DNA of 64,000 nucleotides from Paludibacter sp. (lineage in GTDB: Bacteria > Bacteroidota > Bacteroidia > Bacteroidales > Paludibacteraceae). The notes beneath the pieces are model-generated. The model saw only the letters and a program-made list of their open reading frames with translations. It ran no database searches and was not told where the DNA came from. The stretch covers positions 1 to 64,000 of the forward strand of contig JARLGX010000015.1 of the NCBI GenBank assembly GCA_031292575.1, written 5' to 3'. This document shows, piece after piece, positions 1-64,000 of this stretch (position 1 is its first letter; each line of letters begins with the position of its first letter). The position numbers and the translations under genes were made by a program.

Positions 1-71
1 ACACCTTGCTTTAATTTAGATAATGCTTCTTGCTCAAATTCCTTGTAATCAAATTCTTCTGTCTTGTTCAT
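1..71 (-). CDS. IS256-family transposase, N-terminal fragment (runs off the window)
   Basis: Twenty-three codons are visible from the ATG at 69-71, reading MNKTEEFDYKEFEQEALSKL and continuing KQG. This acidic opening followed by an 'EALSKLKQGK'-like stretch resembles the start of Bacteroidota IS256 (mutator-type) transposases. These are DDE enzymes that move the element through a circular intermediate. The catalytic DDE residues lie outside the window and cannot be checked. The fragment is too short for the ORF track. The call rests on the N-terminal pattern plus the adjacent terminal-repeat-like sequence, so it is plausible but not proven. Confidence 0.55.
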   Translation of the reverse strand, partial: MNKTEEFDYKEFEQEALSKLKQG

Positions 72-106
72 TTTAACTGGTTTTTAAAGGGTAAATATAA
101 TGATTT

Positions 107-140
107 CCCCTTTTCTGACACAGTTTATTGAATAGACCCT
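107..140. repeat. Probable terminal inverted repeat of the IS256-like element
   Basis: The sequence ccttttctgacacagtttat and the following tgaatagaccct form the outer boundary upstream of the transposase start. The family usually has imperfect repeats of roughly 25-40 bp. The partner repeat is outside the window. Confidence 0.45.
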
Positions 141-151
141 ATCTTCATCCG

Positions 152-346
152 TTCCAGTACACTTGTCAGTTAATCTATAATTACCATCCGCCATTACAGT
201 ACGATTACCAGCTATTCCAGTACGACCTTCGGCTGGTTATGCATAAGCATTTGCCTTTCCAGCATGACCTTCGGGTGTTCCAGTATGTGTTTCAGCTTTC
301 GCAGCATGGCTGTCGGCAATTGCCGCACGGTTATCGGCAGCCGGTT
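152..346. repeat. Degenerate 21-bp tandem repeat (about 9 units)
   Basis: Nine consecutive 21-bp units with no indels run from 152 to 340 and share a core like ccagtacgaccttcggctgg. Read on the plus strand in one frame they give 7-residue units such as FQYDLRL, FQHDLRV and FQYVFQL. On the minus strand another frame gives units such as IADSHAA and TPEGHAG, with one stop. The array is directly next to the IS256-like end. It could be a minisatellite or the decayed end of a repetitive gene cut by the element. No functional protein is claimed. Confidence 0.65.
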
Positions 347-349
347 TAG

Positions 350-600
350 CTTGTTTAGTAAAAAAACATATCAATTGAAGTCATAGTGATAAGGACTAGC
401 ATATTACCAAACGCCCATCAGTAAAGGAATTGAGTTAATTGTGCTTCTAATTTTTAATCTTAACTTTTCAAAACACGAATATATTTATTTCTTTTTAATT
501 AAAAAAGCATTTCTTTTAAAAGTTTTCAACAGGCTGATTGTGTTTTTGCAATGACTATATTTTCGCAGAATACACTAATCAATTCCGCCTTGTATATGAA
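350..600. other. Gene-free AT-rich stretch
   Basis: Between the 21-bp repeat array and the terminator of the TPR gene I see no gene, tRNA or convincing promoter. The stretch is AT-rich with stops in all frames. Confidence 0.6.
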
Positions 601-603
601 TAT

Positions 604-640
604 AAAAAAACAGGCTATTCAGTTTCCCGAATAGCCTGTC
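604..640 (-). terminator. Rho-independent terminator of the TPR/gyrA unit
   Basis: A 10-bp perfect stem (caggctattc / gaatagcctg, 611-620 and 629-638) with an 8-nt loop is followed on the minus strand by a run of seven T. It lies just downstream of the TPR gene stop. Confidence 0.85.
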
Positions 641-665
641 AGTTATAAATTATTAGTTAGAACAA

Positions 666-1886
666 TTACATGGCGTTAATTTCCTTGTTAATTGCTTCGT
701 AATCCGCGTCCATACCTAAACGATAATACAAATTTTTAAGTGTCTTTTTGTATTCAATTTCTTTTGGATTAAGTTCGGCTGCTTTTTTGAAAAAAGGAAT
801 AGATAATTTAAATGCATCATCCACTTTTTTAGATTCTTCGTTGTAAAGCTTAATGTCTTTAATTTTATTGGCTTCTTCTGACATTCTCACCGCTTTGTTA
901 TAATACAGGCGGCCTTTACCAGCATAGGCATCAGACATGGTAGGATCCAATTCAATTGCTTTATCAAAAGCGGCCAATGCTTCATCAAAGTTGCCTAATG
1001 ATTCATCCAGGTTTCCTTTTACGTAGCGATATTGAGGCATATTGGGTTCACGTTCAATGGCACTATTGAGGTAAGTCAACGCGTCATTTGTTTTCTTAGC
1101 AAAAATATAATAGTTAATTAAATTTTGTAAGAACCATGCATTATTTGGATACTTTTCAAAAGCTTCTTTCAGTGTTTTTACAGCACTTGTTGAATCTTTT
1201 TTATTCATATACTGTTCGTAAAGCAACTGATAAACTGTTTGTGTTTCGTATTTTTTATCCTTTAAACCTTCGTACAAACTTATTGCTTTGTCGTGCATAT
1301 TAGCATTTGCAGCAGCAATGGCGGTATAATATGTAATCATGTTATACGTTGAATCCATTTTGAGTTCATTATTCATTAAAGGTAACTTTGGAATTTCCAA
1401 ATATACTTCAAAGGCTTTAACTGCATCTTCATATTTCTTCTTTTCGTACAGATAAGCTCCGTAAGAAATTAAGTTTTGCTGAATCAAATAATAATCTTTA
1501 AGTTTAGCTTTAATGTCTTTCGTATATTTAGGCTTCACTTTTCCTTTGGCATCAGGCAGTTGATCCAATTTATCAGCTTCAATAAAATAATTGTAAGATT
1601 CCATGATGGCTTTACCTTTAGTAATAGTATCAAAAGGCAACTTTAATAATGCTTTTTGATATAGCAATTCATTTTCGTGATTGCCAATAAGACCTGCTAC
1701 ATACCATGTTTCAGGAAGATTCTTAGTAGTAGAATCTTTCAATGCAAGATTGATAGCTTCGCGTGCTGCAGCAAAATCAGGAGTATCCATAAAAGCTTTA
1801 TCTTTTGCTTTTCGAACATTTGCCTTTTGAGCGTAAGCAAAAGTAAAGCTTATCACTAAAATCAGGGATAAAATAGTTTTTTTCAT
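666..1886 (-). CDS. Exported tetratricopeptide-repeat protein
   Basis: The protein has 406 residues. The N-terminus MKKTILSLILVISFTFAYAQ is a signal peptide ending in AYAQ, so it is likely periplasmic or outer-membrane associated. The body is helical with TPR-like units. The clearest is around residues 285-325 (YVKGNLDESLGNFDEALAAF then DKAIELDP), with weaker units before it. TPR units normally mediate protein-protein contacts; no catalytic motif is seen and the partner is unknown. It lies 71 bp downstream of gyrA on the same strand and ends at a strong terminator, so it is probably the last gene of a gyrA transcript. That arrangement may be shared with other Bacteroidales, but the functional link to gyrase is unclear. 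Confidence 0.85.
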   Translation of the reverse strand: MKKTILSLILVISFTFAYAQKANVRKAKDKAFMDTPDFAAAREAINLALKDSTTKNLPETWYVAGLIGNHENELLYQKALLKLPFDTITKGKAIMESYNYFIEADKLDQLPDAKGKVKPKYTKDIKAKLKDYYLIQQNLISYGAYLYEKKKYEDAVKAFEVYLEIPKLPLMNNELKMDSTYNMITYYTAIAAANANMHDKAISLYEGLKDKKYETQTVYQLLYEQYMNKKDSTSAVKTLKEAFEKYPNNAWFLQNLINYYIFAKKTNDALTYLNSAIEREPNMPQYRYVKGNLDESLGNFDEALAAFDKAIELDPTMSDAYAGKGRLYYNKAVRMSEEANKIKDIKLYNEESKKVDDAFKLSIPFFKKAAELNPKEIEYKKTLKNLYYRLGMDADYEAINKEINAM

Positions 1887-1957
1887 GACGTGTTTTGTTT
1901 TATATTAGTTTTTTAATGTGAACTGACACATCATGGTATCAGTTCACTCTTGATTAA

Positions 1958-4579
1958 TTATTCTTCCGTAGATTCTGCTATTTCAGCAACATTATTTTCA
2001 GTAATTGTATCATCAGCCGGAATACTGGTTGAAGTTTCATCAACTACTTCTTCCGTTACAATTTCTTCCTCTGTATTAACTTCCGACAATACTTTGCAAA
2101 CCGATGCAATTTCATCATTACGTTTTTCGAGATTGATTAAACGAACACCCTGAGTTGCACGACCCATGATTCTAAAATCAGCTACTTTGATACGAATGGT
2201 AATGCCCGATTTATTGATAATCATCAAGTCATTTTCGTCGGTAACACTTTTAATTGTAACCAATTTACCTGTTTTATCAGAGATATTCATGGTTTTCACA
2301 CCTTTACCACCACGATTTGTAACACGATATACTGCAACTGGTTCACCATTTTCAAGCACTAAATCTCCATTTTCGTCAACTTCATCGAGCAGAGTACGTT
2401 TACCATAACCTTGTTGCGAAACAACCATTATGCTTTCTTTGTCTTCTTTGTTTACACAAATCATACCCACTACCTCATCTTGTCCATCCTCATCGAGCGT
2501 CATACCACGAACACCGGTTGCCGTACGCCCCATTTCGCGCACTTTCGATTCGTGGAAACGAATTGCACGTCCATTACGATTTGCCATCAAAACTTCGGCA
2601 TTTCCATCGGTCAGGCGAACTTGTATTACCTGATCATCCTCCCGAATTGTAATAGCGTTTACACCGTTCTGACGTGGACGGGAGTAAGCTTCCAGTGAAG
2701 TTTTCTTGATAACCCCATTCTTTGTCCCAAAAATCAAATAATGTGAGTTGATATATTCCGAATCATTAAGACCTTTCACTCGAATAAAGGCATTCACTTT
2801 ATCATCACCATCGATGTTAAGCATATTCTGAATGGCGCGTCCTTTAGAATTTTTGCTTCCTTCTGGTATGTCATACACTTTCAGCCAGTAACATTTACCT
2901 TTAGAGGTAAAGAATAACATGGTGTTGTGCATCGAAGCTGGGTAAATATATTCAATAAAGTCTTCGTCACGCGAATCGCTGCCTTTTGAACCAACACCAC
3001 CACGATTTTGAGCTCTAAACTCAGTCAAAGCAGTACGTTTAATATATCCCAAATGCGAAATAGTAATAATCATTTCGTCATCGGAATAGAAATCTTCAGG
3101 ATTGAACTCTTCGGAAGAATAAACAATTTGTGTACGGCGAGCGTCGCCATATTTTGCTTTCACTTCCAATAATTCATCTTTAATGATTTGCATACGCAAT
3201 TCCACTTTTTCCAAAATTTCTTTCAAACCAGCAATCAATCGCAAAACATCTTCGTATTCAGCGCGAAGCTTATCTTGCTCCATACCGGTAAGTTGACGCA
3301 GACGCATTTCAACAATGGCACGCGATTGAATATCGGAAAGTCCGAAACGTTCCATCAAACGCGTACGGGCTTCATCGGGAGTTTTAGAATCACGGATAAT
3401 TTTAATGGCTTCATCCAAATTATCCAAAATAATCATGTAACCTTCCAACAAATGAGCACGTTTTTCAGCTTCTCCAAGTTCGAATTGTGTACGGCGAATA
3501 ACTACTTCGTGACGATGTTCAACAAAATAATGAATCAATTCTTTCACATTTAACATGCGTGGACGCCCGTGTACCAATGCAATATTATTTACACTGAATG
3601 ATGACTGTAAGGCTGTATATTTGAATAATTTATTCAGTACCACGCTCGAATTAGCATCACGTTTTATATCTACAACGATACGCATTCCTTCACGGTCCGA
3701 TTCGTCGTTAATATGAGCAATACCTTCAACTTTCTTATCCTCAATTAAAGCAACAATTGCTTTGATAAGTTCTACTTTATTAACCTGATATGGAATTTCA
3801 TTAATAACAATTTTTTCTCGTCCTTGCGCATCAGTCTCAATTTCTACTTTTGATCGTACCACAATACGTCCACGACCAGTTTCAAAAGCCTCTTTTACAC
3901 CGGCATAACCGTAAATAATTCCACCTGTTGGAAAATCGGGTGCTTTAATGTATTTTAAAAGTTCTGCTATCTCAATGTTATTATCATCAATATATGCAAT
4001 TGTTGCGTCAACTACTTCGGATAAATTATGAGGTGCCATATTGGTAGCCATACCTACGGCAATACCTGATGAACCGTTTACTAATAAATTAGGGATACGA
4101 CTTGGCAAAACAGTTGGTTCTTTCAATGTATCATCGAAGTTCAGTTGAAAGTCAACCGTATCTTTGTTGATATCAATCAACATATCTTCAGATAACTTGC
4201 GCAAGCGGGCTTCGGTGTAACGCATGGCAGCAGGGCTGTCGCCGTCAATTGAACCAAAGTTCCCTTGTCCATCAACCAACGGATAACGCATAGACCAGTG
4301 CTGAGCCATACGAACCAGTGTACCATAAATGGATGAATCGCCATGCGGGTGATACTTACCCATTACTTCCCCAACAATTCTTGCAGATTTTTTATAGGGT
4401 CTATCGGAGTTATTTCCCAATTCGTTCATTCCAAACAATACCCGGCGGTGAACCGGTTTAAAACCATCGCGTACATCAGGCAATGCACGTGAAACTATAA
4501 CCGACATGGAATAATCGATATACGAAGATTTCATTTCTTCGTCAATGTTTACCTTAATAATTCTGTCTTGATCAATCAT
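1958..4579 (-). CDS. gyrA: DNA gyrase subunit A
   Basis: This is the breakage-reunion subunit of gyrase, which with GyrB introduces negative supercoils using ATP. The 873-residue length is normal. The catalytic tyrosine is Y121 in MRYTEARL (E. coli Y122). The quinolone region reads [10 protein letters not shown], so the E. coli S83 equivalent is serine (S82) and the D87 equivalent is glycine (G86). A GyrA-box-like motif QNRGGVG starts the C-terminal beta-pinwheel, and NRGGKGVKT marks a later blade. The C-terminal tail is acidic ([12 protein letters not shown]), as in many gyrases. The gene is followed on the same strand by the TPR gene. The start [20 protein letters not shown] matches the family. 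Confidence 0.98.
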
Positions 4580-4743
4580 CTATTTTTAATTTTGTTACTA
4601 CCTAAAAAATCGCACTAAAGTACTACATTTTCTTTGATTAGACAAGCGTTTTTCCAATTATTTACCCATATCAAAAAAGCATATCGATGACACGTACAAT
4701 CATCATTAATCAACTTCTAAAGTTCTGTTTATTTAAAAAAAAC

Positions 4744-5562
4744 TCAATCCAATATTCCTCCTGCCACAAAATATCCCTCAAATAATTCGTTCTTTTCAGG
4801 TGCAGTTTCAAAAATGCCATAAACTGACGAACCTGAACCAGACATAGATGCATAAATTGCACCCATATCATACAAATTACGTTTTATTTTTTCAATTTCG
4901 GGATAGTTGGCAAAAACAGATTTTTCAAAATCGTTTTTAATCGTGTCTTTCCACTCTGATATGGGGTGTTGTATTAAATCAACAAGCGAAACATCTGGCT
5001 TTTCAGGAACGACCAATGAATAAGCTTCGGGAGTTGATACATGAATATCGGGTTTTACCAACACCAAGAACTTACCCTTCAGGGATAATTTGATGGGTGT
5101 AAATACATTACCTATTCCGGTTGCAAATACAGCTTTATTCTTAATAAATACGGGACAATCAGCTCCAAGTTTTGCAGCCAGTTTTTCGAGTCTCGATGGC
5201 GTTATTTTTAATTCAAATAATTCATTCAATGCTTTTAGCATAAAGGCTGCATCCGACGAACCACCACCCAGACCGGCTCCAAAAGGAATTTGTTTAATAA
5301 GTGAAATATCCACTGCAGGGAACTGATAACCTGAACGTAACAAGTGATACGCTTTGACAATTAAATTATCTTCAGGATCACCATCAATGGCTATTCCTGA
5401 CGATGAAAAACTATAATCGGTGCAGGTCTCGGATTGTTCAACTTCAAGCATATCACAGAGTCCTATCGGATAAAAAATCGTTTCAATATTGTGGTAGCCA
5501 TCAGCACGTTTTTCTACTACGTTTAGTCCGATATTAATTTTAGCGTTGGGGTAAAGAAGCAT
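4744..5562 (-). CDS. ispE: 4-diphosphocytidyl-2-C-methyl-D-erythritol kinase
   Basis: IspE phosphorylates CDP-ME in the cytoplasmic MEP pathway to isoprenoid precursors. The 272-residue protein opens with the typical PNAKINIGLNVVEKRADGYH. It contains the GHMP-kinase ATP-binding loop PFGAGLGGGSSDAA (about residues 92-105) and the C-terminal glycine motif MSGSGSSVYGIF. A TATCTTTG box lies on the minus strand at 5610-5617, about 50 bp upstream of the ATG, without a clear -33 element. The gene is divergent from dnaB. It appears intact. Confidence 0.96.
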   Translation of the reverse strand: MLLYPNAKINIGLNVVEKRADGYHNIETIFYPIGLCDMLEVEQSETCTDYSFSSSGIAIDGDPEDNLIVKAYHLLRSGYQFPAVDISLIKQIPFGAGLGGGSSDAAFMLKALNELFELKITPSRLEKLAAKLGADCPVFIKNKAVFATGIGNVFTPIKLSLKGKFLVLVKPDIHVSTPEAYSLVVPEKPDVSLVDLIQHPISEWKDTIKNDFEKSVFANYPEIEKIKRNLYDMGAIYASMSGSGSSVYGIFETAPEKNELFEGYFVAGGILD

Positions 5563-5729
5563 CTTAGTTGCGATTGAAAATTGTTTCTATACAAATTTGA
5601 AATATTATTCAAAGATAAGCATTTATAAGCATTCAGAAAATACTTAAAATCATACTTAAAACCAATTTCTCACTAAAGTTATCAACAGTCTGTTGAAACA
5701 TTTTATATGGAAGATTGGAAATTGTTTTG

Positions 5730-5737
5730 TACTTTTG
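5730..5737 (+). promoter_or_regulatory. -7 box (TACTTTTG) before dnaB
   Basis: This is a perfect match to the Bacteroidota TAnnTTTG element, with no good -33 partner. It lies inside the N-terminal extension of the ORF-track call, 33 bp before the chosen dnaB start, and so argues against the upstream ATG at 5693. Confidence 0.5.
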
Positions 5738-5770
5738 AAACCCACAAAAACGAAAAAAAAGAACTTTAAA

Positions 5771-7324
5771 ATGGCTGAGAAACGCAACTATAGCAAAAAA
5801 CCTACAAGCCCCGCTCCTATTGCGGCTAATGAATTTGGGAAACTTCCACCTCAGGCTCCCGAACTTGAAGAGGCAGTATTAGGTGCTATTATGATTGAAA
5901 AAGATGCGTATTCGCTTATTTCTGAAATTCTAAAGCCCGAATGCTTTTATAAAGTGTCTCATCAAAAAATCTTTGAAGCCATTATGACTTTGGCAATTCA
6001 TCAAGAGCCAATTGATATGCACACGGTTACAGAACAATTGCGCAAAAGTGGTACTATCGATGATGTTGGCGGACCATATTACATAACTTTACTTACTGCC
6101 AAAATCTCGTCGGCGGCTCACCTGGAATATCATTCCAGAATTATAGTTCAAAAGTTTCTTGCTCGTGAACTTATACGCATTTCAAGCGAAATTCAAACGA
6201 AAGCTTTCGATGACAAATCGGATGTGGATGACTTAATGCAAGAAGCCGAAGGCATGCTTTTTGAAGTTTCGCAACGCAATTTAAAAAAGGATGTAACTCA
6301 AATCAATCCTGTAATCGAAGAGGCAATTCAGCGAATGCAGGCTGCAGCAGAAAAGCAAGGTGCTAGCGGTGTTCCAAGTGGATTTCATTCGTTGGACAAA
6401 ATCACTTCGGGTTGGCAACGTTCCGATTTAATTATAATTGCTGCCCGCCCGGCAATGGGTAAAACTGCATTTGTCCTTTCAATGGCTAAAAATATGGGAG
6501 TAAATTATAACTCTCCTGTTGCTATTTTTTCTCTTGAAATGTCAAATGTTCAGCTTGTTAATCGTTTGATAATGAATGTCTGTGAATTGGATGGCGAAAA
6601 AATAAAAAACGGACAATTGGAACCGGAAGAATGGACAAAACTTGACAAAGACATCAAAGAATTGATTGATGCGCCAATTTATATTGACGATACTCCAAGC
6701 TTGTCAATCTTTGAACTCAGAAGCAAGGCCCGAAGGTTGGTCAAAGAACATAAAGTTCAATGCTTGATTATTGATTATTTGCAGTTGATGAATGCCAGCG
6801 GAATGAGCTTTGGAAGCCGCGAGCAGGAAGTAAGTATTATATCCCGTTCATTAAAAGGATTGGCTAAAGAGTTAGATATTCCAATTATTGCGTTGTCGCA
6901 GCTAAATCGTGGTGTAGAAGGGCGTTCAGGCCTGGAAGGAAAGCGTCCACAACTTTCAGATTTACGTGAGTCGGGTGCGATTGAGCAAGATGCCGATATG
7001 GTTTGCTTTATTCATCGGCCTGAATATTATCATCTGACTGAAGATGCTAATGGCAATTCATTACTTGGAATTGCAGAAATAATTGTTGCAAAACACCGTA
7101 ATGGCGCAACCGCAGATGTTCAATTGAAATTTAAGGGAACTTATGCTAAATTTCTCAACAAAGATGATTTTGACAAAGATGATAATCCATATAACAGTAC
7201 TTATCAAACTATTTCTTCAAAAATGAATGAGGCTTCAGGAGCCAACTTTTATGGTGAAGGAGCTTTATTAACGCCACCAAATCCATTACAAGGAATGAGA
7301 AGAAACGATGAAGTTCCTTTTTAA
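5771..7324 (+). CDS. dnaB: Replicative DNA helicase DnaB
   Basis: DnaB is the hexameric helicase that unwinds DNA ahead of the replisome and binds primase through its N-terminal domain. From the chosen ATG the protein has 517 residues. The N-terminal domain begins PPQAPELEEAVLGAIMIEKD. The RecA-like C-terminal domain carries Walker A (AARPAMGKTAF), FSLEMSN, Walker B (LIIDYLQLM) and the DLRESGAIEQDAD motif. No intein is present. The ORF track begins 26 codons earlier at 5693, but a -7 promoter box overlaps that extension and family members start near MAEKRNYSKK, so 5771 is preferred. The gene is convergent with the MFS permease. Confidence 0.95.
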   Translation: MAEKRNYSKKPTSPAPIAANEFGKLPPQAPELEEAVLGAIMIEKDAYSLISEILKPECFYKVSHQKIFEAIMTLAIHQEPIDMHTVTEQLRKSGTIDDVGGPYYITLLTAKISSAAHLEYHSRIIVQKFLARELIRISSEIQTKAFDDKSDVDDLMQEAEGMLFEVSQRNLKKDVTQINPVIEEAIQRMQAAAEKQGASGVPSGFHSLDKITSGWQRSDLIIIAARPAMGKTAFVLSMAKNMGVNYNSPVAIFSLEMSNVQLVNRLIMNVCELDGEKIKNGQLEPEEWTKLDKDIKELIDAPIYIDDTPSLSIFELRSKARRLVKEHKVQCLIIDYLQLMNASGMSFGSREQEVSIISRSLKGLAKELDIPIIALSQLNRGVEGRSGLEGKRPQLSDLRESGAIEQDADMVCFIHRPEYYHLTEDANGNSLLGIAEIIVAKHRNGATADVQLKFKGTYAKFLNKDDFDKDDNPYNSTYQTISSKMNEASGANFYGEGALLTPPNPLQGMRRNDEVPF

Positions 7325-7356
7325 TTTGTAGTCGGCAGCTAATAGTAGTAAGAAAT

Positions 7357-7392
7357 AGAAAGCAGAAAGTGAGTCTTCATTTTCTGCTTTCT
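7357..7392. terminator. Bidirectional hairpin between convergent dnaB and MFS permease
   Basis: A perfect 12-bp stem (agaaagcagaaa / tttctgctttct) with a 12-nt loop lies between two convergent genes. The flanking T-tracts are weak, so termination in either direction is inferred. Confidence 0.6.
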
Positions 7393-7404
7393 GCATGTTA
7401 AGAA

Positions 7405-8658
7405 TCAATGATTTATATTTTGCAATTCATTCGGATCGTGTTTATGTTTAAAGAATACTGCAAACAAAACTGCAACTATGAGTGCATAGGCGGCAAAAGT
7501 AAACCAGATACCCTGCCATTGAAAATCACCGTTCTTTGCTTTGAAAAAATTATCTATCATCAGTCCGCTTAACGAACTTCCTAAAATTGCTCCAACACCA
7601 TTTGTCATCATCATAAAAACTCCCTGTGCACTGGCTCGTATACTTGAATCAGTATTTGTTTCTACATACAATGAGCCTGATATGTTGAAGAAATCGAACG
7701 CCATTCCATATACAACACATGAAAGAATAATCATCCAGAGTCCATCAGCAGGATTTCCAAGACCAAACAAGCCAAAACGTAGCACCCAAGCGAACATACT
7801 GAACAACATCACATTTTTAATTCCAAATCTGCGCAAGAAGAATGGAATTGTAAGAATAAAAAGTGTTTCGGACATTTGAGAAATTGACATGATAATTGCC
7901 GGATATTTAATAGCAACCATGCCTTTATAAGCATCTATTTTTGCAAAATCGTGTAAAAACGTGTCACCATAAGCATTTGTAAGCTGTAAGGCAGCTCCTA
8001 ACAACATTGAGAAAATAAAAAATAAGGCCATTTTTTTTTCTTTAAACAACGTAAATGCTTTTAATCCAAGAGTATCTACAAGCGTCTTTTTCTCAACATT
8101 TTTATTTACCTCACATTTTGGCAAAGTAAAAGCATAAATACCAAGTATAAATGCCGAAATTGAAGCTACATAAAACTGCATCGATGACGTTTCAAACTTC
8201 AATAAACTAACTGTCCACATAGCAACGATAAAACCAATAGTGCCGAAAACACGGATTGGAGGATATTCTTTCACCACATCCATGTTTGTTTTTTTCATAG
8301 CTGAATATGAAACTGTTATTGATAATGAAATAGTTGGCATATAAAACATCATGTTCACAAGCATCAACTCAAACATTTCAGTTGGCGTTTTCATCAACGG
8401 AACCAAAAACAAACAAACTGCTCCCGATAAATGAAAAACGCCTAATAGTTTTTCTGCATTTACCCAACGGTCGGCAATAACGCCTGCTAAAGCAGGCATA
8501 AACAACGATGCTATACCCATGGTGGAAAAAATTGCACCAAATTCTGTTCCTGTCCATCCTTTATTTTGAAACCAATAACCACCTATAGTAATTAACCATG
8601 ATCCCCAGATAAAAAACTGCAAAAAATTCATTAATATCAATCGAAACTTTAACCCCAT
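7405..8658 (-). CDS. MFS permease, nucleoside:H+ symporter (NupG-like) family
   Basis: This is a 417-residue inner-membrane protein with about 12 hydrophobic segments. The start, MGLKFRLILMNFLQFFIWGS with GGYWF shortly after, followed by a loop like 'ALAGVIADRW', is typical of the NupG/XapB nucleoside:H+ symporter family, which imports nucleosides using the proton gradient. The substrate cannot be read from sequence. The DUF151 gene lies 40 bp upstream on the same strand and may be cotranscribed. There is no sign of truncation. A general MFS sugar transporter is the alternative, but it fits less well. Confidence 0.82.
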   Translation of the reverse strand: MGLKFRLILMNFLQFFIWGSWLITIGGYWFQNKGWTGTEFGAIFSTMGIASLFMPALAGVIADRWVNAEKLLGVFHLSGAVCLFLVPLMKTPTEMFELMLVNMMFYMPTISLSITVSYSAMKKTNMDVVKEYPPIRVFGTIGFIVAMWTVSLLKFETSSMQFYVASISAFILGIYAFTLPKCEVNKNVEKKTLVDTLGLKAFTLFKEKKMALFFIFSMLLGAALQLTNAYGDTFLHDFAKIDAYKGMVAIKYPAIIMSISQMSETLFILTIPFFLRRFGIKNVMLFSMFAWVLRFGLFGLGNPADGLWMIILSCVVYGMAFDFFNISGSLYVETNTDSSIRASAQGVFMMMTNGVGAILGSSLSGLMIDNFFKAKNGDFQWQGIWFTFAAYALIVAVLFAVFFKHKHDPNELQNINH

Positions 8659-8698
8659 GATTAGTATATTTAATATAAAATTTATGATTCTTTTGTGG

Positions 8699-9298
8699 TT
8701 AGCTATTTATGTCCTTTTTTCTTTTTAAAGCGTCCCTGATTGTTACTGCAAGTTCGTATTTTTCATTATTCAATGCCAATTCTAACATTTCATCCAACGT
8801 TTCAATTGATAATAAATCCAAATCATCATCCGATAAATCCTCATAATTATCAGGAAACTTGTCTTTTGCATCTTCCTTTACAACAGGTTCTACCTCAGTA
8901 CCAACAATATCAAGAATTTCGGATTTAATAAAAATCGGACAATCAGAACGAACTGCCAACGCTACAGCATCGGAAGTTCGGGCATCAATTATCAAAATTT
9001 TGTCTTCTTTCAAAATATGTAACTCAGAATAAAAAACATCATTAATCATATCGTAAATCAATACCTTTTGCAATTCAGCATTAAACACATTCAGGATACT
9101 TTTAATTAAGTCGTGTGTTAATGGCCTCGGTGATTTTTTATTATTCATTTTCAACGCAATAGATTGAGCCTCGGGCTCACCTATCATAACCGAAAATCGT
9201 CTGTTTCCAAACTCTTCGCTCAAAACAAGCCCATAAGTGCCTACAACTGTTTGATTGTAAACCAATCCGGTAATCGTCAATTTTACATCTAAATTCAT
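8699..9298 (-). CDS. Bifunctional nuclease (DUF151/BFN) domain protein with UVR motif
   Basis: The 199-residue cytoplasmic protein has two parts. Residues 1-135 form a DUF151/BFN domain, with signatures such as MIGEPEAQSIALKM and ARTSDAVALAVRSDCPIF. Plant members of this family have reported DNase/RNase activity, while bacterial roles are mostly unproven. The last 35 residues (EMLELALNNEKYELAVTIRD) form a UVR motif, the UvrB/UvrC-type interaction helix pair also found in ClpC-associated proteins. A TATATTTG box at 9377-9384 (minus strand) may serve as its -7 element. It is followed by the nucleoside permease, so a nucleic-acid or nucleotide salvage link is possible but inferred. Confidence 0.85.
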   Translation of the reverse strand: MNLDVKLTITGLVYNQTVVGTYGLVLSEEFGNRRFSVMIGEPEAQSIALKMNNKKSPRPLTHDLIKSILNVFNAELQKVLIYDMINDVFYSELHILKEDKILIIDARTSDAVALAVRSDCPIFIKSEILDIVGTEVEPVVKEDAKDKFPDNYEDLSDDDLDLLSIETLDEMLELALNNEKYELAVTIRDALKRKKDINS

Positions 9299-9470
9299 AT
9301 ATTCAATTAATAATTAGCTACATATACTCTATTATACAATATTCATCATCGTATTCTCCCATATTTTAACGGACAACAAATATAAGAATATTTTTAAAAG
9401 GATAATTCATAAATATATTAAACTTTGGAATAAAGCTAAAAAACAGATATAATGGATATTAGCAAATGTA

Positions 9471-9501
9471 TTTGAAGATTCATTTCTTTAATGTACTTTT
9501 G
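9471..9501 (+). promoter_or_regulatory. smpB promoter (TTTG-N19-TACTTTTG)
   Basis: Both elements match the Bacteroidota primary sigma consensus, with ideal 19-bp spacing. The predicted start is near 9508, leaving a leader of about 14 nt before the smpB ATG at 9522. Confidence 0.8.
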
Positions 9502-9521
9502 TTGGGTAAATATAAAAATCA

Positions 9522-9977
9522 ATGTTTAAAAAATCAAACATACTTATCCGAAATAAACGTGCTACTTTCGATTATGAAATTCAGGATCGATTTGTAGCTG
9601 GCATTCAACTATATGGCACTGAAATAAAGTCAATTAGAGATGGTAAAGCCGGATTGAATGATACATATTGCACATTCATAAACGAAGAATTGTGGGTTAG
9701 AAATATGCACATTGCCACTTATTTTTTTGGTACGTACAACAATCACGACGTGAGACGCGACAGGAAATTACTTCTGACAAAAAGAGAATTGAATAAGTTG
9801 ATGCGAGGAACTAAAGAGACTGGAAATACCATTATTCCTACCAAACTTTTTATCAATGAAAAAGGATTGGCAAAATTAGAAATTGGCCTAGCCAAAGGAA
9901 AGAAAACATACGATAAACGTCAGACTCTGAAAGAAAAAGAAGACAAAAGAAGCATTGACAGGGCTATGAAGCAATAA
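9522..9977 (+). CDS. smpB: SsrA-binding protein
   Basis: SmpB binds tmRNA and delivers it to stalled ribosomes in trans-translation. The 151-residue length is typical. Conserved segments include [30 protein letters not shown], the [10 protein letters not shown] helix and [19 protein letters not shown]. The basic C-terminal tail ([12 protein letters not shown]) is the part that enters the decoding site. It has its own promoter. The ssrA (tmRNA) gene itself was not seen in this window. The gene converges with the acyl-CoA ligase 35 bp away. Confidence 0.97.
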
Positions 9978-10012
9978 TTAGTGTTATGTTAGTCTGAATA
10001 AAAAGTTTTTAT

Positions 10013-11716
10013 TTAATCTTTTGCCTCAATTTTACTATGCTTGTGCTTTTTTTCGTATAAAAAGCGTTTTATCTTTTGTGAAGCAGTTTTTTCGAAAGGT
10101 TCGGCCATAATATCAACGCGCTTAATTTGCGAAACCTTATTTAATTTTCCATTTAGCTCTTTTGTAAAATGTTGAGCCCATATTTGATGATATTTCTCGT
10201 CCAATTCACGAATTGCCTGTTTTCCTTTTTCTTTTTTTTCTTCAAATACTAATCTCAAATGATCAATAGTCTTTTCGAGCTCATCCAAATCCAATAAAAC
10301 CTTTGCTACCAGAAACCCATCTTCTTCAATCACCAACGATTCTACAACAAGTTTATGACTATTTATAACCGTTTCAATATCTTCGGGATAAATATTTTCG
10401 CCACTTGCTCCTATTATCGTATTTTTCAACCGACCTTTAATATATAATCTCTTTCTAAAATCCAGTTTTCCATAATCTCCGGTTCTGAACCAACCATCAT
10501 CGGTAAGAACTTCACTTGTTGCCTCAAAGTTTTTGAAATAACCGCTCATAACATTGGGTCCTTTTGCCCAAATTTCGCCTACTCCTTTTTTATTTGGATT
10601 ATCTATTTTTAACTCAACTCCAGGCACAGCAAATCCTGTTGATTGCAATTTTGTTTGATGTACACCAGCTCCTGCAAGCAATGGAGAAGTTTCAGTCAGC
10701 CCATAACCAATAGCGTATGGAAATTTACCTTCTTTCATAAAACGTTCAACGCGCGAATCGAGTTTTGCACCTCCAATTCCGAAGAATTTCAATCTACCAC
10801 CAAAAGTTTGATACAATTTCTTACCTGCAATTCTGTGAATAAGCATTCGAAAAATCGGATTCTTATAAATCATCCGCTTAAATCTGTTGCTTGTAAATTT
10901 ACTTTGGATTTGGGTTTTATATAATTTTTCCATGATTAGCGGCACGGAAAGCATCATTGTAGGACGAATTTTGGCTAATGCGGGCAATAATGCCGCTGCA
11001 GTTGGCGGTTTTTCAAGATAATAAATGGATGCGCCGTACATAATTGGAAATAACATTCCAATTGAATTTTCGTAAGTATGCGATAAAGGAAGTAATGATA
11101 AAAAAACATCAGTCCTTGAAATAGACTGAAAATTATAGGATTGCATTGCGGTAAAAGTCAGGTTTTTATGTGTTAATACCACTCCTTTTGACCGACCAGT
11201 AGTTCCCGAAGTATAAATAATAGCCGCAATATCTTCTTCTTTTACAACAACCTTTTTATTATCACCATCTTTTGCAGCAATATTTCCCTGAATCAGGGTA
11301 AAATTATCAAGTAAAATTGTAGCTTCCATGAATGGCCAAACCAACCCTTCGACGCGTGAAATTAGCCTTTCGCTTACAAACAATGCTTTCGATTCGGAAT
11401 GAATCATCACATTATCAATCTCTTCGCGGTTGAAGTCGGGTAAAATCGGAACGATAACCAAACCTTTTGACACAACTGCAAAATAAGCGATAACCCAATT
11501 AGGCATATTATGACTTAATAAGGCCACCTTGTCGCCTTTTTTCAAGCCCAATGAAAACAACAGGTTTGAGATTTCCTCTATTTTCAGACCAAGTTCGGCA
11601 TACTTAATTGGTTTCCCATCAACAAAAGAAACCGAAGGCATTTTGGCAAAAGTTTTTGTGGAATAATCAATCAATGATTGAAGGGTAAGCGGCTTAGGCT
11701 CAATTTTTTTATTCAT
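10013..11716 (-). CDS. AMP-binding long-chain fatty-acid-CoA ligase-like protein
   Basis: This 567-residue member of the ANL adenylating superfamily probably activates fatty acids to acyl-CoA through an acyl-adenylate. Visible core motifs are the P-loop IIYTSGTTGRSKGVV, the A5 motif GYGLTETSPL, the RTGD motif in GWFRTGDYG, the hinge GRLKNTI and the C-terminal SQKIKRFLY containing the expected catalytic lysine. It has no signal peptide and is probably cytoplasmic or membrane-associated. A TATCTTTG box lies on the minus strand at 11763-11770. The chain length of the substrate and the pathway (membrane lipid recycling or another) are unknown. Confidence 0.85.
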   Translation of the reverse strand: MNKKIEPKPLTLQSLIDYSTKTFAKMPSVSFVDGKPIKYAELGLKIEEISNLLFSLGLKKGDKVALLSHNMPNWVIAYFAVVSKGLVIVPILPDFNREEIDNVMIHSESKALFVSERLISRVEGLVWPFMEATILLDNFTLIQGNIAAKDGDNKKVVVKEEDIAAIIYTSGTTGRSKGVVLTHKNLTFTAMQSYNFQSISRTDVFLSLLPLSHTYENSIGMLFPIMYGASIYYLEKPPTAAALLPALAKIRPTMMLSVPLIMEKLYKTQIQSKFTSNRFKRMIYKNPIFRMLIHRIAGKKLYQTFGGRLKFFGIGGAKLDSRVERFMKEGKFPYAIGYGLTETSPLLAGAGVHQTKLQSTGFAVPGVELKIDNPNKKGVGEIWAKGPNVMSGYFKNFEATSEVLTDDGWFRTGDYGKLDFRKRLYIKGRLKNTIIGASGENIYPEDIETVINSHKLVVESLVIEEDGFLVAKVLLDLDELEKTIDHLRLVFEEKKEKGKQAIRELDEKYHQIWAQHFTKELNGKLNKVSQIKRVDIMAEPFEKTASQKIKRFLYEKKHKHSKIEAKD

Positions 11717-11833
11717 TTAACAAGTATTTTATCCGACTGTCTTTCATTGAAGAAAACTAATCCAAAGATAAGGCATATAATTGAGAAAAGTGCAGAATTT
11801 ATAATTTCTTGTATAAGTGAATTTTATTGCAAA

Positions 11834-12538
11834 TCAGGATTTATACAAAATAAATATTGAAGGTCTTTTATTCAAATCGGGCAGTTTTGCTTTCCACTCT
11901 TTAACTGTTTTAGTCTTGATATATTCAGTTTCAAGTGTAATATCTGCCGCAATGCATAAGCGTGTGGTGGGTTGACAAACTTTTAGAATTTCTTCAACCA
12001 TTTTCATGTTTCGATAAGGTGTTTCAATAAAAATCTGAGATTGATTCTCTGTATATGCTCTCGACTCAAGTTTTTTAAGGGCTTTTGATCGTTCTTCCGG
12101 TTGAATGGGCAAATAACCGACAAATGCAAAGCTTTGTCCATTGAAACCGGATGCCATTAGTGAAAGTAAAATGGACGATGGCCCCACTAACGGAACTACT
12201 GTAAAATTATTTCGTTGAGCTATGGCAACAACATCTGCACCGGGGTCGGCAATAGCAGGACAACCTGCTTCGGACAAAACTCCCATATCATTCCCAGCGA
12301 ACATAGGTTCCAAAAAACCGCTCAGTTCTTCGGGAGAAGTGTGTTGATTCAGAATAAAAAAAGTAAGTGTATCTATATCAATAGCCGAATTAGCTTTTTT
12401 CAGAAAACGCCTTGCCGTACGCACATCTTCAACGATAAAATACTTTAAATCCGTAACAACTTGAGTATTATTTGCCGGTAGAATCCGGTCGAAAGTCGTT
12501 TCGCCAAGTGAAGTAGGAATTAAATATAAAGTTGCCAT
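11834..12538 (-). CDS. RsmI-like tetrapyrrole-methylase-fold SAM methyltransferase
   Basis: The 234-residue protein resembles the RsmI family, which 2'-O-methylates 16S rRNA C1402. It opens MATLYLIPTSLGETTFDRIL and has the SAM-binding loop LSEAGCPAIADPGADVV, then LVGPSSILLSLMASGFNG and FVGYLPIQPEERSKAL. It is shorter than standard RsmI (about 280 residues) and lacks the C-terminal portion. It therefore probably belongs to the shorter Bacteroidota paralog group, whose substrate is not established. It sits 41 bp downstream of the ABC-F gene on the same strand, so a shared ribosome-related transcript is likely. Confidence 0.8.
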   Translation of the reverse strand: MATLYLIPTSLGETTFDRILPANNTQVVTDLKYFIVEDVRTARRFLKKANSAIDIDTLTFFILNQHTSPEELSGFLEPMFAGNDMGVLSEAGCPAIADPGADVVAIAQRNNFTVVPLVGPSSILLSLMASGFNGQSFAFVGYLPIQPEERSKALKKLESRAYTENQSQIFIETPYRNMKMVEEILKVCQPTTRLCIAADITLETEYIKTKTVKEWKAKLPDLNKRPSIFILYKS

Positions 12539-12579
12539 TGAGTATTGTTGATTAATCAGCTAATTGACATATTAACATA

Positions 12580-14520
12580 TTATTGTTCACTCACAAGTTG
12601 TTCAAGTTCTTCGTTGAGCAGTTCCCATTCATACATTTTTTGCTCCAACTCACGCTGTTTTTTTTGATAAAGTAGAATAAATTCATTGTCAGATGCTTTT
12701 TCAGGAAGTTGCAACAGTTTATCCATTTCTGAAATTTCTATTTCAAGAGTTGAAACAACTTTTTCACTATCTTCTACTGCTCTTTCGGCTTTTTTAATTT
12801 TACGGCTTAATTCCTTGCGTGCCTCATAACTCAACTTGTTTTCGGAGACCGTCTTTTCTGCTGTTTCAGTTGCAGATTTCAGCGAAGTTGATATTTCCAG
12901 TTCCCGCAAAGTATCCATTTTTTTATATTGCAGAAATTCATAGATACCGCCTAAGTGTTCTCTGATTTTTTTATTGCCAAATTCATACACCTTTGTAACC
13001 AATCCGTCAAGAAATTCACGATCGTGCGAAACAACAATAACAGTTCCATCAAATGCTTTTATCGCCTCTTTCAACACGTCTTTCGAGCGCATATCAAGGT
13101 GATTGGTAGGTTCATCCAGAATCAATAAATTTACCGGTTCAAGCAATAATCTAATCATGGCCAGTCGACTTCGCTCACCGCCCGAAAGCACTTTTACTTT
13201 TTTGTCGGAAGCTTCGCCACCAAACATAAATGCTCCTAAAATATCACGAATTTTAGTTCGAATATCTCCAACTGCAACAAAATCAATTGTTTCAAATACT
13301 GTTTTGTTTTCATCGAGCAATGAAGCCTGATTTTGGGCAAAGTATCCAATTTTTACATTATGACCAAGTTTTAGAGTGCCCGAATACTCAATTTCATTCA
13401 TAATACACTTTACCAGCGTACTTTTACCTTCACCATTTTTCCCTACAAAAGCCACTTTTTCTCCACGGTTGATAATCAACCCGATATTATCAAGAATTAA
13501 ATATTGACCATAAGCTTTTGTAAGATGCTCCATTTCAACAGGAATACTGCCTGAGCGTGGTGCAGGTGGAAATTTTAGGCTTAACTTTGAGTTATCTTCC
13601 AAATCGACTTCCAATCGTTCTAACTTATCGAGTTGCTTAATGCGCGATTGTACCTGAATGGCTTTAGTGGCCTGATATCGGTATCGGGCAATAAATTCCT
13701 CGGTTTCGGCAATAAGTTTTTGCTGATTTTCATAAGCTCTTACCTGCTGGTCGTGACGTTCAATACGCAATTGTACGTACTTTGAATAATTTACGTTGTA
13801 ATCGTAAATTTTGCCTAGCGAAATTTCAATGGTTCGGCTAGTTACAGCATCAATAAATGCACGGTCATGCGATACAAGTACTATGGCACCATTTGAAGTG
13901 GTCAGAAAATTTTCGAGCCATTGAATAGATTCGATATCAAGGTGATTAGTAGGCTCATCCAACAGTAACACATCCGGACGTTGAAGCAGAATTTTTGCCA
14001 ATTCAATACGCATACGCCATCCTCCGCTAAATTCAGAGCATTGTCTATCAAAATCCGAACGTAAAAATCCTAATCCTAATAATGTTTTTTCAATTTCAGC
14101 ATAGAAATTACCATTCCCTATAATCTGAAGATGTTCATTAGCATGCGTCAGTCTCTCGATAAGATTATGATAATCTTCACTTTCATAATCTGTACGCTCT
14201 ACCAAATCGATATTCATCTGTTCAATTTCAGCCTGTAAGTCTGTAATGTGTTCAAATGCCTTTTCAGCTTCCTGCATCACCGTTGTTCCTTCGTTATGAA
14301 TCATGTGTTGTGGCAAATAACCAATTGTCAGGTCTTTTGGAACAGTTACTCTGCCTTTTGTAGGCTGTTGCTTTCCTGCAAAAATGCGAAGTAAAGTAGT
14401 TTTACCTGCTCCGTTTTTACCTACTAAAGCTATTTTATCTTTTGTATTAACTAAAAAGCTTATTTCATCAAATAGTGGAGATCCACCAAATTCAACAGTG
14501 AGTTGTTCTACAGAAATCAT
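12580..14520 (-). CDS. ABC-F family ATPase (ribosome-associated type)
   Basis: The 646-residue soluble protein carries two ABC cassettes and no transmembrane segments. Cassette 1 has Walker A GKNGAGKTT (34-42), the signature FSGGWRMR and LLLDEPTNHLD. Cassette 2 has GKNGEGKST, LSGGERSRL and LILDEPTNHLD. The P-site-tRNA-interaction-motif linker lies between them, rich in Arg, Gln and Lys (IARYRYQATKAIQVQSRIKQ). The last roughly 80 residues form a coiled coil, as in Uup-type proteins. ABC-F proteins act on the ribosomal E site to resolve stalls or give antibiotic resistance. This one looks like a housekeeping member, with no evidence for resistance. It is followed by the RsmI-like gene. Confidence 0.9.
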   Translation of the reverse strand: MISVEQLTVEFGGSPLFDEISFLVNTKDKIALVGKNGAGKTTLLRIFAGKQQPTKGRVTVPKDLTIGYLPQHMIHNEGTTVMQEAEKAFEHITDLQAEIEQMNIDLVERTDYESEDYHNLIERLTHANEHLQIIGNGNFYAEIEKTLLGLGFLRSDFDRQCSEFSGGWRMRIELAKILLQRPDVLLLDEPTNHLDIESIQWLENFLTTSNGAIVLVSHDRAFIDAVTSRTIEISLGKIYDYNVNYSKYVQLRIERHDQQVRAYENQQKLIAETEEFIARYRYQATKAIQVQSRIKQLDKLERLEVDLEDNSKLSLKFPPAPRSGSIPVEMEHLTKAYGQYLILDNIGLIINRGEKVAFVGKNGEGKSTLVKCIMNEIEYSGTLKLGHNVKIGYFAQNQASLLDENKTVFETIDFVAVGDIRTKIRDILGAFMFGGEASDKKVKVLSGGERSRLAMIRLLLEPVNLLILDEPTNHLDMRSKDVLKEAIKAFDGTVIVVSHDREFLDGLVTKVYEFGNKKIREHLGGIYEFLQYKKMDTLRELEISTSLKSATETAEKTVSENKLSYEARKELSRKIKKAERAVEDSEKVVSTLEIEISEMDKLLQLPEKASDNEFILLYQKKQRELEQKMYEWELLNEELEQLVSEQ

Positions 14521-14598
14521 GAAAAGGAGTTGAAGTGTTTAATTTTTATGTTAAATATAAAAATACTTGATGTCTTGAAATTTGAAGTACTTATTAGC

Positions 14599-16536
14599 TT
14601 ATACGTCTAATCGTTCATATTGAGAGTTTTTACTTAAAAATTCCGGTACAATCTTTTTCATCAATGAAACTGTCAGGAAATTTTTACAGGCTGTACTGTA
14701 TTGAATTAATTCATCAATTTGAGGCGAAACAATGTGGTAATCATACTCTTGAATTTTGGCAATCATAATTTTCGGATTGTGAGTTTCAGTAGTTGTCTCT
14801 TTTTTATTTAGAAGCTCTTCATATAGTTTTTCACCAGGTCGTAAACCTGTAAATTCAATTTTTATATCAATTTCAGGAATATAACCGGCTAAACGTATCA
14901 TCCTTTTGGCTAAATTGACAATTTTTACAGGGTTACCCATATCAAAAATAAAAATTTCACCTCCATCACCCATAGCACCTGCTTCCAAAACCAAAATACA
15001 GGCTTCGGGAATTGTCATAAAATAACGAATAATGTCAGGATGAGTTACTGTAACAGGTCCACCTTTTTCAATCTGGCTTTTAAAATGTGGAATTACTGAA
15101 CCGTTGGAACCCAGCACATTCCCAAATCGTGTAGTAATAAATTTGGTTGTTGTATTTCCTTCGGCCTGAATTTTTCTATAAAGTGACTGAACATAAATTT
15201 CGGCTATCCGTTTTGACGCACCCATTACATTGGTAGGGTTTACAGCTTTATCGGTAGAAACCATCACAAATCGTTTAACTTTATATTTTACGGCCAAGTC
15301 GGCCATAATTTTTGTTCCTTTTACATTTGCCTGTATACTTTCAACCGGATTATCTTCCATCAACGGAACATGTTTATAGGCCGCTGCATGATAAATGTAA
15401 TCGGGTCTAAACATCTCAACGAGATATTCCATTCGCTCTTTATTGCGCACATCGCCTAAAAAAGTGTAAAAGTTCTGATCAGGAAATTGTTCTTCCAGTT
15501 CAAGCTTTAGAGTATGCATAGGAGATTCAGCCTGATCAAGAATAATAATTAAGTCCGGTTTATAATTAACTACCTGACGAACAATCTCACTCCCAATAGA
15601 ACCGGCAGCTCCTGTAATTAAAATAATCTTTGATTTTAATTGCTTTGCTATATTTTCGCACGAAATATTTATTTTGGGGCGTTCTAAAATGTCCTCAATT
15701 TGAATTGATTTTATTTGTTTTATCGAAGGCATATCATTCTTCCAAATACTCATCGGTGGCGAAGTCAAAATCGACATATTATTATTAAAGAATATATCTA
15801 AATCTGTATTCGGATCTATTTCTCTCATCTTATTTGGAGAAACAATTATGGCTTTGGCTTTTTTAACAACAGTTTTTTTAATTGTTTTTTCATCCAACTG
15901 ATAAACTTTCACTCCCATTATAACCCTTTCTGAGGCATTTTTATCGTCATCAATAAAACCTACGAGTTTATATTTTACATCTTCAGTTGTACGAAGCATC
16001 TTGGCAATTCCTATCGCCGCAGACTGAGTTCCAAAAATCATGACAGGTGTAATCTGACCTGAATTTTGGCTAAAATAGTCATACATTGTTTTAACGAACA
16101 AACGAAGTATAAAAAGTAGCAGAAAAGATAAAATAGGATACATTATCAGTCCTGAATAATAGAACATATGATTGGCAGTAATAGAATACACTACAAAATT
16201 GATTATTGAAATCAATACTGTATTAAAACATACTGCTAATAATAACTTTGCAGCATCTACATAACCCGAATAACGAAGCACTCCCGAATAAGTATGAAAA
16301 ATCCAAAAGAAAATAATTTGCAGCACTATTACGATTGTCATCCTTTGAAATACTGAAAGTATTCGAATATCTACATAGTTAGAATATAACATTGCAGTTA
16401 AATAATGGGATAAATAGTACGAAAACAAACAAATTATAATATCCATCGAAAATACTACCCAGCGAGGAATATATTTAAGATTTATAAGATGTGAGAACAC
16501 ATCCGAATTTAACAACAAAGCAAATCTTTCCTTCAT
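14599..16536 (-). CDS. Membrane-bound nucleotide-sugar 4,6-dehydratase (CapD/WbpM/FlaA1-like)
   Basis: The 645-residue protein has four to five membrane segments in residues 25-150 and then a CoA-binding-like Rossmann domain (VMIFGTQSAAIGIAKML). The catalytic extended SDR domain begins at about residue 303, with nucleotide-binding GAAGSIG at 309-315. It also shows the VSTDKAVNPTNVMGASKR motif, where Met replaces the usual SDR Tyr as in FlaA1/WbpM. Such enzymes convert UDP-GlcNAc to 4-keto-6-deoxy sugars for O-antigen or capsule. A TATCTTTG box lies at 16583-16590 on the minus strand. The gene stands alone, apart from a polysaccharide cluster, which is common for this family in Bacteroidota. 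Confidence 0.9.
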   Translation of the reverse strand: MKERFALLLNSDVFSHLINLKYIPRWVVFSMDIIICLFSYYLSHYLTAMLYSNYVDIRILSVFQRMTIVIVLQIIFFWIFHTYSGVLRYSGYVDAAKLLLAVCFNTVLISIINFVVYSITANHMFYYSGLIMYPILSFLLLFILRLFVKTMYDYFSQNSGQITPVMIFGTQSAAIGIAKMLRTTEDVKYKLVGFIDDDKNASERVIMGVKVYQLDEKTIKKTVVKKAKAIIVSPNKMREIDPNTDLDIFFNNNMSILTSPPMSIWKNDMPSIKQIKSIQIEDILERPKINISCENIAKQLKSKIILITGAAGSIGSEIVRQVVNYKPDLIIILDQAESPMHTLKLELEEQFPDQNFYTFLGDVRNKERMEYLVEMFRPDYIYHAAAYKHVPLMEDNPVESIQANVKGTKIMADLAVKYKVKRFVMVSTDKAVNPTNVMGASKRIAEIYVQSLYRKIQAEGNTTTKFITTRFGNVLGSNGSVIPHFKSQIEKGGPVTVTHPDIIRYFMTIPEACILVLEAGAMGDGGEIFIFDMGNPVKIVNLAKRMIRLAGYIPEIDIKIEFTGLRPGEKLYEELLNKKETTTETHNPKIMIAKIQEYDYHIVSPQIDELIQYSTACKNFLTVSLMKKIVPEFLSKNSQYERLDV

Positions 16537-16768
16537 AACAGTTTATATTTCATCCCTTATTGTTCTTAAAAAAAACAGTTTGCAAAGATAAGTTTAAAAA
16601 GCGAAAATTGATTATAAATTAATGCATTTAAGATTTTAAAAATGCTATTCCTGCAGGGAAGTTACTTGTGTACTTCAATAAATCTATTTCTTTAGCATAA
16701 AATAACCTGAAAATGTAAGTTGAAAAAATAATATATATATCTTTGCAAACTCAATAAAAAATAGAAAT

Positions 16769-17587
16769 ATGTCAATACATAGTGAGGATTCAAGAAGAGT
16801 AACTACTCAACGTTTGTTAGAAATGAAACTTCGTGGCGAGAAAATAAGTATGCTTACCGCCTACGATTATACAATGGGGCACATTGTAGATCAAGCTGGA
16901 GTAGATATTATTCTAGTTGGTGATTCTGCTTCCAATGTAATGTGCGGTAATGTTACTACGCTTCCTATTACCTTGGATCAAATGATTTTTCTGGCAAAAT
17001 CTGTAGTACGTGGTGTAAAACGCGCTTTAGTGGTAATTGATATGCCTTTCGGGTCTTATCAGGGAAACTCGAAAGAAGCACTTGCTTCGGCAATCCGTAT
17101 TATGAAAGAAACACATGGCGACTGCTTAAAAGTAGAAGGCGGAGAAGAAATTCTTGAGTCGGTTAAACGAATACTAAGTGCAGGAATACCCGTTATGGGG
17201 CATTTAGGATTAATGCCACAGTCAATTAACAAATATGGTTCATATGCTGTTCGGGCTCAAGAAGGTACTGAGGCTGAAAAGCTTATCAGAGATGCACATT
17301 TATTAGAAGAAGCAGGTTGTTTTGGAATTGTTTTAGAAAAAATTCCGGCTAAACTGGCACAACAAGTAGCTTCAGAACTTACTATCCCTGTAATTGGTAT
17401 CGGTGCCGGTGGAGGCGTTGATGGTCAGGTATTAGTTTTGCACGATATGGTTGGTCTTACACAAGACTTTTCACCTCGTTTTCTGCGCAGATATGCAAAT
17501 ATACAGGGTATCATGAATGAAGCTATTGAACATTACGTGGAAGATGTAAAATCGGGCGATTTTCCGAATGAAAAAGAACAGTATTAA
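16769..17587 (+). CDS. panB: 3-methyl-2-oxobutanoate hydroxymethyltransferase
   Basis: PanB transfers a hydroxymethyl group from 5,10-methylene-THF to alpha-ketoisovalerate, the first committed step of pantothenate synthesis. The 272-residue sequence shows the family hallmarks [17 protein letters not shown], the metal-binding [25 protein letters not shown] and [21 protein letters not shown] box at 16738-16745 precedes the ATG, but its closest -33 TTG is only 15 bp away. The gene is followed by a strong bidirectional terminator. coaE, a later CoA-pathway gene, lies elsewhere in the window and is not linked. Confidence 0.97.
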
Positions 17588-17608
17588 AAAGAAACAATTA
17601 ATTATATA

Positions 17609-17642
17609 AAAAAAACCTGAATCTTTTGATTCAGGTTTTTTT
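17609..17642. terminator. Bidirectional rho-independent terminator between panB and yebC-family gene
   Basis: Symmetric hairpin aaaaaaacctgaatc / gattcaggttttttt with a 4-nt loop. The T-tracts are on the correct side for both convergent genes. Confidence 0.92.
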
Positions 17643-17660
17643 GGATAGCTCAGCTTGTTT

Positions 17661-18374
17661 CTATTCAATCATATTGTGAAATACATTTTGAACGTCTTCG
17701 TCATCTTCTATTTTATCAAGCAATTTCATCACCTGTGCCTTTTGTTCTTCATTCAATTCTTTCATGTCATTTGGAATTCGTTCAAATTCGGCGCTAAAAA
17801 TTTCAAATCCATTTTCTTCCAGATATTTTTGAATCGAAGAGTAGAATTGAAAATCACCATATAAAATGATATTTTCATCGTCCTCAACTAATTCGTCCAC
17901 CCCAAAATCAATCAATTCAAACTCCAAATCTTCGAGTGAAACTCCAGCTTTAGGTGCAATTTTAAAAACACATTTATGATCAAATAAAAATTGTAATGAA
18001 CCTGTGGTACCAAGCGACCCTCCATGTCTGTTAAAATAGCTCCGAATATTGGCAACAGTACGGGTTGGATTGTCGGTGGCAGTTTCAACCACTATGGCAA
18101 TACCATTAGGTCCATATCCTTCGTACAAAACCTCTTTGTAGTCTACTTCATCTTTTGAAATGGCTTTTTTGATTGCACGCTCCACGTTTTCTTTGGGCAT
18201 GTTTTCCTTTTTTGATTGCTGAATCAAAACCCTTAATCGAGGATTTGTATCAGCATCCGGACCACTCTCACGAACTGCAATGGTAATTTGTTTTCCAAGT
18301 TTTGTAAAAACGCGGGCCATATTGCCCCAACGTTTCATTTTTGTCGCTTTTCTATATTCAAACGCTCTTCCCAT
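17661..18374 (-). CDS. YebC/PmpR family protein
   Basis: The 237-residue cytoplasmic protein has the conserved start MGRAFEYRKATKMKRWGNMA. Family signatures MPKENVERAIKKA, YEGYGPNGIAIVVE, FNRHGGSLGTTGSLQFLF and the acidic C-terminus are all present. YebC-family proteins were long annotated as transcriptional regulators, and some are now reported to aid translation through proline stretches; which role applies here is not visible. A perfect TTTG-N19-TACTTTTG promoter lies upstream at 18444-18474. The gene converges with panB. Confidence 0.93.
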   Translation of the reverse strand: MGRAFEYRKATKMKRWGNMARVFTKLGKQITIAVRESGPDADTNPRLRVLIQQSKKENMPKENVERAIKKAISKDEVDYKEVLYEGYGPNGIAIVVETATDNPTRTVANIRSYFNRHGGSLGTTGSLQFLFDHKCVFKIAPKAGVSLEDLEFELIDFGVDELVEDDENIILYGDFQFYSSIQKYLEENGFEIFSAEFERIPNDMKELNEEQKAQVMKLLDKIEDDEDVQNVFHNMIE

Positions 18375-18443
18375 TTTCTAAATTTTCAAATTTTAAATTC
18401 AAGAATTCTTATAATCAATAAATACCTACATTTTTTCGGTGCA

Positions 18444-18474
18444 CAAAAGTATTAAAACGCTTGCAAAGTACAAA
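18444..18474 (-). promoter_or_regulatory. Promoter of the YebC-family gene (TTTG-N19-TACTTTTG)
   Basis: On the minus strand the -33 TTTG (18471-18474) and -7 TACTTTTG (18444-18451) are separated by exactly 19 bp. The predicted start near 18437 gives a leader of about 60 nt. Confidence 0.78.
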
Positions 18475-18500
18475 CTATTGTTTCATCTTTTTTCAAATCA

Positions 18501-18528
18501 AAAGGGAGTTGAATTCTCAACTCCCTTT
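18501..18528 (-). terminator. Terminator hairpin after the OmpA-like gene
   Basis: A perfect 12-bp stem aaagggagttga / tcaactcccttt with an attc loop lies 17 bp past the stop. On the minus strand a T-rich tail follows (tttgattt). Confidence 0.75.
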
Positions 18529-18545
18529 CTAAATGCTGAAAAATA

Positions 18546-21089
18546 TTATTTCTTTTCTTCTTCGAAGGTAACAATAAATTCAACCCTGCGATTTTGTTTT
18601 CTGCCAGCAACAGTTTTATTGCTTGCTATTGGTAAAGTATCGCCAAAGCCTTTTACTGTCATACGTTTCTCATCTATCTTTTTCCCAATCAAGTATTTTC
18701 GTACTGAAGCTGCACGTTTCTGGGATAAAACCTGATTTGATTTAGAATCACCTATACTATCGGTATGACCTCTAATTTCAATTAAGTAAGTTGGATTTTT
18801 AATTAATTCAACTGCAATTTGATTTAATATAGAGTAAGATTTTTTTACAATTAAATCAGATCCTGTTTCAAACTGAATTCCCTGAAGGGCCTTCCTGAAT
18901 AAGGTTTTTACTTCCTTTTTTATTTCCGGACACCCAAAATTAGAAGCAACTCCAGGAATTGTAGGACAGTTATCTAAATAATCAGGAATTCCATCACCAT
19001 CAGTATCACGCGGACAGCCATTTTGGTCTACTTTGCCCCGGGCTTCTACAGGTGTATTAGGACATTTATCTAAATAATCTGGAACACCATCACCATCGGT
19101 ATCAAGGGTACAACCATTTTTATCAATAAATCCAAACGCTTCGCGAGGTGTGTTGGGACACAAATCGAGATAATCCGGCACGCCATCGCCATCGGTGTCG
19201 AGCGGGCAACCATTTTTATCAACAAAACCTTTTGCAGCCTTAGGTGTATCAGGACATTTATCCAAATAATCGGGAACGCCATCGCCATCGGAATCTAACG
19301 GACATCCCACAGAATCAACTTTAACACCCGGAGGTGTATTTGGGCATTTATCCATATAATCAGGAACACTATCGCCATCTGTATCGAGCGGACATCCTTT
19401 TGAATCAACAAGTCCAAAGGCTGCTTTAGGTGTATCGGGGCATTTATCTAAATAATCGGGAACACCATCGCCATCGGTATCAATCGGACAGCCATTTTGA
19501 TCAATTAATTTATAAGCTTCGGGTGGAGTATTCGGGCATTTATCCAAATAATCTGGAACACCGTCGCCATCGGCATCAACCGGACAACCTTTTTTATCAA
19601 CTTTAACTCCTAAAGGTGTATTGGGACATTTATCCTTGCGGTCAATAACGCCATCCCTATCGGCATCTTTTCTATTTCCAAATACAAAATTAACTCCAAA
19701 TGCAAAATTCATCCCTTTTGTATTGTATGGAACAGAATAGCTACTGGTTGTTGAATTATTACTGAAAGATACTTTTGCAGAACTCAACGGAATATAATCC
19801 GCTGATAAGAACCAGTGAAGGAATCCTGTTCGTAATCCCAAACCTGCACCAATGTTGCTCATTCTTCCGTTAAAAACAGAGTATGACAACGACATATCAA
19901 ACCAATCGATTGGACGGCCATTTATCGAAGCTGTCACTTCTTCGTAAGGTACACTATTATGAATCAATGTCCGCGACAAAAGTCCTACACTCAATTTGTT
20001 GTCGAAGAAAGCATATTCTGCACCAATATTAATTTTGGGAGATGTATAGCTGGTGTAAGCGGCATTATTCGTTACACTATCTTTTACAGCATTTTTAAGG
20101 GTTGTAACTACAGAATCAGTTAATTGTTTGAAATCTTTCGTGTTGTTTACATTCAAACCATTTAAACCTGTAAAATTATAATTCACGTTGTATCCCATTT
20201 TCTTCAGGTTTTTGCTCCAACGAATAAAACCTAAATCGGTTACAGCTGCCGATACAGTTAAGTTATTAGTAACTTTATAAGTAGCACCCAAATCGATTCC
20301 ACCGCCCGTACCCGAAGGTTTTAGCCAATCTTTTGCTGAATTGGGTTTTATTGGATTAAATGTATCGAAGCTATTTCCATTTAAATCTACCGGTGAAGAG
20401 TAATTAACAGAGCCATTGCCCACTAAATTCCATTGATCTATACCTGCATTTAGTTTCAAAGTGGTAGCAGATGCTGTAACGTTGGCAGTACCCAACAAAA
20501 GTTTAAGTTTTCCACCAACCGTGAGTTTATCATTCACCTTACGGGAATAACCTAATCCAACTTCAGTATAGAGCGTCATATCTGCACCAATGGATGTGAA
20601 ATCATAGGAATTTTTATCCATGTTCGGCGTACCGTACAACAAAAGTTTCATCAAGTCTTTTGGTATTCCTGCTTGTCCTTCAGCTTTTTCAACTAAAGAA
20701 AAACTCCAGTAGGCTTTTCCGGTTCTGAATCCAAAATCCAGCAAATTTATCTGAAGGTTTGTTTGAATTAATGTAGATGGATTTAAAGCATTGTAGAATT
20801 TATCTTTATTTCCATTTGGATTCATAAACCAAATCGGGTTTCCGTTTGCATCCTTATAGGCAAAATCTTTCAGAGTTAATGAGTTGTTTCCAAGACTAAA
20901 CTGTGTATATCCCAATACAGGAAATCCGAGATAGAAATTACTTAACGGCTGAAATGCCGGATTCAAAAAGTTGCGCTCAGGCACATTCTCCATGAAATAC
21001 ATTGTGTTGACTTGTTGTGATTTCGCACTATATGTCGAAAAGCCTAAACAAAGAACAAGGATGATTTTGTTGATTATACTTTTTTTCAT
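18546..21089 (-). CDS. DUF5723 barrel-like protein with thrombospondin type 3 repeats and OmpA C-terminal domain
   Basis: The 847-residue protein has three parts. After a signal peptide (MKKSIINKIILVLCLGFSTY), residues 25-470 look like a DUF5723-type outer-membrane beta-barrel. Residues 475-725 hold eight calcium-binding thrombospondin type 3 repeats of the form DTDGDGVPDYLDKCPNTP. Residues about 740-847 form an OmpA-like peptidoglycan-binding domain, with EIRGHTDSIGD and GRKQNRRVEF. The layout suggests a protein that spans the outer membrane and is anchored to the wall through a rigid calcium-bound stalk. It is preceded on the same strand by a putative lipoprotein gene only 11 bp away. The barrel assignment is inferred from family resemblance; the two C-terminal domains are clear. 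Confidence 0.88.
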   Translation of the reverse strand: MKKSIINKIILVLCLGFSTYSAKSQQVNTMYFMENVPERNFLNPAFQPLSNFYLGFPVLGYTQFSLGNNSLTLKDFAYKDANGNPIWFMNPNGNKDKFYNALNPSTLIQTNLQINLLDFGFRTGKAYWSFSLVEKAEGQAGIPKDLMKLLLYGTPNMDKNSYDFTSIGADMTLYTEVGLGYSRKVNDKLTVGGKLKLLLGTANVTASATTLKLNAGIDQWNLVGNGSVNYSSPVDLNGNSFDTFNPIKPNSAKDWLKPSGTGGGIDLGATYKVTNNLTVSAAVTDLGFIRWSKNLKKMGYNVNYNFTGLNGLNVNNTKDFKQLTDSVVTTLKNAVKDSVTNNAAYTSYTSPKINIGAEYAFFDNKLSVGLLSRTLIHNSVPYEEVTASINGRPIDWFDMSLSYSVFNGRMSNIGAGLGLRTGFLHWFLSADYIPLSSAKVSFSNNSTTSSYSVPYNTKGMNFAFGVNFVFGNRKDADRDGVIDRKDKCPNTPLGVKVDKKGCPVDADGDGVPDYLDKCPNTPPEAYKLIDQNGCPIDTDGDGVPDYLDKCPDTPKAAFGLVDSKGCPLDTDGDSVPDYMDKCPNTPPGVKVDSVGCPLDSDGDGVPDYLDKCPDTPKAAKGFVDKNGCPLDTDGDGVPDYLDLCPNTPREAFGFIDKNGCTLDTDGDGVPDYLDKCPNTPVEARGKVDQNGCPRDTDGDGIPDYLDNCPTIPGVASNFGCPEIKKEVKTLFRKALQGIQFETGSDLIVKKSYSILNQIAVELIKNPTYLIEIRGHTDSIGDSKSNQVLSQKRAASVRKYLIGKKIDEKRMTVKGFGDTLPIASNKTVAGRKQNRRVEFIVTFEEEKK
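18915..19667 (-). repeat. In-gene tandem repeats encoding thrombospondin type 3 units
   Basis: Eight units of roughly 90-100 bp have strongly similar DNA (for example ccatcgccatcggtatc on the plus strand recurs in most units). The array stays in frame throughout. It is a likely place for unit gain or loss by recombination. Confidence 0.8.
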
Positions 21090-21100
21090 TTTCTCAAGAT

Positions 21101-22753
21101 TTAATTATTGCCGGATCCGATAGTTGTAGTTTTATTTGCTTTTGCAAAAATGCCCAGTTTTACCGATATGATATCATTTTTGGTAAACTGAATTTGTTTG
21201 CTTACATCTTGTCCTGCCAATAAAACAGTAAATGCAAAATACTTAGCGTTCTTAATATCTGCCATTTGTGTACTTGATAAGTTGATGTTCAAGCTTGTCA
21301 AGGTGCTACTTGTTACAATTCCCACATTATTTACATTCCCTGCATTGATTACCCAGGTTGAATCATTTAAAGTTGAAGAAATAAGATGTTTATTTGCATC
21401 CAACAGTTTTAATGATAGAGTAGTCTTTACAGGAAGGCCGTTGGTAATTCTCGCAACTAAAATTCCCTGATCAACATAGCTTAAATCTATATTGCTGCTA
21501 TATTGAATCGTATCTATATAATTATAGGTGCTTCCGGCTTCTAAATACATTGGTATCTGAACTTTTACTTTCGCTTTCATTTCCATACCAGGTACTACAA
21601 AGTTTGGAGCCGGTGAATTCGCATCGGCTACTAATGAGAACTTATACTCCAGCGTATCCAGTTGAACATTCGTCTCAAAAAGTTTATTTGTTGTTCCGTA
21701 ATTTTTATCAAGAGGTGTCAAATCCCAACTGCTAAATTGTTGTGGAGCTGTAGGTTTAGTTTTTATAATTTCGAGTGCAGTAGGGTTGCCATTAAAAGTT
21801 GCATTTACAGTCACAGATTTACTTTTATTGTATGCCTTCACATAATCAATATTATAATCGAGCCACGTTCCGATATTACTCTGGATATTGATAAACGCTT
21901 TCGGATTGGCAAATTGCAGCCCTTTCGGCAACGAGCTCAACATATCCAGTGGAACCTTTATTATAGTTGCTGTTGAGGAAGATGGTTGGAATAAGCCGTA
22001 AGCAGCGGTGAAGTTTATTGAATTAAATACTAATCCTACATTAACTGTTGAAGTGGAAACTGTTTTTATTGATCTGGTTCCTGCTGATAATAGTATTTGA
22101 ACCGGAACACCTGTTTGTCCAACTGTATTTACAATAACATTATTCAACTGTAAACTATACGCTGAATTAAATAAATAGGGCGTGATATTAATGCTAACCG
22201 GAGCATGATTACTTTGGTTATAAATGGTTGGAAAAACAAGGGTCACTTTTAAATCGGATGGTGAAATTGGCAAACCATTACTAGCAACGGTAATGTTTGA
22301 AACTGATACTGTAACTCCAACTGATGATGAAGTGACAAAGGTACTGTCAACCCGCTGAGTGGTTGAAGCTGGATTTAAACCCAAGTCAATTAATTGATTG
22401 CCAATTGAAACAGGTACAGTTTGATTAGCCGAAATTGTAGCAGCAGTAAGTGGAATTGTTATTTGCTTTGACGAGGCACTTGCAAGTAAGTTTACGTCTT
22501 TAAATTTATAATCGTATAAGAACGTATCCACATAATTAATTGTATCTCCTATTGTTACAATATTGCTCTTACTTACATATTGAGATAAAATATCTGCCAT
22601 GCTTGCACTTCCCGAGCCTAATGGAAGAACTAACGATTCATCTATTTTTACCTGATTGGAGATATTTGTCAAATCTATTTCCTTACAGGAAGGAAAAAAG
22701 ATTAAAAATATCCAGATTGGGAATAGAAATTTAAAGACAAGTTTCCTTTTCAT
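21101..22753 (-). CDS. Putative lipoprotein of unknown function, paired with the DUF5723-OmpA gene
   Basis: The 550-residue exported protein begins MKRKLVFKFLFPIWIFLIFF and reaches a cysteine at position 23 (FPSC), a non-ideal lipobox. The body is rich in Ser, Thr, Val and Asn with alternating hydrophobic strands (VGVTVSVSNITVASNGLPIS), suggesting beta-sandwich domains. No catalytic motif is recognised. The stop is only 11 bp from the start of the downstream DUF5723-TSP3-OmpA gene, so the two are very probably cotranscribed and may form a surface complex. A TATATTTG -7 box is visible on the minus strand at 22841-22848. No function is proposed. Confidence 0.75.
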   Translation of the reverse strand: MKRKLVFKFLFPIWIFLIFFPSCKEIDLTNISNQVKIDESLVLPLGSGSASMADILSQYVSKSNIVTIGDTINYVDTFLYDYKFKDVNLLASASSKQITIPLTAATISANQTVPVSIGNQLIDLGLNPASTTQRVDSTFVTSSSVGVTVSVSNITVASNGLPISPSDLKVTLVFPTIYNQSNHAPVSINITPYLFNSAYSLQLNNVIVNTVGQTGVPVQILLSAGTRSIKTVSTSTVNVGLVFNSINFTAAYGLFQPSSSTATIIKVPLDMLSSLPKGLQFANPKAFINIQSNIGTWLDYNIDYVKAYNKSKSVTVNATFNGNPTALEIIKTKPTAPQQFSSWDLTPLDKNYGTTNKLFETNVQLDTLEYKFSLVADANSPAPNFVVPGMEMKAKVKVQIPMYLEAGSTYNYIDTIQYSSNIDLSYVDQGILVARITNGLPVKTTLSLKLLDANKHLISSTLNDSTWVINAGNVNNVGIVTSSTLTSLNINLSSTQMADIKNAKYFAFTVLLAGQDVSKQIQFTKNDIISVKLGIFAKANKTTTIGSGNN

Positions 22754-22917
22754 AATCTACAATATTAATAGTTTGTTTTAAATGTGGGTTGGAAATACAT
22801 AGGATTTACAATAATATACATTTTTTCGAAAATAATTAGACAAATATAAGGGAAATACTTTAATGTCATAAATAAAGTTCATAAAATAATATCAGAACAC
22901 TTTATTATTAACCAAAC

Positions 22918-24357
22918 TCATTTTTTTGTGGTTATGGTTAGTTGTTTTTTTTCAACGAAAGCCTTTTCCGGAAAATTGACTAAAAAAACGGTGTCGGTAG
23001 CGCGGGTAAGCGCCGTGTACAACCAGCGGTAAAAATCGCTGTTAAGCTGCTCATCGGCTATTTGACCGGGGTCGACAAATACTTTTTTCCACTGCCCGCC
23101 CTGTGCTTTGTGGCAGGTTACGGCATAGGCAAACTTCACCTGCAAGGCGTTATAATACTCGTTATTAAGTATGGTTTTGTAAAGTTCTTTTTTAGTGGTG
23201 ATTTCGGGATAATCTTCGGCCACTGCCTGAAATAACTTGTTGGTCAACTCGTTCATGGCGGTAGGTGATTCCGACTGCAGGGCGTCGAGCCATACGCGGG
23301 CATCAATTTCCCAACCGTAATCGAGCGAGCGCAACGTGAGGTCGGCAAACCTGAAACCGTACATTTCGTGATGCTTTCGTACCCTTACAATTTGCAGAAT
23401 ATCGCCATTGGCAATAAAATCAATTTCTTTGTAGGGTTTGTTCCAGTAATAATTATTGCGCGTTACCATCAGCAAGTCGCCCCCCGATAACTCATCTTCT
23501 TTCAGCATTACCCGCGCACGGATACCATTGTTGTAAATATTTGCCCGCTTGTTGGACCGCGTCACCACAATAGTATCCTCCACTCCCACTCCATCGTAAG
23601 CCCGTTGAATTTCGTCAATCAGTTCGGCTCCGTTCAGTTTCCGTATATCCGAAAAACCTTCCATGTCAAATTGAGGAAATTCGGTGGTTTTTTCATCAAT
23701 GAGTTGCTGGCGCAGCAAGGTGGCATTGTGCAAAATTCCGCTTTCCAATGCCTGACGCACCACATGCGTAAGCGTAAATTCGTGCACTTTCAGCCCATAG
23801 CCCAACAATTTATCGCGTTCAAGGGCAGGGCTGTGGGGTTGCATAACGGGTGGCAACTGGGCAGTATCGCCGAGCAACAACAAACTGCAACCGTCGCTGC
23901 TGTAAACAAACTGCACCAAATCGTCGAGCAAGCGTCCCGACCCGAAAGCCGTTTCGGTGCCGGTATTGGAAATCATGGAAGCTTCGTCCACAATAAAAAG
24001 TGTGTGCGTATGCAGGTTATCCGACAGTTGAAAACGAAATTCCGACATGGATTTTTGACGGTAAATCTTTTTATGAATGGTAAATGCCGGAAAGCCCGAA
24101 TAGCCGGCAATCACTTTGGCAGCCCGTCCGGTTGGAGCAAGCAGAATGGTTTTTTGTTGCAACTCGTTCAAAGCCCGCACCAGGGCACTCACTACCGAGG
24201 TTTTACCTGTTCCGGCATACCCACGTAGCAAAAATGCTTTTTCGCTGTCGGTCGACATCAAAAAAACGCCAAGTTCTTCTATCAGTTGAGTTTGCTGTGC
24301 AGTGGGTTCAAACGGGAGCTGAGCCTGAATGCGCGATGCTATAAAGTTTTGTAACAT
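22918..24357 (-). CDS. RecD/Dda-like SF1B DNA helicase (AAA family ATPase)
   Basis: The 479-residue protein has the superfamily 1 helicase motifs: Walker A LLRGYAGTGKTS (about residues 43-54), Walker B FIVDEASMIS, LLLLGDTAQLPPV, the UvrD/RecD C-terminal VTCHKAQGGQWKKVFV and WLYTALTRATD. These define a stand-alone 5'-to-3' RecD2/Dda-type helicase used in recombination or replication repair. There is no RecB or RecC neighbour. Base composition is visibly GC-richer than in flanking genes. A TATCTTTG box at 24362-24369 (minus strand) sits immediately before the start codon, which would give a nearly leaderless mRNA. Confidence 0.88.
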   Translation of the reverse strand: MLQNFIASRIQAQLPFEPTAQQTQLIEELGVFLMSTDSEKAFLLRGYAGTGKTSVVSALVRALNELQQKTILLAPTGRAAKVIAGYSGFPAFTIHKKIYRQKSMSEFRFQLSDNLHTHTLFIVDEASMISNTGTETAFGSGRLLDDLVQFVYSSDGCSLLLLGDTAQLPPVMQPHSPALERDKLLGYGLKVHEFTLTHVVRQALESGILHNATLLRQQLIDEKTTEFPQFDMEGFSDIRKLNGAELIDEIQRAYDGVGVEDTIVVTRSNKRANIYNNGIRARVMLKEDELSGGDLLMVTRNNYYWNKPYKEIDFIANGDILQIVRVRKHHEMYGFRFADLTLRSLDYGWEIDARVWLDALQSESPTAMNELTNKLFQAVAEDYPEITTKKELYKTILNNEYYNALQVKFAYAVTCHKAQGGQWKKVFVDPGQIADEQLNSDFYRWLYTALTRATDTVFLVNFPEKAFVEKKQLTITTKK

Positions 24358-24585
24358 ACAGCAAAGATAAGGATAAATAATGCATAATTTAAAATAGAAA
24401 ATCGAAAGTCCCTGTAAAATTTCAGCAGGTATTTCAAATTAATTTTTTAATTATTGACCTCGTTTACACCTCATTATTAATGTTACGATAAAATAATTTA
24501 CAAAAAATCATTCACAATGCATCTTAACTTAAATAAAATGTATATCTTTGTTTGTGTTAAATTAATTATAATTAAAACTAAATAA

Positions 24586-25707
24586 ATGAAAAGAAACATT
24601 TTGACTTTCGCATTGTGCTTATTTGCATTAATCATTTTAGGACAAACTACTTACAAAGGATTTCCACTGATTAAAGCTAAATCATTAAAAGCAGATTTTA
24701 GAATTGGAAATGATTGGGTAAAAGGTTGGTGGACAATTTCACCTCAAATTTCTTCCGATAGTTTATTTATTACATGTTTTTCCAGCAAAGAAGATTTTGT
24801 TTTCTATACGGATCAAGATAGCATTCACATAGATTTGAAATCACAGCAGGTTTTTAATTTTTACATTTCTGTTAATGACACTACATTTGCATTGACAGTG
24901 ATAAAAGGAATTCAACCAATTAATGCAGCATTGAGTTTTGACACGAAAGCAAAAAATAAAACTCTCAGATTTTGGTATGAACAAAATAAGAATAACGATT
25001 ACCTGAATTTGCTACGGTCTAAATATCCAATTGACAGTTTGACAAAAGGCACTAAGTCAGATACTGAAAAAGCATTGGCTATTCTACATTGGGTGCATCG
25101 CCAGTGGAACCACGACGGTGGCAATGAGCCAAAAAAAAATGATGCAATTTCAATTCTTGAAGAGGCAAAAGAAGGAAAAAATTTTCGTTGTGTAGAGTAC
25201 GGGATTGTCACTACTGCTTGCTTAAACTCAATAGGATTAAAATCACGCACGTTGGGATTGAAAACAAAAAATGTAGAAACAACAGAATCTGGTGCAGGGC
25301 ACGTTTTATCTGAGGTATATCTTAATGATTTAAAAAAGTGGGTTTTACTCGATGGACAATGGGATGTTATGCCGATGCTAAATAATGTTCCGCTTAATGC
25401 TGTAGAATTTCAAAGAGCAATTACAGAAAATTATGCTAATCTTGAAATTAAAACATCTTCCAATGTAAGCAAAAGAGCTTATGTGGAATGGATATATCCT
25501 TATCTCTACTACTTCAGTTTCCCTTTTGATAATAGAGAAGGAAATAAACTTGAACGTAAAACTTTTGATGGAAAATCAGGTCTTATGTTAGTTCCGCAAG
25601 GAGCAAAGAACCCAACAGTTTTTCAAAGAATCTCCAAACTTGATTATTTAATTTACACAAACTCATTAAAAGATTTTTATGCTTCACCTTTTGATTTTAA
25701 TGAATAA
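24586..25707 (+). CDS. Exported transglutaminase-like protein
   Basis: The 373-residue protein opens with the signal peptide MKRNILTFALCLFALIILGQ. The core carries a transglutaminase-like catalytic triad pattern: Cys in FRCVEYG, His in GAGHVLSEVYL and Asp in LLDGQWD. The spacing fits bacterial transglutaminase-core proteins, which usually act as proteases or remodel proteins and peptides outside the cytoplasm; the substrate is unknown. A TATCTTTG box at 24543-24550 probably belongs to its promoter, although no -33 element is evident. It is divergent from the helicase. The C-terminal 90 residues are not recognised. Confidence 0.8.
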   Translation: MKRNILTFALCLFALIILGQTTYKGFPLIKAKSLKADFRIGNDWVKGWWTISPQISSDSLFITCFSSKEDFVFYTDQDSIHIDLKSQQVFNFYISVNDTTFALTVIKGIQPINAALSFDTKAKNKTLRFWYEQNKNNDYLNLLRSKYPIDSLTKGTKSDTEKALAILHWVHRQWNHDGGNEPKKNDAISILEEAKEGKNFRCVEYGIVTTACLNSIGLKSRTLGLKTKNVETTESGAGHVLSEVYLNDLKKWVLLDGQWDVMPMLNNVPLNAVEFQRAITENYANLEIKTSSNVSKRAYVEWIYPYLYYFSFPFDNREGNKLERKTFDGKSGLMLVPQGAKNPTVFQRISKLDYLIYTNSLKDFYASPFDFNE

Positions 25708-25743
25708 AATCATAGCTTTTCAATCGGTTTACTTTATCTATTT

Positions 25744-25779
25744 CCCCAAGGCAACGTTCCAAAAGGACAATGTCTTGGG
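25744..25779. terminator. Hairpin downstream of the transglutaminase-like gene
   Basis: An imperfect stem (cccaaggca / tgtcttggg plus inner ttcc / gga pairs) lies 37 bp past the stop. It lacks a T-tract on the plus strand, so terminator function is tentative. Confidence 0.35.
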
Positions 25780-25796
25780 AAAAGAATAAAAACCCG

Positions 25797-25832
25797 ATAA
25801 TTGTGTAGTATAGAAAAGAATTCCTAATTTTG
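25797..25832 (+). promoter_or_regulatory. Promoter of the LysR gene (TTG-N21-TAATTTTG), copy 1 of a duplicated module
   Basis: The -33 TTG is at 25801-25803 and the -7 TAATTTTG at 25825-25832. The whole 36-bp module recurs at 28012-28047 upstream of the M49 peptidase with only three mismatches. The predicted start is near 25839. Confidence 0.75.
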
Positions 25833-25870
25833 TAGGGATTTAAACAAAATGCACCAATAAATTCACGCCC

Positions 25871-26764
25871 ATGTTCGACTTTCGCTTAAAGGTTTTTCAT
25901 ACTGTTGCCAAACGCCTCAACTTTACCAAGGCGGCCGATGAACTGTGCATTACGCAACCAGCCGTTTCGAAACATATACAGGAAATAGAGAATCACTTTA
26001 AAGTGAAATTATTCGACCGCAACGGCACGAAAATTAAACTAACCGAAGCCGGCGAAACCCTGTTGCAACACACCAATCAGCTTTTTACTATTTACAGCAA
26101 CCTGGAGTTTGAGCTCAACAGCCTGAACCAACGCCACAACGGCAAATTACGAATCGGGGCAAGCACCACCATTGCCCAATATGTACTACCACCGCTGCTG
26201 GCTGCTTTCCACAAAAGGTTCCCTGAAATTACGGTTACATTGATGATTAATAATACCGAACAGATAGAACAGGCTTTGCAAAACAAGGACATTGACTTTG
26301 GCATCATCGAGGGACAATCTAAAAATACCTTGTTTAAATACACCGAATTTATTAAGGATGAAATTGTGCTGGTAGCCAAAATCAACCATTCATTGGCAAA
26401 AAAGGAAATAATACAACTTGATGATCTGCTTCATACGCCTTTGTTGTTAAGAGAGCCCGGATCGGGCACGTTGGAGGTAATTGCCCACGCATTAAAACCA
26501 TTGGGCATTAAAATATCCCAGCTTCAAACCGAAATGCAACTGGGAAGCACCGAAAGCATCAAATCATATTTGTTGCATTCCAATTGCATGGCTTTTCTTT
26601 CCATCTACTCCATTTTAAAAGAGCTTAAAAACAATGAAGTCAGTATTATAGACGTTAATGGGCTTACCATTGAACGGAATTTTCACTTTATCCAGCAACA
26701 GGGCGAAGTAGAAGCCCTGCCCGATTTATTCATGACATTTGCCCGTCACTATAACTTCAAGTAA
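25871..26764 (+). CDS. LysR-family transcriptional regulator
   Basis: The 297-residue regulator has an N-terminal winged helix-turn-helix (AADELCITQPAVSKHIQEIE, about residues 19-38), then a LysR substrate-binding domain with QYVLPPLLAAFHKRFPEI and DFGIIEG. It lies just upstream of a YeiH-family transporter on the same strand, an association also seen for E. coli YeiE and YeiH. It therefore probably controls that transporter in response to a small ligand, possibly sulfur-related. It is transcribed from its own promoter. Confidence 0.9.
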   Translation: MFDFRLKVFHTVAKRLNFTKAADELCITQPAVSKHIQEIENHFKVKLFDRNGTKIKLTEAGETLLQHTNQLFTIYSNLEFELNSLNQRHNGKLRIGASTTIAQYVLPPLLAAFHKRFPEITVTLMINNTEQIEQALQNKDIDFGIIEGQSKNTLFKYTEFIKDEIVLVAKINHSLAKKEIIQLDDLLHTPLLLREPGSGTLEVIAHALKPLGIKISQLQTEMQLGSTESIKSYLLHSNCMAFLSIYSILKELKNNEVSIIDVNGLTIERNFHFIQQQGEVEALPDLFMTFARHYNFK

Positions 26765-26808
26765 TGAAGCATTACAAATAACTATTTCCACGGCTTACAT
26801 AACTGATT

Positions 26809-26816
26809 TACCTTTG
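26809..26816 (+). promoter_or_regulatory. -7 box (TACCTTTG) before the yeiH-family gene
   Basis: This perfect TAnnTTTG lies 25 bp before the chosen start and inside the longer ORF-track frame. The -33 region (atttcc) is poor, which would fit activation by the upstream LysR protein. Confidence 0.5.
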
Positions 26817-26840
26817 CACCCACAAATCAAAGAAATCAGC

Positions 26841-27827
26841 ATGAAAGAAGAAACCATTACAAAAGAGGGTGAAAAAGGTAAAAAACGCTTTTTCGACCGT
26901 AGCGTCACTACAAGGGAAGTTATTTTTATATTGGCAGTTATACTCTGTTTAACTCCGTTTATTTCGCCACCGGTGGCGCTACTTATTGGCTTGTTTATTG
27001 CCTTGTTTGTGGGACATCCGTATATGCACCTCAACCGAAAAGCTACCCAGATTTTATTACAGTTTTCAGTTGTAGGTCTGGGATTTGGAATGAACGTGAG
27101 CACTGCCCTGAGAGCAGGAAGACAAGGAATCATGTTCACAGTGGTTTCAATAACCGGTACGCTCGTTTTAGGATATATCATTGGCAAAATATTTAAAATA
27201 GAAAAGAAAACATCCTACCTCATTTCTACCGGTACAGCCATTTGCGGAGGGAGTGCCATAGCAGCAGTTTCGCCTATCATCAAAGCCGAAGAGAAGCAAA
27301 TTTCGGTGGCATTGGGCACAGTCTTTATATTAAATTCCATTGCCTTATTCTTATTTCCTTTCATTGGTCATCATTTAAATTTATCGCAATCGCAATTCGG
27401 TTTGTGGTGCGCCATTGCCATACACGACACCAGTTCGGTGGTTGGTGCCGCCAGCAAATTCGGACCACACGCACTGGAAGTGGCAACGACCGTAAAATTA
27501 GCCCGCGCTTTGTGGATTATTCCTGTGTCATTCCTTTCGACTTTCTTTTTTAAAAACAAAAACAGCAAAATAAAAATTCCTTACTTTATCGGGTTGTTTG
27601 TTGTTGCCATGGTGCTTGACACGTATGTGCCATTTGTAAAAGAATTCAGCGGCTACATAGTAACTGTTGCAAAAGCAGGATTGACACTTACCTTGTTCTT
27701 AATTGGCAGTGGATTATCAAAAAAACTATTGCAATCGGTTGGCGTAAAGCCCTTGATACAAGGTGTTATTCTTTGGATTGTCATCTCCACCACTTCGTTG
27801 TGGATTATCACCAGCTTTGTAAATTGA
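26841..27827 (+). CDS. YeiH/UPF0324 family putative sulfate exporter
   Basis: The 328-residue integral membrane protein has about ten hydrophobic segments. Family marks include VGLGFGMNVSTALRAGRQG, the STGTAICGGSAIAAVSPIIK stretch, the paired helix motif IHDTSSVVGAASKFG and VKLARALWIIP. The family is annotated as putative sulfate exporters, but transport evidence is thin. The ORF track starts at 26739, inside the LysR gene. The ATG at 26841 follows a -7 box and gives the usual hydrophilic N-terminus MKEETITKE. A hairpin follows the gene. Confidence 0.87.
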   Translation: MKEETITKEGEKGKKRFFDRSVTTREVIFILAVILCLTPFISPPVALLIGLFIALFVGHPYMHLNRKATQILLQFSVVGLGFGMNVSTALRAGRQGIMFTVVSITGTLVLGYIIGKIFKIEKKTSYLISTGTAICGGSAIAAVSPIIKAEEKQISVALGTVFILNSIALFLFPFIGHHLNLSQSQFGLWCAIAIHDTSSVVGAASKFGPHALEVATTVKLARALWIIPVSFLSTFFFKNKNSKIKIPYFIGLFVVAMVLDTYVPFVKEFSGYIVTVAKAGLTLTLFLIGSGLSKKLLQSVGVKPLIQGVILWIVISTTSLWIITSFVN

Positions 27828-27937
27828 TGCGATATAGATTTTTTTTGTTTTTACAGGACTCTTGGTAACCGGAAAATTGTTTTACAGGAAAAACTAAAAA
27901 AAAGAACTTCACATAAATGTAGCACTAAAAAATGCTT

Positions 27938-27984
27938 ACGAAAAAGAGAAAAGTTCACTATGTGAAACCTTTTCTCTTTTTCGT
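27938..27984 (+). terminator. Long hairpin after the yeiH-family gene
   Basis: A stem of about 20 bp (acgaaaaagagaaaag... / ...cttttctctttttcgt) with a small bulge lies between the transporter and the M49 promoter. The U-tract is within the stem, so it is a plausible but atypical terminator. Confidence 0.55.
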
Positions 27985-28011
27985 ATTCCTCAGAATTCAG
28001 AACTTCTGCTT

Positions 28012-28047
28012 ATAATTGTGCATTATAGAAAAGAATGCCTAATTTTG
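28012..28047 (+). promoter_or_regulatory. Promoter of the M49 peptidase gene (TTG-N21-TAATTTTG), copy 2 of a duplicated module
   Basis: The -33 TTG is at 28016-28018 and the -7 TAATTTTG at 28040-28047. It matches the LysR-gene promoter module in 33 of 36 bases, including the spacer (tatagaaaagaat). It overlaps the ORF-track ATG at 28035, which therefore cannot be the normal start. Confidence 0.75.
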
Positions 28048-28079
28048 CAATTCGTTTTGATTCGAATAATTCGTGCTTT

Positions 28080-30122
28080 ATGAAAAAACTAACCCTAATT
28101 TGTATGACAACTATGCTACTGGCAAGTGGAGCTGCAAAAGCCACTACGCCCAAAATAGATGATTTCAAGTACTCGGTGGATAAATTTGCCGATATAGAAA
28201 TTCTGCGTTACCGTGTTCCCGATTTTGAAAAACTAAGTTTAAAACAAAAGGAACTTGTTTATTATTTAAACGAGGCTGCACTGGAAGGTCGTGACATTCT
28301 TTATGATCAAAATAATAAATACAATCTCTGCGTTCGTCGCACACTGGAAGCGGTTTACGTAAATTATAACGGCAACCGTAAAACGACTGATTTTCAAAAT
28401 TTAGCCACTTATCTGAAACGAGTTTGGATGGGCAATGGCATACACCACCATTATTCCGAAGATAAATTTGTTCCGGAATTCAGCTCCACCTATTTTGCCG
28501 AAGCGGTTAAAACTATTGATCCTGCAAAACTGCCTCTTTCAAACGGGGAAACAGTTGATGCTTTGATTAATAAACTCACACCGATTCTTTTCGATCCAAC
28601 TGTTTATCCTAAAAAAACGAATCAGGCCGAAGGTGTGGACTTGATTAAAACTTCTGCCAATAATTATTATGGTGATAACGTTTCGCAAGCCGAAGTAGAA
28701 GCATTCTACGGTAAAATGAAAAAACCGAATGACAAAGAACCGGTTTCCTTTGGTATGAATAGTAAATTAGTGAAAGAAAATGGCGTATTGGTAGAAAAAA
28801 CCTACAAAGTGGGTGGGCTTTACAGTTCGGCAATCATCAAAATTATCGGTTGGCTGGAAAAAGCGGCTACAGTTACTGAAAACGATCAACAGAAAGATGT
28901 CATCAATACCTTGATTGATTTCTATCGAACAGGCAATTTAAAAACTTATGATAGATATTCCATTAAATGGGTGGAAGATTTAGCCTCGGATGTCGATTTT
29001 GTAAACGGATTTACCGAAACTTACGGCGACCCGCTTGGGTTGAAAGCCAGCTGGGAATCGATTGTGGATTTTAAAAACATGGAAGCCACCAAACGCACAG
29101 AAATAATCAGCTCCAATGCACAATGGTTTGAATACCATTCACCTATAGACCCAAGGTTCAAGAAAGAAAAAGTAAAAGGTGTTTCGGCTAAAGTAATTAC
29201 AGTGGCAATGCTGGCCGGTGATTGCTATCCGGCAACTCCAATTGGCATTAATTTACCAAATGCCGACTGGATTCGCCATGAATATGGATCAAAATCGGTA
29301 ACCATCGAAAACATTACCGAAGCTTACGATCAGGCTTCATTAGGCAACGGATTTGACGAAGAATTTATGTGGAGCGATGTGGAACGCAAACGTGCGAAAG
29401 ACTTTGGTTCGATGACGAATAATCTTCACACCGACCTGCACGAATGCCTCGGACATGGTTCGGGAAAATTACTTCAGGGAGTTGATCCCGATGCTCTAAA
29501 AGCGTATGGTTCAACTATAGAAGAAGCACGTGCCGATTTATTTGGGTTGTATTATATGGGTGACCCGAAAATGGTAGAACTCGGACTTTTACCTGATAAA
29601 GATGCCTACAAAGCTGAATACTATTCTTATATCATGAATGGATTAATGACTCAACTTACCCGCATTCAGCCTGACAAAAACATTGAAGAAGCGCATATGC
29701 GTAACCGTCAATTAATTGCAGCGTGGGTTTACGAAAAAGGGAAAGCCGACAATGTAATTGAAATGGTGAAAAGAAACGGTGAAACTTTTGTGAAAGTAAA
29801 CAGATACGAGAAATTACGAGTTTTGTTTGGTCAATTGCTGGCAGAAATTCAACGGATTAAATCAACCGGAGACTTTGAAGGCGGAAAAAAGCTAGTGGAA
29901 ACTTATGGGGTAAAAGTTGATAATTCTTTGCACAATGAAGTGTTAGCCCGTTATAAAAAATTAAATCTTGCACCTTACAGAGGTTTCGTGAATCCTGTAT
30001 ATAAACTGGTAGAAAACAGCGAGGGAGAAATAAAAGATATAACTATTTCGTACGACGAAAATTTTGTGGATCAGAATCTTCGATATTCAAAAGATTATTC
30101 AAATTTGCCTACTTTCAATTAA
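28080..30122 (+). CDS. Exported dipeptidyl-peptidase III-like zinc peptidase (family M49)
   Basis: From the chosen ATG the protein has 680 residues, with the signal peptide MKKLTLICMTTMLLASGAAKA. The zinc site is HECLGHGSGK (the M49 HExxGH motif) plus EEARADLFGLYYM, which supplies the third zinc ligand. M49 enzymes remove dipeptides from the N-terminus of oligopeptides. Export suggests a role in periplasmic peptide use. The ORF track starts 15 codons earlier at 28035, but that ATG overlaps the promoter -7 box. The strong terminator of this gene overlaps the 3' end of the convergent coaE. Confidence 0.9.
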   Translation: MKKLTLICMTTMLLASGAAKATTPKIDDFKYSVDKFADIEILRYRVPDFEKLSLKQKELVYYLNEAALEGRDILYDQNNKYNLCVRRTLEAVYVNYNGNRKTTDFQNLATYLKRVWMGNGIHHHYSEDKFVPEFSSTYFAEAVKTIDPAKLPLSNGETVDALINKLTPILFDPTVYPKKTNQAEGVDLIKTSANNYYGDNVSQAEVEAFYGKMKKPNDKEPVSFGMNSKLVKENGVLVEKTYKVGGLYSSAIIKIIGWLEKAATVTENDQQKDVINTLIDFYRTGNLKTYDRYSIKWVEDLASDVDFVNGFTETYGDPLGLKASWESIVDFKNMEATKRTEIISSNAQWFEYHSPIDPRFKKEKVKGVSAKVITVAMLAGDCYPATPIGINLPNADWIRHEYGSKSVTIENITEAYDQASLGNGFDEEFMWSDVERKRAKDFGSMTNNLHTDLHECLGHGSGKLLQGVDPDALKAYGSTIEEARADLFGLYYMGDPKMVELGLLPDKDAYKAEYYSYIMNGLMTQLTRIQPDKNIEEAHMRNRQLIAAWVYEKGKADNVIEMVKRNGETFVKVNRYEKLRVLFGQLLAEIQRIKSTGDFEGGKKLVETYGVKVDNSLHNEVLARYKKLNLAPYRGFVNPVYKLVENSEGEIKDITISYDENFVDQNLRYSKDYSNLPTFN

Positions 30123-30137
30123 ATAAAAATAAAGCTA

Positions 30138-30782
30138 TTAGTAAACGAGGCTATTACCGGTTGAGATGGCCTCGTTTATTTTTTTGTTACGAAATTCCAA
30201 CAATTCAGCAATCAGTTTCCTCATTTTGTCCACTAAAGGTTTATCATCATCTGTATGAATCACAAAATCAGCACGAGTTAACTTTTCTTCTTCAGGAAGT
30301 TGATTGGACATGCGGGCACGAACATGTTCGGGAGTAATACCATCGCGTTTTACAACCCGCTCAATTCGGATATCTTCAGCAGCCGTAATTAGTATAACTT
30401 TATCAACCAACTTATTGAAACCGCTCTCGTATAAAATTGCCGATTCAATAAAAAGCATTTTCTTAGGGAATCTGTTTTGAACCCAATTATTAAAGTCATC
30501 CATAACCAACGGATGCACAATTGAATTTAATTTTGTGAGTAGCTCTGGTTTACTAAAAACTATTTTTCCTAAAGCTGAACGATTTAACCCTTGTTCGGTA
30601 TAAATATCTTTACCAAACATATCTACCAGTTTTTTTCGCATTGTAGAATGCTCATTTTGCAGTCGCCGTGCTTCTAAATCGGTATCGTAAACCGAATATC
30701 CCTCGGCGCGTAACAAGTGTGACAATGTTGATTTCCCACTGCCAATACCTCCTGTTATTCCTATGATTAAAGGTTTGTGCAT
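30138..30782 (-). CDS. coaE: Dephospho-CoA kinase
   Basis: CoaE catalyses the last step of coenzyme A synthesis, phosphorylating the 3'-hydroxyl of dephospho-CoA. The 214-residue protein begins MHKPLIIGITGGIGSGKSTL with the Walker A loop at about residues 9-17. It then has VYDTDLEARRL, the HPLVMDDF segment and IESAILYESGFNKLVD, with a lid region RDGITPEHVRARMSNQLP. The last roughly 14 residues are encoded by DNA that also forms the terminator of the convergent M49 gene. That tail lies past the conserved domain, so the overlap should not affect catalysis. Confidence 0.95.
   Translation of the reverse strand: MHKPLIIGITGGIGSGKSTLSHLLRAEGYSVYDTDLEARRLQNEHSTMRKKLVDMFGKDIYTEQGLNRSALGKIVFSKPELLTKLNSIVHPLVMDDFNNWVQNRFPKKMLFIESAILYESGFNKLVDKVILITAAEDIRIERVVKRDGITPEHVRARMSNQLPEEEKLTRADFVIHTDDDKPLVDKMRKLIAELLEFRNKKINEAISTGNSLVY
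30143..30186 (+). terminator. Rho-independent terminator of the M49 gene, inside the coaE 3' end
   Basis: Stem aaacgaggc / gcctcgttt (30143-30151, 30169-30177) is followed by attttttttg on the plus strand. The hairpin lies entirely within the last codons of coaE. Confidence 0.8.
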
Positions 30783-30890
30783 CTAATCGAAAAAGTATTT
30801 TTTTACATTAGTTTCAACAAATAAACAATTAAACAAACAAAACAGTTCAATCAATCTTTATGAATCTATTCTAATTTGCAAACAATTATT

Positions 30891-32588
30891 TTAGAACCCA
30901 AAACTAAATCCAACTGTAACAGTTGTGTTTTTACCTTGCAGATAAGCGGGAGTAAATAAATCGAGATAGCCTTGTGCGGTTAAACGGTCTTCGCCTATAA
31001 TAGTTGTAGAAGTCAGGTTATATCCCTGAATGTTACTATATGAAACATTTATTATGGCATAAGCATTATTAATTATTTCGTATTGAGCATTAAACCCAAC
31101 TGTATTATTGCTCCAGGTAATATTACCTAAAACAGGTTGGCTGATGATGTTGTCAACTGCTTTACGATTATATTCATATTCGTTTCCGTGTTTTGCACTA
31201 ACATACGACAAACTCAAATCCAATCCTCGCATGGGTTTATAGACCATCGCAAAATAAATTTCCTGCGAATTATCGCCCAGGTAACTTCCAAGATTGTATC
31301 CATTTGAAGCCCATGTTAAAGCGGGTACTGAATGTTTGTAAGTTATGATATTTGTTTGGGTAAATTCTCCAATAAGAGACAGATTGTCAACAGGAAAATT
31401 GCTAAGTTCAGCTCCTATTTTATACGAAATCGGGTTTTTTTGCTTGCTACTTGGTAAAAACCGATCCCAACTAATTTCATCGGCAAAAATAGATGTAAAA
31501 AGATGTAAATGCTTAATATTTCGGGAACTTAAATTCATATAAACCTGAGAATTTTGATTTTCCAAATTCAACCCTTTAGTCAATGTGTGATCGATGGATT
31601 TATAAAATGCAATCGGTATAAAGTATGCCGGTTGAATATTTTCTTCTGCATAAATAATTGAATTACCAATCGATAAATCCAAATTTCGTATTGGAGTAAA
31701 AGTAAACATATTGGCAGCAATAAATTTATTGTTCATCCTGTATTCTTTTTTGCCTGTGTTATCGACATAATATCGTGTAGAATCAATAACATTAGAAACC
31801 AGCCAACCGTGAAAGTAGTCAATTTGAAACCATTTAGCCGGTTTCAAGTGCAAAGTAAGCATTGGAAAAGAAGGTGCTCTGCCTGAAAGAATATTTGAGC
31901 CGTGATAATTATCTCCCCAGATTACATTGTCCTTTACCAACCCAACTGAACCCCAGTTCCAGGCATATTTAATTCCTCCACGCGAATCACTATAATCTCC
32001 GCCGTATGATGCTTCCTTATATTCATAACCCGGATAATCATTCAAATAAGTTGGTCGAGCCAATAATGGGCCATTGTTCGAGATGTCTCTTAAACTGCCA
32101 TAAACACTCAGGTTTTTACCAATCATTGTTTGTAAATCCACACCATACCATCGTTTTATCAACGTTCCGTTAGTATTTTTAGTAATATCCATACCTAATA
32201 TTGGAGTTATTCGGGCACGAAACAAAGTGTCGCGGTAAGTAAAAGCTGGTTGAAGCAACGCAAGTGTATGTTGATCGTTTTTGGATAAATTAAGTTGTGA
32301 GTCAGGAAGTTTATCTTGTTCCAATGCAAATTCATTCAGAAAAAATTTCAATTCCTGTAGCTGGCGTCTGTTTAAATCTTTTTCATGAGTCTGAGCTTCA
32401 AGTAATTTATCAGCAATATACTTTCTTGAATAAGGTTTTACAACTGAATTCAATTCTATTAATCCTTCATTGGCCAATTCGTCCAGATAATCGTAAATTC
32501 GGGTGTACGAAATATGTTCAGGTATATCTTGTGCCGAAACAGCAAATATGGATAGTAATAATATTATTGATAGAATAGCTTTTTTCAT
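30891..32588 (-). CDS. Capsule assembly Wzi-like outer-membrane protein
   Basis: The 565-residue protein (from the chosen start) has signal peptide MKKAILSIILLLSIFAVSAQ. It has a helical N-terminal region (RIYDYLDELANEGLIELNSV, about 35-55) and then a long stretch of amphipathic beta strands ending in a terminal aromatic residue (VTVGFSFGF), typical of an outer-membrane barrel. The combination matches Bacteroidota proteins annotated as Wzi family, after the E. coli lectin that attaches capsule to the surface. Whether this protein binds capsule is not known. The ORF track starts nine codons upstream, but the signal peptide supports MKKAIL. No polysaccharide cluster adjoins it. Confidence 0.78.
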   Translation of the reverse strand: MKKAILSIILLLSIFAVSAQDIPEHISYTRIYDYLDELANEGLIELNSVVKPYSRKYIADKLLEAQTHEKDLNRRQLQELKFFLNEFALEQDKLPDSQLNLSKNDQHTLALLQPAFTYRDTLFRARITPILGMDITKNTNGTLIKRWYGVDLQTMIGKNLSVYGSLRDISNNGPLLARPTYLNDYPGYEYKEASYGGDYSDSRGGIKYAWNWGSVGLVKDNVIWGDNYHGSNILSGRAPSFPMLTLHLKPAKWFQIDYFHGWLVSNVIDSTRYYVDNTGKKEYRMNNKFIAANMFTFTPIRNLDLSIGNSIIYAEENIQPAYFIPIAFYKSIDHTLTKGLNLENQNSQVYMNLSSRNIKHLHLFTSIFADEISWDRFLPSSKQKNPISYKIGAELSNFPVDNLSLIGEFTQTNIITYKHSVPALTWASNGYNLGSYLGDNSQEIYFAMVYKPMRGLDLSLSYVSAKHGNEYEYNRKAVDNIISQPVLGNITWSNNTVGFNAQYEIINNAYAIINVSYSNIQGYNLTSTTIIGEDRLTAQGYLDLFTPAYLQGKNTTVTVGFSFGF

Positions 32589-32687
32589 AAATACGAATTG
32601 AACTAATTTAAACAAATAAGACGATTTTCAGACTTTAATTCTGAAAAGACAATACAACTTTTCAACTTTAGCTTTACTAATTCTTAA

Positions 32688-34685
32688 CTATTTTACATAC
32701 ATTATGCTCGCAGAGGATGGAGCAACAACAAATGAACTATAGTCTATCACAGAAATTCCGTTTAAATTAATTTCACCATCGTTACACACCAAATTCCACT
32801 CACCTTGAGGAATTTGCACCGAAACCGGCTTTCGATTTCCATTATAAATCACCAAAATATCTTTCCACACTTCTTCATTCACATGATCGGTAAGCATGAA
32901 AGCAACAACATTCGGAGTGTTCATATTGATGAATTTCAAATGTTGCTGAACCATTTCCTGAGTTGGCATACGGAATGCAGCATGTGCTTTACGCAAGGCA
33001 ATTAAACCCTGATAATAATTAAAAATATCTTTGTGGGTGGTTTTTGAATCCCAATTAATTTGATTAATTGAATCGGGCGATTGAAACGTATTATGAATCC
33101 CTTTTTTATTCCGGTACAACTCTTCTCCTGCATAAATAAATGGCACACCTTGCGATGTAAATACAATAGTCTGAGCCAATTTATCGAAACGAACTATTTC
33201 TTCATCCGTTGCATTTGCCGGTTTAGATTCCATTAATTTATCATACAAACACATATCGTCATGGCAAGACACATAGTTTATAATCTGAATCGGATTATTT
33301 ACATACGGAGCTTTTGAATATAGAAGCTTTGAATAATCGATACTGTCATGTTGAGTTGCAGCAACGACGCCAAACTTCACGCTTTCTTCCAAACTATCAG
33401 CCCCAGAAACGAAGCCCGGAATCTGAGAATGCATCCAACTACCTTTAAGTGCATCACGCAAATCGTCACTAAATACGGCAATGTTATCCAGCTGTTTTGC
33501 ATTTTTCTTTACTGCACGCTTTTCTTCAGCAAGTGGTGAAGCAGCAGCTGTCCATCCTTCGCCATACATAAATATAGTTGGGTCAATTTTATCTAATGCA
33601 GCACGAATGGCATTCATCGTTACAATGTCATGAATTCCCATCAAATCGAAACGAAAACCATCAATATGATATTCAGTTGCCCAATAAACCACAGATTCAA
33701 TCATAAATTTACGCATCATGGCACGCTCCGAAGCCGTTTCATTTCCACAACCTGATGCATTTGACCAGGTACTATCGGCATTATGACGATAGAAATAACC
33801 TGGGGCCAACAAATCCAGATGAGACCCCTTCCCTTTTGCTGTATGATTATAAACAACATCCATAATGACCCGAATGCCAGCTTGATGAAGCGATTGAACC
33901 ATTTCTTTAAATTCTTTGATACGTGTTACCGGATTATATGGGTTCGTTGAATAGCTACCTTCGGGAACATTATAATTTTCAGGATCATAACCCCAGTTAT
34001 ACTTATTCTCGTTTAGTTTTGTTTCATCAATAGAAGCAAAATCAAAAACCGGCAACAAATGTACGTGCGTAATTCCTAATTCTTTCAAGTGGTCAATACC
34101 GGTAGATTCGCCTGCAGAATTTTTAGTTCCATGTTCAGTAAAAGCGAGAAATTTGCCTTTATTTTTCATTCCTGAGTTTGGAGAAACAGAAAAATCACGG
34201 ACATGAACTTCGTATAAAACTATGTCTGTAAAGTTTTTTAAAGGAGGGCGAACATCATTTTCCCAACCTGAAGGGTTTGTTTCAGCAAAATCAATGATTG
34301 CAGCCCGTTTCCCATTCACACCAGTAGCTTTTACCCACATTCCCGGTGTTTCTTCAAGCCATTTTTCATTTACTTTAATTTGGAAAGTATAGAATTTACC
34401 CTTTAGGTCTTCTTTTATTTTCAGCAACCAAGTTCCTTTTTCGGAACGATTCATATCAAGTGTTTGGTATGCTCCACCATCATTTCCATTATCATAAAGC
34501 AATAACTTTACTTCCGATGCTGTGGGAGCCCAAACCCGAAAACTCGAAGCTTGTGGTGAATAAGTTAGTTCCAAATCATTTCCGTCATAAACAGGATAAT
34601 CGTCGTAAGTTGCATAATGCGGAGTTGAACTACAAGCGCATAACATTCCAGCCATTAGTAATAAAATTAATTGGGTTTTCTTCAT
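32688..34685 (-). CDS. Type I pullulanase lipoprotein (GH13)
   Basis: The 665-residue exported lipoprotein (lipobox LCAC, Cys18) debranches alpha-1,6 linkages in pullulan, amylopectin or glycogen. An N-terminal CBM48-like domain (FRVWAPTASEVKLLLYD, about 47-63) precedes the GH13 barrel. The pullulanase signature YNWGYDPENY is present. Catalytic-site motifs are GFRFDLMG with the nucleophile Asp, MYGEGW with the acid/base Glu, and VSCHDD with the third acid. Surface or periplasmic location suggests starch or glycogen use, yet no SusCD pair is nearby. The gene is complete and transcribed alone or with the upstream M3 peptidase gene. Confidence 0.93.
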   Translation of the reverse strand: MKKTQLILLLMAGMLCACSSTPHYATYDDYPVYDGNDLELTYSPQASSFRVWAPTASEVKLLLYDNGNDGGAYQTLDMNRSEKGTWLLKIKEDLKGKFYTFQIKVNEKWLEETPGMWVKATGVNGKRAAIIDFAETNPSGWENDVRPPLKNFTDIVLYEVHVRDFSVSPNSGMKNKGKFLAFTEHGTKNSAGESTGIDHLKELGITHVHLLPVFDFASIDETKLNENKYNWGYDPENYNVPEGSYSTNPYNPVTRIKEFKEMVQSLHQAGIRVIMDVVYNHTAKGKGSHLDLLAPGYFYRHNADSTWSNASGCGNETASERAMMRKFMIESVVYWATEYHIDGFRFDLMGIHDIVTMNAIRAALDKIDPTIFMYGEGWTAAASPLAEEKRAVKKNAKQLDNIAVFSDDLRDALKGSWMHSQIPGFVSGADSLEESVKFGVVAATQHDSIDYSKLLYSKAPYVNNPIQIINYVSCHDDMCLYDKLMESKPANATDEEIVRFDKLAQTIVFTSQGVPFIYAGEELYRNKKGIHNTFQSPDSINQINWDSKTTHKDIFNYYQGLIALRKAHAAFRMPTQEMVQQHLKFINMNTPNVVAFMLTDHVNEEVWKDILVIYNGNRKPVSVQIPQGEWNLVCNDGEINLNGISVIDYSSFVVAPSSASIMYVK

Positions 34686-34751
34686 AATATTTTGAATGAA
34701 ATATGTTTCTCTATTTTTGAGAATAAATACAAGCTTTAAATCTAATCTCTT

Positions 34752-36866
34752 TTAGTTTTTACTTCCTGTCGATTCTTGATTAATCCCATCTCGTTTCAAA
34801 ATGGCATCAATGGTTGGTTCCTGACCACGAAAACGCTTGTATAAAATCATCGGATTTTCAGTTCCGCCTTTTTCAAGTATATTTTTACGAAATGATTCTG
34901 CTGTTTCTTTATCAAAAATTCCATTTTTTGCAAATACTGAAAATGCATCAGCATCAAGCACTTCTGCCCATTTATAACTATAATAACCAGCTGCATATCC
35001 TCCGGCAAAAATATGACTAAAGGTTGTACTCATTCCTGTATTTGAAACTATTGGCAAAATCTGAGTGGAAGCCATCGCCTTGGTTTCATAATTAATTACA
35101 TCTCCATCAAAAGGTTTTTCGATGGTATGCCAGGCCATATCCAAATACCCAAAACTCAATTGGCGCAAACAGAAATATGCGTTATTAAAATTTTCTGAAT
35201 CTTTTATTTTTTGAATCAAATCAGCAGGAATTTTTTCTCCGGTCTGATAATGTTTGGCAAAGCCATCTAAAAATTCTTTCTCCGAAGCCCAGTTTTCCAT
35301 TATTTGCGACGGGAGCTCCACAAAATCACGGTAAACGTTGGTGCCTGAAAGAGATTGGTAAGTACATTTGGTAAGCATTCCATGAAGCGAATGACCAAAT
35401 TCATGCAGAAATGTTTTTACTTCATCAAATGTCAACAAAGCCGGCTTTGAATCAGTAGGACGTGTAAAGTTCATAACCAGAGTAATTTGCGGACGACTAT
35501 CAGTTTTACCATCCATCCATTGAGCCTTAAAATCATTCATCCACGCACCTGCACGCTTACCATCGCGCGGATGAAAATCTGTATAAAGAACTGCTATGAA
35601 CTTTCCATTTTCATCAGTCACATCATAGGCATCAACCTCTTTATTATAAACCTGAATTTTTGAGTTTTTTATAAACTGTATTCCATATAATCGTGTTGCC
35701 AAACCAAAAACTCCTTTTTTTACACTTTCCAGTTCAAAATAAGGTTTCAGCATTTCATCATTTACCAAAAATTTTTCATCTTTCAATTTTTCGGAATAGT
35801 ATGACCAATCCCAGGGTTGAATTTTAAAATAAGCACCATTTCTATTGGCATATTCCTGTACTTCAGCGTATTCTTTTTCGGCCGTTGGTTTATAAGCCGT
35901 CAGAAGTTTATCGAGTAAATTATATACATTTTCTTTGTTTTCTGCCATTCGATCTATCAACTCGTAATCAGCAAAAGACTTATAACCAAGTAAATTGGCA
36001 ATCATTAATCGGGTATTAACTATTTTTTTTACATTCTCACGGTTGTCAAATTCGCCACCAGACATACATTTGCTTGAATAAGCCATGTATAATTCGCGTC
36101 GTAAATCGCGATTATCAGCATATTTCATTACCGGAACATAACAAGTAGTTTTTAGATTAAGCAACCAACCTTCTTGTCCGGCATTCTTAGCATTCGCAGC
36201 CAACATGTCAAGTAAATCTGAGGGCAATCCACTAAGTGAATCCTTCTTAGTTATCAACAACTTATATTGATTTGTTTCTCTCAGTACATTTTGTCCGTAT
36301 TGAAGCGTCAAAAGACTTAAATTCTTTGATAATTCTCGGTAAATGACTTTGTCTGGTTCTGAAAGGTTAGCTCCATTATTGGCAAATCCTTCATAGGTTT
36401 GTTTCAAAAGTATTTGTTGTTCGGGCGTAAGTTTCAGCTTATCTTTTTGTAAATAAACTGCTTTAACACGTGCAAAAAGCTTTTCATTCAATCGGATTGA
36501 ATTTGCATGTTCAGTTTCGAGTGGTGAGATTTTTTCTGCAAGAGCTTGTAAATCATCTGTAGTTTCGGAACCCAGCAGATTATAGAAAGGTGAACTTACT
36601 TTTGTTAGCAACGAACCTGATTTTTCAAGTGCAACTATTGTATTTTCAAAAGTCGGTGACTCAGAATTATTAATTATAGTAGCAATTTCAACCATATGCT
36701 GTTTCATTGCCTCCTCAAAAGCAGGGAAATAATTTTCTGTTTTAATTTCATTAAAGGGAATTGTTTGATGTGGAGTTTTGTAAGTTTCCAACAACGGATT
36801 TCCTCCTAGAACGGTTGCTGCAAGTAAGATTGTTGACATTAGTAATGTAATTTTTTTAATTCCCAT
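34752..36866 (-). CDS. Exported M3 family zinc oligopeptidase (Dcp/OpdA-like)
   Basis: The 704-residue peptidase has an N-terminal signal (MGIKKITLLMSTILLAATVL) and the M3 zinc motif FLHEFGHSLHGML. Flanking conserved segments are GKRAGAWMNDF, VMNFTRPT and HIFAGGYAAGYYSYKWAEVL. These match peptidyl-dipeptidase Dcp, which releases C-terminal dipeptides. The protein is close to full Dcp length. A near-perfect promoter lies just upstream. Together with the M49 enzyme it gives the cell two exported dipeptide-releasing peptidases. Confidence 0.93.
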   Translation of the reverse strand: MGIKKITLLMSTILLAATVLGGNPLLETYKTPHQTIPFNEIKTENYFPAFEEAMKQHMVEIATIINNSESPTFENTIVALEKSGSLLTKVSSPFYNLLGSETTDDLQALAEKISPLETEHANSIRLNEKLFARVKAVYLQKDKLKLTPEQQILLKQTYEGFANNGANLSEPDKVIYRELSKNLSLLTLQYGQNVLRETNQYKLLITKKDSLSGLPSDLLDMLAANAKNAGQEGWLLNLKTTCYVPVMKYADNRDLRRELYMAYSSKCMSGGEFDNRENVKKIVNTRLMIANLLGYKSFADYELIDRMAENKENVYNLLDKLLTAYKPTAEKEYAEVQEYANRNGAYFKIQPWDWSYYSEKLKDEKFLVNDEMLKPYFELESVKKGVFGLATRLYGIQFIKNSKIQVYNKEVDAYDVTDENGKFIAVLYTDFHPRDGKRAGAWMNDFKAQWMDGKTDSRPQITLVMNFTRPTDSKPALLTFDEVKTFLHEFGHSLHGMLTKCTYQSLSGTNVYRDFVELPSQIMENWASEKEFLDGFAKHYQTGEKIPADLIQKIKDSENFNNAYFCLRQLSFGYLDMAWHTIEKPFDGDVINYETKAMASTQILPIVSNTGMSTTFSHIFAGGYAAGYYSYKWAEVLDADAFSVFAKNGIFDKETAESFRKNILEKGGTENPMILYKRFRGQEPTIDAILKRDGINQESTGSKN

Positions 36867-36903
36867 TTTAAAGAATAATGAAAAACGTTGTAAAAATATT
36901 TTT

Positions 36904-36935
36904 CAAAATTACTTATAATAATTCAATTTTACAAA
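36904..36935 (-). promoter_or_regulatory. Promoter of the M3 peptidase gene (TTTG-N20-TAATTTTG)
   Basis: On the minus strand -33 TTTG (36932-36935) and -7 TAATTTTG (36904-36911) are 20 bp apart. The predicted start near 36898 leaves about 30 nt to the ATG. Confidence 0.78.
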
Positions 36936-37011
36936 CCGTGAATTCTTTAATTCTGAAAGGGAAAAAAGAAGTATAAATGAATCTGGTAACTTGGAAATTG
37001 TTTGATACGTA

Positions 37012-37052
37012 TATAAAAAACACACTACTGAAATCTTCCAGTAGTGTGTTTC
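37012..37052 (-). terminator. Rho-independent terminator of mgsA
   Basis: Perfect 11-bp stem acacactactg / cagtagtgtgt with an 8-nt loop, followed on the minus strand by a T-tract (tttttt). It lies 16 bp past the mgsA stop. Confidence 0.88.
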
Positions 37053-37067
37053 ATTTATATCTTTTAT

Positions 37068-37511
37068 TTATCGATTAAACTTAACATATTTAGGTTCAGT
37101 AGGCACATAATCTTCACTGTCCCAAAGCGTACTTGTAATCATTAAATCAGCACTATAGCGATTACAAGCAATAGGAACATTGTGTACACGACATTGTCGC
37201 AAAAGCATTTGAATGTCTGCTTCATGAGGCTGCGCATTTAAATCATCTATTAAAAAAACTGCCAGATTAATTTGTTTGCGAACTACCAAAGCTGCAATTT
37301 CAGCATCTCCGCCTAAAGGTCCGGAATTCATACAGGTAATTTCTACATCCACTCCTTTTTCATTCATTGCTTTTTGAATCAGGCTACCCGTGGTTCCTGT
37401 ACAAATTAATTTATGTTTGGATAACATGTCGGCATTAAAAACTGCCCATTCAACCATATCGGCTTTACGTCTATCATGAGCAACCAGTGCAATTGTCAAT
37501 TGTTTGTTCAT
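37068..37511 (-). CDS. mgsA: Methylglyoxal synthase
   Basis: MgsA converts dihydroxyacetone phosphate to methylglyoxal plus phosphate, an overflow route around lower glycolysis. From the chosen start the 147-residue protein begins MNKQLTIALVAHDRRKADMV. It shows the phosphate-binding GTTGSLI, the catalytic-Asp loop MNSGPLGGDAEIAAL and the QPHEADIQMLLR segment. The ORF track begins eight codons earlier at 37535. The promoter -7 box at 37540-37547 predicts transcription starting around 37533, downstream of that ATG, so 37511 is preferred; it also matches the family N-terminus. Confidence 0.93.
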   Translation of the reverse strand: MNKQLTIALVAHDRRKADMVEWAVFNADMLSKHKLICTGTTGSLIQKAMNEKGVDVEITCMNSGPLGGDAEIAALVVRKQINLAVFLIDDLNAQPHEADIQMLLRQCRVHNVPIACNRYSADLMITSTLWDSEDYVPTEPKYVKFNR

Positions 37512-37539
37512 ACGTTCATTATTTTCATTATTCATTCTA

Positions 37540-37569
37540 CAAAGTTAATGCATTTTACTATTTAAACAA
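37540..37569 (-). promoter_or_regulatory. mgsA promoter (TTG-N19-TAACTTTG)
   Basis: On the minus strand the -33 TTG (37567-37569) and -7 TAACTTTG (37540-37547) are 19 bp apart. Transcription would begin about 20 nt upstream of the chosen mgsA start codon. Confidence 0.72.
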
Positions 37570-37659
37570 TGCCTATTTGTAAAAGTTCTTGAAAAATGAA
37601 AAGCATAATGCTTTATTTGTGAATTTCTTTATACTTTTGCATTCACACAATACAAACAT

Positions 37660-39183
37660 ATGAATAAAAAGTTAGTCTTTCTTCTTTCTTTTCTATTACT
37701 AATTTCGAGCCTTAAAGCACAGCATCTTAAACGCGAAATGCGTGCTGTGTGGATTGCCACAGTTGCAAATATTGATTGGCCAAGTCAAAAAAATTTGAGT
37801 TCAAAGGCTCAACGGGACGAAATGCGACACTTGTTGGATCAATTTGCGAAAAACAATATAAATGCAATTGTTGTACAAATTCGCCCTACTGCAGATGCAT
37901 TTTATCCATCATCATTAGAACCCTGGTCAAATTGGCTTACCGGCAAACAAGGTGTCAGACCAAATCCATATTACGATCCTTTGCAATTTATCATCGACGA
38001 AGCTCACAAACGCTGCATTGAAGTTCATGTGTGGTTAAATCCTTATCGGGTAACTAATTCCGAAAGCTCAAGTATATTATGCAAAGACAATTTTTATTTC
38101 AAAAACAAAGATTTATTTGTCCATTACGGAGGTAAAATTTATTTCGATCCTGGAAGAGATGAAACCAGGGAATTTTTAAATAAGGTTGTGGAAGATGTGG
38201 TAGAACGATATGATATTGATGCAATTCATTTTGATGATTATTTTTATCCGTATAAAGTTGGAAATGAGGAATTTCCTGACAATGAAACTTTTCGTAAATT
38301 TCCACGTGGTTTTGCCCCAAATCAAAAAGACGATTGGCGGCGTAATAATGTGAATATGGTTATCGCCGAACTTCAGCACACAATTAAAAGCATTAAACCC
38401 TGGGTTGAATTTGGAATTTCGCCGTTTGGTGTTTGGAGAAATAACAACATTGATTCAACGGGTTCAGCAACTCGTGCAGGCGTTCAAAACTATGATGATT
38501 TATATGCTGATATCTTGAAATGGCTAAAAGATGGAAACATCGATTATGTGGCTCCTCAACTATATTGGGAAATAGGAAAGAAAGTAGCAGATTATGAGGT
38601 ACTTGCTAAATGGTGGAGCGAAAACTCTTTTGGTAAAAATTTATATATAGGGTTATTCAATTCTCAATTAGGTTCACCCGAAGCAAATCAGGCTTGGAGA
38701 AAAGGAAACGAATTAGTTCGTCAATTAAATGTGAATAAACGCTTTCCGCAAATTGATGGGGTTATTTATTACAGTGCCAAAGCTTTTGTAAAAAATAAAT
38801 TGGGCCTCAATGACAGCCTCCGGAATAATTTTTATAAATATCCTGCCATTTGCCCGATCAATCGTAACATACAAGGTGAAGCATCTGCTCAACCACAAAA
38901 TATTAAGATTCTTCGCGATGGAAAAGATGCCTATCTGATGTGGGATGAAGTTGATGAAGAAGGCGGTTGTCAAACAGCCTATTACATCGTATATGCTTTC
39001 AAAGGAAAAAAAGTTGGTGACATGAATAACCCAGAGAACATACTTATACGCACGACTGAGAATTGCTTGGATTTACGTGAGTTAGATCAAAAATTCAGAG
39101 GAAACTATACCTTCGTTGTAACTGCTATTAATAGATATAAATACGAAAGTGTACCTACACAGGGAGTTACAAGAAGACTTTAA
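37660..39183 (+). CDS. Exported GHL10/DUF187-type putative glycoside hydrolase
   Basis: The 507-residue protein has signal peptide MNKKLVFLLSFLLLISSLKA and the GHL10 (YngK-like) domain. Its segments include REMRAVWIATVANIDWP, NAIVVQIRPTADAFYPS, IEVHVWLNPYRV, YDIDAIHFDDYFYPY, WVEFGISPFGVW and YVAPQLYWEIG, a pattern typical of a TIM-barrel hydrolase with acidic active-site residues (HFDDY). The last 110 residues resemble a fibronectin type III-like domain (YLMWDEVDEEGG to NYTFVVTAINRY). The substrate is unknown; cell-wall or amino-sugar glycans have been suggested for relatives. A TACTTTTG -7 box lies at 37632-37639. Its 3' side faces the detached pyrF tail. Confidence 0.85.
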   Translation: MNKKLVFLLSFLLLISSLKAQHLKREMRAVWIATVANIDWPSQKNLSSKAQRDEMRHLLDQFAKNNINAIVVQIRPTADAFYPSSLEPWSNWLTGKQGVRPNPYYDPLQFIIDEAHKRCIEVHVWLNPYRVTNSESSSILCKDNFYFKNKDLFVHYGGKIYFDPGRDETREFLNKVVEDVVERYDIDAIHFDDYFYPYKVGNEEFPDNETFRKFPRGFAPNQKDDWRRNNVNMVIAELQHTIKSIKPWVEFGISPFGVWRNNNIDSTGSATRAGVQNYDDLYADILKWLKDGNIDYVAPQLYWEIGKKVADYEVLAKWWSENSFGKNLYIGLFNSQLGSPEANQAWRKGNELVRQLNVNKRFPQIDGVIYYSAKAFVKNKLGLNDSLRNNFYKYPAICPINRNIQGEASAQPQNIKILRDGKDAYLMWDEVDEEGGCQTAYYIVYAFKGKKVGDMNNPENILIRTTENCLDLRELDQKFRGNYTFVVTAINRYKYESVPTQGVTRRL

Positions 39184-39210
39184 AAAATATTAAACTTTTA
39201 AATTCAACGA

Positions 39211-39300
39211 TTAATCTTCAACCAACTCAGCCTTAAAAAGATTTTTTTTCATTTGTACTTTTTCAGCTTCAAGACGTGCAGCTTTGGCAATAGAAAATTG
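39211..39300 (-). pseudogene. Detached, diverged 3' end of a pyrF gene
   Basis: In the spacer after the GHL10 gene the minus strand reads [20 protein letters not shown] then AELVED and a stop. This parallels the true PyrF C-terminus ([20 protein letters not shown] then FRAELIE and stop) encoded at 41860. The DNA is closely similar over about 40 bp (catttgtactttttc is identical) and carries codon-sized indels nearer the stop. Only about 26 codons remain, with no start. It has the same orientation as the intact pyrF 2.6 kb away. It is a relic, not an expressed gene. Confidence 0.88.
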
Positions 39301-39373
39301 ATATTATTCGGTGCAAAATATGAGTATTCCGGATAGAGAGTACGCTAAACTAACAAATATCTGATTAAAATAA

Positions 39374-39814
39374 ATGACGGTAACTATCAGAAAGATTGAT
39401 GAGCATGATTTCCATGTATTGATTACTCTTTTCAATGAATTTGCACTCTTCGAAAAGCTTCCCGAAAAGATGACTAACTCTGTGGAGCAAATGCTGATTG
39501 AGAAAGAATACCTGACAGGTTTTGTGGCTGTAAATACAGAGGATGAAATACTGGGTTATGTAACTTATTTCTTTGGTTATTATACATGGATTGGCAAATC
39601 GTTGTACATGGATGACCTGTATGTTCGTCCGGATTTCAGGGGTGTTGGTGTAGGAACACAGCTGATAAATGAGGTGATAGCTTTTGCCAAAGCCAAAAAC
39701 TGCAAGAAGCTCCGTTGGCAGGTTTCCGAATGGAACAAACCTGCTATTGACTTCTATAAAAGCCTTGGTGCAAATGTCGATGCAGTGGAATCAAATTGTG
39801 ATTTGGTGTTTTAA
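39374..39814 (+). CDS. GNAT family N-acetyltransferase
   Basis: The 146-residue protein has the GNAT fold, with the acetyl-CoA pyrophosphate loop VRPDFRGVGVGTQLINEV (about 94-111) and a preceding beta strand LYMDDLYV. The C-terminal part, LRWQVSEWNKPAIDFYKSLG, resembles spermidine/diamine and thialysine acetyltransferases, but the substrate is uncertain. The next gene, a PhzF-family isomerase, starts 12 bp after the stop, so the two are probably cotranscribed. The pair lies in the segment flanked by duplicated pyrF tails. No consensus promoter was found directly upstream. Confidence 0.85.
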   Translation: MTVTIRKIDEHDFHVLITLFNEFALFEKLPEKMTNSVEQMLIEKEYLTGFVAVNTEDEILGYVTYFFGYYTWIGKSLYMDDLYVRPDFRGVGVGTQLINEVIAFAKAKNCKKLRWQVSEWNKPAIDFYKSLGANVDAVESNCDLVF

Positions 39815-39826
39815 AATAGAAAGATT

Positions 39827-40618
39827 ATGAAAACAATTTATCAGGTAGATGCTTTCACAGAAGCACCTTTCAAAGGTAATCCGGCAGGTGTAATGCTTGT
39901 TGACGAGCATTTCCCTGCTGAAAAGATGCAACAACTGGCCATGGAAATGAATCTTTCCGAATCGGCTTTTATCATACCCAATGGAAATGAATTTCGCATA
40001 CGTTACTTTACACCCAATCGTGAAGTTCCGCTTTGTGGACATGCCACGCTGGCCAGTGCGCACATTATCTACGAACTGGGATTGAAAATAGCGGATGAAC
40101 CGATAGTTTTCAATGCCGAAGGAGGTGTTTTGACAATTACCAAACAAGACGATTGGATAGCCATGAATTTCCCTGCTTATCCATTGACAAAAATCGATAT
40201 TCCTTCCGATTTTAAAGCGACTGTTGGTTTTGAACCGATAGAGATGTATTCGAGTATTTATGATTGGGTTATTGCTGTTGCAGCTTTGGAAGCAGAGGTT
40301 TTACATGCCAAGCCTGACTTTGAGCGACTGAAAACCAGCGGACTTGGACATTTGATGATTACAGCCAAAAGTGAGCAACCCGACCGTGATTTTGTATTGC
40401 GGGTTTTTGCACCGCTGGCGGGTATCAACGAAGACCCTGTAACCGGTTCTGCTCATTGCGCACTCACGCCTTTGTGGCATCAAAAAACAGAAAAGACGGA
40501 ATTCAATTCGTACCAACTATCCCAACGAACCGGCCGATTGAAAGTGAAACTACTCAACGATCGCGTAGAAATAAAAGGACAGGCAATCACTGTTTTTCAG
40601 GCAGAATTGAAAGTGTAG
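39827..40618 (+). CDS. PhzF family isomerase/epimerase
   Basis: The 263-residue protein carries PhzF-fold signatures: YQVDAFTEAPFKGNPAGV at the start, MNLSESAFI with the catalytic Glu (about residue 45), FTPNREVPLCGHATLASAH and NEDPVTGSAHCAL. PhzF itself isomerises trans-2,3-dihydro-3-hydroxyanthranilate in phenazine synthesis. Most relatives, such as YddE, have unknown substrates. No other phenazine genes are present, so a phenazine role is not supported. It follows the GNAT gene by 12 bp, and a large palindrome follows it. Confidence 0.88.
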   Translation: MKTIYQVDAFTEAPFKGNPAGVMLVDEHFPAEKMQQLAMEMNLSESAFIIPNGNEFRIRYFTPNREVPLCGHATLASAHIIYELGLKIADEPIVFNAEGGVLTITKQDDWIAMNFPAYPLTKIDIPSDFKATVGFEPIEMYSSIYDWVIAVAALEAEVLHAKPDFERLKTSGLGHLMITAKSEQPDRDFVLRVFAPLAGINEDPVTGSAHCALTPLWHQKTEKTEFNSYQLSQRTGRLKVKLLNDRVEIKGQAITVFQAELKV

Positions 40619-40644
40619 ATAACCGAAAATTCATGTTTTTGCTT

Positions 40645-40698
40645 CGCTACTTCCAAGTTGCGATTATCAAAAACAAAGAACGCGACTTGGAAGTCGCG
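40645..40698. repeat. Large palindromic element between phzF-like and GH43 genes
   Basis: Arms cgctacttccaagttgcg (40645-40662) and cgcgacttggaagtcgcg (40681-40698) pair over 18 positions with one mismatch and one wobble around an 18-nt AT-rich loop. There is no T-tract. It may be a REP-like intergenic repeat or the terminator of the GNAT-PhzF unit. Confidence 0.65.
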
Positions 40699-40787
40699 AG
40701 ACCCATTTCGAACTGCAAGTTCTGAAAAGATATTTCAGGACATTTTTGTTTATTTATTGGACAAATTCTCTTTTTTCCCAGTTCATA

Positions 40788-40818
40788 TTTGATACGTGTA
40801 GGTTTTACATTAATTTTG
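40788..40818 (+). promoter_or_regulatory. GH43 gene promoter (TTTG-N19-TAATTTTG)
   Basis: The -33 TTTG (40788-40791) and -7 TAATTTTG (40811-40818) have ideal 19-bp spacing. The predicted start near 40825 lies upstream of the chosen ATG at 40842 and rules out the ORF-track start at 40746. Confidence 0.8.
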
Positions 40819-40841
40819 CAGGCATATCAAAATTAAAACCC

Positions 40842-41822
40842 ATGAAAAAACCTATTGCATTTCTTTTCTTCGTTTTTATTGTCAGTCAACTTTTCGCTCA
40901 GGAAGTTACGCGCGACACTACCTTTCAATCCACAGGCAATCCGGTAATCCGGTATAAGTACACAGCCGATCCAGCTGCCATGGTGTATAAAAACAAGTTC
41001 TACCTTTATACTGGTCACGATGTTTGTCCTCCCAATCAGGAGCGTTATGTGATGAACGACTGGTGCGTGTTTTCATCCGATGATATGAAAACCTGGACGG
41101 AACATCCAACGCCACTTCATACGTCGGATTTTGCCTGGGCCAAAGGTGATGCCTGGGCTTCGCAAGTGATAGAACGAAATGGTAAATTTTATTGGTATGT
41201 GGCCGTGGAGCATGGAACTATACATGGTAAAGCCATAGGCGTGGCTGTTTCGGATAGTCCTACCGGTCCATTCAAAGATGCGAAAGGATCCGCCATTATT
41301 ACCAATGATTTAACAACTAAATACACTAAAATCAGCTGGGACGACATTGACCCTACCGTGATAATTGATGACAATCAGCAAGCCTATTTGATATGGGGAA
41401 ACACGCAATGTTATTACGTGAAACTAAAAGAGAACATGATTGATACCATTGGACCTATCGTGGCTGTACAAAACCTGCCCCGATATACCGAAGCTCCCTG
41501 GATTCATAAAAACAAAGGCTGGTATTACTTGTCGTATGCTTCCGAATTTCCTGAGAAAATAGTGTACGCCATGAGTCGCAAAGTTACCGGTCCGTGGGAG
41601 TACAAGGGTATCTTAAATGAACTTGCCGGTAACTGCAACACCAATCATCAAGCCATTCTGGAATTTAAGGGCAACTGGTATTTTGTATATCACAATGGAG
41701 GAGCCAATGCCGGCGGCAGCAGTTTCCACCGCTCAGTATGTATAGACAGGCTTTATTATAATCCGGATGGCACTATGAAACGTGTACAAATGACTACAGA
41801 AGGAGTAAGCGGGAATAAATAA
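40842..41822 (+). CDS. Exported glycoside hydrolase family 43 protein
   Basis: From the chosen start the protein has 326 residues, with signal peptide MKKPIAFLFFVFIVSQLFAQ. It is a five-bladed propeller GH43 candidate. The three expected acids are visible: Asp in YTADPAAMVY (base), Asp in WDDIDPTVII (pKa modulator) and Glu in YTEAPWIH (acid). GH43 enzymes are usually arabinosidases or xylosidases acting on plant hemicellulose; the exact substrate is unknown. Other blade motifs are DMKTWTEHPTPL, MSRKVTGPWEYKG and HQAILEFKGNWYFVYHNG. It is the last gene of the segment bounded by duplicated pyrF tails and is followed by a strong hairpin. Confidence 0.88.
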   Translation: MKKPIAFLFFVFIVSQLFAQEVTRDTTFQSTGNPVIRYKYTADPAAMVYKNKFYLYTGHDVCPPNQERYVMNDWCVFSSDDMKTWTEHPTPLHTSDFAWAKGDAWASQVIERNGKFYWYVAVEHGTIHGKAIGVAVSDSPTGPFKDAKGSAIITNDLTTKYTKISWDDIDPTVIIDDNQQAYLIWGNTQCYYVKLKENMIDTIGPIVAVQNLPRYTEAPWIHKNKGWYYLSYASEFPEKIVYAMSRKVTGPWEYKGILNELAGNCNTNHQAILEFKGNWYFVYHNGGANAGGSSFHRSVCIDRLYYNPDGTMKRVQMTTEGVSGNK

Positions 41823-41829
41823 ACTTAGT

Positions 41830-41858
41830 AGAGAGACGTTGCAATACGTCTCTCTTTT
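41830..41858. terminator. Terminator between convergent GH43 and pyrF genes
   Basis: Perfect 10-bp stem agagagacgt / acgtctctct with loop tgcaat, followed by tttta on the plus strand. The core gagacgttgcaat resembles a palindrome family that recurs at 56853-56878. Confidence 0.8.
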
Positions 41859-41859
41859 A

Positions 41860-42699
41860 TTATTCAATCAACTCAGCACGAAAAAGAATTTGTTCCATTT
41901 CCATTTGTACTTTTTCGGCTTCAAGGCGGGCAGCTTTTGCAAAGTCGATACCGGAAGACGCATAGATAATTTGGCGCGAAGAGTTTACCAACAAGCCACA
42001 AGTGCTGTTGAGACCATATTTAGCCACATCTGCCAGACTTCCACCTTGTGCTCCTACGCCCGGAACTAACAAGAAATGTTCGGGAATAATCTCACGAATC
42101 TCGGTCAACATTTCGGCTTTTGTAGCACCAACCACATACATCATATTTTCGTCAGTTCCCCAATTTAAGGAGGCTTTCAATACTTTTTCAAACAATCGTT
42201 CACCGGTTTCGGCATCTGTCATAAATTGAAAATCGTAAGCCCCTTTGTTTGATGTCAAAGCCAGTAGCGTTACCCATTTGCCTTCATAAGTCAAAAACGG
42301 TGTTACCGAATCTTCTCCCATATATGGTGCAACAGTTACAGAATCAAACTCCATATTACCAAAAAATGTACGGGCATACATAGCTGAAGTATTTCCAATA
42401 TCACCACGCTTTGCGTCGGCAATAATAAATTGATCAGGATAATTTTCGCGAATATAGTCCACCGTTCGTTCAAGCACTTCCCATCCTTCCAGCCCAAGAC
42501 TTTCATAGAAAGCAAGGTTTGGTTTGTATGCCACACAAAGATCGGCAGTTGCATCGATAATGGCTCTATTGAATTCGAATATAGCATCTTCCGATTCGTC
42601 GAACAAATGTTCTGGTATTTTATTTATATCGGTATCTAATCCCACGCAAAGAAATGATTTTTTGCGTTGTATGTTTTCGAAAAGTTCTTGTTTAGTCAT
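41860..42699 (-). CDS. pyrF: Orotidine 5'-phosphate decarboxylase (type 2)
   Basis: PyrF decarboxylates OMP to UMP, the last step of de novo pyrimidine synthesis. The 279-residue length fits the larger type 2 group. The active-site segment is [19 protein letters not shown] with the catalytic Lys-Asp network, preceded by [12 protein letters not shown] and [22 protein letters not shown] supplies the phosphate-binding loop, followed by [12 protein letters not shown] diverged copy of its last 26 codons lies at 39211-39300 on the same strand. The gene follows prfA by 104 bp on the same strand. The intact reading frame indicates that this is the functional copy. Confidence 0.96.
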
Positions 42700-42803
42700 G
42701 ATATTGTGTAATGTGTAAAGTTGAATTGTGTAATTCTTTATCGCGTAACTTTATAATTGTAAAATATTAAAAAAACTAATTACTCCACGGCAAAAATATC
42801 GTT

Positions 42804-43889
42804 TTATAGTTCACTTTCCTTCAATCTCTCTGCGTTTTCTGCCACAATCAGTTGGTCAATTACACCTTGAACATCGCCACCCATAAAGGCCGACAAGTTA
42901 TAGATGGTGAAGTTGATGCGGTGATCGGTGATGCGCCCTTGCGGATAGTTGTAGGTACGGATTTTGGCTGACCTGTCGCCGGTAGAAACCATGGTTTTCC
43001 GTTTCGAACCAATTTCGTCCAGGTACTTCTGATGTTCTATGGCATACAAACGTGAACGAAGTTCGTTCATTGCTTTTGCTTTGTTTTTATGTTGCGATTT
43101 TTCGTCCTGGCATTGCACCGTAGTCCCTGTAGGAATATGCACCAATCGAATGGCTGAATAAGTTGTGTTTACCGACTGTCCACCCGCTCCCGACGAGCAA
43201 AAAGTATCTACACGAACATCTGATTCTTTTAGTTCATAATCAAATTCTTCCATCTCGGGAAGTACAGCCACCGTAGCTGCCGAAGTATGAACACGTCCCT
43301 GCGTTTCGGTTTGTGGTACACGTTGTACACGATGAACACCCGATTCGTATTTCAAAGTTCCATAGACGTTTTCGCCCGAAACAGTGAAAATAACTTCTTT
43401 GTAACCGCCCGAAGTTCCTTCACTGATATTAGTTACTTCCACTTTCCACCCTTTTGTTTCGCAGTATTTAAGGTACATGCGGAATAGATCGCCTGCAAAA
43501 ATAGCCGCTTCATCGCCACCTGTTCCACCGCGAATCTCGACTATGGCATTCTTATTATCTTCAGGGTCGGCAGGAATCAAAAGGAGTTTGATGTTTTCTT
43601 CCATCAAAGGAATCTTGGGTTCAATCTCGTCTATTTCCGCTTTGGCCATTTCGCGCATTTCGGGGTCAGTTTCAATATTTATCAGCTCTTTGGCTCCTTC
43701 CAAATGCGATAAAGCCGTTCGATATTCATGTTGTGCTTCCATGATACGTTCTAACTCGCGATACTCTTTGTTAAGTTTCACGTACCGTTTCATATCACCA
43801 ATCACAGCAGGGTCGGTTATCAGGGTCGAAATCTCTTCGAACTTATGTTGTAATCCTTCTAATTTTTCTAATAATGTTGTTTCAGCCAT
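42804..43889 (-). CDS. prfA: Peptide chain release factor 1
   Basis: RF1 recognises UAA and UAG and triggers peptide release on the ribosome. The 361-residue protein contains the codon-recognition region HRVQRVPQTETQGRVHTSA, where PQT takes the place of the E. coli PAT/PxT tripeptide, and the catalytic GGQ in SSGAGGQSVNTT. The IRGGTGGDEAAIFAGDLFRM and DEKSQHKNKAKAM segments are family signatures. It is 31 bp downstream of the second of two paralogous genes of unknown function, so the three are probably in one transcript. Confidence 0.97.
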   Translation of the reverse strand: MAETTLLEKLEGLQHKFEEISTLITDPAVIGDMKRYVKLNKEYRELERIMEAQHEYRTALSHLEGAKELINIETDPEMREMAKAEIDEIEPKIPLMEENIKLLLIPADPEDNKNAIVEIRGGTGGDEAAIFAGDLFRMYLKYCETKGWKVEVTNISEGTSGGYKEVIFTVSGENVYGTLKYESGVHRVQRVPQTETQGRVHTSAATVAVLPEMEEFDYELKESDVRVDTFCSSGAGGQSVNTTYSAIRLVHIPTGTTVQCQDEKSQHKNKAKAMNELRSRLYAIEHQKYLDEIGSKRKTMVSTGDRSAKIRTYNYPQGRITDHRINFTIYNLSAFMGGDVQGVIDQLIVAENAERLKESEL

Positions 43890-43920
43890 AACTATGTTGA
43901 ATTGTGTAATTAATCATTGC

Positions 43921-44574
43921 TCACTTTCTCAAAGCTTTATCTCGCTTTTCAGACTCTTCTTTAAGGTTGTGAACCAATTGTTTTATGCGCCACTCCATAA
44001 TCTTTTTGTAGCGGCTTTGCGTAACAAATATATTAAAAAACCATCCGAATTTAATATGAGTTTCAAGCGTGTAGTAACCTGATTTATTTTTTTCATTGGG
44101 AATGTATGAAAAAACACCAATCATATTTTTTAATAAAGAATTTGATGAAGCTAAATCTAACCTGACATCTTTCCTCCCGTTCGAATGCTTAATTTCGCTA
44201 AGTTTACTATCAACATAAACGTTTGGTATTTTAGTTATCCCGGTAACTCTTACATCGCCGCCGCCTCTTAAAATACTTGTTCTGGGATTATAAATCGTTG
44301 TTTTAAAATCGAAAACCAATAATTCGTCTTTTTCATTAACCAAATGCATTCCTTTTAATCCCCATTTGTAAAGCCCATCGAGATCGTAGCACATTTGATT
44401 GACAAATTTATTTATCACCACATTTGAAATACTATCCGAAGCATTTACCCGAACCTGACTGTATGTTATGAATTCTCCTTTTCTATAAATTGTAGAGGTA
44501 GAGTCATTTGGTGTGGCACTTGACAATAAAATGAATGAAAATAAAAAAAGAAACAGTATATATATTTTTTCCAT
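43921..44574 (-). CDS. Exported protein of unknown function, paralog B of a tandem pair
   Basis: The 217-residue protein has a signal peptide (MEKIYILFLFLFSFILLSSA) and no recognised family. Its C-terminus, IKFGWFFNIFVTQSRYKKIM then EWRIKQLVHNLKEESEKR, closely matches its upstream neighbour at 44610, showing tandem duplication. Mid-regions are less conserved but share the pattern YRKGEF near the start and LLKNMIGVFSYIPN. The amphipathic C-terminal helix after a beta-rich core is reminiscent of SRPBCC/START-type ligand-binding folds, which is only a structural guess. It lies 31 bp upstream of prfA in the same direction. Confidence 0.72.
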   Translation of the reverse strand: MEKIYILFLFLFSFILLSSATPNDSTSTIYRKGEFITYSQVRVNASDSISNVVINKFVNQMCYDLDGLYKWGLKGMHLVNEKDELLVFDFKTTIYNPRTSILRGGGDVRVTGITKIPNVYVDSKLSEIKHSNGRKDVRLDLASSNSLLKNMIGVFSYIPNEKNKSGYYTLETHIKFGWFFNIFVTQSRYKKIMEWRIKQLVHNLKEESEKRDKALRK

Positions 44575-44609
44575 TTAATCAACACAAATTGATGTTTATT
44601 TATTCTCAG

Positions 44610-45272
44610 CTATTTAGCCGCTTGTAAAATGTGTTCCTGCCTTTTCTCTCCTTCAATTTTCAAATTCTCGACAAACTTCTTAATTCTCCATTCAACAATA
44701 CTTTTATAGCGTTTTTTTGTTATAAAAATATTAAAAAACCAACCAAATTTTATGCTCACATTCGTAATGAGTATTTGTTCGTTATCGTTCAGCGGTATTA
44801 TTGTAACAATTCCTAGTGCGTGCTTTAACAATAAACTTGAATAAATAATATCTGCCATGACTTTTGTTTCTCCGTTCTTATAAATTACTTTTGAAACAAT
44901 AGCATTAACTTTCACGTTTTTGAATGTTGTAATATGTGGAACGATAATATCAAAATTACCATACGTTATTCCAGTTTTTTCATCAAAAAGAGATGGTTTT
45001 ATAATAAATATAAGGTCGTTATTTTTCTTACTTTGTAACCCCAAATCTTTTAAAGCCCAGTTGAATAGATTTTCTGGCGAATAGTGAAAATCAGAAACTA
45101 AATAGTCAGCAATATCGATTGCCACTTTGTTGGACATTTTAATTTTTGTACGATATTGTGTTGTAAACTCTCCATCCTTGTAAACACTTGAAATAGAATC
45201 AAATGTAGGTTCAACAGCGAACGAATTCAACTGTAAAAATAATAATTGAAGCAGGATAAATAGTTTTTTCAT
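44610..45272 (-). CDS. Exported protein of unknown function, paralog A of a tandem pair
   Basis: From the chosen start the 220-residue protein begins with signal peptide MKKLFILLQLLFLQLNSFAV. The ORF-track start, four codons earlier (MDSIMKKL), is possible but less typical. It shares with the next gene the segments YKDGEF, LLKHALGIVTIIPLND and especially IKFGWFFNIFITKKRYKSIV then EWRIKKFVENLKIEGEKR. No catalytic residues are apparent. Given its export and beta-rich middle it may bind a lipid or other hydrophobic ligand, but this is speculation. The spacing to the paralog is 35 bp, so cotranscription is likely. Confidence 0.72.
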   Translation of the reverse strand: MKKLFILLQLLFLQLNSFAVEPTFDSISSVYKDGEFTTQYRTKIKMSNKVAIDIADYLVSDFHYSPENLFNWALKDLGLQSKKNNDLIFIIKPSLFDEKTGITYGNFDIIVPHITTFKNVKVNAIVSKVIYKNGETKVMADIIYSSLLLKHALGIVTIIPLNDNEQILITNVSIKFGWFFNIFITKKRYKSIVEWRIKKFVENLKIEGEKRQEHILQAAK

Positions 45273-45337
45273 TATACTATCCAATAAGCGTACTTATTTA
45301 AAAATTCATAAGTAAACTAAACAAATGAATCAAGTTA

Positions 45338-45373
45338 ATGTTCGACGAGCAAGATTAACTGCTTGTCGAACAT
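45338..45373 (-). terminator. Hairpin downstream of purL
   Basis: Arms atgttcgacgagca and tgcttgtcgaacat pair over 14 positions with one wobble around an 8-nt loop, 22 bp past the purL stop. No strong T-tract follows. Confidence 0.5.
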
Positions 45374-45394
45374 CTCTCAAAATTGCTAATTGTT

Positions 45395-48300
45395 CTATTT
45401 GTTCTTTTCAACCCATTTTCGGGCATTCACAAAGGCTTCAACCCAAGGAGTGATTTGATCCTGTGCCTTGCGATCAACAGGATAATTTGCCCATTGCCAA
45501 GGGAAAATAGCCCGTTCAGGGTGAGGCATCATTGCTAAATGGCGCCCATCGCTTGAACAAATCCCGGCAACAGCATAATCCGATCCATTTGGATTGGCAG
45601 GATAAGCTGAATAAGAATATTTGGCAATAATATTGTATTCGTTTTCTGGTTTTGGAAGATAGAATTTACCTTCACCGTGAGCCACCCAAACACCTAATTT
45701 ACTGCCTGATAATGAACCTAACATGACCGAATTGTTTTCGGGAATAGTTAATCCCAGGAAACTTGATTCGAATTTGTGTGAATCGTTATGCTGCATGCGG
45801 GGTTTCACATCGTGATCAGGATTTACAAGTCCGAGTTCAATCATCAACTGACAACCGTTGCATATACCAAGACTTAGTGTATCCTTTCTACCGTAGAATT
45901 TATCGAGTGCTGATTTTGCTTTTTCGTTGAATAGAAAACCACCTGCCCAACCTTTGGCAGAGCCCAATACGTCGGAGTTGGAAAAACCACCGCAGAACAC
46001 AATCATATTCAAATCTTCCAGCGTTTCACGTCCGGTTGCAAGGTCAGTCATATGAACGTCTTTTACATCAAAACCTGCTAAGTAGAGTGCGTAAGCCATT
46101 TCACGGTCGCCATTTGTTCCTTTCTCACGAATAATAGCAGCTTTTAAACCACTCGGTTTTCTATCTTGTGATAAATCAAATTGTGAGAATTTGCCTTTAA
46201 AGCTTTTATCGAAATTGAAATCCAATGCCTGATTTTTATAATTGTTGTAACGGGCTGAGGCACAAATTTCACCGCTTTGTTTCCGATCGAGTAAATATGA
46301 CGAGCGAAACCAGGTGTCACGCAAATCATTGATGGAAAATGTATATGAAATGCTTTTCTTGTGAATTTCCAATCTGCGTTCAGATATAGGAGTAGCAATG
46401 CGTGCAAAACCAACGCCGTTACCTTCCAGGATTTTTTCTACAGCCTTTTTGTCTTTTACCTGAATCAAAACTCCGGGGTTTTCGGCAAAAAGGATATTTA
46501 TCAACGACGTTTCAGCAATTCCGTCTAATTTAACCTGCAAACCACCGTTTACATTCGCAAAGCACATTTCGAGCAATGCAGTCAGTAAGCCTCCTTCCGA
46601 AATATCGTGCCCGGCAAGAATTAAACCATTGGAAATCAATTCCTGAATGCTGTCAAAAGCGGCTTTAAAATATTCTGCATCTTGTACAGTTGGCACTTCG
46701 TCGCCCAATTTATTAAGTGTTTGGGCTAATACCGAACCTCCCAATTTATGATTATCAAAAGAGAAATCGACATAATAAATTGCAGTTTTTAAATCGTTTA
46801 CCAACACTGGACCAACCGTTTTTTGAACATCGGACACTTCAGCACCTGCCGAAATAATAACTGTTCCGGGCGAGAAAACTTTTTCGTCACCATATTTTTG
46901 AGTCATCGACAAACTGTCTTTTCCGGTTGGGATATTAATGCCAAGCGAACAGGCAAAATCGCTGCAAGCTTCTACAGCTTTGTAAAGGCGTGCATCTTCG
47001 CCCGGATTCTTACAAGGCCACATCCAGTTAGCACTCAGCGAAACACTGTCCAATCCGTCTGTCAATGGCGCCCAAACGATATTGGTCAACGCTTCGGCAA
47101 TAGCCAAAACAGAACCGGCTTCAGGATCAACCAATGCAGCCAGCGGAGCGTGTCCGATAGAAGTGGCAATACCTGTTTTTCCACGGTAATCCAACGCCAC
47201 AACCCCAAGGTCGTTCAATGGTAACTGAATTTCTCCGGCACATTGTTGACGGGCAATTTTACCTGTAATTGAACGGTCGACTTTGTTTGTCAACCAGTCT
47301 TTACAAGCTACCGATTCAACTTGTAATACATTTTGAATATATTCTTGTAATTTTTCTTCGCTTATTTCAACAGCAGCAAATTTTTCTTCAATTGTGCTGT
47401 CGGTAACTACTGTACGAGGCGGTTTGCCAATCATGTAGTTCAGTTTCAAGTCAATTGGTTTTTCTCCATCAGCTTGTTCAAACACAAAGTTCATATCACC
47501 GGTAGTTTCACCAACCACATACATTGGAGCACGTTCGCGTTCGGCAATGCGACGAACTCTTTCCACGTCATCAGCTTTCATTAGCATTCCCATACGTTCC
47601 TGACTTTCGTTGCCAATAATTTCTTTGGCACTCAAAGTAGGGTCACCGACTGGAAGAGCCGAAACATCAATTTTTCCACCTGTTGTTTCTACCAACTCCG
47701 ATAAACAATTCAGGTGACCACCTGCACCATGATCGTGAATAGAAACAATCGGATTTACATCAGCTTCTGCCAAGGTGCGAATTACATTCGAAACACGTTT
47801 TTGCATTTCGGGGTTGGCACGTTGAACAGCATTTAACTCGATGGCATTGTTGTACTGCCCTGTTTCTACGGAGGATACTGCACCGCCGCCCATACCAATA
47901 CGGTAATTGTCACCGCCCATGACTACTACTTTTTCACCTACGGCTGGTTCTCCTTTCAATGCGTCGCGTCGGGTTCCAAAACCAACTCCACCCGCCAACA
48001 TAATTACCTTATCGTAACCATATTTCTTGCCATTTTCTTCGTGTTCGAAGGTAAGTAACGAACCGCAAATCAGCGGTTGCCCAAATTTATTTCCAAAGTC
48101 GGAAGCACCATTTGAAGCTTTAATAAGAATTTGTTCAGGAGTTTGGTACAACCATTTGCGTGGAGCAATGGCTTTTTCCCAGGGGTGCGAACCATTCTCA
48201 GAATTACGTGCATAGCTGGTCATATAAACAGCAGTTCCGGCAATTGGTAAACTGGCTTTTCCACCACCCAAACGGTCTCGAATTTCACCACCGGTTCCGG

Positions 48301-49102
48301 TAGCTGCACCGTTGAAAGGTTCAACAGTAGTAGGAAAGTTATGTGTTTCGGCTTTCAAAGATATTACAGATTCTATTTCTTTTACCTGAAAAAAGTCAGG
48401 TTTGTCACCGCTGGCAGGAGCAAATTGTTCTATTTTTGGACCTGCATTGAAAGCCACATTATCGGTATAAGCCGAAACCAATTGATTTGGATTTTCTTCG
48501 GATGTTTTGCGTATAAGCTTAAACAATGAAAGTTCTTTTTCCTCTCCATCAATGATGAATTGCCCGTTAAAAATTTTGTGGCGACAATGTTCTGAGTTAA
48601 CCTGCGAAAATCCAAATACTTCGCTGTCAGTTAATTTCCGACCAACTTTTTCGCTTATTCCATTTAAATATTCAATTTCATCGGGACTCAGAGCCAAGCC
48701 TTCCTGAGCATTGTAAGCGGCAATATCATCAATTGATAAAATTGGCTCAGGTTGTTTGTTCACAGTGAAAATATCTTGCCCAACTCCGGTGTAAATGCGT
48801 TGCAACATGGGGTCATACTCTAGACCACCTTTAACCGACGGAGTTTGAGGAACAACCGTATATTCTTCTATACGAACAATGCCGGAAATTCCCATATTTT
48901 GAGTGATTTCAACGGCATTTGTACTCCAGGGGGTAATCATTTCGCGTCGCGGACCGACATAATTTCCTTCAACAGTTTGTTGATTTAGAAGGACAGACTC
49001 ACCAAAGAGCCATTCTAACTTTCTGACATCGTCAGCTTCAAGCGATTGAATGGATTGAACCGCGTAAAGATGTTGGGCGGGAGTTCGGAAAAATTGAATC
49101 AT
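45395..49102 (-). CDS. purL: Phosphoribosylformylglycinamidine synthase, large single-chain form
   Basis: This 1235-residue enzyme converts FGAR, ATP and glutamine to FGAM in purine synthesis. It has the single-chain architecture also found in Proteobacteria, rather than separate PurS, PurQ and PurL. The synthase part includes QVNSEHCRHKIF, KAETHNFPTTVEPFNGAATG, DLGVVALDYRGKTG and LAGHDISEGGLLTALLEM. The C-terminal glutaminase domain (about residues 980-1235) has the nucleophile Cys in LGICNGCQLMIELG and the His/Glu pair in MMPHPERAIFP. The gene is long, intact and followed by a hairpin. A TATCTTTG box at 49196-49203 (minus strand) lies about 95 bp upstream of the start. Confidence 0.97.
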   Translation of the reverse strand: MIQFFRTPAQHLYAVQSIQSLEADDVRKLEWLFGESVLLNQQTVEGNYVGPRREMITPWSTNAVEITQNMGISGIVRIEEYTVVPQTPSVKGGLEYDPMLQRIYTGVGQDIFTVNKQPEPILSIDDIAAYNAQEGLALSPDEIEYLNGISEKVGRKLTDSEVFGFSQVNSEHCRHKIFNGQFIIDGEEKELSLFKLIRKTSEENPNQLVSAYTDNVAFNAGPKIEQFAPASGDKPDFFQVKEIESVISLKAETHNFPTTVEPFNGAATGTGGEIRDRLGGGKASLPIAGTAVYMTSYARNSENGSHPWEKAIAPRKWLYQTPEQILIKASNGASDFGNKFGQPLICGSLLTFEHEENGKKYGYDKVIMLAGGVGFGTRRDALKGEPAVGEKVVVMGGDNYRIGMGGGAVSSVETGQYNNAIELNAVQRANPEMQKRVSNVIRTLAEADVNPIVSIHDHGAGGHLNCLSELVETTGGKIDVSALPVGDPTLSAKEIIGNESQERMGMLMKADDVERVRRIAERERAPMYVVGETTGDMNFVFEQADGEKPIDLKLNYMIGKPPRTVVTDSTIEEKFAAVEISEEKLQEYIQNVLQVESVACKDWLTNKVDRSITGKIARQQCAGEIQLPLNDLGVVALDYRGKTGIATSIGHAPLAALVDPEAGSVLAIAEALTNIVWAPLTDGLDSVSLSANWMWPCKNPGEDARLYKAVEACSDFACSLGINIPTGKDSLSMTQKYGDEKVFSPGTVIISAGAEVSDVQKTVGPVLVNDLKTAIYYVDFSFDNHKLGGSVLAQTLNKLGDEVPTVQDAEYFKAAFDSIQELISNGLILAGHDISEGGLLTALLEMCFANVNGGLQVKLDGIAETSLINILFAENPGVLIQVKDKKAVEKILEGNGVGFARIATPISERRLEIHKKSISYTFSINDLRDTWFRSSYLLDRKQSGEICASARYNNYKNQALDFNFDKSFKGKFSQFDLSQDRKPSGLKAAIIREKGTNGDREMAYALYLAGFDVKDVHMTDLATGRETLEDLNMIVFCGGFSNSDVLGSAKGWAGGFLFNEKAKSALDKFYGRKDTLSLGICNGCQLMIELGLVNPDHDVKPRMQHNDSHKFESSFLGLTIPENNSVMLGSLSGSKLGVWVAHGEGKFYLPKPENEYNIIAKYSYSAYPANPNGSDYAVAGICSSDGRHLAMMPHPERAIFPWQWANYPVDRKAQDQITPWVEAFVNARKWVEKNK

Positions 49103-49303
49103 AATTTATTTTGAAGTTACAGAAGTTTTTATGTTGTGTAAATTGCAGATTATAAGAGATTTGTATTAGAATTTGATGGTCTTGCAATTTGAATGCAAAG
49201 ATAGCTATTTTATGCGGTTTTTGAAATAGCTAATCTATTTAAATAGTTCAGAAATTGAATTGTCTTGAATATGATGAAATGTAAGCTCAACGATAATTCT
49301 TAA
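49103..49303. other. Spacer upstream of purL
   Basis: The purL-ppa gap is about 320 bp. It holds a possible purL -7 box (TATCTTTG, minus strand, 49196-49203) and then the ppa terminator from 49304. No gene or riboswitch-like fold was recognised, although a purine riboswitch cannot be excluded by eye. Confidence 0.4.
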
Positions 49304-49369
49304 ACAAAAAACGCATATCAGTTTGAAATTTATTGAAGATACAATCTTAAAATTCAAACTGATATGCGT
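49304..49369 (-). terminator. Terminator of ppa
   Basis: A perfect 17-bp stem acgcatatcagtttgaa / ttcaaactgatatgcgt with a 25-nt loop is followed on the minus strand by ttttttgttt. It lies 54 bp past the ppa stop and insulates purL. Confidence 0.78.
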
Positions 49370-49423
49370 AAAAAAGTTTTCAAATACTCTTAAATTAAGA
49401 GAATGCCTGAAAGTTAATAAAAT

Positions 49424-49990
49424 TTATTTACCAAAGAACCATTTATGCAATTCGCCATAATGCTCCTGGTACATTTTAAAGCTATCTTCTAAAATTTTCA
49501 AAGCAATTTGTTTATCAAAGAATTTTTCAACAACAACTGTTTTGTTTTCCAGCTTCTTATAATCTTCAAAAAAACTCATTGTTTCGGTGATTAAATATTG
49601 CGGAAGTTCAGAAATATCGTTGTAATGATTTACACTTGGATCGCCAGCTGCAACCGCAATAATCTTATCATCCGCTTCGCCGTTGTCCAACATTCGCATA
49701 ACACCAATTACTTTTGCTTCGACAATGCAAAGCGGTACCACTTCAATTTGCGAAAGAATAAGAACATCAAGGGGGTCATGATCGTCGCAATAACTTTGTG
49801 GGATAAACCCATAATTATGAGGATAATACATAGAAGAGTACAAGACACGATCTAAACGAAGTAATCCGCTTTCTTTATCCAATTCGTATTTTGCTCTCGT
49901 TCCTTTTGGTATTTCTATAATACCTTTTACAATGTCAGGCTCATCGGTATGAGGCACCACTTGATGCCAGGGATTGAAGTTGTTTCGCAT
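49424..49990 (-). CDS. ppa: Inorganic pyrophosphatase (family I)
   Basis: This cytoplasmic enzyme hydrolyses pyrophosphate to drive biosynthesis. The 188-residue protein shows the metal-binding acidic motif [24 protein letters not shown] and the region [10 protein letters not shown]. The C-terminal helix ([18 protein letters not shown]) is as in family I pyrophosphatases. A TACTTTTA box near 49999 may be its -7 element. The bcp gene lies upstream 59 bp away on the same strand. Confidence 0.95.
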
Positions 49991-50049
49991 TAATTATTTT
50001 TTTGGTAAAAGTAAAGAGAAATTCTTATAAAAAATAGATATTTGGCAAT

Positions 50050-50505
50050 TTAAGCAAGAATTTGAGCAGCATGAATTTTTGTATTCACTTCTTTGGGCAA
50101 CATAATTCGGGTAATCGTACCCGATTCATCAATAATAAAAGTGGTACGGAACATGCCCATGTATTGTTTTCCATACATCGATTTTTCGCCCCAAGTGCCG
50201 AATGCTTCCGATAGTTTTTTGTCTGTGTCGGCAATAAGGTTAAAAGGTAAGTTTTGCTTTGCAATAAATTTTTGATGAGAAGCAGCGCTATCAACACTCA
50301 CGCCAATAACTTCATATCCTGCCTTTCGCAAATCGTCGTATCCGTCGCGCAAACTACAAGCCTGAGCGGTACAACCTGGAGTGTTATCTTTTGGGTAAAA
50401 GTACAACACAATTTTTTTGCCTGCAAAATCTGCCAGTCTGATTTCTTTGCCATCCTGATTTAATCCTAATATAGCCGGAGCTTTGTCGCCTGTTTGTAAT
50501 GCCAT
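50050..50505 (-). CDS. bcp: Thioredoxin-dependent thiol peroxidase (Bcp-type peroxiredoxin)
   Basis: Bcp reduces hydrogen peroxide and organic peroxides using thioredoxin. The 151-residue protein has the peroxidatic Cys in YPKDNTPGCTAQACSLRD, with a second Cys five residues later that acts as the resolving residue in BCP/PrxQ proteins. FRTTFIIDESGTITRIM follows. Its promoter (TTG-N18-TACTTTTG, minus strand, 50560-50588) is close to consensus. It is upstream of ppa and may be cotranscribed with it. Confidence 0.93.
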   Translation of the reverse strand: MALQTGDKAPAILGLNQDGKEIRLADFAGKKIVLYFYPKDNTPGCTAQACSLRDGYDDLRKAGYEVIGVSVDSAASHQKFIAKQNLPFNLIADTDKKLSEAFGTWGEKSMYGKQYMGMFRTTFIIDESGTITRIMLPKEVNTKIHAAQILA

Positions 50506-50559
50506 AATATTTATTGTTGAATTATTGAATCGTTTAAATGTTAATCAGTAATTAAAACA

Positions 50560-50588
50560 CAAAAGTAGAAAAAGAGTTTATTATACAA
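50560..50588 (-). promoter_or_regulatory. bcp promoter (TTG-N18-TACTTTTG)
   Basis: The minus-strand -7 TACTTTTG (50560-50567) and -33 TTG (50586-50588) are 18 bp apart, one less than the usual range. The predicted start near 50553 leaves about 50 nt of leader. Confidence 0.55.
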
Positions 50589-50622
50589 TTGATTTTTTTA
50601 TTGTTGACTATTTTTTTGAACA

Positions 50623-51543
50623 TTATTGAACAAAATTTTTCCCTTGCCAGGTATTCCTTTCTTTGAGTCTTTTTTCAATTTTTGCTGTAAATTCAAAGTT
50701 TTTCAAACCCCAATCAGGAGCAATAAGCAACTCTTTGGGCGATTGTGAAACAAAACGTTCTATGGCAATTTTTGGATTCATAATTTCCAAAAAATCAATC
50801 GCTAAGTCGATATATTCTTCGGCAGTATAGAGATGAAACCATTCAGGATGTTCGGTAAACTGTTGAGCCATTTTTGTTCCGCGTACCAATTGTAGTTGAT
50901 GAATTTTTAGTGTATTAATTGGAAGTTTAGATAATCTGGCAGCATGCAATAGAATTGTTTGCCGGGTTTCTCCGGGTAAACCGAGAATGATATGTGCACC
51001 GGTTTTAATGCCTCGTTTAGCGGTCTCAATAATCGCGTTTTCGGCACATGCAAAATCATGGCCACGGTTGATAAATTTTAACGTCTCATCGTTCGTCGAT
51101 TCTATACCATACTCAATCAATACATAATATTTCTTTGCCAGTTCAGCAAAATAATTCAATAATTCATCATTCACACAATCAGGTCTTGTCCCGACAACTA
51201 AACCAACTACATTTGGGTAAGCGAGTGCCTCATTGTAAATGGCTTTGAGTTTGTCAATTGAATTATAAGTGTTTGTGTATGATTGAAAGTAAGCCAAATA
51301 AAACTGGGTTTTATATTTGTGATGAAAAAAAACAATTCCTTCTTCCACCTGTTGGCTGACGGATTTGGTTGGTTTGCAATATTCAGGGCTGAAAGTCTGG
51401 TTATTGCAGTACGTACAACCACCCGTACCTTTGCTTCCATCTCTGTTTGGGCAAGTAAAACCGGCATTGATGGAAATTTTCTGAACGCGTTCGGCAAATT
51501 CGGTTTTCAGAACCTGATTATAATTAAGGTAACGGTTTATCAT
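50623..51543 (-). CDS. YhcC-like radical SAM protein (TIGR01212 type)
   Basis: The 306-residue protein has a radical SAM 4Fe-4S site of the YhcC variety, FTCPNRDGSKGTGGCTYCNN (about 30-49), where three cysteines bind the cluster. AHIILGLPGETRQTIL, LIEYGIESTNDETLKFINRG and LKIHQLQLVRGTKMA follow, as in the family. Its reaction is not established; members have been linked only loosely to tRNA or cofactor modification. A perfect TTTG-N19-TATCTTTG promoter lies just upstream, giving a leader of about 13 nt. It is divergent from the PHP phosphatase. Confidence 0.9.
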   Translation of the reverse strand: MINRYLNYNQVLKTEFAERVQKISINAGFTCPNRDGSKGTGGCTYCNNQTFSPEYCKPTKSVSQQVEEGIVFFHHKYKTQFYLAYFQSYTNTYNSIDKLKAIYNEALAYPNVVGLVVGTRPDCVNDELLNYFAELAKKYYVLIEYGIESTNDETLKFINRGHDFACAENAIIETAKRGIKTGAHIILGLPGETRQTILLHAARLSKLPINTLKIHQLQLVRGTKMAQQFTEHPEWFHLYTAEEYIDLAIDFLEIMNPKIAIERFVSQSPKELLIAPDWGLKNFEFTAKIEKRLKERNTWQGKNFVQ

Positions 51544-51561
51544 AATTCATAATTGATACAA

Positions 51562-51592
51562 CAAAGATACACTTTCCATTGGTCGATGCAAA
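51562..51592 (-). promoter_or_regulatory. Promoter of the radical SAM gene (TTTG-N19-TATCTTTG)
   Basis: The minus-strand -7 (51562-51569) and -33 (51589-51592) elements both match the consensus, with 19-bp spacing. Confidence 0.78.
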
Positions 51593-51688
51593 GTCAGATA
51601 GTAATATGAACTTTTTCAGTAAAAGATTAATTATTACAATCGTTATTTACAACCTTTATTTTATATTTGTAAATCAATTGGAAAACCA

Positions 51689-52549
51689 ATGTATTGGTCA
51701 AATTATCATAGTCATTGTATATTTTGCGATGGACGAAGTTCGATGGAGGATTTTGTAAAATTTGCTATTGCTAAAAATGTTAGAAAATATGGATTTTCTT
51801 CACATGCACCACTTCCTTTTCTTACCAAATGGACTATGTTGGAAGATGATTTTGCTGATTATCAGACTGAATTTTTTCGATTGAAACGTAAATATGAGAA
51901 TGTAATCGAATTATATTTCGGATTGGAAGTTGATTATATAGATAATTGTTCCAATGTTCATAATACGTTTTTTGAAGATAAAATTTTCGATTATTTAATT
52001 GGTTCAATTCATTATCTGGACAAGCTATCCGAAAATAATTACTGGACTATTGATGGAGATTTTAAAGAGTTCGATAAAGGTCTGAATATCCTTTATGGCG
52101 GTGATATCAGGTTAGCCGTAAACAGGTTTTATGAAATTTCTTCTTTAATGATACAGAATGGTGGCTTTGACATTGTGGGGCATTTTGATAAAATTTCTCT
52201 CCATATCAGTCATTATAAAAATTTTAACCCCAATGATAAATGGTACGAAAACCTTGTTGGAGAAGTACTGCAATTAATAAAAGAAAAAGGGATGATATTG
52301 GAAATCAATACTAAATCGATGACTGAAAAAGGGATTACATACCCACATCGGCAATTTTACTCCTTGATAAAACAGCTTGATATTCCCATTATGGTTAATT
52401 CCGACTGTCACTATCCAACCAATGTGATTGATGGATTTGAAGCAACATATAAAGACTTGAAAGCAACCGGTTTTAAAACCTTGCAGCAAATTGTCAAAGG
52501 AAAGTGGCAGGGAGTTGAATTTAATGAAAAAGGGTTATTCGAACAATGA
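51689..52549 (+). CDS. PHP-family histidinol-phosphatase-like protein
   Basis: The 286-residue PHP-domain phosphatase has metal-binding motifs NYHSHCIFCDGRSSMEDFV at the start, FSSHAPLPF, FGLEVDYID, DIVGHFDKIS, LEINTKS and VNSDCHYP. This fits the HisK/HisJ histidinol-phosphatase type, which dephosphorylates histidinol phosphate in histidine synthesis, though PHP proteins can have other phosphoester substrates. No other his genes are near. A TATATTTG -7 box lies at 51662-51669. It converges with the small membrane protein gene. Confidence 0.85.
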   Translation: MYWSNYHSHCIFCDGRSSMEDFVKFAIAKNVRKYGFSSHAPLPFLTKWTMLEDDFADYQTEFFRLKRKYENVIELYFGLEVDYIDNCSNVHNTFFEDKIFDYLIGSIHYLDKLSENNYWTIDGDFKEFDKGLNILYGGDIRLAVNRFYEISSLMIQNGGFDIVGHFDKISLHISHYKNFNPNDKWYENLVGEVLQLIKEKGMILEINTKSMTEKGITYPHRQFYSLIKQLDIPIMVNSDCHYPTNVIDGFEATYKDLKATGFKTLQQIVKGKWQGVEFNEKGLFEQ

Positions 52550-52564
52550 CTGTGAAGTAAAATT

Positions 52565-52882
52565 CTATTTTGAAATACGGGGTTTAGACATTGTTTTTTT
52601 AATAAAATAACCGACAAAAGCACCAATAAACCCTGGAATTAAAGCTACAAAACCAGCATAATTATGAGTAACTCCGATTGCCCACAGGGGAATCCAACTG
52701 CTCACAGCTAAGGCGATTAACCAAGGTTTATAATTCGTTAGAAAGCCAAAAAAAGCAGATGTACTCAAAATCATAAACACTGTAATTCCAGTGTCATCCC
52801 AATTTGGTTGAGAGTCAATATAGGCAATTGTTATACCTACAAAAGCAGAAAGAACGAGGTAAATAATATATTTCTTTTTCAT
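52565..52882 (-). CDS. Small integral membrane protein of unknown function
   Basis: The 105-residue protein has about four hydrophobic segments (YIIYLVLSAFVGITIAYI, ITVFMILSTSAFFGFL, PWLIALAVSSWIPLW, AGFVALIPGFIGAFVGYF) and a short basic tail. I recognise no family with certainty. It lies 15 bp after the convergent PHP gene's stop and 55 bp downstream of the Crp/Fnr gene, so it could be read from the regulator's transcript. It is included because the length, hydrophobic pattern and ATG start support a real gene. Confidence 0.62.
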   Translation of the reverse strand: MKKKYIIYLVLSAFVGITIAYIDSQPNWDDTGITVFMILSTSAFFGFLTNYKPWLIALAVSSWIPLWAIGVTHNYAGFVALIPGFIGAFVGYFIKKTMSKPRISK

Positions 52883-52937
52883 CCGTATATCATTCAGATA
52901 ATTTATAAATATTGTTTCGCTTATGAATCAACTAAAT

Positions 52938-53606
52938 TTAAACAATTATTTGTCTTAATCGCTTGCTATCCAGAATTGTAAATTCTTTTTTATTGACGCT
53001 GATAATTCCTTCCTGAATCATTTCTGATAAACTTCGTGCCAATGAAGGACGGGCCACTCCAAAAAAATCAGCTAACTCTGTTTGATTTCTATTAATCTCG
53101 AACGGTTTCCCATCTCGAATTGAATTTTCGAGTAAAAAATGAGCCACTTTTCCTTTTATTGTTTTGATCGAAAGCAATTGCAACCGATTGGTCAGAAACT
53201 GCGTGCGATTGGCATTATGAGTCATAAAACTGGTCATAAAATCAGGCTTAGTCATCATTAACCGTACTATTTCGGCTTTCGGAATCTTCATTATTTCCAC
53301 TTCTTCCAAAGCAGTTACATCCACCGGAAAATGATTATTGTCCGAAAATAAAAATGCAGGAGCAAGTGGACGTGGAGCTTTAATAATTTCAATACCTAAT
53401 ATATTTCCGTTTTCTGTAATCATCTCGGTTTTTACCGACCCCAATGTGAGCATATAAAGCGCATCGCATACTTCACCCTGACGAATAATCAATTCATTTT
53501 TCTGATAGGCTTTAGTGCTGCATTTTAAATCATTCAAAAAACCTTCTTCGTCATCAATCTCTAATTTACTACAAACCGGACAGGCCGATAAATCTACTTT
53601 CTTCAT
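52938..53606 (-). CDS. Crp/Fnr-family regulator, probable HcpR-like nitrosative-stress regulator
   Basis: From the chosen start the 222-residue protein begins MKKVDLSACPVCSKLEID. A cyclic-nucleotide-binding-like domain follows (ELIIRQGEVCDALYMLTLGS), with a C-terminal winged helix (RNQTELADFFGVARPSLARS). The CPVC pair near the start may bind metal or sense redox. The gene is divergent from cupin-ferredoxin-hcp, and one dyad operator lies between the two promoters. This matches HcpR-type regulators that activate hcp in anaerobes. The ORF-track start at 53648 lies upstream of its own -7 box, so 53606 is chosen. Heme or NO binding cannot be judged from sequence. Confidence 0.82.
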   Translation of the reverse strand: MKKVDLSACPVCSKLEIDDEEGFLNDLKCSTKAYQKNELIIRQGEVCDALYMLTLGSVKTEMITENGNILGIEIIKAPRPLAPAFLFSDNNHFPVDVTALEEVEIMKIPKAEIVRLMMTKPDFMTSFMTHNANRTQFLTNRLQLLSIKTIKGKVAHFLLENSIRDGKPFEINRNQTELADFFGVARPSLARSLSEMIQEGIISVNKKEFTILDSKRLRQIIV

Positions 53607-53626
53607 TTTTTTATAATTCAATAATG

Positions 53627-53696
53627 CAAAAATACAAACAAAATTCAACAGTGTAACAGATGTTACACTTTAATTGTTTCGGTAACCATACTTTTG
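53627..53696. promoter_or_regulatory. Shared operator and divergent promoters of the Crp/Fnr and hcp units
   Basis: A 9-2-9 dyad, agtgtaacagatgttacact (53650-53669), contains GTA-N8-TAC. On the minus strand TATTTTTG (53627-53634) is the regulator's -7 box; on the plus strand TACTTTTG (53689-53696) is the cupin gene's. Neither side has a good -33 element. The dyad centre falls about 40-43 bp from both predicted starts, the class II activator position. This supports positive autoregulation and activation of the hcp operon. Confidence 0.8.
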
Positions 53697-53756
53697 CAGC
53701 ATAATACCGGAAGATAATTTGTCTTTCTAACATTATAAACTTTTAAATTCAAAGTA

Positions 53757-54083
53757 ATGGAAAATATAGCATTCCCAACTGCTGAAAAATTCAGCATGAC
53801 CGAAAAAGTGAGCTATGTAGATGGCTCAGTGGTAAGTAAAATTATTATTCGAAACGAAAAAGGCAATGTAACACTCTTTGCTTTCGACAAAGGTGAATTT
53901 CTGAGTGAACACACCGCACCTTTTAATGCCATTGTACAGGTGCTTGATGGAAAAGGTGAAGTGGTTATTGATGGAAAACCCTTTGAATTAAATATAGGTG
54001 ATAGTATTATCATGCCTGCCAACGTCCGACACGCAGTTAATGCACTGGAGAAATTTAAAATGTTATTAATCATGATTAAATGA
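53757..54083 (+). CDS. Cupin-domain protein
   Basis: The 108-residue protein has a single cupin beta-barrel with the conserved stretches EHTAPFNAIVQVLDGKGEVV (about residues 46-65) and GDSIIMPANVRHAVNALE. Only some of the usual metal-binding His/Glu residues are present (EH at 46-47 and RH near the end), so metal binding is uncertain. It is the first gene downstream of the shared dyad operator and precedes the ferredoxin-like and hcp genes, suggesting a nitrosative-stress role. Its biochemical function is not known. Confidence 0.85.
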   Translation: MENIAFPTAEKFSMTEKVSYVDGSVVSKIIIRNEKGNVTLFAFDKGEFLSEHTAPFNAIVQVLDGKGEVVIDGKPFELNIGDSIIMPANVRHAVNALEKFKMLLIMIK

Positions 54084-54191
54084 GGATTCTTCGACCCCAA
54101 AGGGGAGATTTGAAAAACCAATTTATAAGAAAGTAAAATATCAAAGACAAAACTAATTTAATTCACATTTAGGGGTTAGGGGTAGTATTTT
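54084..54191 (+). repeat. Intergenic element 1 in the hcp operon
   Basis: This 108-bp spacer contains gaccccaaaggggaga near its start and tttaggggttaggggtag just before the next gene, with AT-rich sequence between. The same design occurs in the next operon spacer (55071-55177). Confidence 0.45.
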
Positions 54192-55070
54192 ATGAAAAGG
54201 ACTATTATTAAAATTGACGAATTGCTTTGCAATGGTTGTGAAGCTTGTGTACAGGGTTGTCATGAAGGAGCACTTCAAATGATCGACGGTAAGGCGAGGA
54301 TAGTAAGTGAACTCTACTGTGATGGACTGGGAGCTTGCATAGGCGATTGTCCGGTAGGAGCTATCACGTTGGAAGAGCGTGAAGCTGAGCCTTATGATGA
54401 AATCGCTACTATCAAACGTATAGCGACCAAAGGAGAAAAAACAATTTTAGCACACCTTCGGCATTTGAAAGATCATGAAGAATTTGTTTTTCTAAAACAA
54501 GGTGTTACCTGGTTGAAACAGAATAATATCAATGTTGATTTTGCTTCGGTACACAATGCCCCAGCTCCAAAAACACCAACAGTTTGTGCATGTCCCGGAA
54601 GCAATGAAATGTCTTTTGCACCGGCAGCAGCAAAGAAGTCCGGGTTTCACATGGCTTCACCGGTTATTTCTACCGTTAACGAAAATGCTTCACAGCTTCG
54701 ACAGTGGCCCGTACAATTGCATTTATTAAATCCTGAAGCAGGTTATTTTAAGGGTGCAGACGTAGTGTTGGCAGCAGACTGTGTAGCTTTCAGCTTTGCC
54801 GATTTCCACAATCGTTTTCTTGCTGGTAAAATTCTTGCTATCGCCTGTCCAAAGTTGGATTCGAACCAGGATGTGTATTTGGAAAAACTCAAAAATATGA
54901 TCATTTATTCTGCTATAAATACTCTTACTGTCGTAATTATGGAAGTACCATGCTGTGGAGGATTATTCCGATTGACACAAAAAGCAGTAGCAGAAGCTGG
55001 TCGTAAAATACCTGTAAAACTTGTAGTTATCGGAACCAGAGGAGATATTCTTAAGGAAGAGTGGGCGTAG
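54192..55070 (+). CDS. 4Fe-4S ferredoxin-domain protein of the hcp operon
   Basis: The 292-residue cytoplasmic protein has an N-terminal di-cluster-type ferredoxin domain. The first set is C13-x2-C16-x2-C19-x3-C23 (LCNGCEACVQGC) and the second is C43-x5-C49-x3-C53P. The remaining 200 residues carry extra conserved-looking cysteines (VCACPGSNEM, IACPKLDS and EVPCCGGL) that may bind another cofactor. Ferredoxin-type proteins encoded next to hcp are thought to deliver electrons to Hcp. The C-terminal domain is not one I can name. The gene precedes hcp by 107 bp. Confidence 0.85.
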   Translation: MKRTIIKIDELLCNGCEACVQGCHEGALQMIDGKARIVSELYCDGLGACIGDCPVGAITLEEREAEPYDEIATIKRIATKGEKTILAHLRHLKDHEEFVFLKQGVTWLKQNNINVDFASVHNAPAPKTPTVCACPGSNEMSFAPAAAKKSGFHMASPVISTVNENASQLRQWPVQLHLLNPEAGYFKGADVVLAADCVAFSFADFHNRFLAGKILAIACPKLDSNQDVYLEKLKNMIIYSAINTLTVVIMEVPCCGGLFRLTQKAVAEAGRKIPVKLVVIGTRGDILKEEWA

Positions 55071-55177
55071 ATAACCCCTATCCCCTAAGGGGAACAATAA
55101 TTTCCAATTATTATTAAAATCAAATTATACTAACATTTCTTATTCTCTTTAGGGGGATAGAGTAAAAATTTAAAATT
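55071..55177 (+). repeat. Intergenic element 2 in the hcp operon
   Basis: This 107-bp spacer starts with taacccctatcccctaaggg and ends with ctctttagggggatagag. The two ends form an inverted repeat around an AT-rich core. It shares layout and short motifs with 54084-54191. Confidence 0.5.
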
Positions 55178-56845
55178 ATGAACATGTTTTGCTATCAATG
55201 CCAGGAGGCAGCCAAAGGGTCGGGGTGCGAGGTTAAGGGAGTTTGTGGAAAAACTCCCGAAGTATCAGCCTTACAAGACTTACTTATCTATCAAATCAAA
55301 GGTTTATCGCATTATACAACGGCTCTTCGTCTGTTGGAAATCGAAAATGAAACCGCTAACCTCTTTATTACCGACAGTCTTTTCATGACTATCACCAACG
55401 CAAACTTCGACTATGAACGTTTCGTTAACCGAATCCGCGAAGGATTTAAACTTCGTTCACAACTCAAAGTTATTCTCCGCGAAAATAAAATTGAACTGCC
55501 ACAAAACGAACTACTTAGCTGGACAGCTGTAAAAGCATCCGAAATGGAAGAAATTGCCAAAAATATTGGTGTTTTAGCCACTGAAAACGAAGATGTCCGT
55601 TCATTACGCGAACTTACTATTTATGGTTTAAAAGGTATGGCTGCTTATGTGGAACATGCGCAAAATCTGGGTTACAATGATCCTACTGTACACGCATTTA
55701 TCCAACATGCTTTGGTAGCAACTACCAATGATGCACTCTCAGCCGACGAACTTACCGCTTTAGTACTCGAAACAGGTAAATGGGGAGTAACTGTTATGGC
55801 TATGCTTGATAAAGCCAATACCACTTCGTACGGTAATCCTGAAATTACGAAAGTAAACATTGGCGTTCGCTCAAATCCGGGAATTCTCATTAGCGGTCAC
55901 GATTTAAAGGACATGGAAGAGTTGCTAAAACAAACTGAAGGAACAGGTGTTGACGTTTATACTCATAGTGAAATGCTTCCTGCAAACTATTATCCGGCGT
56001 TTAAAAAGTACAAACATTTTGTTGGAAATTACGGTGGTGCCTGGTGGAGTCAGGTGACTGACTTTGAAACATTCAACGGTGTTGTGTTATCCACAACCAA
56101 CTGTATTGTTCCGCCTAAAAGTACAGCTACTTACGTGGACCGTGTTTATACTACCGGTGCTTCAGGATTCCCGTCATTTAAGCATATTGCTGATCGTGAA
56201 GATGGAAAACCGAAAGATTTTTCGGAAATGATTGCACATGCTAAGACTTTTGCTGCTCCAACCGAAATTGAAACAGGAGAAATTGTAGGTGGATTTGCAC
56301 ATGCTCAAGTATTTGCGTTAGCTGATAAAGTAGTTGACGCTGTAAAATCGGGTGCCATCCGCAAGTTTTTCGTAATGGCCGGTTGCGATGGTCGCATGAA
56401 AGGTCGTAGTTACTACACTGAATTCGCGGAGCAACTGCCTACCGATACCGTAATTCTGACTGCCGGTTGTGCCAAATACCGTTATAATAAACTGCCATTG
56501 GGCGATATAGGTGGCATTCCTCGTGTATTGGATGCCGGACAATGTAACGACAGTTTTTCGTTGGTGATGATTGCACTGAAATTGAAAGAAGTATTTGAGC
56601 TGAATGATATCAACGATTTGCCAATTGCTTACAACATTGCGTGGTACGAACAAAAAGCAGTTATTGTATTGTTAGCTCTGCTTCACCTTGGTGTGAAAAA
56701 TATTCATCTCGGACCAACTTTGCCTGCATTCCTTTCACCAAATGTAGCCAACGTATTGGTTAATGTATTCGGAATAGCTCCAATTGGCAGCGTGGACGAG
56801 GATATGAAGTTGTTCTTGCCAAGTTTGGAACTGGAAGAAAAATAA
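55178..56845 (+). CDS. hcp: Hydroxylamine reductase / hybrid cluster protein (class I)
   Basis: Hcp is now regarded mainly as an NO reductase protecting anaerobes from nitrosative stress; hydroxylamine reduction is the classical activity. The 555-residue protein has N-terminal cysteines C5-x2-C8-x8-C17-x5-C23 ([20 protein letters not shown]), the class I spacing of strict anaerobes. Hybrid-cluster ligand motifs are present: [47 protein letters not shown] and AGQCNDSF. It is the last gene of the cupin-ferredoxin-hcp unit under the shared dyad. A perfect palindrome follows. Confidence 0.97.
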
Positions 56846-56852
56846 AAACAAA

Positions 56853-56878
56853 TAGAGACAGGTTGCAACCTGTCTCTA
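56853..56878. terminator. Perfect 26-bp palindrome after hcp (terminator or REP-like element)
   Basis: The sequence tagagacaggttgcaacctg, completed by tctcta, is perfectly self-complementary. It lies 8 bp after the hcp stop, with no T-tract. Its outer gagac...gtctc arms and gttgca core resemble the hairpin after GH43 (41830-41858), suggesting a repeat family. Confidence 0.65.
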
Positions 56879-56909
56879 CCTTTAAATAAACCGAATAAAA
56901 CTCCTGATA

Positions 56910-56941
56910 TTTGGAAATCCCAAAAAACATACCGAACTTTG
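56910..56941 (+). promoter_or_regulatory. Promoter of the cyclophilin gene (TTTG-N20-GAACTTTG)
   Basis: The -33 TTTG (56910-56913) and a -7 box with one mismatch (56934-56941) are 20 bp apart. The predicted start is near 56948, ahead of the chosen ATG at 56978. Confidence 0.55.
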
Positions 56942-56977
56942 CACACTAAAATCAAAAACATTTATAAATATATAAAA

Positions 56978-57412
56978 ATGAAAACAGCAAAAATAAGTAC
57001 CGAAAAAGGTGATATGCAGGTTGAGTTTTACGAGCAAGACGCTCCAGGTACAGTGGCAAACTTTATTAAACTGGCAAAAAGTGGTTTTTACGACGGATTG
57101 ACTTTCCACCGCGTTATTCCTGATTTTGTTATTCAGGGCGGATGTCCAAAAGGAACAGGTGCAGGTGGTCCCGGTTACACTATTCCTTGCGAGTTAGATG
57201 GTGGCAATCAATTTCATGATAGAGGTGTGTTGTCGATGGCACATGCGGGACGTAACACAGGTGGTTCACAGTTTTTTATCTGTCATTCTCGCAAAAACAC
57301 TGCTCATTTGGATCGCCAGCACACTTGTTTTGGTAAAGTTGTTGAAGGGTTGGAAGTAATTGATGCCATTCGTCAGGGAGATAAAATCCTGAAAATTGAA
57401 GTATCGGAATAA
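56978..57412 (+). CDS. Cyclophilin-type peptidyl-prolyl cis-trans isomerase
   Basis: From the chosen start the 144-residue protein begins [20 protein letters not shown] and has no signal peptide, so it is cytoplasmic. The cyclophilin core is clear: [20 protein letters not shown] contains the catalytic Arg and the FxxQ-type pocket, followed by [20 protein letters not shown] and [15 protein letters not shown]. The ORF track begins 13 codons upstream, where the ATG overlaps the promoter -7 box. The gene is monocistronic and ends at a perfect 17-bp hairpin. Confidence 0.94.
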
Positions 57413-57436
57413 GTTTTTCATAAAAGTATTACAAAA

Positions 57437-57473
57437 CAACGGGTCTGAAAGAACAATTCTTTCAGACCCGTTG
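57437..57473 (+). terminator. Hairpin terminator of the cyclophilin gene
   Basis: A perfect 17-bp stem, caacgggtctgaaagaa / ttctttcagacccgttg, has a 3-nt loop. The T-tract after it is weak, but the stem is very stable. Confidence 0.7.
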
Positions 57474-57523
57474 CATATAGCAGTATTTCAGCTTTAAAGT
57501 ATTTGGCAATTTAAAAAGACATA

Positions 57524-57561
57524 AAAATCCCCACTACTCTCTCTCATGTAGTGGGGATTTA
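57524..57561 (-). terminator. Rho-independent terminator of clpC
   Basis: Stem aaatccccactac / gtagtggggattt with a 10-nt loop is followed by ttttta on the minus strand. It lies 10 bp past the clpC stop. A near copy follows the phosphomutase gene at 63944-63976. Confidence 0.82.
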
Positions 57562-57570
57562 TTTCAATTT

Positions 57571-60081
57571 CTATTTTTCTAAAGCAATAACTGGTTTAAC
57601 AATTTTTGCTTTAATAGTTTTTGTTTCAGCATCAAAATCCATTAAAATGGTATCGCCGGGTTCAAGTTCACCACCTAAAACAACATCAGCCAATTCATCT
57701 TCGAGGTATTTTTGAATGGCTCGTTTTAATGGACGGGCACCAAACTGAACATCATATCCTTTGTCGGCAATATAATCTTTGGCTTCCGGTGTCAGTTCCA
57801 AATTATAACCCATTGCCAAAACCCGACCAAAGATGCCTTTCAATTCCAAATCTATAATCAACGAAATAGAAGGTTTACTTAACTGGTCGAACATGATAAC
57901 TTCGTCAACACGATTCAAAAATTCCGGAGCGAACGTACGGTTCAATGCTTTTTGAATCACACCGCGTGTAAATTCCGAATCAGATTCGGAGGTTGTTGAT
58001 GTTGTAAATCCTACTCCTTTTCCAAAATCCTTCAATTGACGCGTTCCTATATTGGAAGTCATGATAATAATGGTGTTTTTAAAATCAATCCTTCGACCCA
58101 AACTGTCAGTCAAGCGACCTTCATCCATAACTTGCAGCAACAGGTTGAAGACATCAGGATGAGCTTTTTCAATTTCATCCAACAAAATAATTGAATATGG
58201 TTTCCTGCGGACTTTCTCGGTTAATTGTCCACCTTCTTCGTAACCTACATATCCCGGAGGTGCCCCGATAAGACGCGAAACACTGAATTTTTCCATATAT
58301 TCGCTCATATCCACCCGAATCAAAGCATCGGAATTATCAAACATAAATTCAGCTAAGATCTTTGCCAAATGGGTCTTACCAACGCCCGTCGGACCAAGGA
58401 AGATAAATGAACCTATCGGTTTATTCGGATCTTTTAGACCAATTCTGTTTCGTTGAATTGCTTTTACAATTTTATTTACAGCTTCGTCCTGCCCGATTAC
58501 TTTGTTTTGCAGCCATTCTTTCATTTGGCGCAGTTTCAGACCTTCGGCTTGAGCAATACGTTGAACAGGTATGCCCGACATCATGGCTACTACTTCGGCA
58601 ACCTGTTCTTCATCAACTGTTTCAGGATGAAGTTGGGCTTCATCTTCCCAACGTTTCACGGCATCTTCCAGTTGATATTGTAATTGTTTTTCCTGATCGC
58701 GTATTGGACCGGCCAGTTCATATTTTTGTTCGGAAAGAACTTTCAGTTTATCTTTCTTTAAATCTTCAATTTTCTTTTCAAGTTCTTCTATTTCAGCAGG
58801 AACTGATACAGTTCCGATATGAACCCTCGAACCGGCTTCGTCTAATGCATCTATGGCTTTATCGGGGAAACATCTATCGGTTATATATCTGTCGGTCAGA
58901 CGCACACAAGCTTTAATGGCTTCGGGTGTATATCGTACATTGTGATGATATTCATACTTATCCTGAATATTTTCAAGTATCTGCAATGTTTCATCAGCAG
59001 TTGTAGGATCGACCATCACTTTTTGAAAACGACGTTCCAATGCTCCATCTTTTTCTATACTCTGGCGATATTCATCCAATGTAGTTGCGCCAACGCATTG
59101 TATTTCACCCCGAGCCAAAGCCGGTTTAAGCATATTGGCAGCATCCAGCGAACCCGGAGCACCACCTGCACCAACAATGGTATGGATTTCATCGATAAAC
59201 AGGATGACATCCGGATTTTTAGACAATTCGTTTAGAATTGCTTTAATCCGTTCTTCAAACTGTCCGCGGTATTTTGTACCCGCTACTATCGATGCCATAT
59301 CCAGTGAAACTACACGCTTCTCAAATAGAACCCGTGAAACACGACGTTGTATAATTCTTAGTGCCAATCCTTCAACGATAGCCGATTTTCCAACACCCGG
59401 ATCACCAATCAGCACCGGATTGTTTTTCTTACGGCGACTCAGAATCTGAGCTAGCCTTTCAATTTCCCTATTACGACCTACAATCGGATCTAACCGATTT
59501 TCGAGAGCCGCTTTTGTAATATCCGTACCAAAAGTATCCAATGCAGGTGTATCACTTTGTTTGGAGCCTGCCGATGGATTTGATCTCTTTTTGCTGCGCG
59601 GATCGTCATCATCATCGTCTTCATCCTGAAAACTCGAGCCCAACATAGGAACATCTTTTGGAGCATCGATAAAGGCCTTGGCCTGATCGTAAGTTAAATG
59701 TTCAGCCAACAAAATATCACCGGCTAAATTATTTTTTTCTTTTAAAATAGCCAATAATAAATGTTCTGTATCAGCAGTTTCAGCAGATAATGAGCGTGTT
59801 TCTAATTCCATAATTTTTTTAATTCGTTCCGTACTTTTCAAGCTTGGTATTTCTTCACCGGTGGGTTCAGAATCGGTACGAATTTGACTTTCAATAATTT
59901 GTTTTATCTTCATCAAATTCACATGCGATACATTTAAAATATCGATAGCTTTTCCACTCCCATTACGCAAAAGTCCTAAAAGTAAGTGTTCCGGCCCCAC
60001 ATAGTTGTTCCCCAATCGCTCTGCTTCCTGAGAGCTATATAATAGCACGTTGTTCAATTGTTCCGAATAGTTGACTGACAT
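57571..60081 (-). CDS. clpC: ATP-dependent Clp protease ATP-binding subunit ClpC
   Basis: ClpC is a Hsp100 unfoldase that feeds proteins to ClpP. The 836-residue protein has two N-domain repeats ([37 protein letters not shown]) and an acidic linker ([14 protein letters not shown]). AAA-1 has Walker A GDPGVGKS at 226-233. A middle coiled region follows (about 435-475), with UVR-like sequence [22 protein letters not shown]-2 has [12 protein letters not shown] at about 570, and KGVGFTT forms the ClpP-binding loop. A TATATTTG box lies on the minus strand at 60109-60116 and a good ribosome binding site (aggagatcatc) precedes the ATG. clpP is not in the window. Confidence 0.96.
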
Positions 60082-60257
60082 ATGATGATCTCCTGATTAA
60101 TAAGTTTACAAATATAGTAAATTAATGAACATTTAATAATAAATAATTGATAAAATGTTTCTGATACTCTTTGTTTATCAAAAACGATACCGAAAATAAA
60201 AAACTGTATTTTTATCGGTAATTTTGGCAGTTCGACACAAGAAATGATTTTTTTGAG

Positions 60258-60265
60258 TAGATTTG
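60258..60265 (+). promoter_or_regulatory. -7 box (TAGATTTG) before the MFS gene
   Basis: A consensus -7 element lies 62 bp upstream of the MFS start, in the spacer divergent from clpC. No -33 element has proper spacing. Confidence 0.4.
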
Positions 60266-60327
60266 CAGGCTAAAATTGGCAAGTATCCTGTTTTATAATA
60301 AAAAACACCTTTAATTACAAATAGTTT

Positions 60328-61998
60328 ATGACTGAGAAAATTTCTACCTCGCTTCGCGAGTCGCCTGCTGCACGTTGGACCGCCCTGGCCATTGTATCAT
60401 TCACCATGTTTTGCGGTTACTTTTTAGCCGATGCCATGAGTCCGTTGAAACCAATGTTGGAAAGCCAATTGCTTTGGGACAATATGGATTACGGTATTTT
60501 TACCAGTGCTTACGGTTGGTTTAATGTATTTCTTTTAATGCTTATTTTAGGTGGCATTATACTCGACAAAACAGGTGTAAGGTTTACAGGAATTCTTTCC
60601 ACTTCAGTCATGGTTGTTGGTGCCGGCATCAAGTTTTTTGCCATTTCACGCTTTTTCCCGGTTGGATTAGCTCCTATTTTGGGTATAAAAGCTCAGGTAA
60701 TGATTGCTGCACTTGGTTATGCCACTTTTGCTGTCGGAGTTGAAACCGCCGGAATTACCGTTTCCCGTATTATTGTAAAGTGGTTTAAAGGCAAAGAAAT
60801 GGCATTGGCAATGGGACTTCAGGTTGCTTTTGCCCGCATGGGTACTTTATTGGCAGTTGCCATTCCACTTCCTATTGCCAAATACTTTGGCGATGTTTCC
60901 ATTCCAATTCTTTTTGGAGCTTTATTACTTTGCATTGGTTTGATAGCATACATTGTTTATGTCCGTATGGATATTAAACTCGAAGCATCTGAGGCGCATA
61001 TTGAGAAAGAGGAAGAAGAACCTTTTAAGTTATCTGATGTACTGATGATTATTACAAATAAAGGCTTTTGGTTGATAGCCCTTTTGTGTGTTTTATTCTA
61101 TTCTGCTGTTTTTCCCTGGATTAAATTTGCTACCGATTTGGTTATCAACAAATACCAGGTGAGTCCCGATCTGGCAGGACTAATTCCGAGTGTACTTCCG
61201 TTGGGAACGCTTTTTCTGACACCATTTTTCGGAAACTTGTATGACAAAAAAGGTAAAGGAGCAACCATTATGATTATCGGTTCGGTGTTACTGATTTTTG
61301 TACACGGTATTTTCTCCATTCCATTTTTAAACAACTGGATTCTGGCTATGGCTGTTACGGTTGTACTGGGTGTGGCTTTATCATTGGTTCCATCGGCCAT
61401 GTGGCCTTCCGTTCCTAAAATTATTCCTGAAAAACAGCTCGGAACAGCTTATGCCCTGATTTTTTGGATTCAAAACTGGGGATTAATGGGGGTTCCGTTA
61501 TTAATTGGTTTTGTATTGAGCACAAGTAATCCAACGGTTTCACGTGCCAAAGAAACCGTAAAAAGTGCTATCACCGAAACTTACACACAGCTGCAACCTC
61601 AAATGAATCTCAATAAAATTGAATTTGACAAAGCAGTTGATAACACAACAACTCATTTGATAAATCAGGTGCTGGTAAATACTGAATATAAAGGCGTTCA
61701 GGATACAACCGGATTTGCAGGGTTCAAAAATAAATTAGTTGAGGTGAACCTTCAGGCTGTAAAAACCATGCAACCAGCTCAGGGAAAAGAAAAAATGGAG
61801 CAATCTGTTGAAAATGCCTGTGTAAAAGCCGGATATAACGAAATCAACAAACAACAAATTGCCTTACGGTACGATTATACTAAAGCAAATCTTATTTTTA
61901 TGATATTTGGAGCATTAGCATTTCTTGTTGCCTTCATGCTTAAAGCCGAAGACAAAAAAAAGGGCTATGGATTGGAATTACCAAATATGAAAAAATAA
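60328..61998 (+). CDS. MFS transporter with a large C-terminal extracytoplasmic insertion
   Basis: The 556-residue inner-membrane protein has the MFS layout with hydrophobic segments such as ALAIVSFTMFCGYFLADAMS and VALSLVPSAMWPSVPK. The loop signature GGIILDKTGVRFTG follows TM2. The substrate is unknown. Unusually, a hydrophilic stretch of about 110 residues (SNPTVSRAKETVKSAITETY to ALRYDYTKAN) separates the last two membrane segments, where most MFS proteins have a short loop. It appears helical and Lys/Gln/Asn-rich. The gene ends with a classic terminator at 62018-62048. A role with the downstream phosphohexomutase is possible but not supported. Confidence 0.85.
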   Translation: MTEKISTSLRESPAARWTALAIVSFTMFCGYFLADAMSPLKPMLESQLLWDNMDYGIFTSAYGWFNVFLLMLILGGIILDKTGVRFTGILSTSVMVVGAGIKFFAISRFFPVGLAPILGIKAQVMIAALGYATFAVGVETAGITVSRIIVKWFKGKEMALAMGLQVAFARMGTLLAVAIPLPIAKYFGDVSIPILFGALLLCIGLIAYIVYVRMDIKLEASEAHIEKEEEEPFKLSDVLMIITNKGFWLIALLCVLFYSAVFPWIKFATDLVINKYQVSPDLAGLIPSVLPLGTLFLTPFFGNLYDKKGKGATIMIIGSVLLIFVHGIFSIPFLNNWILAMAVTVVLGVALSLVPSAMWPSVPKIIPEKQLGTAYALIFWIQNWGLMGVPLLIGFVLSTSNPTVSRAKETVKSAITETYTQLQPQMNLNKIEFDKAVDNTTTHLINQVLVNTEYKGVQDTTGFAGFKNKLVEVNLQAVKTMQPAQGKEKMEQSVENACVKAGYNEINKQQIALRYDYTKANLIFMIFGALAFLVAFMLKAEDKKKGYGLELPNMKK

Positions 61999-62017
61999 AT
62001 TTATTATTTTTATTACC

Positions 62018-62048
62018 AAGGGATATGCAAAACATATCCCTTTTTTGT
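62018..62048 (+). terminator. Rho-independent terminator of the MFS gene
   Basis: Stem aagggatatg / catatccctt with a caaaa loop is followed by six T. Confidence 0.92.
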
Positions 62049-62143
62049 TGAACTTCAACACACTAAAATTTGTTTTACGTATTGAAAAAAAAGATGTATT
62101 TTAGCACTCCAATAATAAAATAAAAAATCAAAACATAAATAAT

Positions 62144-63892
62144 ATGGATAACAATGCATTACTAACTGAAGTGTTGGCCAAAGCGCAAATATGGTTGGAT
62201 GGAAATTACAACGAAGAAACCAAAAACGATATCAGACGCATGATAAATGCTGATGAAAAAACCGAACTGATTGAGTCATTTTATCGCGATTTGGAATTTG
62301 GAACCGGTGGTTTGCGGGGCATTATGGGAGCAGGAACTAACCGCATGAACATTTACACCGTTGGCGCCGCTACACAGGGTTTAAGCAATTATCTGAAAGC
62401 ACAATTTCCACATGTTCCGCAAATAAGTGTAGTAATTGGTCATGACTGTCGCAACAATAGCCGCCTTTTTGCTGAAATATCAGCCAATATCTTTTCGGCC
62501 AACGGCATTAAAGTATATTTGTTCGAAAGCCTGCGCCCAACCCCGGAAGCTTCGTTTGCTATCCGTCAACTTGGTTGCCAGAGCGGAATAATCCTTACAG
62601 CATCGCACAATCCGAAAGAATACAACGGATACAAAGCCTATTGGGACGATGGTGCACAAATGATTGCTCCCCACGACGAGAATGTGATTACAGAAGTAAA
62701 TAAAATTGCCAGTGTTGACCATATTAAATTCAACGGAAATCCCGCTTTGATTGAAATAATCGGCGAAGAGATTGACAAAGCATTTATCGAAAACATCAAA
62801 AAACTGTCGCTTTCGCCCGATTCTATCAAACGCAACAGTAATTTGAAAATTGTATATACTCCTATTCATGGCACAGGAGTTATGCTGATTCCACGGGCTT
62901 TAAAAGAATATGGTTTTACAAACGTGATTCATGTTCCCGAACAAGATGTAACAAGCGGTGATTTTCCAACCGTGGTTTCTCCCAACCCCGAAGAACCTGC
63001 TGCATTGGATATGGCGGTAAAAAAAGCAATCGAAACTGATGCTGACATTGTAATGGCTTCCGATCCCGATGCTGACAGGCTCGGCATTGCAGTGAAAAAC
63101 GACAAAGGCGAATGGATTTTAGTCAACGGAAATCAAACTGCCTTGTTATTCATTTATTACCTGATCCGTCGTTGGAAAGAATTAAATAAATTGTCAGGCA
63201 ATCAATATATTGTAAAAACAATTGTTACCACCGAGATTATTAAACAAATAGCCGAGCGAAACAATGTGGAAATGTTCGACTGTTTTACCGGATTCAAATG
63301 GATTGCAGCTGTAATCCGTGAAAATGAAGGGAAAAAAGAATACATTGGCGGCGGCGAAGAAAGTTACGGTTTCCTTCCCGAAGAATTTGCCCGCGACAAA
63401 GATGCCGTGTCCTCGTGTGCCATGATGGCGGAAATTGCAGCCTGGGCAAAAGACAACGGTAAAACTCTCTTTGAACAATTGCAGGATATCTACGTGGAAT
63501 ACGGTTATGGTAAGGAAAAAGGTATTTCAGTAGTTCGCAAAGGCAAATCGGGAGCCGAAGAAATTGCTCAAATGATGCGCGACTACCGCAGCAATCCTCC
63601 AAAAGAAATTGCCGGATCGAAAGTAATCATCGTCAAAGACTATGATTCATTGAAAATGACCAATATGGTAAGTGGCCAGGTAACTGATTTGGTGATGCCA
63701 GCAACTTCCAATGTTTTGCAATACTTTACCGAAGATGGAACAAAAATTTCAGTTCGTCCTTCGGGCACCGAACCAAAAATTAAATTCTACGTGGAAGTAC
63801 GCGGTGAAATGAACAGCAGAGCCGACTACGATGCTGCCGATGCTGCTGCCAATAAAAAAATTGAAGCAGTTCGCGCTTCATTGGGAGTGTAA
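62144..63892 (+). CDS. Phosphoglucomutase/phosphomannomutase family phospho-sugar mutase
   Basis: The 582-residue alpha-D-phosphohexomutase moves phosphate between C1 and C6 of hexoses. Domain marks in order are FGTGGLRGIMGAGTNRMN, the phosphoserine loop ILTASHNPKEYNGYKAYWDD, the Mg-binding ASDPDADRLGIAV, the sugar-binding GGGEESYGFLPEEFARDKDA and the phosphate-binding RPSGTEPKIKFYVEV. The length and N-terminal motif match the PGM/PMM-2 (PgcA-like) group that interconverts glucose-1-P and glucose-6-P. Exact preference is not readable. The gene ends at a hairpin. Confidence 0.95.
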   Translation: MDNNALLTEVLAKAQIWLDGNYNEETKNDIRRMINADEKTELIESFYRDLEFGTGGLRGIMGAGTNRMNIYTVGAATQGLSNYLKAQFPHVPQISVVIGHDCRNNSRLFAEISANIFSANGIKVYLFESLRPTPEASFAIRQLGCQSGIILTASHNPKEYNGYKAYWDDGAQMIAPHDENVITEVNKIASVDHIKFNGNPALIEIIGEEIDKAFIENIKKLSLSPDSIKRNSNLKIVYTPIHGTGVMLIPRALKEYGFTNVIHVPEQDVTSGDFPTVVSPNPEEPAALDMAVKKAIETDADIVMASDPDADRLGIAVKNDKGEWILVNGNQTALLFIYYLIRRWKELNKLSGNQYIVKTIVTTEIIKQIAERNNVEMFDCFTGFKWIAAVIRENEGKKEYIGGGEESYGFLPEEFARDKDAVSSCAMMAEIAAWAKDNGKTLFEQLQDIYVEYGYGKEKGISVVRKGKSGAEEIAQMMRDYRSNPPKEIAGSKVIIVKDYDSLKMTNMVSGQVTDLVMPATSNVLQYFTEDGTKISVRPSGTEPKIKFYVEVRGEMNSRADYDAADAAANKKIEAVRASLGV

Positions 63893-63943
63893 GAACAGTT
63901 AGCAGTGAACAGTTATCAGTTATCAGTATTCAACTTTAATAAT

Positions 63944-63976
63944 AAATCCCCGTTACAGAATATGTAGCGGGGATTT
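63944..63976 (+). terminator. Hairpin after the phosphohexomutase gene
   Basis: Stem aaatccccgttac / gtagcggggattt (one wobble) has a 7-nt loop and is followed by atatttta. It closely resembles the clpC terminator. Between the gene and this hairpin, 63893-63930 holds short repeats of agttatcagt. Confidence 0.7.
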
Positions 63977-64000
63977 ATATTTTAGCGTGAGTTCGATATA

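Follow-up and report, generated by a model that had tools for sequence, protein, structure and literature searches.

A predicted HcpR operator at a fixed class II distance from the cupin–hcp operon promoter in Paludibacter and other Bacteroidales

The DNA analysed here, referred to as the window, is a stretch of 64,000 nucleotides from Paludibacter sp. It contains hcpR, a gene for a 222-aa regulator of the Crp/Fnr family (52938–53606, minus strand), assigned on the basis of PF00027, PF13545, the best PDB match (9day) and the recognition helix, and a plus-strand cluster that ends in hcp. The first gene of this operon encodes a small cupin protein of 108 aa (53757–54083; PF07883) and adjoins hcpR in most Paludibacter-type loci; it is followed by a gene for a 292-aa 4Fe-4S ferredoxin-domain protein (54192–55070, plus strand; Fer4 domains), which is found upstream of hcp in relatives as well, and then by hcp itself, encoding a hybrid cluster protein of the hydroxylamine reductase family (555 aa; 55178–56845, plus strand; PF03063 with E 4e-174, NF003658 above its cut-off). 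There is one genomic match to hcp, which is hence the sole copy in the genome. An earlier examination of the window, here called the sequence-only reading, had proposed a nitrosative-stress module built around hcp, and the analysis supports this.

Some further features of these loci deserve mention. The spacers within the cupin–4Fe-4S–hcp cluster (54084–54191 and 55071–55177) carry TTAGGGGTTAGGGG-type repeats, with an exact copy at 54169–54185; such repeats give 118 matches in the genome (60 forward and 58 reverse, compared with 3 for the control), many of them paired in inverted orientation at a distance of about 100 bp, and constitute an interspersed REP-like family. Directly past the hcp stop codon lies a strong inverted repeat, AGAGACAGGTTGCAACCTGTCTCT (56854–56877), probably the terminator of the operon. 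In the Paludibacter MAG JAURYY01, two contigs (loci L043 and L059) each bear an hcpR–cupin pair with its own copy of the dyad described below, and this genome would thus have two paralogous modules, provided that the bin is clean.

Between hcpR and the cupin–4Fe-4S–hcp cluster lies the dyad AGTGTAACAGATGTTACACT (53650–53669, no strand), a predicted HcpR operator according to its sequence, its uniqueness in the genome, its match to the HcpR2 motif and its conservation in 71 loci. It spans 20 bp, with perfect 9-bp arms, AGTGTAACA and TGTTACACT, around a 2-bp GA centre at 53659.5, and its core, GTAAC-N4-GTTAC, occupies 53653–53666. In a pattern search of the 3.46-Mb genome, exact TGTAACAnnTGTTACA was found in a single copy, which is the dyad at 53650–53669, and the next best match, a single copy on a different contig (contig 37), has one mismatch. 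Judging from base composition, chance would yield the 16-mer 0.0007 times per window and 0.04 times per genome, and the 20-mer dyad 0.0001 times per genome. Not only is the existence of the dyad borne out, with perfect arms and no second genomic copy, but its earlier assignment to a Crp/Fnr-family dimer is also supported.

The identity of this regulator was deduced from several features. Matches to PF00027 and PF13545 above cut-off reveal the Crp/Fnr architecture, that is, a sensor β-barrel and a Crp-type helix-turn-helix, and the closest named relatives are Paludibacter MAGs (regulator 86% identical). Its best match in the PDB is 9day (E 7.7e-26), with 1o5l, DNR, and CRP ranking lower; 9day is a full-length homologue of the Porphyromonas gingivalis sensing-domain entries 5v30 and 6np6, covering the same sequence region, and all three are taken, as read from the literature, to be P. 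gingivalis HcpR structures. The recognition helix, A-R-P-S-L-A-R, has a proline at CRP position 181, which is linked with the HcpR2 motif GTAACnnnnGTTAC in PMC1274295 (2005). This published motif is the core of the dyad GTAACAGATGTTAC, and with the proline, the motif, and the linkage to hcp all present, the regulator belongs to the HcpR2 branch. The pairing of site and regulator is more than mere adjacency because the published correlation between residue and motif fits.

As for the signal, P. gingivalis HcpR is an activator of hcp under NO, in which Met68 serves as heme ligand (PMC12750200). Residue M62 of the window regulator, kept in most relatives, aligns with the E-M methionine of the P. 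gingivalis protein, at position 82 in the 9day chain, a position that would correspond to Met68 plus a 14-residue tag. Heme-dependent NO sensing by the window HcpR may be assumed by analogy with the P. gingivalis protein. An Fe–S cluster held by the cysteines C9, C12, C29, and C47 was considered but not favoured, as the full set is not kept in relatives; their spacing is also unlike that of FNR. The first two are part of a CPVC motif (residues 9–12; window positions 53571–53582) present in the window's clade; a sister clade has PEW in its place and also has the alternative hcpR promoter arrangement set out below.

The −7 box of the cupin–hcp operon, TACTTTTG (53689–53696, plus strand), conforms to TAnnTTTG, the −7 consensus of Bacteroidota, in which this element is centred at −7 (PMC7366714), and it occupies the same place in relatives. 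For comparison, 80 related loci were collected, 71 of which qualified, window included; the dyad was located exactly or with at most two mismatches, between hcpR and the nearest operon gene, in a manner blind to the promoter box. The box starts at base 30 from the dyad centre in every case, exact in 68 of the 71 loci and with one mismatch in 3, and after removal of loci with over 75% similarity across 120 bp, 60 exact and 3 one-mismatch boxes remained (n = 63). Within the first 100 bases towards the operon, the 71 loci contain a single further exact TAnnTTTG, at base 85. In the window, the first base of the cupin box is 29.5 bp from the dyad centre, a spacing that remains invariant while regulator identity drops to 40%. 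With start sites deduced from the Bacteroides −7 convention, subject to a possible error of a base or two, the dyad would be centred at about −40.5 to −41 for the operon, which is the class II position.

Neither promoter in the window has TTTG at the −33 place, a zone that is the dyad itself, and the proximal half of the dyad overlies the −33 zone of the operon. On the cupin–hcp side, the predicted activator site is found where class II activation would have it, fixed at about −41 in place of the upstream element. These results uphold several parts of the sequence-only reading, namely the presence of two −7 boxes (minus-strand TATTTTTG and plus-strand TACTTTTG), the lack of a −33 element at either promoter, and class II placement for the operon, seen at 29.5 bp in 71 of 71 loci when one box mismatch is allowed. 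The two halves of the dyad differ in conservation: of the 71 loci, 68 have a perfect promoter-distal half (TGTAACA) and 42 a perfect proximal half. Moreover, a conserved A/T tract lies upstream of the dyad, at approximately −55 to −61 in operon coordinates, and could bind the C-terminal domain of the α-subunit.

The regulator side is variable. The candidate hcpR −7 box, TATTTTTG, reads on the minus strand from 53634 down to 53627 and starts at base 26 from the dyad centre; with its first base 25.5 bp from that centre, it is 4 bp nearer than the cupin box (29.5 bp), and the claim that the dyad sits midway between the boxes fails. This asymmetry carries weight because on the operon side the distance is constant throughout the 71 loci. 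Among the 12 closest relatives of the window, 10 share the box at base 26, one has it at 27, and one has a degenerate box; elsewhere in Bacteroidales the regulator-side box is at 18, 19, 22, 24, 25, or 27, or is absent. Across relatives, some regulator boxes are located on the far (operon) side of the dyad, at −58 to −69. In the sister Paludibacter group with PEW, for instance, a regulator-strand TAnnTTTG is found beyond the dyad, at −67 to −69 towards the operon, in 10 loci, so that the dyad would fall downstream of the hcpR start. In addition, 12 loci have hcpR separated from the dyad by 250 to 3828 bp; in these the dyad remains at the operon, and near hcpR none better than chance is present. 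Given both the variable regulator side and the retention of the dyad by the operon, the dyad belongs to the operon, and autoregulation through it is at best lineage-specific.

The far-side boxes have features of their own. Those at −67 to −69 (L050, L052, L054–L057, L059, L060, L062, and L064) occur in loci with diverged flanks and face across the hcp-operon promoter, a topology like that described for SnoA in Bacteroides thetaiotaomicron. Prolixibacteraceae-type loci (L090, L092, L097, L100, L103, L105, L110, and L113) carry an antisense TAATTTTG-type box at −58/−59, also on the operon side, which persists even in two loci with hcpR at a distance of over 1 kb (L092 and L110) and may be either an antisense promoter or a conserved leader.

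The genome was scanned by pattern searches for the dyad and for the composite of dyad and promoter box. The composite site, GTAAC-N4-GTTAC-N22-TAnnTTTG, occurs once in the genome, no second one is found there within two mismatches, and matches with three mismatches are fewer than with a reversed-pattern control. A genome-wide search for the dyad upstream of other genes, which had been recommended along with the original proposal, thus returned no second site of this architecture. Two candidates were discarded: the one-mismatch dyad on contig 37 lies within a run of FKBP-type genes and lacks the composite spacing, and nrfA is not available as a second target, since the genome encodes no cytochrome c552 nitrite reductase. 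On this sequence evidence, the regulon is probably the cupin–hcp operon alone. For most Bacteroides, PMC1274295 (2005) likewise proposed hcp as the sole HcpR target.

The dyad is very probably an HcpR operator that provides one-way class II activation of the cupin–hcp operon. The site is regarded as one-way because its position, its stronger promoter-distal half, and the upstream A/T tract all face the operon. Sequences, spacing, conservation, and family membership come directly from the analysis; binding, NO control, start sites, and the sign of autoregulation are inferred. Under nitrosative stress, HcpR would be loaded with NO, as judged from P. gingivalis HcpR, and the NO-loaded dimer would bind the dyad some 41 bp upstream of the cupin–4Fe-4S–hcp transcription start. 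The bound HcpR would then stand in for the missing −33 element and recruit RNA polymerase by direct contact, in the manner of class II Crp/Fnr proteins. In B. thetaiotaomicron, hcp is no longer transcribed once hcpR is deleted, and the antisense snoA RNA does not change (PMC13370916, preprint).

For the hcpR promoter the site would be at approximately −36.5, where HcpR and the operon-bound polymerase would more likely cover the −33 region than activate, the outcome being no effect or mild negative feedback. Owing to the 4-bp shift, the dimer would be rotated against the polymerase by well more than one third of a helical turn; E. coli CRP depends strongly on helical phase in the class I arrangement, and its effects at −40.5 are erratic and at times repressive (PMC6301791). 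Some effect of HcpR on hcpR, of either sign, may exist in the window's clade because the base-26 box is conserved there. Negative autoregulation, in which the dimer that activates hcp blocks hcpR by covering its −33 region, would refine one-way activation, and we consider it plausible, if somewhat short of an even bet. It is favoured by the −36.5 placement in the window and by the 10 sister Paludibacter loci, in which an hcpR box at −67 to −69 puts the dyad in a roadblock position. However, the far-side promoters are each deduced from one box, and the arrangement is not conserved across Bacteroidales, which suggests weak selection on autoregulation, whatever its sign. More speculatively, HcpR sites of Bacteroidales may be rigid one-way class II hcp operators with an hcpR promoter whose place around them has changed from lineage to lineage, upstream and out of register in the window and facing across the hcp promoter in the sister group, with bound HcpR repressing hcpR and SnoA-like antisense RNAs possibly a form of the facing transcript; this extended proposal is rather unlikely to hold as a whole.

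The sequence-only reading had instead envisaged a symmetric switch, in which one HcpR dimer activates both hcpR and the cupin–hcp operon, with positive autoregulation as the result. In its favour are the two −7 boxes, neither with a −33 element, and the base-26 regulator box kept in the window's clade. Yet a symmetric divergent site would have equal class II distances conserved on both sides, whereas those found are 25.5 and 29.5 bp, the operon spacing shows no single-base change in 71 loci, and small displacements of the site affect activation by E. coli CRP (PMC6301791). Elsewhere, regulator-side boxes are at scattered positions, on the far side, or absent, and hcpR does not retain the site upon separation from the operon. 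These sequence comparisons consequently support neither symmetric activation of the two promoters nor positive autoregulation of hcpR, owing to the 4-bp difference, the unconserved regulator-side geometry, the far-side regulator box in one sister group, and the site staying with the operon; the symmetric switch is judged improbable.

The inverted repeat could also act as RNA, either as the hairpin of an antisense transcript, as has been suggested for SnoA in the hcp promoter of B. thetaiotaomicron, or as a terminator. An 8-bp hairpin can form on both strands (−9.0 and −12.7 kcal/mol, z −1.6 and −2.8), and the 3′ hairpin of the antisense RNA coincides with the HcpR site (PMC13370916, preprint). 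Nevertheless, in the window the operon side lacks an antisense −7 box, mismatches in relatives pile up in one half and would break the hairpin, and the B. neonati locus (L073) folds no better than shuffles. Besides, the fixed −7 box spacing is expected of a protein operator rather than of a hairpin. An Rfam search of 53300–54300 gave nothing above the gathering score, with sub-threshold matches to unrelated families. With its fold weak and not conserved, the dyad was rejected as an RNA hairpin, and this reading is highly unlikely. Finally, a chance palindrome or the site of an unrelated regulator can practically be dismissed: although further 9-bp-arm palindromes are present in the window, this one is unique and unexpected in the genome, and its sequence and position are kept with the hcpR–hcp pair in several Bacteroidales families.

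The one-way operator can be set beside known systems. In class II Crp/Fnr promoters of E. coli, the activator site is at −41.5. The window site resembles these in replacing the upstream promoter element at about −41, on deduced starts, but differs in serving a Bacteroidota primary sigma factor with −7/−33 elements. With the HcpR2 regulon, as given in PMC1274295, it shares the regulator branch, the motif GTAACnnnnGTTAC, the target hcp, and a regulator adjoining its target; the difference is that cupin and 4Fe-4S genes precede hcp here, whereas hcp alone is listed there as the target in most Bacteroides. P. gingivalis HcpR–hcp (PMC12750200) offers the closest solved homologue, and the methionine aligned with Met68 is present in the window HcpR, but the P. 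gingivalis protein differs in its motif and in its specificity residue, which is glutamine (PMC1274295), in contrast to proline in the window. The B. thetaiotaomicron hcpR–snoA–hcp locus (PMC13370916, preprint) likewise has an HcpR site in the hcp promoter, and hcpR is required there for hcp transcription; unlike it, the window is devoid of an operon-side antisense −7 box, a candidate for which exists in some relatives.

The passages of PMC1274295 that were consulted do not describe the fixed 29.5-bp spacing to the Bacteroidota −7 box. A literature search on HcpR and class II placement produced nothing relevant. The regulator type, motif, and target are already known, and the precise spacing rule is the main addition. 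To our knowledge, spacing rules between activators and promoters for the unusual Bacteroidota sigma factor are apparently little documented. What began as a guess at a two-way switch becomes a precise one-way promoter model for nitrosative-stress defence in Bacteroidales, and its composite signature is usable for calling HcpR-activated operons.
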